The position numbers and the translations under genes were made by a program. The notes below the pieces were generated by a model. The model was not told the DNA's origin and did no database searches. It worked only from the letters and a program-made list of their open reading frames with translations. Shown here in pieces: positions 1 through 34,588 of a stretch of DNA of 34,588 bases; the first letter of the stretch is position 1; the number at the start of each line of letters is the position of its first letter. The stretch is from Planctomycetota bacterium (lineage in GTDB: Bacteria; Planctomycetota; Phycisphaerae; Tepidisphaerales; Tepidisphaeraceae). The DNA lies in assembly GCA_039182125.1 (NCBI GenBank), contig JBCDCH010000041.1, forward strand, positions 1 to 34,588, in the 5' to 3' direction.

Positions 1-423
1 AACTCGACGGTGATGGTCATCGAGTCGGCCGACCGGTTCGGGCTCTCGCAGTTGCACCAGTTGCGGGGACGTGTGGGTCGTGGAGAGCACGCGAGCTTTT
101 GCGTGTTGGTCAGCGACGCGACGACGCCGGACAGCCAGGAGCGGATCGCCGCGATGTGCCGGACTAACGACGGGTTCGAGATCGCCGAGACCGACCTGAA
201 ACTCCGCGGCCCCGGCGACTTCTTCGGCACCCGCCAGCACGGCCTGCCACCGATGAAGATCGCCGACGTGACCAAGGAGTTGGAGCTGCTCAAGGTCGCG
301 CGGGACGACGCGGCCGCCCTGCTCGAAGATGATCCAAACCTTGAGAAGCCCGACCACGCCGCCCTGCGTAACGCTCTGCTGCGAACTTACGGCGAAACGC
401 TCGATCTCGCGCAGGTCGGCTAA
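1..423 (+). CDS. recG: ATP-dependent DNA helicase RecG, C-terminal part (5' end outside window)
   Basis: The frame is open from base 1 and ends at TAA 421-423, so only the last 140 codons are present. The residues shown include helicase motif VI, QLHQLRGRVGRG, followed by the RecG-typical stretch LRGPGDFFGTRQHG and a C-terminal helical tail. RecG is a superfamily 2 helicase that remodels stalled replication forks and Holliday junctions; it acts on DNA in the cytoplasm. The Mfd helicase shares motif VI, but the FGTRQHG segment and the short C-terminus favour RecG. The stop codon touches the palindromic element that follows. Confidence 0.93.
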   Translation, partial: NSTVMVIESADRFGLSQLHQLRGRVGRGEHASFCVLVSDATTPDSQERIAAMCRTNDGFEIAETDLKLRGPGDFFGTRQHGLPPMKIADVTKELELLKVARDDAAALLEDDPNLEKPDHAALRNALLRTYGETLDLAQVG

Positions 424-498
424 ACCGCGTTGCGGAGCAACGCAGCTAGGCGCAATGCGAAAGTGCCGCGCCTAGCTGCGTTGCTTCGCAACGCGGTT
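423..498. repeat. Palindromic element A, copy 1 (nested hairpins)
   Basis: Two 31-base arms, 423-453 and 468-498, are inverted complements with a single mismatch, separated by 14 bases. Each arm carries its own small hairpin: GCGTTGC-GGA-GCAACGC on the left and GCGTTGC-TTC-GCAACGC on the right. The element can therefore fold as one long hairpin or two short ones. The inner part contains CTAGGCGC...GCGCCTAG. No T-tract follows, so a simple intrinsic terminator is unlikely. A related element lies at 6539-6597. Confidence 0.85.
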
Positions 499-515
499 CG
501 GAATGCGACACTGTT

Positions 516-2162
516 TTGGAACGTCCGTCGATCGCGTGGGTGTTGTACGATGTGAGCGTGAAACCCACGACGTTCGAGCAGCGGGTCGAGGTGCCGATCA
601 CGGGGCTGGTCTGTGCGGACAAGCACGATCTGGACGTGAGTTTTTCCCTGCGCGTGCGGCTCAACGACACGGCGGCGGACCGGGCGGCGTTTTCGGAGCG
701 CTTCGGCGATGAGCCCGACGTGGGGCGGTTTCTCATCGACACGCTGCGGCCGACGGCGGACCTGCTGACCGACGTGCTCGACGCGGCGGACATCACCGCG
801 GACACCAGCGTGCTCGAGGAAAAGCTCACCGCCGAAGCCCGGCGTGCTTTGTTCGCACATGGCTTGGCCGTGCTTGCTCCAATCGAATGCACCGCGACGA
901 GCAACACGCTGCGCCGTGCCCGGCTCGAAGCGATCGCTGAAGAGGAAGCGTCGCGACGGTCCGAGGCCCAGGCCGAGCAGCTCCGCCGCGCCGCCGCCCT
1001 GCTTGAGGACTTCCGCAGAACCGGCGCCCCGGTCGGCGACCTGCTGGCCAACGTCGATGCCGCCGAACGCGGCGGGATGGTGCAGAACCTGCTGCGTGCC
1101 TCGGCGGCGGAGACCACCGACTGGACCCTGCACATCGTCAGCGGAGAAACCACCGCCCGGGTGGAACGCACCAGAATGCAACTGGAGCAGGTCGCCCCAA
1201 TGAGCAGCGCCCTTGGCCCCTTGCGGAGCATCACTGTCGTCGGGGCGGGCCGATACATCGGTGCCCAACGTGGCGTGTGGGTGGATCACGGACACGGGCC
1301 GGCTGCGTTGGAGTGGACCGAGTCGGGCGGATTGGGCTTCAATGCAGCAGCGGTGCAATCGGAGCCGGGAGGTCAATGGGCGAAGATTGTCGCCACGCAC
1401 GGCGAGTTCGGCGTGATCCAATGGCAACTGGGCGAAGCTACCCGGCAGATCGCCGCCCCGCCCGCACGGTGCCCACACTTCCTGCCCGACGGACGCTTGC
1501 TGTTCAGTTCAGGCCCTGAAGTGATCGTGGATCAATCCGTTATCACCGAACTGCCCAACGAGGTCGTCGCGGTCGTGACGGTGGATCGACGGCTGGCGGC
1601 GGTCGGGGCAGACGGGGCGGTGGTGCTGCTCGACGCGAACACGCTTGAAGTGCTCAAGAAGTTCTCGGTCGGCAAGTCGGTGAAACACGCTGCGGCGTTG
1701 CCGTGGCTCGGGTCGGCGCGGCTGGTGCTGGCAACAGACGCGGGGGTGAGCGTGATTGGGCCGGACGACGGGTTGAGCCTGGATCGGTCGGTCCCCGGCG
1801 GGTGCAAGGTCGTCGCGGCGACGGCGGACACGATCGCAGCGGTCACCGGCGATCGGCAACGGGTGCTGTTGTTCTCGACGTGGGACGCGGCGGCGGAACC
1901 GGAGACGATCTACGTCACCGCGAAGACGAAGCATCGCGACGGCGATCTGGCGTTCTCCTTTAGAACGTCCACGGATGAAACCGCGGGCGTCGGGTCAGAA
2001 TCCCAGCGTCGTGGCCGCCTCGCGGATCGGCTTTTCACAACCGGCGAGCGTGACAACGAGGCCCGTGAGCAGCAGCGCGATCATCCATCTTTGACGGGTC
2101 ATGGCAGGCCGCTACCATGCCGGCGGAGTCGCCATGCGTCAAGAAAAAGACATCACGATTAG
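516..2162 (+). CDS. Uncharacterised protein: SPFH-like domain, coiled coil and beta-propeller-like C-terminus
   Basis: I do not recognise a named family for the whole protein. Residues about 15-130 resemble an SPFH/Band-7 fold: beta-rich start, conserved-looking RVRLND segment, then a helical part ending with the typical 'ARRALFAHGLAVL' pattern. Residues about 125-170 are Ala/Glu/Arg-rich and probably coiled coil. Residues about 235-480 show repeating short hydrophobic strands (for example TVDRRLAAVGADGAVVLLD) like a WD40 or PQQ-type propeller. No membrane segment or signal peptide is evident. The first start in frame is TTG 516; GTG 552 or 558 are equally possible. The tail after about residue 480 has non-coding-like composition, overlaps a small opposite-strand gene, and a one-base shift would stop at TAG 1961-1963. 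The true 3' end is therefore uncertain. Confidence 0.6.
   Translation: MERPSIAWVLYDVSVKPTTFEQRVEVPITGLVCADKHDLDVSFSLRVRLNDTAADRAAFSERFGDEPDVGRFLIDTLRPTADLLTDVLDAADITADTSVLEEKLTAEARRALFAHGLAVLAPIECTATSNTLRRARLEAIAEEEASRRSEAQAEQLRRAAALLEDFRRTGAPVGDLLANVDAAERGGMVQNLLRASAAETTDWTLHIVSGETTARVERTRMQLEQVAPMSSALGPLRSITVVGAGRYIGAQRGVWVDHGHGPAALEWTESGGLGFNAAAVQSEPGGQWAKIVATHGEFGVIQWQLGEATRQIAAPPARCPHFLPDGRLLFSSGPEVIVDQSVITELPNEVVAVVTVDRRLAAVGADGAVVLLDANTLEVLKKFSVGKSVKHAAALPWLGSARLVLATDAGVSVIGPDDGLSLDRSVPGGCKVVAATADTIAAVTGDRQRVLLFSTWDAAAEPETIYVTAKTKHRDGDLAFSFRTSTDETAGVGSESQRRGRLADRLFTTGERDNEAREQQRDHPSLTGHGRPLPCRRSRHASRKRHHD
1995..2102 (-). CDS. Predicted tiny lipoprotein, 35 residues
   Basis: This minus-strand frame starts at ATG 2102 and stops with TGA at 1997-1995. 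It has a textbook lipoprotein signal: a basic N-terminus (MTRQRW), a hydrophobic core (IALLLTGLVVTL) and the lipobox LAGC, with the acceptor Cys at residue 22. Only 14 residues (CEKPIREAATTLGF) would remain after processing, similar in scale to entericidin-like peptides. It is divergent from the MATE gene and overlaps the doubtful tail of the upstream plus-strand gene. No strong Shine-Dalgarno site is visible. A chance hydrophobic frame is possible, but signal and lipobox together make a real gene plausible. Confidence 0.5.
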   Translation of the reverse strand: MTRQRWMIALLLTGLVVTLAGCEKPIREAATTLGF

Positions 2163-2233
2163 CTCGGTCGCCATTCGCGACCGCTCGTGCTGATCCTTTT
2201 CCTTGCTCGCCCCCTCCGCCAACCCGGCTCCCC

Positions 2234-3739
2234 ATGTCACTCGAAGAAGCTCAACCGCAAACGACCGGTACGGACGTACCTGTCACCACCGGCCCCACGC
2301 CGCTCGCGGAGCTGCTGCGAATCGCCGGGCCGACCGTCGCCACGATGGCCGGCTTCACGATCATGCAGTTCGTGGACACGCTGATGATCGCCGCATACGG
2401 CCGGCAGAACGGCAGCGTCCTCGAACCGACCGCCGCGACCAACGGCGGTCTCGCCGCGTTTGCCATCGTCTGCATCGGCGTTGGTACCACGACCATCGTC
2501 AACGCGCTGGCCAGCCAGTGCTACGGCGGCAAGCGGTTCGCACGCTGCGGCCGGTTCATGTGGCAAGGCGTCTGGTTCAGTGTCGGATACGCACTGCTCG
2601 TGTTGCCGTTCACGTTCCTGGGCGGGCCGATCTTCAACGCGGCCGGCCACTCGCCGGAGCTGGTCGCCCTCGAGGTGCCGTACTTTCGCATCTTGCTGTA
2701 CTTCACCGTGATCCGCCTACTGGTCGGCACGGTCGGGCAGTTCCTCATCGCGATCGACATGGCGATGTGGACGCTGCTGGCCGCACTGTTTGCGATCGCG
2801 GCGAACGTGCTGTTCAACTGGCTTCTCATCTTCGGCAACGCCGGGTTTCCACGGATGGGTGTGGCCGGGGCTGCGTGGGCAACGAACCTGGCGGCGCTGG
2901 TGGAGCTCGCGGTGCTCGCGGCGATCTGTCTCAGGCCGGTCGTCCGCAAGTTCGGCATCACCGACTGGAAGCTGCGCATGCCCGCGATGGGCCGGCTGGT
3001 GCGGATCGGGTTGCCCAGCGGGTTTCAGTTTGCCGCGGACGTCTGGCCGTGGGCGATCTTCCTGGGCGTGGTGATGGCGACTTTCGGCGAGGAGGCGATG
3101 GCGGCGAACCTGTTCATGTTCCGCTTCCTGATCACCAGCTTCCTCCCAGCGGTCGGCATCAGCATCGCGGTGACCGCGCTGGTCGGCCGGTACGTCGGCG
3201 CACGCGACATCCCCACCGCCAAGGCCCGCGCCTGGCTCGGGTTCAAGATCGTCCTCGCGTGGCTGGTGATCCCCGGCGTGCTGTACCTGCTGTTCCCGAC
3301 GGCGCTCATGCGGCTCTTCACCGACGACCCGGAAGTCCTTCGGCTCGGGGCGTGGCTGCTGTGGATCTGCGTCGGCTACCAGTTCTTCGACGCGATGTAC
3401 ATCACCTACGCCCACGCCCTGCGCGGGGCGGGTGACACGCTGGTGCCGGCGCTGTTCACCGGCGGACTTTGCTGGGGGATGCTCGTGGGCGGCGGGTCGC
3501 TGGTGGCGTGGTTGCTGCCGAGCTGGGGCATCTTCGGGCCATGGGTGATCGCCTGCGTCTACGGCGTGACGCTGGGGATCTTCATGGTGGTGCGGTTCCA
3601 CTACGGCAAGTGGCAACGCGAGAAGCCGGCGGCGTTCGTCCAGGCATCGGAGACACCCGAGTTCGAAGTCACCGCGCCGGCAGATACGATGCAATCTGAG
3701 CAACGGCAGGCCGTGCCTGCCCTACAAGAGACGCGATGA
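2234..3739 (+). CDS. MATE family efflux transporter
   Basis: A 501-residue integral membrane protein with about 12 hydrophobic segments, of the size and arrangement of NorM/DinF-type antiporters. These export drugs or other cations in exchange for Na+ or H+. Supporting features are the opening LAELLRIAGPTVATMAGFTIMQFVDTLM region, the half-repeat starting near LVRIGLPSGFQF, and the YAHALRGAGDT motif typical of MATE proteins. ATG 2234 is chosen because the frame upstream lacks membrane-protein character. The last codons overlap ileS by four bases (ATGA, 3736-3739), so translation is probably coupled. The final 15 codons include a small palindrome (3705-3721) and look like added sequence. Substrate cannot be told. 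Confidence 0.9.
   Translation: MSLEEAQPQTTGTDVPVTTGPTPLAELLRIAGPTVATMAGFTIMQFVDTLMIAAYGRQNGSVLEPTAATNGGLAAFAIVCIGVGTTTIVNALASQCYGGKRFARCGRFMWQGVWFSVGYALLVLPFTFLGGPIFNAAGHSPELVALEVPYFRILLYFTVIRLLVGTVGQFLIAIDMAMWTLLAALFAIAANVLFNWLLIFGNAGFPRMGVAGAAWATNLAALVELAVLAAICLRPVVRKFGITDWKLRMPAMGRLVRIGLPSGFQFAADVWPWAIFLGVVMATFGEEAMAANLFMFRFLITSFLPAVGISIAVTALVGRYVGARDIPTAKARAWLGFKIVLAWLVIPGVLYLLFPTALMRLFTDDPEVLRLGAWLLWICVGYQFFDAMYITYAHALRGAGDTLVPALFTGGLCWGMLVGGGSLVAWLLPSWGIFGPWVIACVYGVTLGIFMVVRFHYGKWQREKPAAFVQASETPEFEVTAPADTMQSEQRQAVPALQETR
3705..3721. repeat. Short perfect palindrome at the 3' end of the MATE gene
   Basis: GGCAGGC-CGT-GCCTGCC forms a 7-bp hairpin with a 3-base loop, 14 bases upstream of the ileS start codon. 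It lies within the coding sequence of the MATE C-terminus. It could affect ileS translation initiation or be a repeat insertion. Confidence 0.6.
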
Positions 3740-6531
3740 GTGACACCAAGAGCTACAAAGACACGCTGAACCTGCCGAAGACGGACTTTCCGATGAAGGC
3801 CGCACTGGTCACGCGCGAGCCGCAACGGCTCGCGAACTGGCAGGAGCACGGGTTGTACGACGCGCTGATGGCGGCGCGGGAGGACGCCGACCTGTTCGTC
3901 CTGCACGACGGGCCGCCCTTTGCCAACGGCGACATTCACCTCGGCCATGTGGTCAACAAGGTGCTCAAAGACGTCGTGCTGCGCTACAAGTCGATGGCCG
4001 GGTTCAAGACGCCGTACGTCCCCGGGTGGGACTGTCACGGCCTGCCGATCGAACACAAGATCCAACAGAAGCTCGGGCCCAAGCTGCGCGAGATGTCCAA
4101 GCCCGACGTCCGCAAGCTCTGCCACGAACACGCGCAGAAGTTCATCGACATCCAGAGCAAGCAGTTCCAACGCCTCGGCATCCTCGGCGACTGGGCGAAC
4201 CCCTACGCGACGATGGCCCCGGCCTACGAAGCATCGACGCTCGAAGTCTTCGCCAAGTTCGTCGAGCACGGCCTGGTCTACAAACAGCTCAAGCCCGTCG
4301 CGTGGTCCATCGAAAACCGAACGGCCCTCGCCGACGCGGAGCTGGAATACGCGGACCGGACCGATCCGTCGGTGTACGTCGAGTTCGCCGTAGCGAACCC
4401 GGGCGCGGTCAAGGGGCAGTTCGAGCTGCGTGACCCGGCGAGCGTGTCGCTGATGATCTGGACGACGACGCCGTGGACACTGCCGGCCAACCTCGCGATC
4501 GCGGCGGGGCCGAGCGTGGAGTACGCGTTCGTGAAGTTTGATGACGAGGCCAAGGGCCGCATCACGATCGTCGCGGCCGACCTTGTCACCAAACTCTTCG
4601 GCGAGCGCGAGCACACCGTCCTCAAGACCGTCCCCGGCGAGCAGATCGTCGGCATGGAATACCGCCATCCGTTCGTCGGGCGGACCGGCAAGGTCTGGGC
4701 CGCCGAGTATGTCACGACCACCGAAGGCACCGGCCTGGTCCATACCGCGCCGGGCCACGGCGAGGAGGACTACGGCCTCGGCCGGCAGGTCGGCCTCGAC
4801 GTGTACTGCCCCGTCCAACCCAACGGCCGCTTCGACTCGACCGCGCCCAACTGGCTCACCGGACTCTCCGTCTGGGAGGCCAACGACGCGATCATCGACA
4901 AGCTCGACGAACTCGCGGTGCTGTTCAAGAAGACCGACTACCCCCACAGCTACCCGCACGACTGGCGCAGCAAGACGCCGATCATCTACCGCGCGGCCGA
5001 GCAGTGGTTCATCGCGCTCGACAAGCCGTACACCGTCGGCGGCAAGACCGCGACGCTGCGGGAACGTGCCCTGGAATCGCTCGACGCGGTGCGGTTCTTC
5101 CCCGACTGGGGCAAGGCCCGCCTGCGTGGGATGCTCGAAAACCGCCCCGACTGGTGCGTCTCGCGGCAACGGGCGTGGGGCCTGCCGATCCCGGTGTTCT
5201 ACGGCGACGACGGCAAGCCGCTGCTGACGGTCGACAGCGTGAAAGCCGTGAGCAAAGCGTTCGCGCAGCGTGGCAGCGATGCGTGGTTCACCGACGAGCC
5301 GAAGGATTTGCTCGGCGGCAGCTTCCGCTACCCGCCGGGCTTTGCGGCGGAGAAGCTCACCAAGGAGACCGACATCTTCGACGTCTGGTTCGAGTCCGGC
5401 TCGTCTTGGCGACGCGTGCTCGGCGACAACAACGACCTGCGCTGGCCGGCCGACCTTTACCTCGAAGGCTCCGATCAACACCGCGGGTGGTTCCAGCTGT
5501 CGATGCTCTGCTGTCTGGGCGCGTTCGGCATGCCGCCCTTCGATGCGATCCTCACGCATGGCTTCACCGTCAAACCCGACGGCACCAAAATGTCCAAGAG
5601 CGACAAGGAGTACGTCACCGCCACCCAGGAGATCGACCGCCACGGCGCCGACCTGCTGCGCCTCTGGACGTGCAGCGTCGACTATCAGGGCGACATGGCG
5701 GTCAGCCCGAAGGTGCTGGCCGACTTCGGCGATCGCTACCGCAAGATCCGCAACACGCTGCGGTTTTTGCTGGGAAATGTGAGTGATTTCGACCCGGCGA
5801 CCGATGCGGTCGACGTCGCTCCTGACTCGCTCGACGGCTGGTTCGCGTGGAAGATCGACGAACTCATCCGCGAGATCACTGCGGCGTACGAGTCGTACAA
5901 GACCCACCGCGCCTTCGCCCTGCTCTACGACTTCTGCAACGTCACCGTCAGTACGATCTACGGCAACGCGATGAAGGACCGCCTTTACTGCGAAGCCCCG
6001 GACAGCCCGCTGCGTCGGCGGTGTCAGACGGTGCTGCGTCGGGCACTCGAAGCTGTGACGACGCTGCTCGCGCCGATGGCGATCTACACGGCCGATGAGG
6101 TGTGGGAGTTCACGCCGAAGACGCCGGACGGGCAGTGGAGCGTGCACCTCGCGGCGTTGCCGAAAGCGGCCGGAATGGCGCAGCGTGATGAATGGGCGAC
6201 GTTGATGCGTCTGCGCGATGACGCCTTGGGTCAGTTGGAAAAGCTCAAGGCCGACGTCGGATTGAACAAGTCGACCGACGCGGAGGTGCGGTACACACTC
6301 ACCGCAGAGACGCGGCGCTGGCTCGAACCATATGGCGTCGACCTCGCCGACCTCGTCGCGGCCGGCTCGTGCGGCATCGTGGATGGCGACGTGGACACGG
6401 TACAAGTCATCGACCGTCGTGAGGACTACGCCCTGTGTGCCCGAAGCCGCAAGCGTACGCCCGACGTCGGCAGTGACCCGGAGCACCCCGAACTTTCGGC
6501 GCGAGATGCGGCCGTGGTGAAATCGCTCTGA
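3736..6531 (+). CDS. ileS: Isoleucyl-tRNA synthetase
   Basis: A 931-residue class I synthetase that charges tRNA-Ile in the cytoplasm. The ATP-binding HIGH signature is HLGH at residues 68-71 and the KMSKS loop is exactly KMSKS at 618-622. The editing (CP1) domain lies between about 190 and 400 and includes WTTTPWTLPAN. The anticodon-binding helical domain follows KMSKS. Length matches the bacterial short-type enzyme. The C-terminal zinc finger is degenerate: in the register where E. coli has four Cys ligands, this protein has C901, S904, S921 and D924, although surrounding residues (RTPDVGSDPEHPEL, ARDAAVV) are well kept. Start ATG 3736 overlaps the MATE stop, implying coupling. Confidence 0.97.
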   Translation: MSDTKSYKDTLNLPKTDFPMKAALVTREPQRLANWQEHGLYDALMAAREDADLFVLHDGPPFANGDIHLGHVVNKVLKDVVLRYKSMAGFKTPYVPGWDCHGLPIEHKIQQKLGPKLREMSKPDVRKLCHEHAQKFIDIQSKQFQRLGILGDWANPYATMAPAYEASTLEVFAKFVEHGLVYKQLKPVAWSIENRTALADAELEYADRTDPSVYVEFAVANPGAVKGQFELRDPASVSLMIWTTTPWTLPANLAIAAGPSVEYAFVKFDDEAKGRITIVAADLVTKLFGEREHTVLKTVPGEQIVGMEYRHPFVGRTGKVWAAEYVTTTEGTGLVHTAPGHGEEDYGLGRQVGLDVYCPVQPNGRFDSTAPNWLTGLSVWEANDAIIDKLDELAVLFKKTDYPHSYPHDWRSKTPIIYRAAEQWFIALDKPYTVGGKTATLRERALESLDAVRFFPDWGKARLRGMLENRPDWCVSRQRAWGLPIPVFYGDDGKPLLTVDSVKAVSKAFAQRGSDAWFTDEPKDLLGGSFRYPPGFAAEKLTKETDIFDVWFESGSSWRRVLGDNNDLRWPADLYLEGSDQHRGWFQLSMLCCLGAFGMPPFDAILTHGFTVKPDGTKMSKSDKEYVTATQEIDRHGADLLRLWTCSVDYQGDMAVSPKVLADFGDRYRKIRNTLRFLLGNVSDFDPATDAVDVAPDSLDGWFAWKIDELIREITAAYESYKTHRAFALLYDFCNVTVSTIYGNAMKDRLYCEAPDSPLRRRCQTVLRRALEAVTTLLAPMAIYTADEVWEFTPKTPDGQWSVHLAALPKAAGMAQRDEWATLMRLRDDALGQLEKLKADVGLNKSTDAEVRYTLTAETRRWLEPYGVDLADLVAAGSCGIVDGDVDTVQVIDRREDYALCARSRKRTPDVGSDPEHPELSARDAAVVKSL

Positions 6532-6538
6532 TTCAAGT

Positions 6539-6597
6539 AACCGTGTTGCCACGCAACACGAGGCCGACCGCGCCTCGCGTTGCGTGGCAACGCGGCT
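6539..6597. repeat. Palindromic element A, copy 2 (nested hairpins)
   Basis: Arms 6539-6564 and 6572-6597 match as inverted complements at 23 of 26 positions, with a 7-base spacer. Each arm again contains its own hairpin: GTGTTGC-CAC-GCAACAC and GCGTTGC-GTG-GCAACGC. The GCGTTGC-N3-GCAACGC core is shared with 423-498 while the three-base loops differ yet stay complementary between arms. It sits between ileS and purN. Confidence 0.8.
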
Positions 6598-6610
6598 ACT
6601 TTGTTATCGC

Positions 6611-7231
6611 ATGAACGAACGTTCGCCCATCGCCGTCCTGCTCTCCGGCTCCGGCAGCACGCTGCAGAACCTCATCGACCACGGCTTTCACATCGCGAAG
6701 GTCGTGAGCAGTCGGCCGGGCGTGCGCGGGATCGAACGGGCCGAGGCGGCGGGGATTGCGACAACCATCGTCGAGCGGAAGACCTTCGGGAGTGACGAAG
6801 CGTTCAGCGACGCGGTGTTCGCCGAGTGCGAAGGCGCGGGACTGATCTGCATGGCCGGCTGGCTGCGCAAGGTCGTCGTGCCGGCGGCATGGGAAGGCCG
6901 GGTGCTCAACGTGCATCCCTCCCTGCTCCCCGCCTTCGGCGGCCCCGGCATGTTCGGCCACCACGTCCACGCCGCCGTCCTCGAACGCGGCTGCAAGATC
7001 ACCGGCTGCACCGTTCATCTGGTCAACAACGCCCTCGACGAAGGACCCATCCTCGCCCAACAAGCGGTCGAAGTTGCAGACGACGAAACACCAGAGTCAC
7101 TAGCCAACAAGGTCCAATCCGCCGAGCGCGAGCTCTACCCGAGAACGATCTTGGCCTATCAGCAGCAGGTCGCTATGTTGGGGAAATTATCAAGCCCGAA
7201 ACGATGCGAGATAACGTCGACCGACTTGTGA
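6611..7231 (+). CDS. purN: Phosphoribosylglycinamide formyltransferase
   Basis: A 206-residue GAR transformylase that transfers a formyl group from 10-formyl-tetrahydrofolate to GAR in de novo purine synthesis. The phosphate-binding N-terminus reads LLSGSGSTLQNLI. The catalytic Asn-His-Asp set is visible: N100 and H102 in NVHPSLLPAF, and D143 in NNALDEGPIL. ATG 6611 begins nine codons inside the open frame; upstream sequence belongs to the palindromic element, so 6611 is preferred. The C-terminus runs about 15 residues past the usual end and overlaps the next gene by 28 bases. No other pur gene is nearby. Confidence 0.95.
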   Translation: MNERSPIAVLLSGSGSTLQNLIDHGFHIAKVVSSRPGVRGIERAEAAGIATTIVERKTFGSDEAFSDAVFAECEGAGLICMAGWLRKVVVPAAWEGRVLNVHPSLLPAFGGPGMFGHHVHAAVLERGCKITGCTVHLVNNALDEGPILAQQAVEVADDETPESLANKVQSAERELYPRTILAYQQQVAMLGKLSSPKRCEITSTDL

Positions 7232-7467
7232 CTGACACGCCGTTCCAACCATTCGTCTTGTCCTTTGAGAACGGCGAATCAATCCGAATCACTCACCCGC
7301 GGCACATTGTGTACCGCATAGACATACCAGGCGAGTACGGTTTCATGGCCGTTCAATCCGGTCGCTTTTTCATCGGCAACTTTGATGGCGTGAACAACAT
7401 CCAACTGATTGACTACGACACGCAGGCGGCGTCCAAAGGAAGTTCTAACGGACATCACCCCGAATGA
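7204..7467 (+). CDS. Small uncharacterised protein, 87 residues
   Basis: The frame starts at ATG 7204 inside the end of purN and ends at TGA 7465-7467, overlapping the 3' end of hyuB on the other strand by 13 bases. The sequence has a 'TPFQPFVLSFENGESIRITHP' pattern (an F-x-P-F-x-[LI]-x-[LF]-x-[ND]-G motif) and a C-terminal predicted beta-rich part. This resembles small proteins commonly seen in multiple copies in planctomycete genomes; function is unknown. No signal peptide or membrane segment. Confidence 0.6.
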   Translation: MRDNVDRLVTDTPFQPFVLSFENGESIRITHPRHIVYRIDIPGEYGFMAVQSGRFFIGNFDGVNNIQLIDYDTQAASKGSSNGHHPE

Positions 7468-8933
7468 CCGCCCCCGCTCGGCGTCGTTTGCTTGATCCGA
7501 TCGCCGGGCTTTGCTTTGAATGCGGCTTTTCCCTTGATCACTTCGCCGTTGTGCCGGTTTTCGCCTGCCGCCCCGTTGGGCGGACTCACCCGCCGCCGCT
7601 CGCCCAGCAGCGTCACTCTCGCCTCCTCCAACACTTCGATCTCACGCACCACGCCGCTGCCGCCGGGCAGGTCGGCTGATGGGGCGTTGTCGGCCAGCTC
7701 GTAGCGCAACACGCGCAGCGGATACTCCAACTCCAGCGCTTCCGCCGGCGTGTTGCGGGTGTTGGTCATGTGCGTCTGCACCGCCGACGCACCGGCCCGC
7801 TCCGCCGACGCGCCGCTGCCACCGGGGACGGTTTCGTAGTAGCTCCAACCGTCACCCGCGAGCGCAAGGCTGTTCATCGACCCGCAGCTCGCCGCCGGGA
7901 TGAAATCTGGCAACGCCTTCGCCAATGCCGCGAACACGACGTCCACGATCCGCTGACTCGTCTCGGTGTTCCCCGCACAAACCGCCGCCGGCTCTTCTGG
8001 ATTGACGACACTCCCGAGCCGCGTGAGCACGTCGATGTCGTCGAAACAGCCCTCATTGATCGGAGCGTCGGGGAACTTATGCCGCATCAGACATATGAAC
8101 GCGTAGTAAATCGCTGATTGCGTCACCGCCAACGGACAGTTCACGCAGCCCTTCACTTGGTCAGGCGAAGGCATCACGCACACGTCCACCACGTCCCACT
8201 CCTTGTCGATGAAGCAGGTGATCGAGATGTCAAATGTGCCCGCCCCATCATCGTCAAGAACGTCGTGCGCGGTGAATCGGCCGGGCGGTAGATCAGAGAG
8301 CGTTTGCCACATGAACGCCCGCGCGTGTTCCCTTAGGGCGGCAGCCGTAGCGTCGAAACCAGGACGAGCGACGAGTTGCCTCAGCGCGTCGCCGCCGACG
8401 CGGTTGGCCGCGGTCATCGACTCGACGTCGCCGAGCACCTCGGCAGGGTTCCCCACGCCCGCTTGCAGTTTCGCCATGCCCTCGGCCAATCGCATCGGCG
8501 GCAGACGCACGCCCTCCTGGTCGATGTGTGTCGAAAGCCCCATGCCGCCGGGAAAGTCGCCACCGATGTCGGCGAAGTGCGCCCGGCTCGCCGCATACCC
8601 GATCCGCTTACCCTCCTGATCGATCGGCGTCACGAGCGTCACGTCCGGCAGGTGGCTACCGCCCTCGTACGGGTCGTTCACGATCGCGTCGCCGTCAAGG
8701 TCGGGCAGCGCTTCGAGCACCGCCGCGACACTTGCGGGCATGCTGCCAAGGTGTACCGGGATGTGCGCCGCCTGTGCGAGCATTGCACCGTTCGCGTCGA
8801 ACAAAGCGCACGAAAAGTCCCGTCGCTCCTTGATGTTCGCGCTGAACGCCGCCCGCTGTAGCACCACCCCCATCTGCTCGGCGGCGGCTTCGAGAAGGGT
8901 CTGTGTAAGTTGCAGTTCGACGGGGTGGGGCAT
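7455..8933 (-). CDS. hyuB: Hydantoinase B/oxoprolinase family protein
   Basis: A 492-residue HyuB-type subunit, usually partnered with HyuA in ATP-dependent ring opening of hydantoins, 5-oxoproline or related lactams. Diagnostic stretches are the N-terminal AAEQMGVVLQRAAFSANIKERRDFSCALFD region, NDPYEGGSHLPDV, and the Gly-rich end TTPSGGGHSG. It lies nine bases downstream of hyuA in the same direction and is surely co-transcribed. It is slightly shorter than many HyuB proteins. The substrate cannot be inferred from sequence. Its 3' end overlaps the convergent small gene. Confidence 0.92.
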   Translation of the reverse strand: MPHPVELQLTQTLLEAAAEQMGVVLQRAAFSANIKERRDFSCALFDANGAMLAQAAHIPVHLGSMPASVAAVLEALPDLDGDAIVNDPYEGGSHLPDVTLVTPIDQEGKRIGYAASRAHFADIGGDFPGGMGLSTHIDQEGVRLPPMRLAEGMAKLQAGVGNPAEVLGDVESMTAANRVGGDALRQLVARPGFDATAAALREHARAFMWQTLSDLPPGRFTAHDVLDDDGAGTFDISITCFIDKEWDVVDVCVMPSPDQVKGCVNCPLAVTQSAIYYAFICLMRHKFPDAPINEGCFDDIDVLTRLGSVVNPEEPAAVCAGNTETSQRIVDVVFAALAKALPDFIPAASCGSMNSLALAGDGWSYYETVPGGSGASAERAGASAVQTHMTNTRNTPAEALELEYPLRVLRYELADNAPSADLPGGSGVVREIEVLEEARVTLLGERRRVSPPNGAAGENRHNGEVIKGKAAFKAKPGDRIKQTTPSGGGHSG

Positions 8934-8942
8934 GGTGGTGAG

Positions 8943-10922
8943 CTACTGAGTAACACGAAGTGTGCCGTCGTCGAGCAAGGTGATATGCCAGCCTCGCGGC
9001 ACCCAGATCGTTGCTTCGTTGTCGACGATCAACGCCGGGCCATCGACACCGTCGGCGGCGGTGCGGTTGAGCCGTGGCACGGCTTGCCCCTCCACGTCCA
9101 CCTCGTCACGCCGCAGGTCTTCGGTCGGCTTGGCCAGTGCGACCTCCAGCACCGGGCCGACCCGGCGCAAACGCAGTGTCACCACTTCGATCGCTCGATC
9201 CAACGCCTTGCCGAATCGCTCGGCGTAGCGGCGACTGAACTCGGCGGCCACCGCGTCGATCGTCGGCGTCTTGACGACGATCGGTACCGTGTGGCTTTGC
9301 CCGACGTAACGCACCTCCGCCGACGCCTCGATCGTCGCGGTCTGCTCGGCCGGCAACTCGTCCATCGCGTCGGCGTTGAGCGTGCCGAACTCCGCGTACA
9401 AGCGGTCGTCGTCGAGCACGTCCTTCAGGTGCAGCACCGTCCGAGATCGCTCGGCGACGCGCGGCGTCACGAGCATGCCCAACGCACTGAGCACCCCCGC
9501 CATCGGCGGCACCAACACCGTCGACATCCCCAGCGACTCGGCCAAGCCGCACGCATGCAATCCGCCCGCCCCGCCAAAGCTCACCAACGCCAATCCCCGC
9601 GGATCGACGCTCCGTGCCGCGGTGACGGCGCGGATCGCCCGGCTCATGTGCGCCTCGGCGATGCGACAGATCCCCAGCGCCGTCTCGGTCGACGACAAGC
9701 CGAGTTCATCCGCGAGCTGGTCGATGACCTTCTCGGCCAGCGGCGGGTGGAGTTCCATCGTGCCGCCTAGCTTGGTGTCGGCGGGGATGCGGCCGAGATA
9801 AACGTTGGCGTCGGTAACGGTGGGCAGGACGCCGCCGTGGTGGTAGCACGCCGGGCCGGGGAACGCGCCGGCCGACTTGGGGCCAACCCGCAGCGCGCCG
9901 CCGACGTCGCGGTAGGCGATCGACCCGCCGCCGGCACCGATGGTGTGAATGTCGTACATCGGCAACGCGATCGGCAGGCCGGCGACGTGATGCTCGGTCG
10001 TGAGCGTCGGCTTGCCGTCGGTGATGAGCGTGACGTCCGTCGAGGTACCGCCCATGTCGTAGGCGACGCAATCGCGATGACCGTGGCGAGCGGCGATGTA
10101 CGCCGCGGCAGCCACCCCGCCGGCGGGTCCGCTCAGAACGAGCCGCGCGGCATGCAGATGCGCGTCGGCGATCGGCACCGTCCCCCCACCGCCGTGCAAG
10201 ACACGGCAGTCGTCAACATGATGCGGCAGTTCCTGGCTCAGCCCGTCGAGATACCGCCGAACGACCGGGCCGAGTTGGGCGTTGATCGCCGTCGTGGTGG
10301 CCCGTTCGTACTCGCGAAACTCAGGCAGCACATCGCTGCTGAGCGTGACGTCGAGGCCGGCGTTTCGCGCGATCTCGGCGAAGCGTCGTTCGTGCGTCGG
10401 ATCGACGAAGCTGAACAGCAGGCAAACCGCCACACTCTGCAACCCGCTCTGCTTGATCGCCGCGACGACGCGATTGCACTCGTCGTCGGTTAGCTCACGC
10501 AGCACCGCCCCGTCCGCGGCGATGCGACAGTCGAGGCCGTGACAATGCACCCGTGGGGTGATGGGGTCGGGCTTGGCCGGGTGCAGTGCGTACAAGTCTG
10601 GCCGATCCTGCCGGGCGATCTCGAGGACGTCGGTAAATCCGGCATTGGTCACCAACGCGGCCGGCTCACCGAAACGGGTCAAAAGTGCGTTGGTCGCGAC
10701 CGTGCTGCCGTGGACCATGTCGATCCGCCCCCAAGGCAACGCCTTGAGCGTTTCGAGAATCCCGCCCTGAAAATCTGGCGGCGTGCTGGGCCTTTTCACG
10801 CAATGCAGCATGGTTCCATCGAACGCGACGGTGTCGGTGAACGTCCCGCCCACGTCGCACCCGACGCGTAGCCCGGACGATTCCCGTGAGTCCTGAAATG
10901 GCCGTGAATGGTCCGCTTCCAT
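8943..10922 (-). CDS. hyuA: Hydantoinase/oxoprolinase family protein, subunit A
   Basis: A 659-residue HyuA-type ATPase subunit with an acetate/sugar kinase-like fold. The N-terminal phosphate motif DVGGTFTD is at residues 23-30, the hydantoinase A core includes LVLSGPAGGVAAA and YDMGGTSTDVTL, and LVSFGGAGGLHACGLAE marks the second half. ATG 10922 is chosen because no other start codon lies between it and the kinase motif. It leaves only 11 bases before the divergent peptidase gene. Together with hyuB it probably forms an ATP-dependent lactam- or hydantoin-opening enzyme; acetone carboxylase subunits are a less likely alternative because no third subunit is nearby. Confidence 0.92.
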   Translation of the reverse strand: MEADHSRPFQDSRESSGLRVGCDVGGTFTDTVAFDGTMLHCVKRPSTPPDFQGGILETLKALPWGRIDMVHGSTVATNALLTRFGEPAALVTNAGFTDVLEIARQDRPDLYALHPAKPDPITPRVHCHGLDCRIAADGAVLRELTDDECNRVVAAIKQSGLQSVAVCLLFSFVDPTHERRFAEIARNAGLDVTLSSDVLPEFREYERATTTAINAQLGPVVRRYLDGLSQELPHHVDDCRVLHGGGGTVPIADAHLHAARLVLSGPAGGVAAAAYIAARHGHRDCVAYDMGGTSTDVTLITDGKPTLTTEHHVAGLPIALPMYDIHTIGAGGGSIAYRDVGGALRVGPKSAGAFPGPACYHHGGVLPTVTDANVYLGRIPADTKLGGTMELHPPLAEKVIDQLADELGLSSTETALGICRIAEAHMSRAIRAVTAARSVDPRGLALVSFGGAGGLHACGLAESLGMSTVLVPPMAGVLSALGMLVTPRVAERSRTVLHLKDVLDDDRLYAEFGTLNADAMDELPAEQTATIEASAEVRYVGQSHTVPIVVKTPTIDAVAAEFSRRYAERFGKALDRAIEVVTLRLRRVGPVLEVALAKPTEDLRRDEVDVEGQAVPRLNRTAADGVDGPALIVDNEATIWVPRGWHITLLDDGTLRVTQ

Positions 10923-10933
10923 ACAGTCCCAGC

Positions 10934-12865
10934 ATGATGATACGTAAATCGGCCTATGCGGCGTTACTCCTCGTGCTCGGCTGTCAGGCCGCACCGACGG
11001 TCACGGAACAAGCGACCACCCGCTCCGCGACCGTCGCGGACATGGCTCCCGACACGGCGGCGGCGATCGCGGAACTCGAAGCCCAGATAAAGGCCGATGT
11101 CTACTGGCTCGCCGACGAGGAGCGCGGGGGTCGCGGGCTCAACACCGACGGCATCGAAGAATCGGCCCAGTTCGCCGCACTTCGCTTTGCCCAGCTCGGT
11201 CTCGAACCCGCGGGCGAAGTCGGCTATTTCGACACCTTCACGCTCAACGCCGGCAACACGCTCATCGAGGACGAGACCGAACTCGCCTTCGGCGATACCC
11301 AACTTACCGCCAATGAAGACTACGTTCCGTATGGCTGGTCGAAGATGGGCGCATTCGAAGGTAACCTCGCGTTCGGCGGCTACAGCATCTCCGCCGAGCG
11401 GCGCGGCTACGACGACTACGACGATGCCGACGTGGAAGGCAAGGTCGTGCTCGCGTTGCGCTACGAGCCGCACGACGAAGAGGGAGCGAGCCTGTTCCTC
11501 AACGACAACGAGCAGCGACAAATGGGCCGCAACTTCACGCGTGAGTCGGAGCTGTTCCGAAAGGCCCGGGCCGCCGAAGCCGCAGGCGCGTCGGCGTTGC
11601 TGATCGTGAACCCGCCGATGCACCACGAAGGCAAGAACCCGGTCGATCGCTTCAGCAGTCGCGGCGGCCGGGCACGGGTCGGCATCCCGGTGATGCAAGT
11701 CTCGCCCGAGACCGCCGGCAAGCTCCTCGCCGCCGCCGAGTTGCCCACGCTCACCGAGCTGCAGACCTCCATCGACAGCACGGGCAAGCCGAACACACTC
11801 GTCGGAGAGCCGGTCACGGTTGCCGGCCGATGGAACGCCGAGTCGGAGACGATCATCGAGAAGAACGTCGTGGCCATGATGCGCGGCGAGGGGCCGTTAG
11901 CCGACGAGTACATCGTCGTCGGCGGGCACTACGACCACCTCGGCAAAGGCGAGTACGGCAGCCGAAGCGGAACTGGGCCCGTCCACTACGGTGCCGACGA
12001 CAACGCCAGTGGGACTGCCGCAGTGATGGCGATCGCGGAGCTGCTGGCCGAACAGGGTAACCCCGAAGGCCGCTCGGTTTACTTCGTGCTCTTCAGCGCC
12101 GAGGAGATCGGACTCATCGGCAGTCGCGAGTGGGTCGAAGACGCGCCCGTCGAGCACGACGACATCGTCGCGATGCTCAACTACGACATGCTCGGTCGGC
12201 CTGAAGATCGCACCCTCCGCATCGGCGGCGTGGGAACCACGCAGCTCTTCGAGAGCATGCTCGACGAGGCCATCCCGGCGGCCGAGATCGACTGGGTCGA
12301 CACCGGGTCGAGCATGGACGGCCGCTCGGACCACGCCCCGTTCGATCGGGCGGGCATCCCGGCGATGTTCTTTTTCGGCTCACTGCACGACGACTACCAC
12401 ACAGAGCGCGACACGCCCGACAAACTCGACTACGACTTCCTGGCCCGCGCCAGCTACGCCAGCTTCGAGATCCTCGAAGAGCTGCGTTCCACCACCGATA
12501 CGCTGGACTATCGCGACCGCGAACAACGGATGGCCGACAGCGGCCAGACGCCCAGCGGCCCGCAGCGTGATCCCGGCGAGCGGCGGGTGCGTCTGGGCAT
12601 TACGCCGGACATGTCCGCCTACAGCGACAGCGAAGAGAAGGGCCTGCTTGTGGCCGGGGTCTCCGACAACACCCCCGCTCAGCGGGCCAGCCTTGCCCAA
12701 GGCGACCGCATTCTCAAACTCGGCGAGCACGACATCGCCGACATCAACGACCTCCAGTTCGCGCTCGAGGACTCCGAGCCGGGCAAGACCTATCCGCTAC
12801 ACATCAAGCGTGGCGATGAACTCAAGCAGCTCTCGGTCACTTTCGATGGCACGGAGGTGAACTGA
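10934..12865 (+). CDS. M28 family zinc aminopeptidase with PA and PDZ domains, lipoprotein
   Basis: A 643-residue predicted exported metallopeptidase. The N-terminus has a hydrophobic run ending in VLGC (Cys17), a likely lipobox. Residues about 100-300 fit a protease-associated (PA) insert. The M28 zinc site is complete: H332 (GGHYDH), D355 (GADDNASG), catalytic E390 and ligand E391 (SAEEIG), D418 (NYDMLG) and H489 (DYHTERD). A PDZ domain follows (about 555-640; LGITPDMSAY, GDRILKLGEHDI). It likely trims peptides in the periplasm or at a membrane surface. Start could be residue 1 or 2 (ATGATG). Its stop overlaps cbiX by one base. Confidence 0.92.
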   Translation: MMIRKSAYAALLLVLGCQAAPTVTEQATTRSATVADMAPDTAAAIAELEAQIKADVYWLADEERGGRGLNTDGIEESAQFAALRFAQLGLEPAGEVGYFDTFTLNAGNTLIEDETELAFGDTQLTANEDYVPYGWSKMGAFEGNLAFGGYSISAERRGYDDYDDADVEGKVVLALRYEPHDEEGASLFLNDNEQRQMGRNFTRESELFRKARAAEAAGASALLIVNPPMHHEGKNPVDRFSSRGGRARVGIPVMQVSPETAGKLLAAAELPTLTELQTSIDSTGKPNTLVGEPVTVAGRWNAESETIIEKNVVAMMRGEGPLADEYIVVGGHYDHLGKGEYGSRSGTGPVHYGADDNASGTAAVMAIAELLAEQGNPEGRSVYFVLFSAEEIGLIGSREWVEDAPVEHDDIVAMLNYDMLGRPEDRTLRIGGVGTTQLFESMLDEAIPAAEIDWVDTGSSMDGRSDHAPFDRAGIPAMFFFGSLHDDYHTERDTPDKLDYDFLARASYASFEILEELRSTTDTLDYRDREQRMADSGQTPSGPQRDPGERRVRLGITPDMSAYSDSEEKGLLVAGVSDNTPAQRASLAQGDRILKLGEHDIADINDLQFALEDSEPGKTYPLHIKRGDELKQLSVTFDGTEVN

Positions 12866-13410
12866 TGAGCGACGTCACCGGCGTCATCCTCGTCGACCAC
12901 GGCAGCCGGCGCGCGCAGAGCAACGAGATGCTCGAAGAAGTCGCCCGCCTCTTCGGTTCGCGGTTCGCCGACGACTACGGCATCGTCGAGCCGGCCCACA
13001 TGGAACTGGCGATGCCCGACATCGAGGCGGCCTACGCCAGGTGCGTCGAGCGGGGCGCGAACAAGATCGTCGTGCTCCCCTACTTCCTCGGCCACGGCAA
13101 GCACTTCACCAAGGACATCCCGTCGCTGACCAACCAAGCCTCGGCGAAGTTCCCGGGCACCCGCTACCAAATCGCCGAGCCGCTCGGCATTGATGATTTG
13201 ATCCTGGAATTGCTCAAGAAGCGTATCGAGGCCGACGACCAACCGACGATCGACGCCGGCGGCGACGACCCGCGTCTGGCCGAGATCGAGCCGAGCAAGA
13301 AACGCATCCAGTGCGCGACTTGCCCCTTCCAGCTTCACCGCGACGGCAGCGTCACGGTCAAGCCCGACCGCGGCGTCGACGTCGAGACGGCGTTGGGCGT
13401 GGTAGACTGA
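12865..13410 (+). CDS. cbiX: CbiX/SirB-type sirohydrochlorin chelatase
   Basis: A 181-residue protein with the CbiX/SirB pattern: metal-site His in GVILVDHGSRR (H12), MELAMPDIEAA, and VVLPYFLGHGKHFTKDIP with further His residues. Such enzymes insert cobalt or iron into sirohydrochlorin for cobalamin or siroheme. One chelatase domain is present, as in short CbiX. The C-terminal part carries IQCATCPFQL, a CxxC pair that could bind metal. Start ATG 12865 overlaps the peptidase TGA by one base, suggesting an operon that may continue into tRNA-Arg 10 bases after the stop. Which metal is inserted cannot be told. Confidence 0.85.
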   Translation: MSDVTGVILVDHGSRRAQSNEMLEEVARLFGSRFADDYGIVEPAHMELAMPDIEAAYARCVERGANKIVVLPYFLGHGKHFTKDIPSLTNQASAKFPGTRYQIAEPLGIDDLILELLKKRIEADDQPTIDAGGDDPRLAEIEPSKKRIQCATCPFQLHRDGSVTVKPDRGVDVETALGVVD

Positions 13411-13420
13411 CCGCAGACCC

Positions 13421-13494
13421 GTCCCCGTAGCTCAGTTGGATAGAGCACCGGACTTCTAATCCGACGGTCGGTGGTTCGAATCCACCCGGGGACG
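13421..13494 (+). tRNA. tRNA-Arg (anticodon TCT)
   Basis: A 74-base cloverleaf: acceptor arms GTCCCCG and CGGGGAC pair perfectly, the D arm is GCTCAGTTGGATAGAGC, the anticodon loop is CTTCTAA, and the T arm is GGTGGTTCGAATCCACC. Anticodon TCT reads AGA/AGG arginine codons. Position 27-43 is a C-A mismatch at the top of the anticodon stem. CCA is not encoded. It lies just after cbiX and only nine bases from the end of the convergent pilin operon. Confidence 0.96.
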
Positions 13495-13503
13495 CTTCGA
13501 CGT

Positions 13504-14184
13504 TCACGCGCCGGGCAACGGTGCATAGTCGAGATTGATGGTGAAGCTCACGCGGAACTGCCGCATGATTCGCCCGTCCTGCTCGATCTCCGTACTCTCG
13601 GTTTTGGTCAGTTCCAGCGCCGGGTTACTCCCGATCGAGCCGGCGAAGAGCGAGACGTCGTAATCGGTCGGTGCCATCCCCGCGACATCGACACGGAGCT
13701 TGCGAACCTTCGGCCGAGCCGCGCCGGGTTTGGCGTTGCCGACGAGACGCAAGTACTCCTGCGCGGACATCGCCGTTTCGTGAGCTTCCATCCGCACGTC
13801 GGTCAGGGCCATCGCGGGGGTCAGGGCCTGATCGAGCGTGGCGAGGACGCGGGCCGACTCGACGTTCAGGCCGACGTGTTCGAAGATCTGCTCCTCGTCG
13901 CGGAGTTGGCGTTCGATGCCGTGGTAGTGGCGCATCTTCTGCAGCGCGGATCGGCTCTCGTCGAGCTGACGCTGGTGCGAAGTGAGCACCAGTTGCGCGT
14001 CGGCCACCTCGCTCCAGGCTCCGAGTCCCACCGCCGTCAGCGCGACGACCATCGTCGCAAACAGCCAATAGTGGACACGGACGATCCCCTTCCATCGGAT
14101 GTACTTCGGATACCAGCCGGGAAGGAAGTCGATCGGCGGCATCGGGGTCGAGCCGAAGCCGCTCTTGTCGGCCGGGGTGCTCAT
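13504..14184 (-). CDS. PilN/GspL-C-like inner-membrane assembly protein
   Basis: A 226-residue bitopic protein: a short cytoplasmic N-terminus with IDFLPGWY, resembling the PilN 'INLLP' motif that docks on PilM, one membrane segment (HYWLFATMVVALTAVGLGAW), a coiled coil (about 65-105), and a ferredoxin-like periplasmic domain. In type IV pilus and type II secretion machines PilN links the cytoplasmic PilM ring to PilO. It overlaps pilM by four bases (14181-14184) and is the last gene of the operon. No PilO or PilP follows; a divergent PilO/GspM identity is possible. Confidence 0.7.
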   Translation of the reverse strand: MSTPADKSGFGSTPMPPIDFLPGWYPKYIRWKGIVRVHYWLFATMVVALTAVGLGAWSEVADAQLVLTSHQRQLDESRSALQKMRHYHGIERQLRDEEQIFEHVGLNVESARVLATLDQALTPAMALTDVRMEAHETAMSAQEYLRLVGNAKPGAARPKVRKLRVDVAGMAPTDYDVSLFAGSIGSNPALELTKTESTEIEQDGRIMRQFRVSFTINLDYAPLPGA

Positions 14185-15494
14185 GCCGCCTCCCGGAATT
14201 GCATCGCGCCTTCGGGGAGGCTTAACTGATTGTCCGCCTCACGAGCTTCGGCTTCGTCGGCGATCCGGGCGGCTTCGGCCTGCTCCAGACGCGTCGGGCC
14301 GACCATGCCGTGGAACGGGCCGCCCGCCTTGCTCAACGCCAAGCCCAACGCGACCGCCCATTCGCCGAAGTGATCGTGCCGCTCCAGGTGCCGCATACGG
14401 TCGCATTGCACGTTCTGCAGCGGGCGTGCAGCTTCGACGGGAACACCCAGCGACGTGCCGAGCAGTTCATGCACCGGCTTCTGCTCCGCGCCCCGGCCCG
14501 TCAGACACACACGCACCGGACGGTGCCCGCGGAACGTCACCGACCAGTACCGCAAGCATAGGCCGATCTCGTTGCCGAGTTTCTCGATCGTCGGCCGGGT
14601 CGCGTCGATGACGGCGCGACGCACATCCTCGGACACCGGTCGCTCGGGGTTCGGGTCACCGACACGACGCCGCAGGGCGGACGCCTCGTCGAGCGTGATG
14701 CCGAGCTTGTCGGCGGCGGCACGGTTCAGGTCGGCGTCGCCGATGTCGAGTTTCTTGTAGAAGCCAAGCCGTCGCCCCTGCCCGATGACCAACTGCGTGC
14801 CGACTTCGCCCAGGTCGATCAAGACGTGGACTTCGCGCTCGTCCTCGCGGCGGCGGAAGAACCGTTCGATGCCACGGAAGAGCGCGACCGGCTCGAAGTC
14901 CAACCCCGCGACGTGCAGCCCGAGCCCGTGCAGTTGTTCGACGTACGCCTCCACGGCCGTACGTTCGGCGGCCAGCGCCATCACTTCGCACAACGGCTCG
15001 ACCTTCTTTTGCTGGTCGACGCGTAGCCGTTGGTGGACCTCGCCGCCGGCGATGCACCGCAGCTCGACGACGCCGTCCATGTCGGGAAACAGCGACTCGA
15101 TCTGCTCGACGGTCGCGTTGAAGACCGACGCATCGTCACCGGCGGGAACGCGGAGTGTTTTGATCCGGCAAATGTTCTCGGGAATCGCCGCGACGATCTG
15201 CTTGCCGCGAAAGCCGCCGCCACGCATGAGATCCTTGATGGCATCGCACGCCTCGCCGGTGAGCAGGCCATCGGGTGCCGAGGCGAGCGATCCGAGCCGA
15301 CGCCGGCCGGCCGCACCGACCGCGACACGCATGCCCGGCGTCTCGACCTGCATGAGCCGCACGTCGGTGCGCCCGACGTCCAGCCCCATCGGCAAAGGCG
15401 TCACGCCCGACTGAACGAGCGCGCGGGCCCGTTGCAGTAGCTCGGCTCCATCAAGAGCGAACGACAGTTTCGATTTGGTCGGCTCGGTGCTCAT
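14181..15494 (-). CDS. pilM: PilM-like actin-fold pilus/secretion assembly ATPase
   Basis: A 437-residue protein with the PilM/FtsA-like fold: GLDVGRTDVRLMQVE (phosphate 1 region), AAIPENICRIKTLRVP, EVHVLIDLGEVGTQLVIGQG (phosphate 2 region), and VRVCLTGRGAEQKPVHELL (adenosine region). PilM forms a cytoplasmic ring beneath type IV pilus machines; GspL has an equivalent fold in type II secretion. Both the N- and C-terminal tails are longer than usual. It starts ten bases after the gspH-like gene and overlaps the PilN-like gene, consistent with a PilM-PilN pair inside the pseudopilin operon. Confidence 0.85.
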   Translation of the reverse strand: MSTEPTKSKLSFALDGAELLQRARALVQSGVTPLPMGLDVGRTDVRLMQVETPGMRVAVGAAGRRRLGSLASAPDGLLTGEACDAIKDLMRGGGFRGKQIVAAIPENICRIKTLRVPAGDDASVFNATVEQIESLFPDMDGVVELRCIAGGEVHQRLRVDQQKKVEPLCEVMALAAERTAVEAYVEQLHGLGLHVAGLDFEPVALFRGIERFFRRREDEREVHVLIDLGEVGTQLVIGQGRRLGFYKKLDIGDADLNRAAADKLGITLDEASALRRRVGDPNPERPVSEDVRRAVIDATRPTIEKLGNEIGLCLRYWSVTFRGHRPVRVCLTGRGAEQKPVHELLGTSLGVPVEAARPLQNVQCDRMRHLERHDHFGEWAVALGLALSKAGGPFHGMVGPTRLEQAEAARIADEAEAREADNQLSLPEGAMQFREAA

Positions 15495-15504
15495 GTCGTG
15501 TCGC

Positions 15505-16074
15505 TCAGGGGGTGGTGACCTCGCCGGTGATGGGCTCGACCTCGACGCTGCCGGTGATGCCGTCGCTCGAGACGATGATGTTGCCGGAGAAGATCAGGGG
15601 CGTGGCGTTGCTGCCGTCGGCAAAGACCGAGTGCGGCACGCCCATCTCGTCGAACGAAAGCCCGGGCCGAGCGCCGAAGTTGGCGGCCACGATCGACACT
15701 TCGTGCATCGCCGGCGCGCCCGTCGGGCCGAACCGGGTCACGAAGTCGCCGGGGTTGGTCGGGTGCGGCAACGGCAAGAGCGGCCCGGTCTCGCTGTCGC
15801 GGTCGTAGATCGTCACGGCATCCTCATCGACCATCACGACCGTCCAGCGGTTGGTGCTGATCGCATGTGTCTGGGCGTGCTGGATCTTGGCGATGAGCAC
15901 GCGCTGTGCCGCGGAGATCCGCAGATTGGCCCGGTTGGACAGCGTCGGCACCAGCACCGCGGCAAGGATGCCGAGGATCACCAACACGATGAGAATCTCC
16001 ACCAGCGTGAAGCCTCGTCGGCGCGGATCAGGATGTACGGGTCGCATGGACATGTCGGCGTTCACACCGAGCAT
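15505..16074 (-). CDS. Type II secretion/type IV pilin-like pseudopilin (GspH-like)
   Basis: A 189-residue prepilin. The leader ends RRRG, followed by the methylated-type N-terminus FTLVEILIVLVILGILAAV with Glu at mature position 5. The rest fits a GspH/FimT-like minor pseudopilin (segment NRWTVVMVDEDAVTIYD). ATG 16074 is preferred because AGGA lies seven bases upstream; ATG 16053 and 16047 are shorter alternatives. It would be cleaved and methylated by a prepilin peptidase not encoded here. It is placed between the K-like gene and pilM in the same operon. Confidence 0.85.
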   Translation of the reverse strand: MLGVNADMSMRPVHPDPRRRGFTLVEILIVLVILGILAAVLVPTLSNRANLRISAAQRVLIAKIQHAQTHAISTNRWTVVMVDEDAVTIYDRDSETGPLLPLPHPTNPGDFVTRFGPTGAPAMHEVSIVAANFGARPGLSFDEMGVPHSVFADGSNATPLIFSGNIIVSSDGITGSVEVEPITGEVTTP

Positions 16075-16113
16075 CGTCCGATCCTGGGTGCCACTGAAGC
16101 CGATTTGCGACGG

Positions 16114-17241
16114 CTAGTCGAGCACCTTGAAGGTGGTTTGGGCGGTCACAACGTCCGAGAAATCGCGCACCGAAGCGGCGTCGGCGTCGTAGATCACTTC
16201 CAACTCGCCCGCCCAGTGATCGTCGAGACCGTCCGGGCGCGGCGCGGCGATGAGCAACGTGCCCTGAATCTTCACGGCCGCGCTGTCTTCACCGTGAAGG
16301 TGCTCGGCAACGTAGACCATACCCAGCACGCCGAACCGCGCATCCTTCTCGAACCGGAGTTCCTTACGTGTGAGCAACGCCGGCATGTTGTCGGCCGGGT
16401 TGATCGTGACGTCACCTTCGATGTAGATGTGATCGTGCCCGATGATCGTGCCGTTGACGGTGACGTTGTCGAGCGTTTTGTTGTTGCCGATGCGGTGTAC
16501 GCCGAGCGGGTTGGACGCGCTCGTTCCCAGCGTGGTGTCCCGGACATCGTCGTGGTGGTACTCGATCGAATAGGTCTGCCCGTCGTAGACGTAGTCGTTG
16601 GTGTTGAGCAGCGAAACGTCGTGCGCCTGGGGCGAGGTTTCATCCTCGGCGTTGGGACCGGGTGCGGAGCCGTCGGGGTAGGCGGTGTGGTTCGTGGCCA
16701 CGACCGGATCGGCGTACGTCGGGCCGGTGCCGGTGAAGGTCAGATTGTCGACGGCCTTGATGCCGCCGGTGATGGTCCAGTCGTGGGGCAACCTCGCGTT
16801 GCCACGCACCTGCAACGCGTGAGTCGGCTGAAAGACGGTTTCCCTTTGGACCCGCTGCTGGTCGCTGCGGGTGATGCCGTTGGTCGTCGTGGAGGCGTTG
16901 ATCAGGAAGACATCGCCCGGCTCCGGCGTGACGGTGATCGCGACGTCGGTGCCGTCGATCGAGTAGACGCCGCCGGGCCAGTACGGGCCGTTGATGCCGT
17001 TGACGGTGCCCTCGTTGGATTCGTCGGGGTTGGCCAGGTAGTGCATGGCCAGTTCCATGCCGTCAGCGTTGTGTTCCGAGGCCAACGCCGCTGCGGAAGC
17101 GGCCGCCGACGCGTCGGCGCGGATGCTCGTCTCGCTGAGCATGGCCCAGCACATCACGGCCGTCACGGCGACGAGGATCAGCACCATCAACAGCGCGCTG
17201 CCGCGCCGGCGGGGGTCAGGGTTGTTGGGATGAACCGCCAT
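16114..17241 (-). CDS. PilX/GspK-like minor pseudopilin
   Basis: A 375-residue protein with a prepilin-like leader ending PDPRRRG and then SALLMVLILVAVTAVMCWAM. Ser replaces Phe at position 1 and no Glu is present at position 5, as in many GspK/PilX proteins. The large C-terminal part is Asn/Thr/Asp-rich with short repeated strands (NVTVNGTIIGHDHIYIEGDVTI), suggesting a beta-solenoid or sandwich. ATG 17241 follows a good Shine-Dalgarno site, GGAAGGA, eight bases upstream. Its leader resembles that of the neighbouring GspH-like gene. It probably caps or starts a pseudopilus. Confidence 0.75.
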   Translation of the reverse strand: MAVHPNNPDPRRRGSALLMVLILVAVTAVMCWAMLSETSIRADASAAASAAALASEHNADGMELAMHYLANPDESNEGTVNGINGPYWPGGVYSIDGTDVAITVTPEPGDVFLINASTTTNGITRSDQQRVQRETVFQPTHALQVRGNARLPHDWTITGGIKAVDNLTFTGTGPTYADPVVATNHTAYPDGSAPGPNAEDETSPQAHDVSLLNTNDYVYDGQTYSIEYHHDDVRDTTLGTSASNPLGVHRIGNNKTLDNVTVNGTIIGHDHIYIEGDVTINPADNMPALLTRKELRFEKDARFGVLGMVYVAEHLHGEDSAAVKIQGTLLIAAPRPDGLDDHWAGELEVIYDADAASVRDFSDVVTAQTTFKVLD

Positions 17242-17263
17242 GGTTGTGTCCTTCCGAGAGTGG

Positions 17264-18091
17264 CTAGAAGCCGCCAAATCCGCCAAAGCCCCCGAACCCG
17301 CCGCCGTCATCGTCATCACCGCCGCCTCCACCACCCCCGGCGGGTAACAGATCGCTGCCCGAACCGGACCAAATGGCGTCGTGTTCGAGTTCCTTGAGCT
17401 TCTCCTCACCGATGGCCGACTCGAGGTTGACGATGCCGCGTACGCCGGTGTTGCCATCGAACCGCACCGCGTAGGCGAGCTGCGGCGTTTTCGTGTTGAT
17501 GTCGGCACCCTGGTAGTCGAACCGAACCGCTTCGACATCGGCCAGCAAGGTGCGCTTTTCGAAGAACGACGCATCGCGGATCGACTGGGCTAGGTTCTCA
17601 TCGTCACGCATGGACTCGCGTGTCATCGGGATCTGCGCGAACCCGCGCTCCCACCACTGCACTTCGTCCCGAGGCTTCATCGTGTAGTGGACGAGCGAGT
17701 TCGTTTCGGTGTCGAACTCGACCAGTTCCAACTCGCCGAACTGCACGTAACCGTCCTGCGTGTCGGAGAACAGCTCGTTCATCGTGTCGGAGCCCCACTG
17801 AATCGCGTAAGCGTTCTTCGACTCGCTGAGGCTGCCCATGTTCACCTGCGCGACGAACAGGGAGTCGGTGAAGACGGACTCGACCTGCTTGGATGCGACC
17901 TTGGCGGTCAGGGCGTTGGTGTTCCACTGCTTGGTCGAATCCCAGGCGCTGGTGACGGCCGACGCGAACGTCATCGCGGCAAGTCCGACGACCGACGTCA
18001 CGATCATGCCGATCGAAAGCTCGACCAGCGTGAGCCCGCGGTGGCGGGCGCTGCGTTTCGCACGGGTCGGTTGATCCTGCGTTGTGTTCAT
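17264..18091 (-). CDS. GspJ-like pseudopilin with Gly/Asp/Phe-rich tail
   Basis: A 275-residue prepilin with leader ending ARHRG and mature start LTLVELSIGMIVTSVVGLAA, Glu at position 5. Length and the long C-terminal domain fit GspJ. ATG 18091 is preceded by AGAGGA at a good spacing. The extreme C-terminus is unusual: a polyglycine run, four Asp, then GGF repeated four times to the stop. This tail is probably flexible and surface exposed. The gene lies between the I-like and K-like genes. Confidence 0.78.
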   Translation of the reverse strand: MNTTQDQPTRAKRSARHRGLTLVELSIGMIVTSVVGLAAMTFASAVTSAWDSTKQWNTNALTAKVASKQVESVFTDSLFVAQVNMGSLSESKNAYAIQWGSDTMNELFSDTQDGYVQFGELELVEFDTETNSLVHYTMKPRDEVQWWERGFAQIPMTRESMRDDENLAQSIRDASFFEKRTLLADVEAVRFDYQGADINTKTPQLAYAVRFDGNTGVRGIVNLESAIGEEKLKELEHDAIWSGSGSDLLPAGGGGGGGDDDDGGGFGGFGGFGGF

Positions 18092-18142
18092 GGCATTTCC
18101 TCTGATCAAACCCTCGAATTCCTCGCTCTCCGACGCAAATCG

Positions 18143-18760
18143 CTAGCGCGACGCGGACGGCAGGATGACCCGAGACACGACATGCTCACGCCCGGTGGGA
18201 TCGGTGACGGCGACGGTGACCTTCCGCAGGCTGCCGGTGTCATCGACGGGGCCGTCGGGCGTGCGGTGGCGGGTGACGGTGACGGTGCGGGTGTAGTTGC
18301 CGGCCGCAGGGTGATCGCTGGACACGGGCGCGGCGACGGTGTCGCTGAGCCCGCTGACCGCGTCGATGGTCGGCATCTCGGCGAGGATCGCCGGCCGTTG
18401 GAACAGCCGGGCGTCGACGACGTTGGCGTCGCCGGCGGGCAGCGCGGTGCCCGTCCCGTCGTTACGCATCGTGACCGCGTTGCTCGGGGGCAACTCGTCA
18501 GGCATCTCGTCGGACGAGATCGGCTTGGCGATGATCTGGTTCGTCAGGTCCATCGCGAGGCTCGTCGCTTGCTCTTGGCGTCGGATGGCGCTCTCGGCGG
18601 TGTAGGTCGCGATGAGCGTTTCCGAGAGGGCGACCACGCTGAGCGTGAGGATGGTCGAGGCGATGAGCGCTTCGACGAGCGTGAAGCCGGCCCGGTTGCG
18701 AGCGCGGGTGCGGGTGCGGGTGCGGGTGCGGGTGCGGGGTTGTCGGGTGGCGGGTTTCAT
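18143..18760 (-). CDS. GspI-like pseudopilin with Arg-Thr repeat leader
   Basis: A 205-residue prepilin. The mature part begins FTLVEALIASTILTLSVVAL with Glu at position 5. The leader, from ATG 18760, is unusually long and basic: it contains five Arg-Thr dipeptides in a row, followed by RARNRAG, encoded by a hexanucleotide tandem repeat (18704-18738). A GspI-like or PilV-like role is inferred from size and place in the cluster. No Shine-Dalgarno site is obvious before ATG 18760, so the start is less certain than for its neighbours. Confidence 0.78.
   Translation of the reverse strand: MKPATRQPRTRTRTRTRTRARNRAGFTLVEALIASTILTLSVVALSETLIATYTAESAIRRQEQATSLAMDLTNQIIAKPISSDEMPDELPPSNAVTMRNDGTGTALPAGDANVVDARLFQRPAILAEMPTIDAVSGLSDTVAAPVSSDHPAAGNYTRTVTVTRHRTPDGPVDDTGSLRKVTVAVTDPTGREHVVSRVILPSASR
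18704..18738. repeat. Hexanucleotide tandem repeat (GCGGGT)n in the GspI-like leader
   Basis: Five perfect copies of GCGGGT occupy 18704-18733 and a sixth partial copy reaches 18738. On the coding (minus) strand this reads ACCCGC, giving Thr-Arg dipeptides. Since the unit is six bases, slippage changes leader length by two residues and keeps the frame. Confidence 0.9.
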
Positions 18761-18831
18761 CTTTGAGATATCCAAAACCGACGGGCCGCGGTCAAGCGGC
18801 ACGTCGGTCGGAGGAGGAAAACCAAGGCGGA

Positions 18832-19353
18832 TTACGGGGCGGCGTAGCCGGCCGGGGCGGCAGCACTGCTCTCGCCCGTGACCTCGTTGAACCACTGGGC
18901 AGACCCGTCGCCGGCAGGCTTACCGACGGCGAAGAGCTTGCCGTTCTTGTCCATGATGAAGCCGAAGGTGTTATCCAAGGCCTCGTCGATACCGACCACG
19001 TCGAGCTGGTTGAACGGGTTGACCGCCGCGCTCTGCAGGTAGGGCCCGTACTGGCCGTTGGCGTCGATGTCGCCGTCCTTGTCGGTCTTGCCCGTGAGCT
19101 TGTCCCAGTTCCAGGCGGTGTTCAAACTACCATCGGCCGTCGGGTACTTGTCGTTGTGCTCGAGTCGGTAGAGCGCGACTTGCGACCGCAGGGCTTGCAG
19201 CTGGCTCGCCAACGAGGAACTCTTGGCGTCTTCGCTGGCACTGCTGAACTGCGGGATCACGATCGCGGCGAGGATGCCGAGAATGATCACGACGATGAGG
19301 ATCTCGATGAGCGTGAAGCCCTGCTGACGTTTTGCTTTGATATCGCGGTACAT
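18832..19353 (-). CDS. gspG: Major pseudopilin GspG-like
   Basis: A 173-residue prepilin with a short leader (MYRDIKAKRQQG) and mature N-terminus FTLIEILIVVIILGILAAIV, Glu at position 5, Pro at position 22. The segment ALYRLEHNDKYPTADG and the length fit GspG/PulG major pseudopilins rather than type IV pilins. A Shine-Dalgarno-like AAGGA lies upstream of ATG 19353. It is the first gene of the minus-strand operon gspG-I-J-K-H-pilM-pilN. The 286-base gap to the divergent aroA must contain the promoters of both. Confidence 0.9.
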   Translation of the reverse strand: MYRDIKAKRQQGFTLIEILIVVIILGILAAIVIPQFSSASEDAKSSSLASQLQALRSQVALYRLEHNDKYPTADGSLNTAWNWDKLTGKTDKDGDIDANGQYGPYLQSAAVNPFNQLDVVGIDEALDNTFGFIMDKNGKLFAVGKPAGDGSAQWFNEVTGESSAAAPAGYAAP

Positions 19354-19639
19354 GCTGATAGTCCTTCGGCCACGGTCGTGACCGCACTGTGACGAGCGAC
19401 ACCCCGTCGCTTCGGCGTTTGGCTTGTTCTCCCGTCGGTGGACCGCCGACGTACTCCTGTGTCGGGACGAAATCGTCTCGCCCCACGGTCGGCCGAACCA
19501 CTCGGTCCGTTGCGTTCCGTCTAGTCCAGCATCGAAAAACCAATACCCCTGCTTGAGTGTCAAGCTGGAAAAACAGCGCAGCCCGTGCCACGGTTATCGG
19601 AACGACCGACCGGGTAAGGGTTTCCCACTATCATCGGTC

Positions 19640-21712
19640 ATGTCAGCCGACCCTGAGCGAGACACCCTCCCGGTACTGAAAACGCCGATCGACGCCGTTG
19701 CAGACGTTCCGGGGAGCAAGTCGATCACGAACCGCGCGCTCGTCCTGGCTGCCCTCGCGCGGGGCGTATCGGACCTCGGCGATGCGCTGTTCGCCGACGA
19801 CACCCGGCACATGATCGACAACCTCGTCGCACTCGGTTTCGACCTCGGCTCGGACCCCGACGCGCGCACCATCCGTGTCAACGGCGAAGGAGGACACATC
19901 CCCGCAGAGGCCGCCGAACTTTTCTGCGGCAACTCCGGCACGACCATCCGCTTCCTCACCGCCCTCTGCGCCCTCGGCCGTGGCAGCTACACCCTCGACG
20001 GCGTCGAGCGCATGCGCCAACGCCCCATCGGGCCGCTCGTGACGATGCTCGGCAACCTGGGCGCGACGGTCGAGGCGGCCGACGGCTACCCCCCGCTCAC
20101 GATCAACGGCACCGGCATGCCCGGCGGTCGCAACGCCAGCTACGGGGCCGAGACGTCCAGCCAATACCTCTCCGCCGCACTGATGGCCGCGCCCTACGCC
20201 GACGAGGAAGTTCACATCCGACTCGTCGGCGAGCAGACCAGTTGGCCGTACGTAACGCTGACGATGCGACTCATGGACGAGTTCGGCGTGACGCCCGAAG
20301 TCGAGTACGACCCGAAGACGGGCAAGCCGATCCTGATCGCCGTCCCGCAGGGGCGATACAAGGGCCGGACGTTTACGGTCGAGCCGGACGCATCGGCGGC
20401 GACGTACTTTCTCGCCCTGGCCGCGCTACATGAAGGTAGCAAGATCACCGTGCCGGGCCTTGGCAGCACGAGCCTGCAGGGCGACGTCGGCTTCGCGCAG
20501 TTGCTCAAACGAGCCGGGGCCGATGTCGATGTCACGGCCGACTCGATCACCGTCACCGGCACCGACACGCTCCGCGGCATCGAGGCGGACTTCGCCGACA
20601 TCCCCGACACGGCCCAGACCTTCGCCGTCGTCGCGCTGTTCGCCGAGGAGCCGTCAACCCTCACCGGCTTGCACACACTCACCGTGAAGGAAACCGACCG
20701 CATCGCCGCCCTCGAGGCCGAACTCACCAAGCTCGGTGCGAAGGTCAAGACGACCACCGATTCGTTGCACATCGTCCCCCCGCCACGCGTTCAACCGGCA
20801 TCGATCGCGACCTACGACGACCACCGCATGGCCATGAGCTTCGCGCTGGCCGCGACGAAGATCGACGGGGTCGTCATCGAAGATCCCGGTTGCGTCAACA
20901 AGACCTTCCCGGGTTACTTCGACGCCATGCGGCGTACCATCGCGTCCCGATTTTCCAATCCCCCAACCGGAGCAACCATGTCCCTGCGCGTCACCGTCTG
21001 GCACGAACATCGCCATGAGAAAACCAACGAGAAAGTCCGCGAGGTCTATCCCGACGGCATGCACGAAGCCATCGCCGGATACCTCCGCACCGAGGGCGAC
21101 TTCAGAGTCCGCACCGCCCTGCTCGACGACCCCGAGCACGGCCTGAACGACGACGTGCTCGAGAACACCGACGTGATGACCTGGTGGGGACACATGGCCC
21201 ACGACGATGTCGATGACGCCATCGTCGACAAAGTCGTGAAGCGCGTCCACGACGGCATGGGCATCGTGTTCCTGCACTCGGGACACTTTTCCAAGCCTTT
21301 CAAGAAACTCATGGGCACCACCTGTGACCTGAAGTGGCGCGAGAGCAACGACCGTGAGATCCTCTGGGTCACCCGTCCGGGCCACCCGATACTCGACGGC
21401 GTCGCCGACAAGATCGTCATCGACAAGGAAGAAATGTACGGCGAGTTCTTCGACATCCCCGAGCCGGACGAAACGATCCTCGTCAGCACGTTCAGCGGCG
21501 GTGAATGCTTCCGCAGCGGCATCACCTACCGCCGCGGGGCCGGCAGCATCTTCTACTTCCGCCCCGGTCACGAGACCTACCCCTCGTACCACAACAAGGA
21601 AATCCTCCACGTCATCGCCAACGGCCTGCGCTGGGTCGGCGGTAAGGAAACCAAGGGTGACAAACACAAGCCCGAGTTCGGCAACCGCAAGGACGGCTGG
21701 ATCGACGCTTAG
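19640..21712 (+). CDS. aroA: EPSP synthase (AroA) fused in frame to a ThuA-like domain
   Basis: One uninterrupted frame of 690 codons. Residues 1-446 are a full 3-phosphoshikimate 1-carboxyvinyltransferase of the shikimate pathway: [13 protein letters not shown] (K27), [29 protein letters not shown] (catalytic Asp), VKETDRI (catalytic Glu) and [12 protein letters not shown]. Residues 447-690 form a complete ThuA-like domain (trehalose-utilisation/glutamine-amidotransferase-like fold) with [36 protein letters not shown] and [15 protein letters not shown]. The linker [15 protein letters not shown] looks like read-through intergenic sequence; CGA 20948-20950 is one transition from TGA. A Shine-Dalgarno site and ATG at 20978 could start ThuA alone. 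ATG 19640 is chosen as the start. Confidence 0.88.
20969..20980 (+). promoter_or_regulatory. Possible internal ribosome binding site and start for the ThuA-like part
   Basis: GGAG at 20969-20972, a five-base spacer, then ATG 20978-20980, at the exact point where ThuA homology begins. It would give a separate 244-residue ThuA-like protein from the same message. Whether it is used cannot be seen. Confidence 0.5.
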
Positions 21713-21735
21713 TCTTGCGACCCAAACGCAGAACG

Positions 21736-21781
21736 AGAACGCCCGCTGGCCGGTGCTCACGCACTATCCAGCGGGCGTTCT
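21736..21781. terminator. Likely bidirectional terminator hairpin between aroA-thuA and nuoN
   Basis: Perfect 14-base arms, 21736-21749 and 21768-21781 (AGAACGCCCGCTGG and its complement), enclose an 18-base loop between two convergent genes. T-tracts are weak on both sides, so termination efficiency is uncertain. Confidence 0.65.
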
Positions 21782-21800
21782 TGTCAGGCCATCCGTGTCG

Positions 21801-23390
21801 TCACTCGGCGACCGCGATGGTGGCGGGAGCACGGTCGATCGTGGTGGCGCGCTGGGCTTCGGTGTCGAGTCGGTTCAGCGCCTGCGGCAGCGTACCGAAA
21901 AGGATCACCAGGAAGCACGACGTCGCAATCGCGACGGCGATCGGCAGCGGGCGACGCACTTCCTCGGCATCGCCCACTTCGTCACGCAAGTACATGACGC
22001 TGAGAATTTTCAGGTAGTAGCCGGCGGAGATGGCGGCGTTCACGACCGTGAAGATCACCAGCCAACCGAGTTCGACGTTCCACGCGGGCAGCAGCAGGCC
22101 GAGCTTGCCCCAGAAACCGATCGTCAACGGCAACCCGATCAGCGAGAACATCGACACCGCCATCGCGAGCCCGAGCAGCGGGTGCTTCTTGCCCATACCG
22201 GCCAAGTCGTCGAACGTCTCCGCGCTGGTCGCAGGCTGAGTCGTTTCTCCCGGCAACGGTTTGTGCGGCAACAACAACATGACGCCGAACGAGCCGACGT
22301 TCATCAGCCCGTACGCGACGAGGTAGAACAGCACCGCCGCCAGCGCCTGGCCCTGCACATCGGCATTCATCGGACTGCCGGTCAGTGCCGCGAGACCGAC
22401 AAGCAAGTAACCCGAGTGCGCGATCGACGAGTAAGCGAGCACGCGCTTGACGTTGGCCCCTGTGAACTGCACCAGGCCGAGCACGTTGCCGACGGTCATC
22501 GTGATCGCAGCGAGGATCGCCAGGAGCAGTGAAATCTGCGGCCAGATGTCAAAGCCGTTGCCGCCGATCGTGAAGAAGATTTTGACCATGGCGATGACGC
22601 CGACGGTCTTGGGAACGAAGCTCAGCAGCGCGGTCACCGGCGTGCCGGCACCTTCGTAGACATCGGCCGCGTAAAAGTGCAGCGGCGCGGCAGCCATCTT
22701 GAACGCCAAACCACCGACGAGCATCACCGCCGCGAACAGGCCCCACGGCCCCAGCGGGATCGGGCCGGACACGCCATCGCTGAACCGCTGGCCGATCTCG
22801 TACATGTCGGTCGTGCCGGTGATCCCGTAAAGGAACGAAAAGCCCATCAGCATGACGGCCGCGCTCATCGCGCCGAGGAAGAAGTACTTGACGCCTGCTT
22901 CCTGAGCCTGGGCCGTCGGGCGGGACATGCTCACGAGGATGTATGTCGGGATGCTCGCGAGCTCGATGCCCATGAACAACAGGATCAAATCGTTGGCCCC
23001 CGCGACGAGTGTCGCCCCGGCCAACGCCAGCAGCACCAGGGCGAAAAACTCACCCGCGTCACGGCCCCAATCGACCGCGCTACCGCCCGTGCCATCCTTG
23101 CGGTTGGGCCAAGCGAGTAGCACAAGCAACGCCCCGATCGCGAGCACGATCACACGGACGAAGTACGCGAACGCACCGATCCGGATCGCGCCGTCGACGC
23201 TGAAAGCGGTATCCGCGGCCTCGTCGGGCCATTGGAGCGCCGCGACCACCAGCGCGATGAGCACCGTCGCCGTCGCGATCACCGGCGCGGCCAGCCGTGA
23301 CCCGGCCGACTTGGCAAAGCCGAGCACGAACAGCACCAAGGCACCGGCGACCAGAATCGTTTCAACGGCAAGAAGTTCGAACAGATTCAT
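21801..23390 (-). CDS. nuoN: NADH-quinone oxidoreductase subunit N
   Basis: A 529-residue antiporter-like membrane subunit of complex I with about 14 hydrophobic segments. The conserved Glu segment is MGIELASIPTYILVSM, followed by the Lys-containing helices typical of NuoL/M/N (PLHFYAADVYEGAGTPVTALLSFVPK, KRVLAYSSIAHSGYLLVG). It is the last gene of the nuoJKLMN run and its ATG overlaps the nuoM stop by four bases. NuoN translocates protons in the membrane arm. Confidence 0.95.
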   Translation of the reverse strand: MNLFELLAVETILVAGALVLFVLGFAKSAGSRLAAPVIATATVLIALVVAALQWPDEAADTAFSVDGAIRIGAFAYFVRVIVLAIGALLVLLAWPNRKDGTGGSAVDWGRDAGEFFALVLLALAGATLVAGANDLILLFMGIELASIPTYILVSMSRPTAQAQEAGVKYFFLGAMSAAVMLMGFSFLYGITGTTDMYEIGQRFSDGVSGPIPLGPWGLFAAVMLVGGLAFKMAAAPLHFYAADVYEGAGTPVTALLSFVPKTVGVIAMVKIFFTIGGNGFDIWPQISLLLAILAAITMTVGNVLGLVQFTGANVKRVLAYSSIAHSGYLLVGLAALTGSPMNADVQGQALAAVLFYLVAYGLMNVGSFGVMLLLPHKPLPGETTQPATSAETFDDLAGMGKKHPLLGLAMAVSMFSLIGLPLTIGFWGKLGLLLPAWNVELGWLVIFTVVNAAISAGYYLKILSVMYLRDEVGDAEEVRRPLPIAVAIATSCFLVILFGTLPQALNRLDTEAQRATTIDRAPATIAVAE

Positions 23391-25051
23391 CGCAGTCCCT
23401 CCGCATGAAACCCGGAGGCAAGGGGAAGTGCGTGCACCTCGTCAACCCGCACGACTTTCGTCGTCGAGGTTTCGGGAACCGCCGGTTCCGGTGAGGGGCT
23501 GTCAAGCCGGCCGGGTTCCGGCAGACTTGGCTCGCCGCCGGGCAACTCGATCGGATTGATCGCGAGCAACGCCTCGTCGCGGATGCTGTCGAGCAGCGGC
23601 TTGGGCAACACGCCGAAGACGATCACGATGACCGCCAATGGGGCGAGGATGGCAAACTCCCGGAGATTCAGGTCTTCGGGCAACTCTTCGTCGCGGTGCG
23701 GTCGCTTGAGCGGGCCGAAGATGATTTTCGCGGTCATGTGCAACATGTACACCGCACCGAGGATCACGCCGATCGCGGCGATGATGCCAAACCAGATGCC
23801 GAGCTGGTCGCTGACGAACGCGCCGAGGATCGAGAGGAACTCCGAGATAAACCCGTTGGTTCCCGGCAACCCGATCGACGCCATGACGAAGAGCACGAAG
23901 AAAAACGCGAGCTTCGGCATGACCGCCCCGAGGCCGGAGAGCGCGTCGATGTCGCGGGTGTGGTAACGGTCGTAGATCATGCCGATCACGAGGAACATCG
24001 CGCCGGTGCTGATGCCGTGGTTGAGCATGTAGAACACGCTGCCCTGAATGCCGATCGCGTTGAACGCCAGCAAACCGAGCACGCAGAAACCGAGGTGGCT
24101 CACCGACGAGTAGGCGACGAGCTTCTTGATGTCCTGCTGCACCCATGCGACGAGCGCGCCGTAGATGATGCCGATCAGGCAGAGCACGCCGAGAAACTGG
24201 ATCAACCCGGTCGCAAAAGCCGGCACCCCGTCGGCGGAAACCAGCCCGGCAGGCACGGCGAGCCGAAGCATCCCGTAGGTGCCGAGCTTGAGCAGCACGC
24301 CCGCGAGCAAGACCGAACCCGCCGTCGGCGCTTCGGTGTGGGCCAGCGGCAGCCATGTGTGAACCGGGAACAGCGGAATCTTCACCGCAAAGCCCGCGAG
24401 CAAGCCGAGCATCACCCAGAACTGTGCGTCGGGCGAAAGCTGCTGGGCGGTGTAGATGACCTGTGTCATCTCGAACGTACGGGCCTCGGCGGCAAGGAAC
24501 AGGATCGCCGCGAGCGTGAAGACCGAGCCGACGAACGTGAACAGGAAAAACTTCACCGCCGCCTCGCGCCGGTTTGCCCCGCCCCAGACGCCGATGAGGA
24601 AGAACATCGGGATCAGCGTGAGTTCGAAGAAGATGTAGAACAGCAGCACGTCACGAGCGACGAACACGCCCATCATCGCCGCCAATAGCAGAAGCATCCA
24701 CGCGTAGTAGCTGGACTCCTTGGTCTTGATCGGCGCGTAGCTCGCGAGCACCGCCAGCGGCATGAGTAACGCCGTCAACAGCACCAGCCACATCGCGATC
24801 GAGTCGACGCCGAGGGTGATGCCAAAGTTGAACCGGTCGAGGTTGAAGAACTGCGACTCGAACTGGAGGGAGTCGAACACGGTCGGCGCGGCCGCCTGCC
24901 AATCGAAGTTCACGCCCAACAACGCCGCCACAAGGGCCACGGTTAGCGAGGTTCCTAACGCCCAGTATCGGCTCAGCCCTCCGGGCATCAGCGCACCCGC
25001 CGCCGCGCCCACGAGCGGAATCAGAATCAGTAACAGCAGCATCGTGTCCAT
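23387..25051 (-). CDS. nuoM: NADH-quinone oxidoreductase subunit M
   Basis: A 554-residue antiporter-like subunit. The key Glu lies in FYIFFELTLIPMFFLIGVWG (E143, equivalent to E. coli E144), and PLFPVHTWLPLAHTEAPTAGSVLLAGVLLKLGTYG is the classical NuoM signature. The C-terminal tail after about residue 510 is a Pro/Glu/Ser-rich extension (SLPEPGRLDSPSPEPA) not usual in NuoM and probably disordered. The stop overlaps nuoN; nuoL ends nine bases upstream. Confidence 0.96.
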   Translation of the reverse strand: MDTMLLLLILIPLVGAAAGALMPGGLSRYWALGTSLTVALVAALLGVNFDWQAAAPTVFDSLQFESQFFNLDRFNFGITLGVDSIAMWLVLLTALLMPLAVLASYAPIKTKESSYYAWMLLLLAAMMGVFVARDVLLFYIFFELTLIPMFFLIGVWGGANRREAAVKFFLFTFVGSVFTLAAILFLAAEARTFEMTQVIYTAQQLSPDAQFWVMLGLLAGFAVKIPLFPVHTWLPLAHTEAPTAGSVLLAGVLLKLGTYGMLRLAVPAGLVSADGVPAFATGLIQFLGVLCLIGIIYGALVAWVQQDIKKLVAYSSVSHLGFCVLGLLAFNAIGIQGSVFYMLNHGISTGAMFLVIGMIYDRYHTRDIDALSGLGAVMPKLAFFFVLFVMASIGLPGTNGFISEFLSILGAFVSDQLGIWFGIIAAIGVILGAVYMLHMTAKIIFGPLKRPHRDEELPEDLNLREFAILAPLAVIVIVFGVLPKPLLDSIRDEALLAINPIELPGGEPSLPEPGRLDSPSPEPAVPETSTTKVVRVDEVHALPLASGFHAEGLR

Positions 25052-25060
25052 GTGATTGCT

Positions 25061-27277
25061 TTAGAAAACGAACACGGCGAGAAGAATGACGGCCACACCG
25101 ACGAGCATGGCGTAGGCGTAACGCTGCAGATAACCCTGCTGCGTCGTGACCTTCATGAGGTACGCCGGTATCTGCGGCAAGAACGCGATGAGCCAGACCA
25201 AGCCACCGACGACGTACTTGTCCACGCCACCCAGCACTTTGCCCAACACCCGCAACGGCTCGACGATGACGCCCTGGTAAACCTGATCGACCCAGTACTT
25301 GCCGTCGAGGACCACCGTGAAGCCGCGGAGCTTGCCGGCAAGATTGTCGGCAGCACCACGCTCGTTGAGGTGCAGGAACCACGCGAGCCCGATGCCGGCA
25401 ACGGAGATCGCACCGGCGATGAGGAACGGCAACAGCTTGAACTTGTACTCCCCGTGCTGACCGAAGCCGTGCGGGTCGACCCCGGGGAATGCCACCGCCG
25501 CTTTCTCGTAACCGGCCAGGAACGACGGGCTGTGACCGAGGAAGTTGCCCAACGTGTGGACGCCCGGCAGATTCACGAAGCCGGCAAACAAAGCACCGAC
25601 CGCGAGGAGCACCAGCGGTGCGATCATGATCCACGGCTCATGGTTGTGATGAGCGTGATCATCGTGCCCGTGCCCATGATCGTCGTGGCCGTGGTCGTCG
25701 CCGTGGTGATCCGGGTGCGGTTCGCTCGACACCTGTTCCGGCCCTTCGAAGACGCGGAAGTACAGGCGAAACGTGTAGTACGCGGTCATAAACGCCGTCA
25801 GCGAGAGCACGAGCCAGAGAACGGTCTTGGGCCACCCGTCCCCGGCGTAGCTCGCATAGTGAATGATCTCGTCCTTGGAGAAGTACCCCGCCGTCAGCGG
25901 AAAGCCGGCCAGAGCGAGACAACCAATCAGGATGAGAATGCGGGTCTTGGGCAGTTGGTGCTTGAGGCCCGACATCTTCCGCATGTCGAGGTGGCCGAGC
26001 ATCGCGTGCATGACCACGCCGGAGCCAAGGAACAACAGCGCCTTGAAGAAAGCGTGGGTCGCCAAGTGGAACACGCCGGCCACCGGGGCCAGCACGCCGA
26101 CGCCGACGAACATGTAACCAAGCTGCGAGACGGTCGAATACGCGAAGACCTTCTTCAGATCGAACTGCCGAAGCGCGATCGTTGCGGCGAAGAGGCAGGT
26201 GAATGCCCCGACGGCGGTGATGGTGTATAGGGCGGCCGGGCTTCCGCTGAAGACGGGGCCGAGGCGGGCGATCATGTAGATGCCGGCCGTGACCATCGTC
26301 GCCGCGTGGATCAGGGCCGACACCGGCGTCGGGCCTTCCATCGCGTCGGGCAGCCAGACGTACAGCGGGAACTGGGCCGACTTGCCGAACGCACCGACCA
26401 TCAGGCAGAACGGGATCAGGTCGACCAGCCAGAGCTTGTCGGCCGCGACGTGGGCCGCGGGGTTGACGAACATGTCGATGAAACCGGCGGTCAACAGCGA
26501 GCCGTCCTCGGCGTACGTCGGGAAGTACTGCACCGTCCCGAAGCAGTAGAAGATCAGCATGATGCCGATCGCGAACCCGAAGTCGCCGACGCGGTTGACG
26601 AGGAACGCCTTCTTCGCCGCCTCGCGTGCCGCCGGCTTGTCGAAGTAGTAACCGATCAGCAGGTACGAACAGAGCCCCACGCCCTCCCAGCCGAGGTAGA
26701 GCAGGATGAGGTTGTTGCCCATGACCAGCAGGGTCATCGAGCAGATGAACAGGCCGAGGTACGCGAAGAATCGGTAGTAGCCGGCCTCGCCCTTCATGTA
26801 ACCAGCGGCGAAGACCGTGATCAGGAAGCCGATCCCGCAGACGACGCTGAGCATGATCGCCGAGAGCGGGTCGAAGAGCGCCCCGGCGGAGATTTCGAAG
26901 AAGCCGACCTCACCCGTCCCGGCGACCGAACCGCCCTTGTCGGCCTCGTCGCCAGCGGTGAACCATGTGTACCAGATCTCCTGGAACGCGACGGGGTTGG
27001 CCTTCTCGACCTTCGTCTCTTTGCCGGCTTCGGCGGCGACGTACTCGGCCGGCAGGCCTGCGGCGGCGTGGCCGTCGCCCTGCATCCCGGCCTCGCCGGT
27101 CGCGCCGATCATGGCGAAGAGGATCAGCAGCGAGGTCACCGCCGACCCACCCACGCTGAGCCAGATCGGCCAGTGCGACTGGCCCTTGAGCAGTTTCTTA
27201 CCGAAGAAGCCGGCCACGATCGCACCGAGCAACGGCAATATCGGGATCAGCCAAGAGATGTTCGCGAGTGATTCCAT
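25061..27277 (-). CDS. nuoL: NADH-quinone oxidoreductase subunit L
   Basis: A 738-residue antiporter-like subunit with the long lateral helix at its C-terminus. Signatures are YLGWEGVGLCSYLLIGYYF (key Glu), WLPDAMEGPTPVSALIHAATMVTAGIYMI and YFSKDEI. It is longer than many NuoL proteins because of an N-terminal loop insert (about 75-140) and a His/Asp-rich stretch at about 514-550 with around a dozen His residues, which could bind metal ions. It is cotranscribed with nuoK (24 bases upstream) and nuoM. Confidence 0.96.
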   Translation of the reverse strand: MESLANISWLIPILPLLGAIVAGFFGKKLLKGQSHWPIWLSVGGSAVTSLLILFAMIGATGEAGMQGDGHAAAGLPAEYVAAEAGKETKVEKANPVAFQEIWYTWFTAGDEADKGGSVAGTGEVGFFEISAGALFDPLSAIMLSVVCGIGFLITVFAAGYMKGEAGYYRFFAYLGLFICSMTLLVMGNNLILLYLGWEGVGLCSYLLIGYYFDKPAAREAAKKAFLVNRVGDFGFAIGIMLIFYCFGTVQYFPTYAEDGSLLTAGFIDMFVNPAAHVAADKLWLVDLIPFCLMVGAFGKSAQFPLYVWLPDAMEGPTPVSALIHAATMVTAGIYMIARLGPVFSGSPAALYTITAVGAFTCLFAATIALRQFDLKKVFAYSTVSQLGYMFVGVGVLAPVAGVFHLATHAFFKALLFLGSGVVMHAMLGHLDMRKMSGLKHQLPKTRILILIGCLALAGFPLTAGYFSKDEIIHYASYAGDGWPKTVLWLVLSLTAFMTAYYTFRLYFRVFEGPEQVSSEPHPDHHGDDHGHDDHGHGHDDHAHHNHEPWIMIAPLVLLAVGALFAGFVNLPGVHTLGNFLGHSPSFLAGYEKAAVAFPGVDPHGFGQHGEYKFKLLPFLIAGAISVAGIGLAWFLHLNERGAADNLAGKLRGFTVVLDGKYWVDQVYQGVIVEPLRVLGKVLGGVDKYVVGGLVWLIAFLPQIPAYLMKVTTQQGYLQRYAYAMLVGVAVILLAVFVF

Positions 27278-27301
27278 GAGAGCTTGCGAAGGAGAGTGGA
27301 C

Positions 27302-27619
27302 TTACCCGCGAAGTTCCCGCCACGCCTCGGCGTCGACGGTCGGTTTCTGCTTGAACAACAACACCACGATGCCCAGCGCCAACGACGCCTCGGCCGCGGC
27401 GATCACGAGAATGAAGATCACGAACGCCTGCCCCGCGAGATTGCCGTGATATGCGGCGAACGCGATCAGGTTGATGGCCACGCCCTGGAACATCAGCTCG
27501 GTGCAGAGGAACATCGTGATAAGGTTCCGCCGACACATAAAGCCGATCATCCCCAATGCGAACATGATCCCGCCCACGGCGAGATAGTGCATGAGACCGA
27601 GTTGGGTGAAAGTGTCCAT
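27302..27619 (-). CDS. nuoK: NADH-quinone oxidoreductase subunit K
   Basis: A 105-residue protein with three membrane helices. The two conserved membrane Glu residues are E41 (CTELMFQGVAINLIAF) and E77 (AAAEASLALGIVVLLFK). It starts at ATG 27619, separated from nuoJ by a 108-base gap that is filled by a palindromic element. Confidence 0.97.
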   Translation of the reverse strand: MDTFTQLGLMHYLAVGGIMFALGMIGFMCRRNLITMFLCTELMFQGVAINLIAFAAYHGNLAGQAFVIFILVIAAAEASLALGIVVLLFKQKPTVDAEAWRELRG

Positions 27620-27630
27620 GGGAGAAGGCG

Positions 27631-27725
27631 CTAGGGGTTAGGCGCTAGGCGCTAGGTCTCATTCGGAAGTCGGCGTTGCTCGTTACTACGGCCCTAGCGC
27701 CTAACTCCTAGCGCCTAGCCCCTAA
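27631..27725. repeat. Palindromic element B (GGCGCTAGG-type) inside the nuo operon
   Basis: The left arm 27631-27656 is built of tandem CTAGGGGTTAGGCGCTAGG-like units, and the right arm 27692-27725 is its inverted counterpart (CCTAGCGCCTAGCCCCTAA). Aligned cores match at 17 of 19 positions. The 35-base centre is not repetitive. It occupies most of the nuoJ-nuoK gap. The motif CTAGGCGC also occurs in the centre of element A at 423-498. Each arm is itself repetitive, so several folded forms are possible. Confidence 0.8.
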
Positions 27726-27727
27726 GT

Positions 27728-28810
27728 TCACGTCTGCGGGTACGCCTTCTGGCGCGGATTGCTGGTGCCACGGATCGGCAGGGAGTTCGGATTGTCCTCG
27801 ATCGGCGTGTGCGGCGTGCTGACCACGTCGCGGGTGAGCCCATCGCCGGGCGTGTAGCGGTCGTGCTCGGGGAGGATGACCTTTTTCCGCGCGATCACGA
27901 TCGCACCGATCATCGCCACGGTCAGGATCAGCCCCGCGACCTGTAGGGCGACGACCTGGTTACTGAACAAATACACGCCCAGTTCCTGCGTCTGGCCACG
28001 CACGATCGGGGCGGCCTGCACATCGACCGAGCCGACCGCCGCGAGCGACTCGCCGCCGTCAACGACCGGGGCATAAGGATTCAAAGCCAACGGCCCGTTC
28101 CGTTCGACGGTCTGCGGGGCCTTGGCGAATACGAGAAAAAGAATCAGGCCGGCAATCGTGAACCCCGTCGCCGAGGCGATCAGCGGCATGCGGGCGTTGG
28201 CGTCGTGGTCGGCGAGAAACTCTCGCACGGCCCCTTCGCGGTCCGTCCCGCGATCCACGCCGGCGTCGGCCGCGAGCATGATCACGAACGTGTAAGTCAC
28301 GAGGATCGCCCCTGCATAAATCGTGACCAACGCGGCCGCCAGAAACTCTGCAGTCAGCAGGATGAACAGCCCCGCCGACGCGAAGATCGTCATCACGAAC
28401 CAAAGAGCGGAGTAGACCGGCTTCGGGTGCGTGATCACACGCACCGACGAGGCGAGTGCCAGGATCGCGAAGATCCAGAAGTACGGCCCCATGCCGAAGA
28501 AACCCCACACGCCGGTGCCTTCGAGCGATGCCGTGTAGTTCAACACGTTTCCGAGCAGCACCACGAACGCGACAAGCACCGACAGCCCGGCGACCTTGGT
28601 GCGGATACTCCCTTTCGGGGCACGCTTGGGCAGCAGGAATGCGGTGAACAAGCCCGCGACCGCACAACAAATCAGAATCACCGACGGTGCGACGACCGGG
28701 GCGTACAGAGCAGTTCCGTCACGCCAGACTGCGGTCGACGGGGCGGAAGCTAGGGCAAGGCAAAAGTCGTCCATCGCGTAGGCGGCGATACTAGCCACCG
28801 CCCCAGACAT
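27728..28810 (-). CDS. nuoJ: NADH-quinone oxidoreductase subunit J, extended N-terminus
   Basis: A 360-residue protein from ATG 28810. The NuoJ core begins near residue 105 (PYFWIFAILALASSVRVITHPKPVYSALWFV and LTAEFLAAALVTIYAGAILVTYTFVIML), with a later membrane segment near QVVALQVAGLILTVAMIGAIVI. The first hundred residues hold two extra hydrophobic segments not found in the usual ~180-200 residue NuoJ. The C-terminal tail is hydrophilic. TTG 28873 upstream is an alternative start adding 21 residues; ATG 28774 is a shorter one. It is the first nuo gene of the cluster, just after xseB. Confidence 0.88.
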   Translation of the reverse strand: MSGAVASIAAYAMDDFCLALASAPSTAVWRDGTALYAPVVAPSVILICCAVAGLFTAFLLPKRAPKGSIRTKVAGLSVLVAFVVLLGNVLNYTASLEGTGVWGFFGMGPYFWIFAILALASSVRVITHPKPVYSALWFVMTIFASAGLFILLTAEFLAAALVTIYAGAILVTYTFVIMLAADAGVDRGTDREGAVREFLADHDANARMPLIASATGFTIAGLILFLVFAKAPQTVERNGPLALNPYAPVVDGGESLAAVGSVDVQAAPIVRGQTQELGVYLFSNQVVALQVAGLILTVAMIGAIVIARKKVILPEHDRYTPGDGLTRDVVSTPHTPIEDNPNSLPIRGTSNPRQKAYPQT

Positions 28811-28896
28811 CGCAACTTCGCTCGTGACGAACTTCACAATCTCCACGACCCCCGTGCCCGGGCGATCAACCAATCCGCCTTCCGGCGGTGTGCCGG

Positions 28897-29145
28897 TTAC
28901 TCCACATCCCCCGCGACGAGCTTGCCGTCGGGGCCTTTGGTCAGCGTCTCGATCCGCTTCTCCGCCTTGTCCAACACCGACTGGCAGTGGGCGAGCAGCC
29001 GATTGCCACGCTCGAATTTGGCCAACGACTCTTCGAGCGTCACGTCGCCCTGCTCGATCGCGTTGAGAATTTCCTCCGCTTCGGCGAGCGCGTCTTCGAA
29101 GTTCGCGGGCAGGTCGGCATCCGTGGCTGTGGTGTCCTTGGCCAT
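28897..29145 (-). CDS. xseB: Exodeoxyribonuclease VII small subunit
   Basis: An 82-residue helical protein with the XseB pattern NFEDALAEAEEILNAIEQGDVTLEESLAKFERGNRLLAHCQSVLDKAEKRIE. XseB binds many copies of XseA to form exonuclease VII, which degrades single-stranded DNA. ATG 29145 is chosen (nine codons inside the open frame), giving the usual length and leaving 53 bases to divergent egtB. xseA is not in the window. It is transcribed in the same direction as nuoJ and may share its transcript. Confidence 0.93.
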   Translation of the reverse strand: MAKDTTATDADLPANFEDALAEAEEILNAIEQGDVTLEESLAKFERGNRLLAHCQSVLDKAEKRIETLTKGPDGKLVAGDVE

Positions 29146-29198
29146 CGCTTTGAGTCTAAGCGCTGCACACACGGTCGGTGTACGGTAACATCCTCAAC

Positions 29199-30521
29199 AT
29201 GACCCTGATGACCGAGACCCCCACTGACGCCCGCCCGGTCGACGGCGGCACCCCGCCCGATACCGACTTCAAAACCCGATACACCACCGTTCGCAAAGCG
29301 ACCACCGACTTCTGCGAACCCCTCTGCCCGGAGGATTTCGTCGTTCAGACGATGCAGGACGTCTCGCCCACCAAGTGGCACCTGGCCCACACCAGCTGGT
29401 TCTTCGAGACCTTCCTCCTCTCGCCCCACCTCCCCGGCTATCGCGAGAAACATCCGCTCTACAACTATCTGTTCAACAGCTACTACGTCTCGGTCGGCGA
29501 TCGACACTGTCGCATCGCGCGCGGGAACATCTCCCGCCCCACCGTGGACGAGGTCTTCGAGTACCGCCGGTACGTCGACGAGCACATGCATCGACTCATC
29601 GACGCGGGACTCACCGACGAGACGGCCGCACTCGTCGAACTCGGGCTACACCATGAGCAACAGCACCAGGAGCTGATGGTCACCGACCTCAAGCACGTGC
29701 TCAGTGCGAACCCGCTCTACCCGGTCTACCGCGAGCTCGCCGACCCACCGCTCGGCAAGCCCGCACCGTTCTCGTTCGTGCCGTTCGAGGAAGGCGTGTA
29801 CCCGATCGGGCATCACGCCGAGGAAGACTGTCGGTTCTGCTACGACAACGAAACGCCTCGGCATCGGGTGTTTCTCGAGCCGTTCGCGCTGGCCGACCGG
29901 CCGTTGCTCAACGCCGACGTGATCGCCTTCATCGAGGACGGCGGCTACGACACCGCGAACCTCTGGCTCTCGGCCGCTTGGGCGCAGATCAACGCCGACC
30001 CCAAGGACTGGAAGCAGCCGCTCTACTGGGACAAGGTCGACGGCGTTTGGCACCACTTCACGCTCCACGGCTTCGTCCCGGTCGACCCCGCCGAGATCGC
30101 CTGCCACCTCTCCTACTACGAAGCTGACGCGATCGCGCGTTGGATGGACTACCGCCTGCCGACCGAGTTCGAGTGGGAAGTCGCCTGCAACCAGGCCGGT
30201 GAGATGGACGGCGTCTTCGCCGATGACAAGCGTTTCCACCCCGGACGCGCACCCGATCTCAAATCTCCAATCTCAAACCTCAAATCCGCCCTCGGCGGCG
30301 TGTGGGAATGGACCCAATCGCAGTACACCGCCTACCCCGGCTATCGCAGCCTGCCCGGCGCGATCGGTGAGTACAACGGCAAGTTCATGGCCAACCAGTT
30401 CGTGCTCCGCGGCGGCTCCTGTGCGACGCCCCGCAGCCACATACGACCGACCTACCGCAACTTCTTCCCCGCCGACGCCCGTTGGCAGTTCAGCGGAGCA
30501 CGTCTGGCCAAGAGTCTCTGA
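29199..30521 (+). CDS. egtB: Ergothioneine biosynthesis sulfoxide synthase EgtB
   Basis: A 440-residue non-heme iron enzyme joining a sulfur donor to hercynine. An N-terminal DinB-like domain (about 30-185) holds the iron ligands: His in KWHLAHTSWFFE (residues 61-64) and the HX3HXE motif at H152-H156-E158. A formylglycine-generating-enzyme-type domain follows, ending with GEYNGKFM, VLRGGSCATPRSHIRPTYRNFFP and RWQFSGARLA. A heptanucleotide repeat at 30258-30285 encodes the odd linker DLKSPISNLKS between the two halves of the C-terminal domain. ATG 29199 is preferred; 29178 is possible. egtD follows 84 bases later. No egtA, egtC or egtE is seen nearby, so donor choice (cysteine or gamma-glutamylcysteine) is open. 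Confidence 0.95.
   Translation: MTLMTETPTDARPVDGGTPPDTDFKTRYTTVRKATTDFCEPLCPEDFVVQTMQDVSPTKWHLAHTSWFFETFLLSPHLPGYREKHPLYNYLFNSYYVSVGDRHCRIARGNISRPTVDEVFEYRRYVDEHMHRLIDAGLTDETAALVELGLHHEQQHQELMVTDLKHVLSANPLYPVYRELADPPLGKPAPFSFVPFEEGVYPIGHHAEEDCRFCYDNETPRHRVFLEPFALADRPLLNADVIAFIEDGGYDTANLWLSAAWAQINADPKDWKQPLYWDKVDGVWHHFTLHGFVPVDPAEIACHLSYYEADAIARWMDYRLPTEFEWEVACNQAGEMDGVFADDKRFHPGRAPDLKSPISNLKSALGGVWEWTQSQYTAYPGYRSLPGAIGEYNGKFMANQFVLRGGSCATPRSHIRPTYRNFFPADARWQFSGARLAKSL
30258..30285 (+). repeat. Heptanucleotide tandem repeat (CTCAAAT)4 in egtB
   Basis: Four consecutive seven-base units, CTCAAAT, CTCCAAT, CTCAAAC and CTCAAAT, in an AT-rich patch inside a GC-rich gene. Because 28 bases is not a multiple of three, copy changes would shift the frame. 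It encodes part of DLKSPISNLKS. Confidence 0.85.
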
Positions 30522-30605
30522 CATTTCACGCAATCACAACCAATCCGACCGAGGCAGCCGCTAAGGTCCTTCCGACGAACGCAGTACCCCGTCGCCCATT
30601 ACACG

Positions 30606-31544
30606 ATGCCCACAACCGCCCCGAAGACCCTCCTCGACGAAGTATGTGATTCTCTTTGCTCGGATCGGCCGCACCTGCCGTGCAAGCTGCTCTACGACGA
30701 CGCCGGCAGTGAACTGTTCGAGCGCATCTGCGACCAGCCCGAGTACTACCAGACGCGAACCGAGCAAAAGATCCTCCGCGACAACGCGCGGTCAATCGCC
30801 GACGAGGTCGGCCCGGACGCGGTGCTCGTCGAGTACGGAGCCGGCAGCGGCGTGAAGACCGAAACGGTTCTCGGGGCGATGCGGGACTGCGCGGGGTATG
30901 TGCCGCTGGACATCAGCACATGGATGCTCGACACCTGCGCGGGGCATTTGCGGCCGAAGTTCCCCGAGCTGCGGATCGAGCCGGTGCGGGCGGACTACAC
31001 GCAGCCGGTCACGCTGCCTGACACCGTCGATGACGCGGACAACGTCGTCGCGTTCTTTCCCGGCGGCACCATTGGCAACTTCACCCCGCCCAAGGCCACG
31101 CGCTTCCTGGCCAACATCGCCAGCACCGTCGGCGGCGGTGGTGGCCTGCTCATCGGCTTTGACCTGCGCAAGGATCCGCTGACCCTCCACGCCGCCTACA
31201 ACGATGCGGCCGGCGTCACCGCGGAGTTCAACCTCAACCTCCTACGTCGCCTCAACCGCGAACTCGACGCCGACTTCGACCCCGAGCTCTGGCGGCACTA
31301 TGCCCCCTACAACCCCGGCAAGGGCCGCATCGAAATGCATCTGGTCTCGCTCGCACACCAGACCGTCACCATCGGCAACCGCCCGTTCCACTTCCGTCGA
31401 GGCGAATCCATCCACACCGAGAACAGCTACAAGTACACCCGCCCCGGCTTCGCCGAAGTCGCCGACGACGCCGGTTGGGACGTCCAACACACCTGGGTGG
31501 ACCAGAACGAACTCTTTTGCGTCGAGTACCTCACCGCACGGTGA
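30606..31544 (+). CDS. egtD: L-histidine N-alpha-methyltransferase EgtD
   Basis: A 312-residue SAM-dependent enzyme that makes hercynine from histidine by three methylations, the first step of ergothioneine synthesis. The EgtD-type start LLYDDAGSELFERICDQPEYYQTRTE is clear. The SAM motif is VEYGAGSGVKTE (GAGSG at 78-82), then FFPGGTIGNF, and the substrate-binding C-terminal stretch IHTENSYKYT, whose Glu and Ser match those that bind histidine in characterised EgtD. Start ATG 30606. It lies directly downstream of egtB on the same strand. Confidence 0.96.
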   Translation: MPTTAPKTLLDEVCDSLCSDRPHLPCKLLYDDAGSELFERICDQPEYYQTRTEQKILRDNARSIADEVGPDAVLVEYGAGSGVKTETVLGAMRDCAGYVPLDISTWMLDTCAGHLRPKFPELRIEPVRADYTQPVTLPDTVDDADNVVAFFPGGTIGNFTPPKATRFLANIASTVGGGGGLLIGFDLRKDPLTLHAAYNDAAGVTAEFNLNLLRRLNRELDADFDPELWRHYAPYNPGKGRIEMHLVSLAHQTVTIGNRPFHFRRGESIHTENSYKYTRPGFAEVADDAGWDVQHTWVDQNELFCVEYLTAR

Positions 31545-31584
31545 TTTTGACACGCAGCGGCGTGGTCTCTTTAGTGATCGTGCC

Positions 31585-32163
31585 GTGGATATCGACGCCC
31601 TCCGCCAAGACCTCACGATCGACACGAACCTCCACGGTCACGACCTGACCTTCCGCTCCCACTACGGTCTCTTCTCCCCGAAGAAGATCGACGACGGCAC
31701 ACGGATCATGCTCGACCACTTCGATGTCGAGCCGGCACACGACAACTTCGACCTGGGCTGCGGATACGGGCCGATCGGACTGACCCTCGCCGCGGATGCC
31801 CCGGACGGCAAGACGGTCATGGTCGATCGCGACTTCCTCGCCGTCGACTACGCCAATCGCAACGCGCAGCTCAACGGCATCGCCAACGTTACCGCCCAAC
31901 TCGGCAACGGCTTCGACGGCCTGCCCAACGACCAGCGCTTCGACAACGTCGTCTCCAACCTCCCCGCCAAGACCGGCGGCGAGTTGCTCACCGTCCTGCT
32001 CCACGACGCCCACGCCCGCCTCCGCCCCGGCGGTCGGCTCTGCGTCGTCACCGTGACCGGCCTGCGGCGGTTCATCCAACGCCACATGACCGCACGCTTC
32101 GGCAACTACGACAAGCTCAAGCAGGGAAAAACCCACACCGTCGCATTAGCCGTGAAAGAATGA
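31585..32163 (+). CDS. RsmC/RlmG-like class I SAM methyltransferase
   Basis: A 192-residue Rossmann methyltransferase. Motif I is DLGCGYGPIGL (GCGYG at 58-62), the pre-motif FRSHYGLFSPKKIDDGT is typical of RsmC-like rRNA guanine methyltransferases, and the catalytic-loop region reads VVSNLPAKTGGELL, where RsmC has SNPPFH. The C-terminus is KQGKTHTVALAVKE. This single-domain form resembles YbxB rather than two-domain RsmC. The start is uncertain: GTG 31585 fits the beginning of homology, 40 bases after egtD, and no clear Shine-Dalgarno site is seen. rRNA or other small substrate is inferred only by family. Confidence 0.85.
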   Translation: MDIDALRQDLTIDTNLHGHDLTFRSHYGLFSPKKIDDGTRIMLDHFDVEPAHDNFDLGCGYGPIGLTLAADAPDGKTVMVDRDFLAVDYANRNAQLNGIANVTAQLGNGFDGLPNDQRFDNVVSNLPAKTGGELLTVLLHDAHARLRPGGRLCVVTVTGLRRFIQRHMTARFGNYDKLKQGKTHTVALAVKE

Positions 32164-32194
32164 GCGTTGGCGCGCCGCTTGCACCACCTATGGC

Positions 32195-32791
32195 ATGGGC
32201 AAAGACGCCAGCGATTACGAAGACAAGTACACCAAGCCCAAGCTCCGCGCGAAGCTGAAGAAGGAAATCAAGGCCTCCGACAAGGGCGGCGAGCGGGGCG
32301 AATGGTCCGCACGCAAGTCCCAGCTGCTCGTCCAAGAGTACTAAAAACAAGGCGGCGGGTACAAGGACGACGACGAGCTGACCGAGGACCAGGAGTCGCT
32401 CAAGAAGTGGACCGACGAGAACTGGCAAACCATCGACGGCGAAGCCGACGCCGACCTGCCCGACGGCGGCAAGAAGCGCTACCTGCCCGAGAAAGCGTGG
32501 GACCTGCTCAGCGAGGAAGAAAAGGAAAAGACCGAGCGGAAGAAGGAAAACGAAGGGGCCGAGGGGGCGAAGCAGTTCGTCGAAAACACCGTCGCGGCGA
32601 AGGCTGCACGGAAGTTCGTCAGCCACGGCGATGCATCGGACCTCTCGGCCGACCAGCTCGAACGCCTGACCAAGGACGAGCTCTACGACATCGCCAAGGA
32701 CGAAGACATCGACGGCCGCAGCAAGATGGACAAATCCGAACTCGCCGAGGCGATCGAGGAGCACACTCGAATCGACTCGTCGCCGGTCTAA
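32195..32791 (+). pseudogene. DUF5872-like gene interrupted by an in-frame TAA
   Basis: From ATG 32195 the frame encodes 49 residues (ending GEWSARKSQLLVQEY) to TAA 32342-32344. The same frame then continues with KQGGGYKDDDELTEDQESLKKW, NWQTIDGEAD, GGKKRYLPEKAWDLLSEEEKE and KQFVENTVAAKAARKFV to TAA 32789-32791. In my memory of DUF5872 proteins, 'SARKSQLL..EY' joins directly to '[EK]K.GGGYK' and 'KRYLPEKAW', so the homology crosses the stop without a frameshift; a single change (TAA for AAA or GAA) explains it. The last 40 residues (LTKDELYDIAKDEDIDGRSKMDKSELAEAI) look like a Rho_N/SAP-type helical module. It is either a recent pseudogene, a readthrough gene or an assembly error. Cytoplasmic, Lys/Glu-rich, function unknown. 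Confidence 0.75.
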
Positions 32792-32851
32792 ACAAAGCCG
32801 GATTCTCTAAGCGCCATCCGCTGGCCCTGCGCCGCCGGGCGGCGTTAGACT

Positions 32852-33454
32852 ATGGGCATGGCCGACGAGAAGGACGACAAACACGAATCGAAACGGGCCG
32901 GCTGGTATCGTATGGTGACCGGCAAGAAGATCGGCCTGATCTTCCTCGGCATCGTGGTCGCGGTGGCCGGCTTCGGGCTCATGGCCGCCGACGGCAATAT
33001 CACCGAGTCGCCCAACAACGTCACCACCACCGACGCCCAACAGCACGCCCAAGCCGCCCTGCCCGAAAACGCACGGGGCCTCATCAGCGGTGAGCAGATC
33101 GACGAGGCCAAAACACAAATCGCCGACGCCGGCCGATCATTCCTCGACCGGATCGGCCCGTGGCTCATCGGGGCGGGCATCAGCTTCGCGGTCGGCGTGG
33201 TCGTGGGGATCATGTTCCGCACATTCATCAAGACCGCGGCAGCCCTGACGGCATTCGCAGTGATCGCGCTCATCGCCCTGACCTACTTCGGCGTGCTTAG
33301 CGGCGACGACGTCGCGGGCCTCAAGGACCACCTCGGCAACACCGTCGAAGCGGCTAAGGACGAGGTCGGTGCCGCCAAGAGCTGGGCACTTCGCGCCTTG
33401 CCCAACGCGATCGTCGGCTTCATCGGCTTCATCTTCGGCTTCCTACGAAAGTAA
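32852..33454 (+). CDS. FUN14-like membrane protein
   Basis: A 200-residue protein with an N-terminal hydrophilic start, one hydrophobic segment (KKIGLIFLGIVVAVAGFGLMAA), a polar stretch (about 45-100), two close segments rich in Gly (IGPWLIGAGISFAVGVVVGIMF and TAAALTAFAVIALIALTYFGVL), and a last hydrophobic C-terminus (AIVGFIGFIFGFLRK). The Gly-patterned central pair resembles the FUN14 family. The role of bacterial FUN14 proteins is poorly known. ATG 32858 (MADEKDDK) is an alternative start. It is the last protein gene before the rRNA genes. Confidence 0.65.
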   Translation: MGMADEKDDKHESKRAGWYRMVTGKKIGLIFLGIVVAVAGFGLMAADGNITESPNNVTTTDAQQHAQAALPENARGLISGEQIDEAKTQIADAGRSFLDRIGPWLIGAGISFAVGVVVGIMFRTFIKTAAALTAFAVIALIALTYFGVLSGDDVAGLKDHLGNTVEAAKDEVGAAKSWALRALPNAIVGFIGFIFGFLRK

Positions 33455-33851
33455 TGTAAAGCCCACAGTTTTCGGCTGACGAGACAGCTCCAGACCACAT
33501 TCAGCACACCCACCTAAGTATCCTGGCGCGACTCATACCGATCCCGAGGGAAGCGTACGCTTCACCAGAGTCATCCTGAGCGTAGTCGAAGGATGATCAC
33601 TTCGGTTTCATAACGCAATCGGTCGCCGACACGAAGAGATCTTTCGGTCGCGATCAGAGCGCTGCCAAGACGCATTCACTCAAGCAGCTCGGCGGCTATC
33701 GCCGCAGCCGGAACCGGCGTCATCTCGATCCGCGCCGTCGCGACGCAGTCGCCTGGCTACCAAGAGATTCTTCTAAGACAGTTCAGGGTGACCCGGGTGG
33801 AGATCAAGCTCTTGTCCGGATCGGTCTGACCTATCTCGCAGAAGCGGCGGG
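33455..33851. other. Gene-free region between the FUN14-like gene and the rRNA terminator
   Basis: About 400 bases with no convincing gene on either strand. It contains a 14-base perfect palindrome GAAGCGTACGCTTC at 33550-33563, and a degenerate pair of inverted arms at 33571-33596 and 33764-33793 described separately. The rest shows nothing I can name. Confidence 0.6.
33571..33793. repeat. Degenerate inverted-repeat pair (TCATCCTGAGCGTAGTCGA type)
   Basis: The left arm 33571-33596 (TCATCCTGAG...GGATGA) is itself a short palindrome, TCATCC...GGATGA. The right arm, 33764-33793 (GAGATTCTTC...TTCAGGGTGACC), read on the other strand as GGTCACCCTGAA..., resembles the left arm imperfectly. The two flank about 170 bases without a gene. 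This looks like a worn miniature element; the left-arm sequence type occurs as an intergenic repeat in various bacteria, which I recall but cannot check here. Confidence 0.5.
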
Positions 33852-33892
33852 CAAAAGAGACAGCCCCGAGAAGCGTTAGCTTCTCGGGGCTG
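33852..33892 (-). terminator. Intrinsic terminator of the rRNA operon
   Basis: A perfect 14-bp stem (CAGCCCCGAGAAGC, 33861-33874, and its complement 33879-33892) with a four-base loop. On the minus strand it is followed by TCTCTTTTG (33860-33852), a T-rich run. It lies directly after the 5S gene, in its direction of transcription. Confidence 0.9.
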
Positions 33893-33899
33893 ATCAAAA

Positions 33900-34007
33900 G
33901 CCGGCAGTAACCTACTTTCCCGCTGAGGCAGTATCATCGGCTGAGTGGGCTTAACGACCGTGTTCGGGATGGGAACGGGTGTGGCCCCACTCATATGGCC
34001 ACCGGCA
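33900..34007 (-). rRNA. rrf: 5S ribosomal RNA
   Basis: The minus strand reads GCCGGTGGCCATATGAGTGG, then the universal CCACACCCGTTCCCATCCCG, AACACGG and TTAAG, and closes with GTAGGTTACTGCCGGC. The first and last bases pair as the terminal stem. About 108 bases; the exact ends are uncertain by a few bases. It follows the 23S gene in the usual order. Confidence 0.95.
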
Positions 34008-34008
34008 A

Positions 34009-34040
34009 AGCCGATCCGACGAATCAACGTCGGACCGGCT
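34009..34040. other. Hairpin in the 23S-5S spacer
   Basis: Arms 34009-34021 and 34028-34040 are inverted complements with one mismatch and a six-base loop, in the 170-base spacer between 23S and 5S. It may be a processing site. A second weaker hairpin is at 34128-34151 (GTCATCC/GGATGAC). No tRNA is in this spacer. Confidence 0.55.
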
Positions 34041-34177
34041 GAAATTCGTGAAGAGGTATGTTCCCCGGCGTGAGCCGTACATGGATTGCGAGCGAGAATG
34101 CTGATTGTGAGTATCGCGTCGGTGGTTGTCATCCGGGTTGGGGTGGATGACGGTTAGCCGACGGCAGTCGATAAATG

Positions 34178-34588
<411 letters not shown>

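Follow-up and report, generated by a model that had tools for sequence, protein, structure and literature searches.

Does a stop codon inside a conserved bacterial reading frame mark a lost gene, a recoded gene or a wrong base? The question is raised by a DUF5872-like gene in a Planctomycetota bacterium, located on contig JBCDCH010000041.1 of assembly GCA_039182125.1, whose 34,588 nucleotides are called the window here. The gene occupies 32195..32791 on the forward strand. It begins with ATG, runs for 49 codons to an in-frame TAA (32342..32344), continues for another 148 codons and ends with a second TAA (32789..32791). The first-pass annotation had offered a very recent mutation, stop readthrough or a base-call error as origins of the internal stop.

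Reading frame and domain composition

The coordinates and the open frame on either side of the internal TAA were confirmed, and no frameshift was present across 32195..32791. Third-position GC was 0.857 upstream and 0.858 downstream of the internal stop, as expected for one coding frame. A family profile of 23 rows, the window's own sequence among them, matched across the internal TAA with an E-value of 5e-54 and reported '1 TAA' inside the match; the continued frame is thus not a product of chance. A second copy of the gene was not present in the same genome. The neighboring genes at 29178-31544 encode an FGE-sulfatase/DinB protein and a histidine-specific methyltransferase, an EgtB/EgtD-like pair that suggests the synthesis of ergothioneine.

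The readthrough protein matched two phage protein families of unassigned function, PHROG 17747 at residues 11-57 (E = 1.2e-17), across the stop, and PHROG 14910 at residues 63-137 (E = 5.9e-16). Both matches were significant, and the residues invariant in the alignment (WSAR..Q, G.Y, W and RYLP) were kept. The 49 codons before the stop (32195..32341, forward strand) encode most of the N module, with the motif WSARKSQ. The end of this module lies beyond the stop (32345..32365, forward strand) and holds KQGGGYK; the GGGYK in it, earlier described as conserved-looking, belongs to a motif conserved in the family. The C module follows at 32381..32605 (forward strand) with the WTxxxW and RYLP motifs, and a Rho_N/SAP-like module of residues 154-189 (32654..32761, forward strand) closes the protein. 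The latter was already recognized in the first reading of the sequence and is borne out by Pfam PF07498 with 25.2 bits, just above the cut-off of 24.9. Homology is hence intact on both sides of the TAA, as had been stated. The family label stood only in part: Pfam PF19197 (DUF5872) matched residues 15-83 with an E-value of 2.6e-4 and 22 bits, below its curated cut-off of 27.5, so that the protein is DUF5872-like, but falls short of membership by the Pfam rule. Since the Pfam model is weak here and the search based on it missed some relatives, these were searched again with an alignment profile. In the papers searched, nothing was found on PHROG 17747 or PHROG 14910, and DUF5872 was found only as a listed gene of an algal virus, in one paper.

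A structure model of the readthrough protein, with the TAA entered as E for folding only, reached a mean pLDDT of 80 and a pTM of 0.52. Residue 50, the site of the stop, was modeled near the end of a helix of residues 39-51. The fold search of the model gave no PDB match at E ≤ 0.001, and a profile search against PDB sequences gave no match. Over about 45 residues the tail resembled weakly the N-terminal region of Rho in the fold search, which makes nucleic-acid binding conceivable, as the first-pass annotation had held, and in our view the probable role of the intact protein. Sequences of the tail type (TKDELYDIAxxxxIxGRSKMxKxEL-like) were matched on their own in numerous bacteria (L164, L173, L004-L024), and the tail thus looks like a shared, mobile module.

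Relatives and the codon at position 50

An intact relative belonging to the same class, G381, served for comparison. Its protein also begins with MGK and aligns with residues 1-189 of the window protein without an insertion or deletion. The same order of modules occurs in G381 (L163), in Neolewinella xylanilytica (L003), on a Phaeobacter plasmid (WP_102898356.1, L029) and on an Azospirillum plasmid (L030). The proteins of G381, Neolewinella xylanilytica and Phaeobacter comprise, like the window protein, the N module, the C module and one or two Rho_N/SAP-like modules; they differ from it in a sense codon at the stop site, with no internal stop, and in one additional Rho_N-like repeat. Viral contigs commonly carry the family, and a single scan gave at least 582 relatives. 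Within the phylum, 2 of 392 genomes, one of them the window's own, have the domain itself, and the gene is therefore patchily distributed.

None of 192 distinct relatives, all from outside the genus, has a stop at this codon. The residue is lysine in 176, glutamate in 13, arginine in two and glutamine in one of them. G381 carries GAG where the window has TAA, and the relatives' codon is mostly AAA, AAG, GAA or GAG; AAA and GAA are one substitution away from TAA. In a pattern scan of viral contigs, no match had a stop at this codon, while the lysine/glutamate pattern gave at least 120 matches, although the stop pattern tolerated more variants upstream. Disabled copies exist elsewhere in the family: one cellular copy (L168) has an in-frame TAG near position 1780 (DSLS*DEY), and another (L172/L175) has a frameshift ahead of RYLP. 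Loss of the gene thus recurs, which makes a real loss in the window plausible. Premature stops suspected in L169, L170 and L174 were rejected, these in-frame 'stops' being ordinary gene ends.

Conservation beyond the stop codon

An old nonsense mutation would leave the downstream codons free to decay. Between the window protein and that of G381, amino acid identity was 73 % upstream of the stop and 62 % from there to residue 150. The dN/dS ratio, which the first-pass annotation had called for, was 0.20 upstream and 0.38 (to residue 150) or 0.44 (to the end) downstream. Neither difference is a sign of decay: nearly all intact pairs share the lower downstream identity, which is thus a property of the family, and intact relatives show the same asymmetry in dN/dS. 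All 20 downstream columns that are conserved in at least 80 % of 12 other proteins were kept in the window. In three-way comparisons with 11 outgroups, the downstream changes unique to the window were equal to or fewer than those of the intact G381 with every outgroup except one, the Phaeobacter protein (L029), with five window-specific changes against three for G381. A second alignment, of mostly viral sequences, has 26 conserved downstream columns, of which the window matches 21; the remaining five depart from the viral consensus. Neither a relaxed constraint beyond the stop, nor an acceleration relative to G381, nor the several disabling downstream mutations named in advance as a refuting outcome were observed at this locus. 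This limits the age of the stop, and a fresh pseudogene still fits.

The limit was estimated by a neutral simulation that starts from the 21 matching codons and requires that no new stop appears. Intactness had a probability of 0.55 after 0.01 substitutions per site, which fell to 0.047 after 0.05 and to 0.0025 after 0.1. The simulation leaves the stop an age of less than about 0.05 neutral substitutions per site, which is short beside the distance to G381 (dS about 0.85-1.0). Together, the intact downstream sequence and the simulation argue that the stop is either very young or not real.

The two-gene form in phages and stop readthrough

In marine phages the two modules are often separate genes, whereas the window has them in one frame with a Rho_N-like tail and an extra stop. 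Such split copies were found in marine phages and viral contigs (L025 1384-2153, L026 1489-1919 and many among L067-L295). The N module of 107 distinct viral copies stops at most 26 residues from the W of WSAR, nearly always directly after GGGYK or one residue on. Most of these copies have the C module close by, as a gene that has a start of its own and often an ATGA or TAATG overlap. By pattern-based counts on a sample biased by its two scans, the two-gene form accounts for more than half of the copies collected, almost all of them viral, and about 77 copies are fused, the cellular copies among them. In Puniceispirillum phage HMO-2011 (L028 1282-1868) the N module stands alone; the gene at the usual place of the C module has no resemblance to it.

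The internal TAA could accordingly be read as a cellular case of this division, with the N and C modules made as two proteins. The natural precedent of some 107 viral copies cut after GGGYK speaks for it, yet their break point lies about eight codons downstream of the window stop, which precedes GGGYK, unlike in every natural N half examined. Moreover, after the internal TAA no in-frame ATG, GTG or TTG occurs before residue 178, near the end of the protein, so the C part cannot initiate alone from a common start codon; a downstream restart was rejected for this reason. Judged from the sequence, the window stop is distinct from the phage split in its earlier position and in the missing start for a second part, and we regard production of two separate proteins as very unlikely.

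A functional readthrough, in which an amino acid is inserted at UAA and both a short and a long protein are made, would require purifying selection downstream of the stop, and this is what the conserved columns indicate. Several findings speak against it. UAA has the lowest readthrough of the three stop codons in bacteria (PMC5289835). None of the 53 tRNAs found has a TTA, CTA or TCA anticodon, and a suppressor tRNA was rejected on this ground. A stimulatory stem is absent, the 80 bases after the stop folding worse than their shuffles (z = +1.5), and none of the relatives compared, all from other genera, has kept the stop. A change of the genetic code was likewise rejected, as TAA terminates 6 of the window's 28 likely frames, nuoL and nuoK among them, and closes this gene as well. 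Readthrough is therefore disfavored among the origins first proposed, and we give it hardly any credence. In a related scenario the stop would be fixed in the species and passed by some ribosomes, yielding a short N-module peptide and a little full protein. Such a leaky stop would be the cellular counterpart of the phage two-gene form; the scenario as a whole appears highly improbable.

Origin of the stop codon

The two other origins, a recent mutation and a base-call error, fit all findings. Taken together, we consider it highly probable that the TAA is a very recent nonsense change or else one erroneous base in the consensus or an allele of a minor strain. With a real and very recent mutation, the locus would be a dispensable accessory gene that has only just become a pseudogene, for which we see close to an even chance. 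The patchy occurrence in the phylum, the disabled cellular copies (TAG in L168, frameshift in L172) and the good appearance of the genome consensus are in its favor; the narrow time span below the simulated age limit is its difficulty. As in a nonsense pseudogene, a single premature stop interrupts a frame that otherwise resembles the family, but the gene lacks any further sign of decay, and the stop would be either extremely young or an assembly error.

We read the gene as an accessory bacterial one, interrupted at codon 50, whose DUF5872-like protein has two modules and a Rho_N/SAP-like tail. If the TAA is real, translation would stop close to the end of the helix containing WSARKSQLLVQEY, and the product would be a fragment of 49 residues that lacks GGGYK as well as the C module and the nucleic-acid-binding-like tail. 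The gene would in effect be a fresh pseudogene, and we infer a loss of function of the interrupted gene.

With a consensus base error or a minor-strain allele, the living gene would have a sense codon at 32342 and be intact; this is a substantial possibility, somewhat short of even. The absence of any downstream decay, the sense codon in every relative, mostly a codon type of which AAA and GAA differ from TAA by one base, and the draft state of the assembly (131 contigs) are in line with such an error. The exclusion of an old neutral decay, which leaves a real mutation only a very young age, also favors it. On the other hand, the long genes scanned in the window look complete, with no other broken gene among them. 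Internal stops were likewise absent from the ABC domains of the genome (53 of 53 clean), so that the error rate is low and consensus errors are not common. On balance, we lean slightly towards a real mutation over a consensus error, a division that is a matter of judgement.

Whether it is a fresh nonsense change or a base error, the stop itself is of little weight, and the case advises caution: premature stops in single genomes should not be taken as readthrough. Of more interest is a by-product of the analysis, the recognition that a widespread, uncharacterized viral and bacterial domain consists of two modules. Phages often split them into two genes at a constant break point, which offers a handle on a protein family to which no function is assigned.
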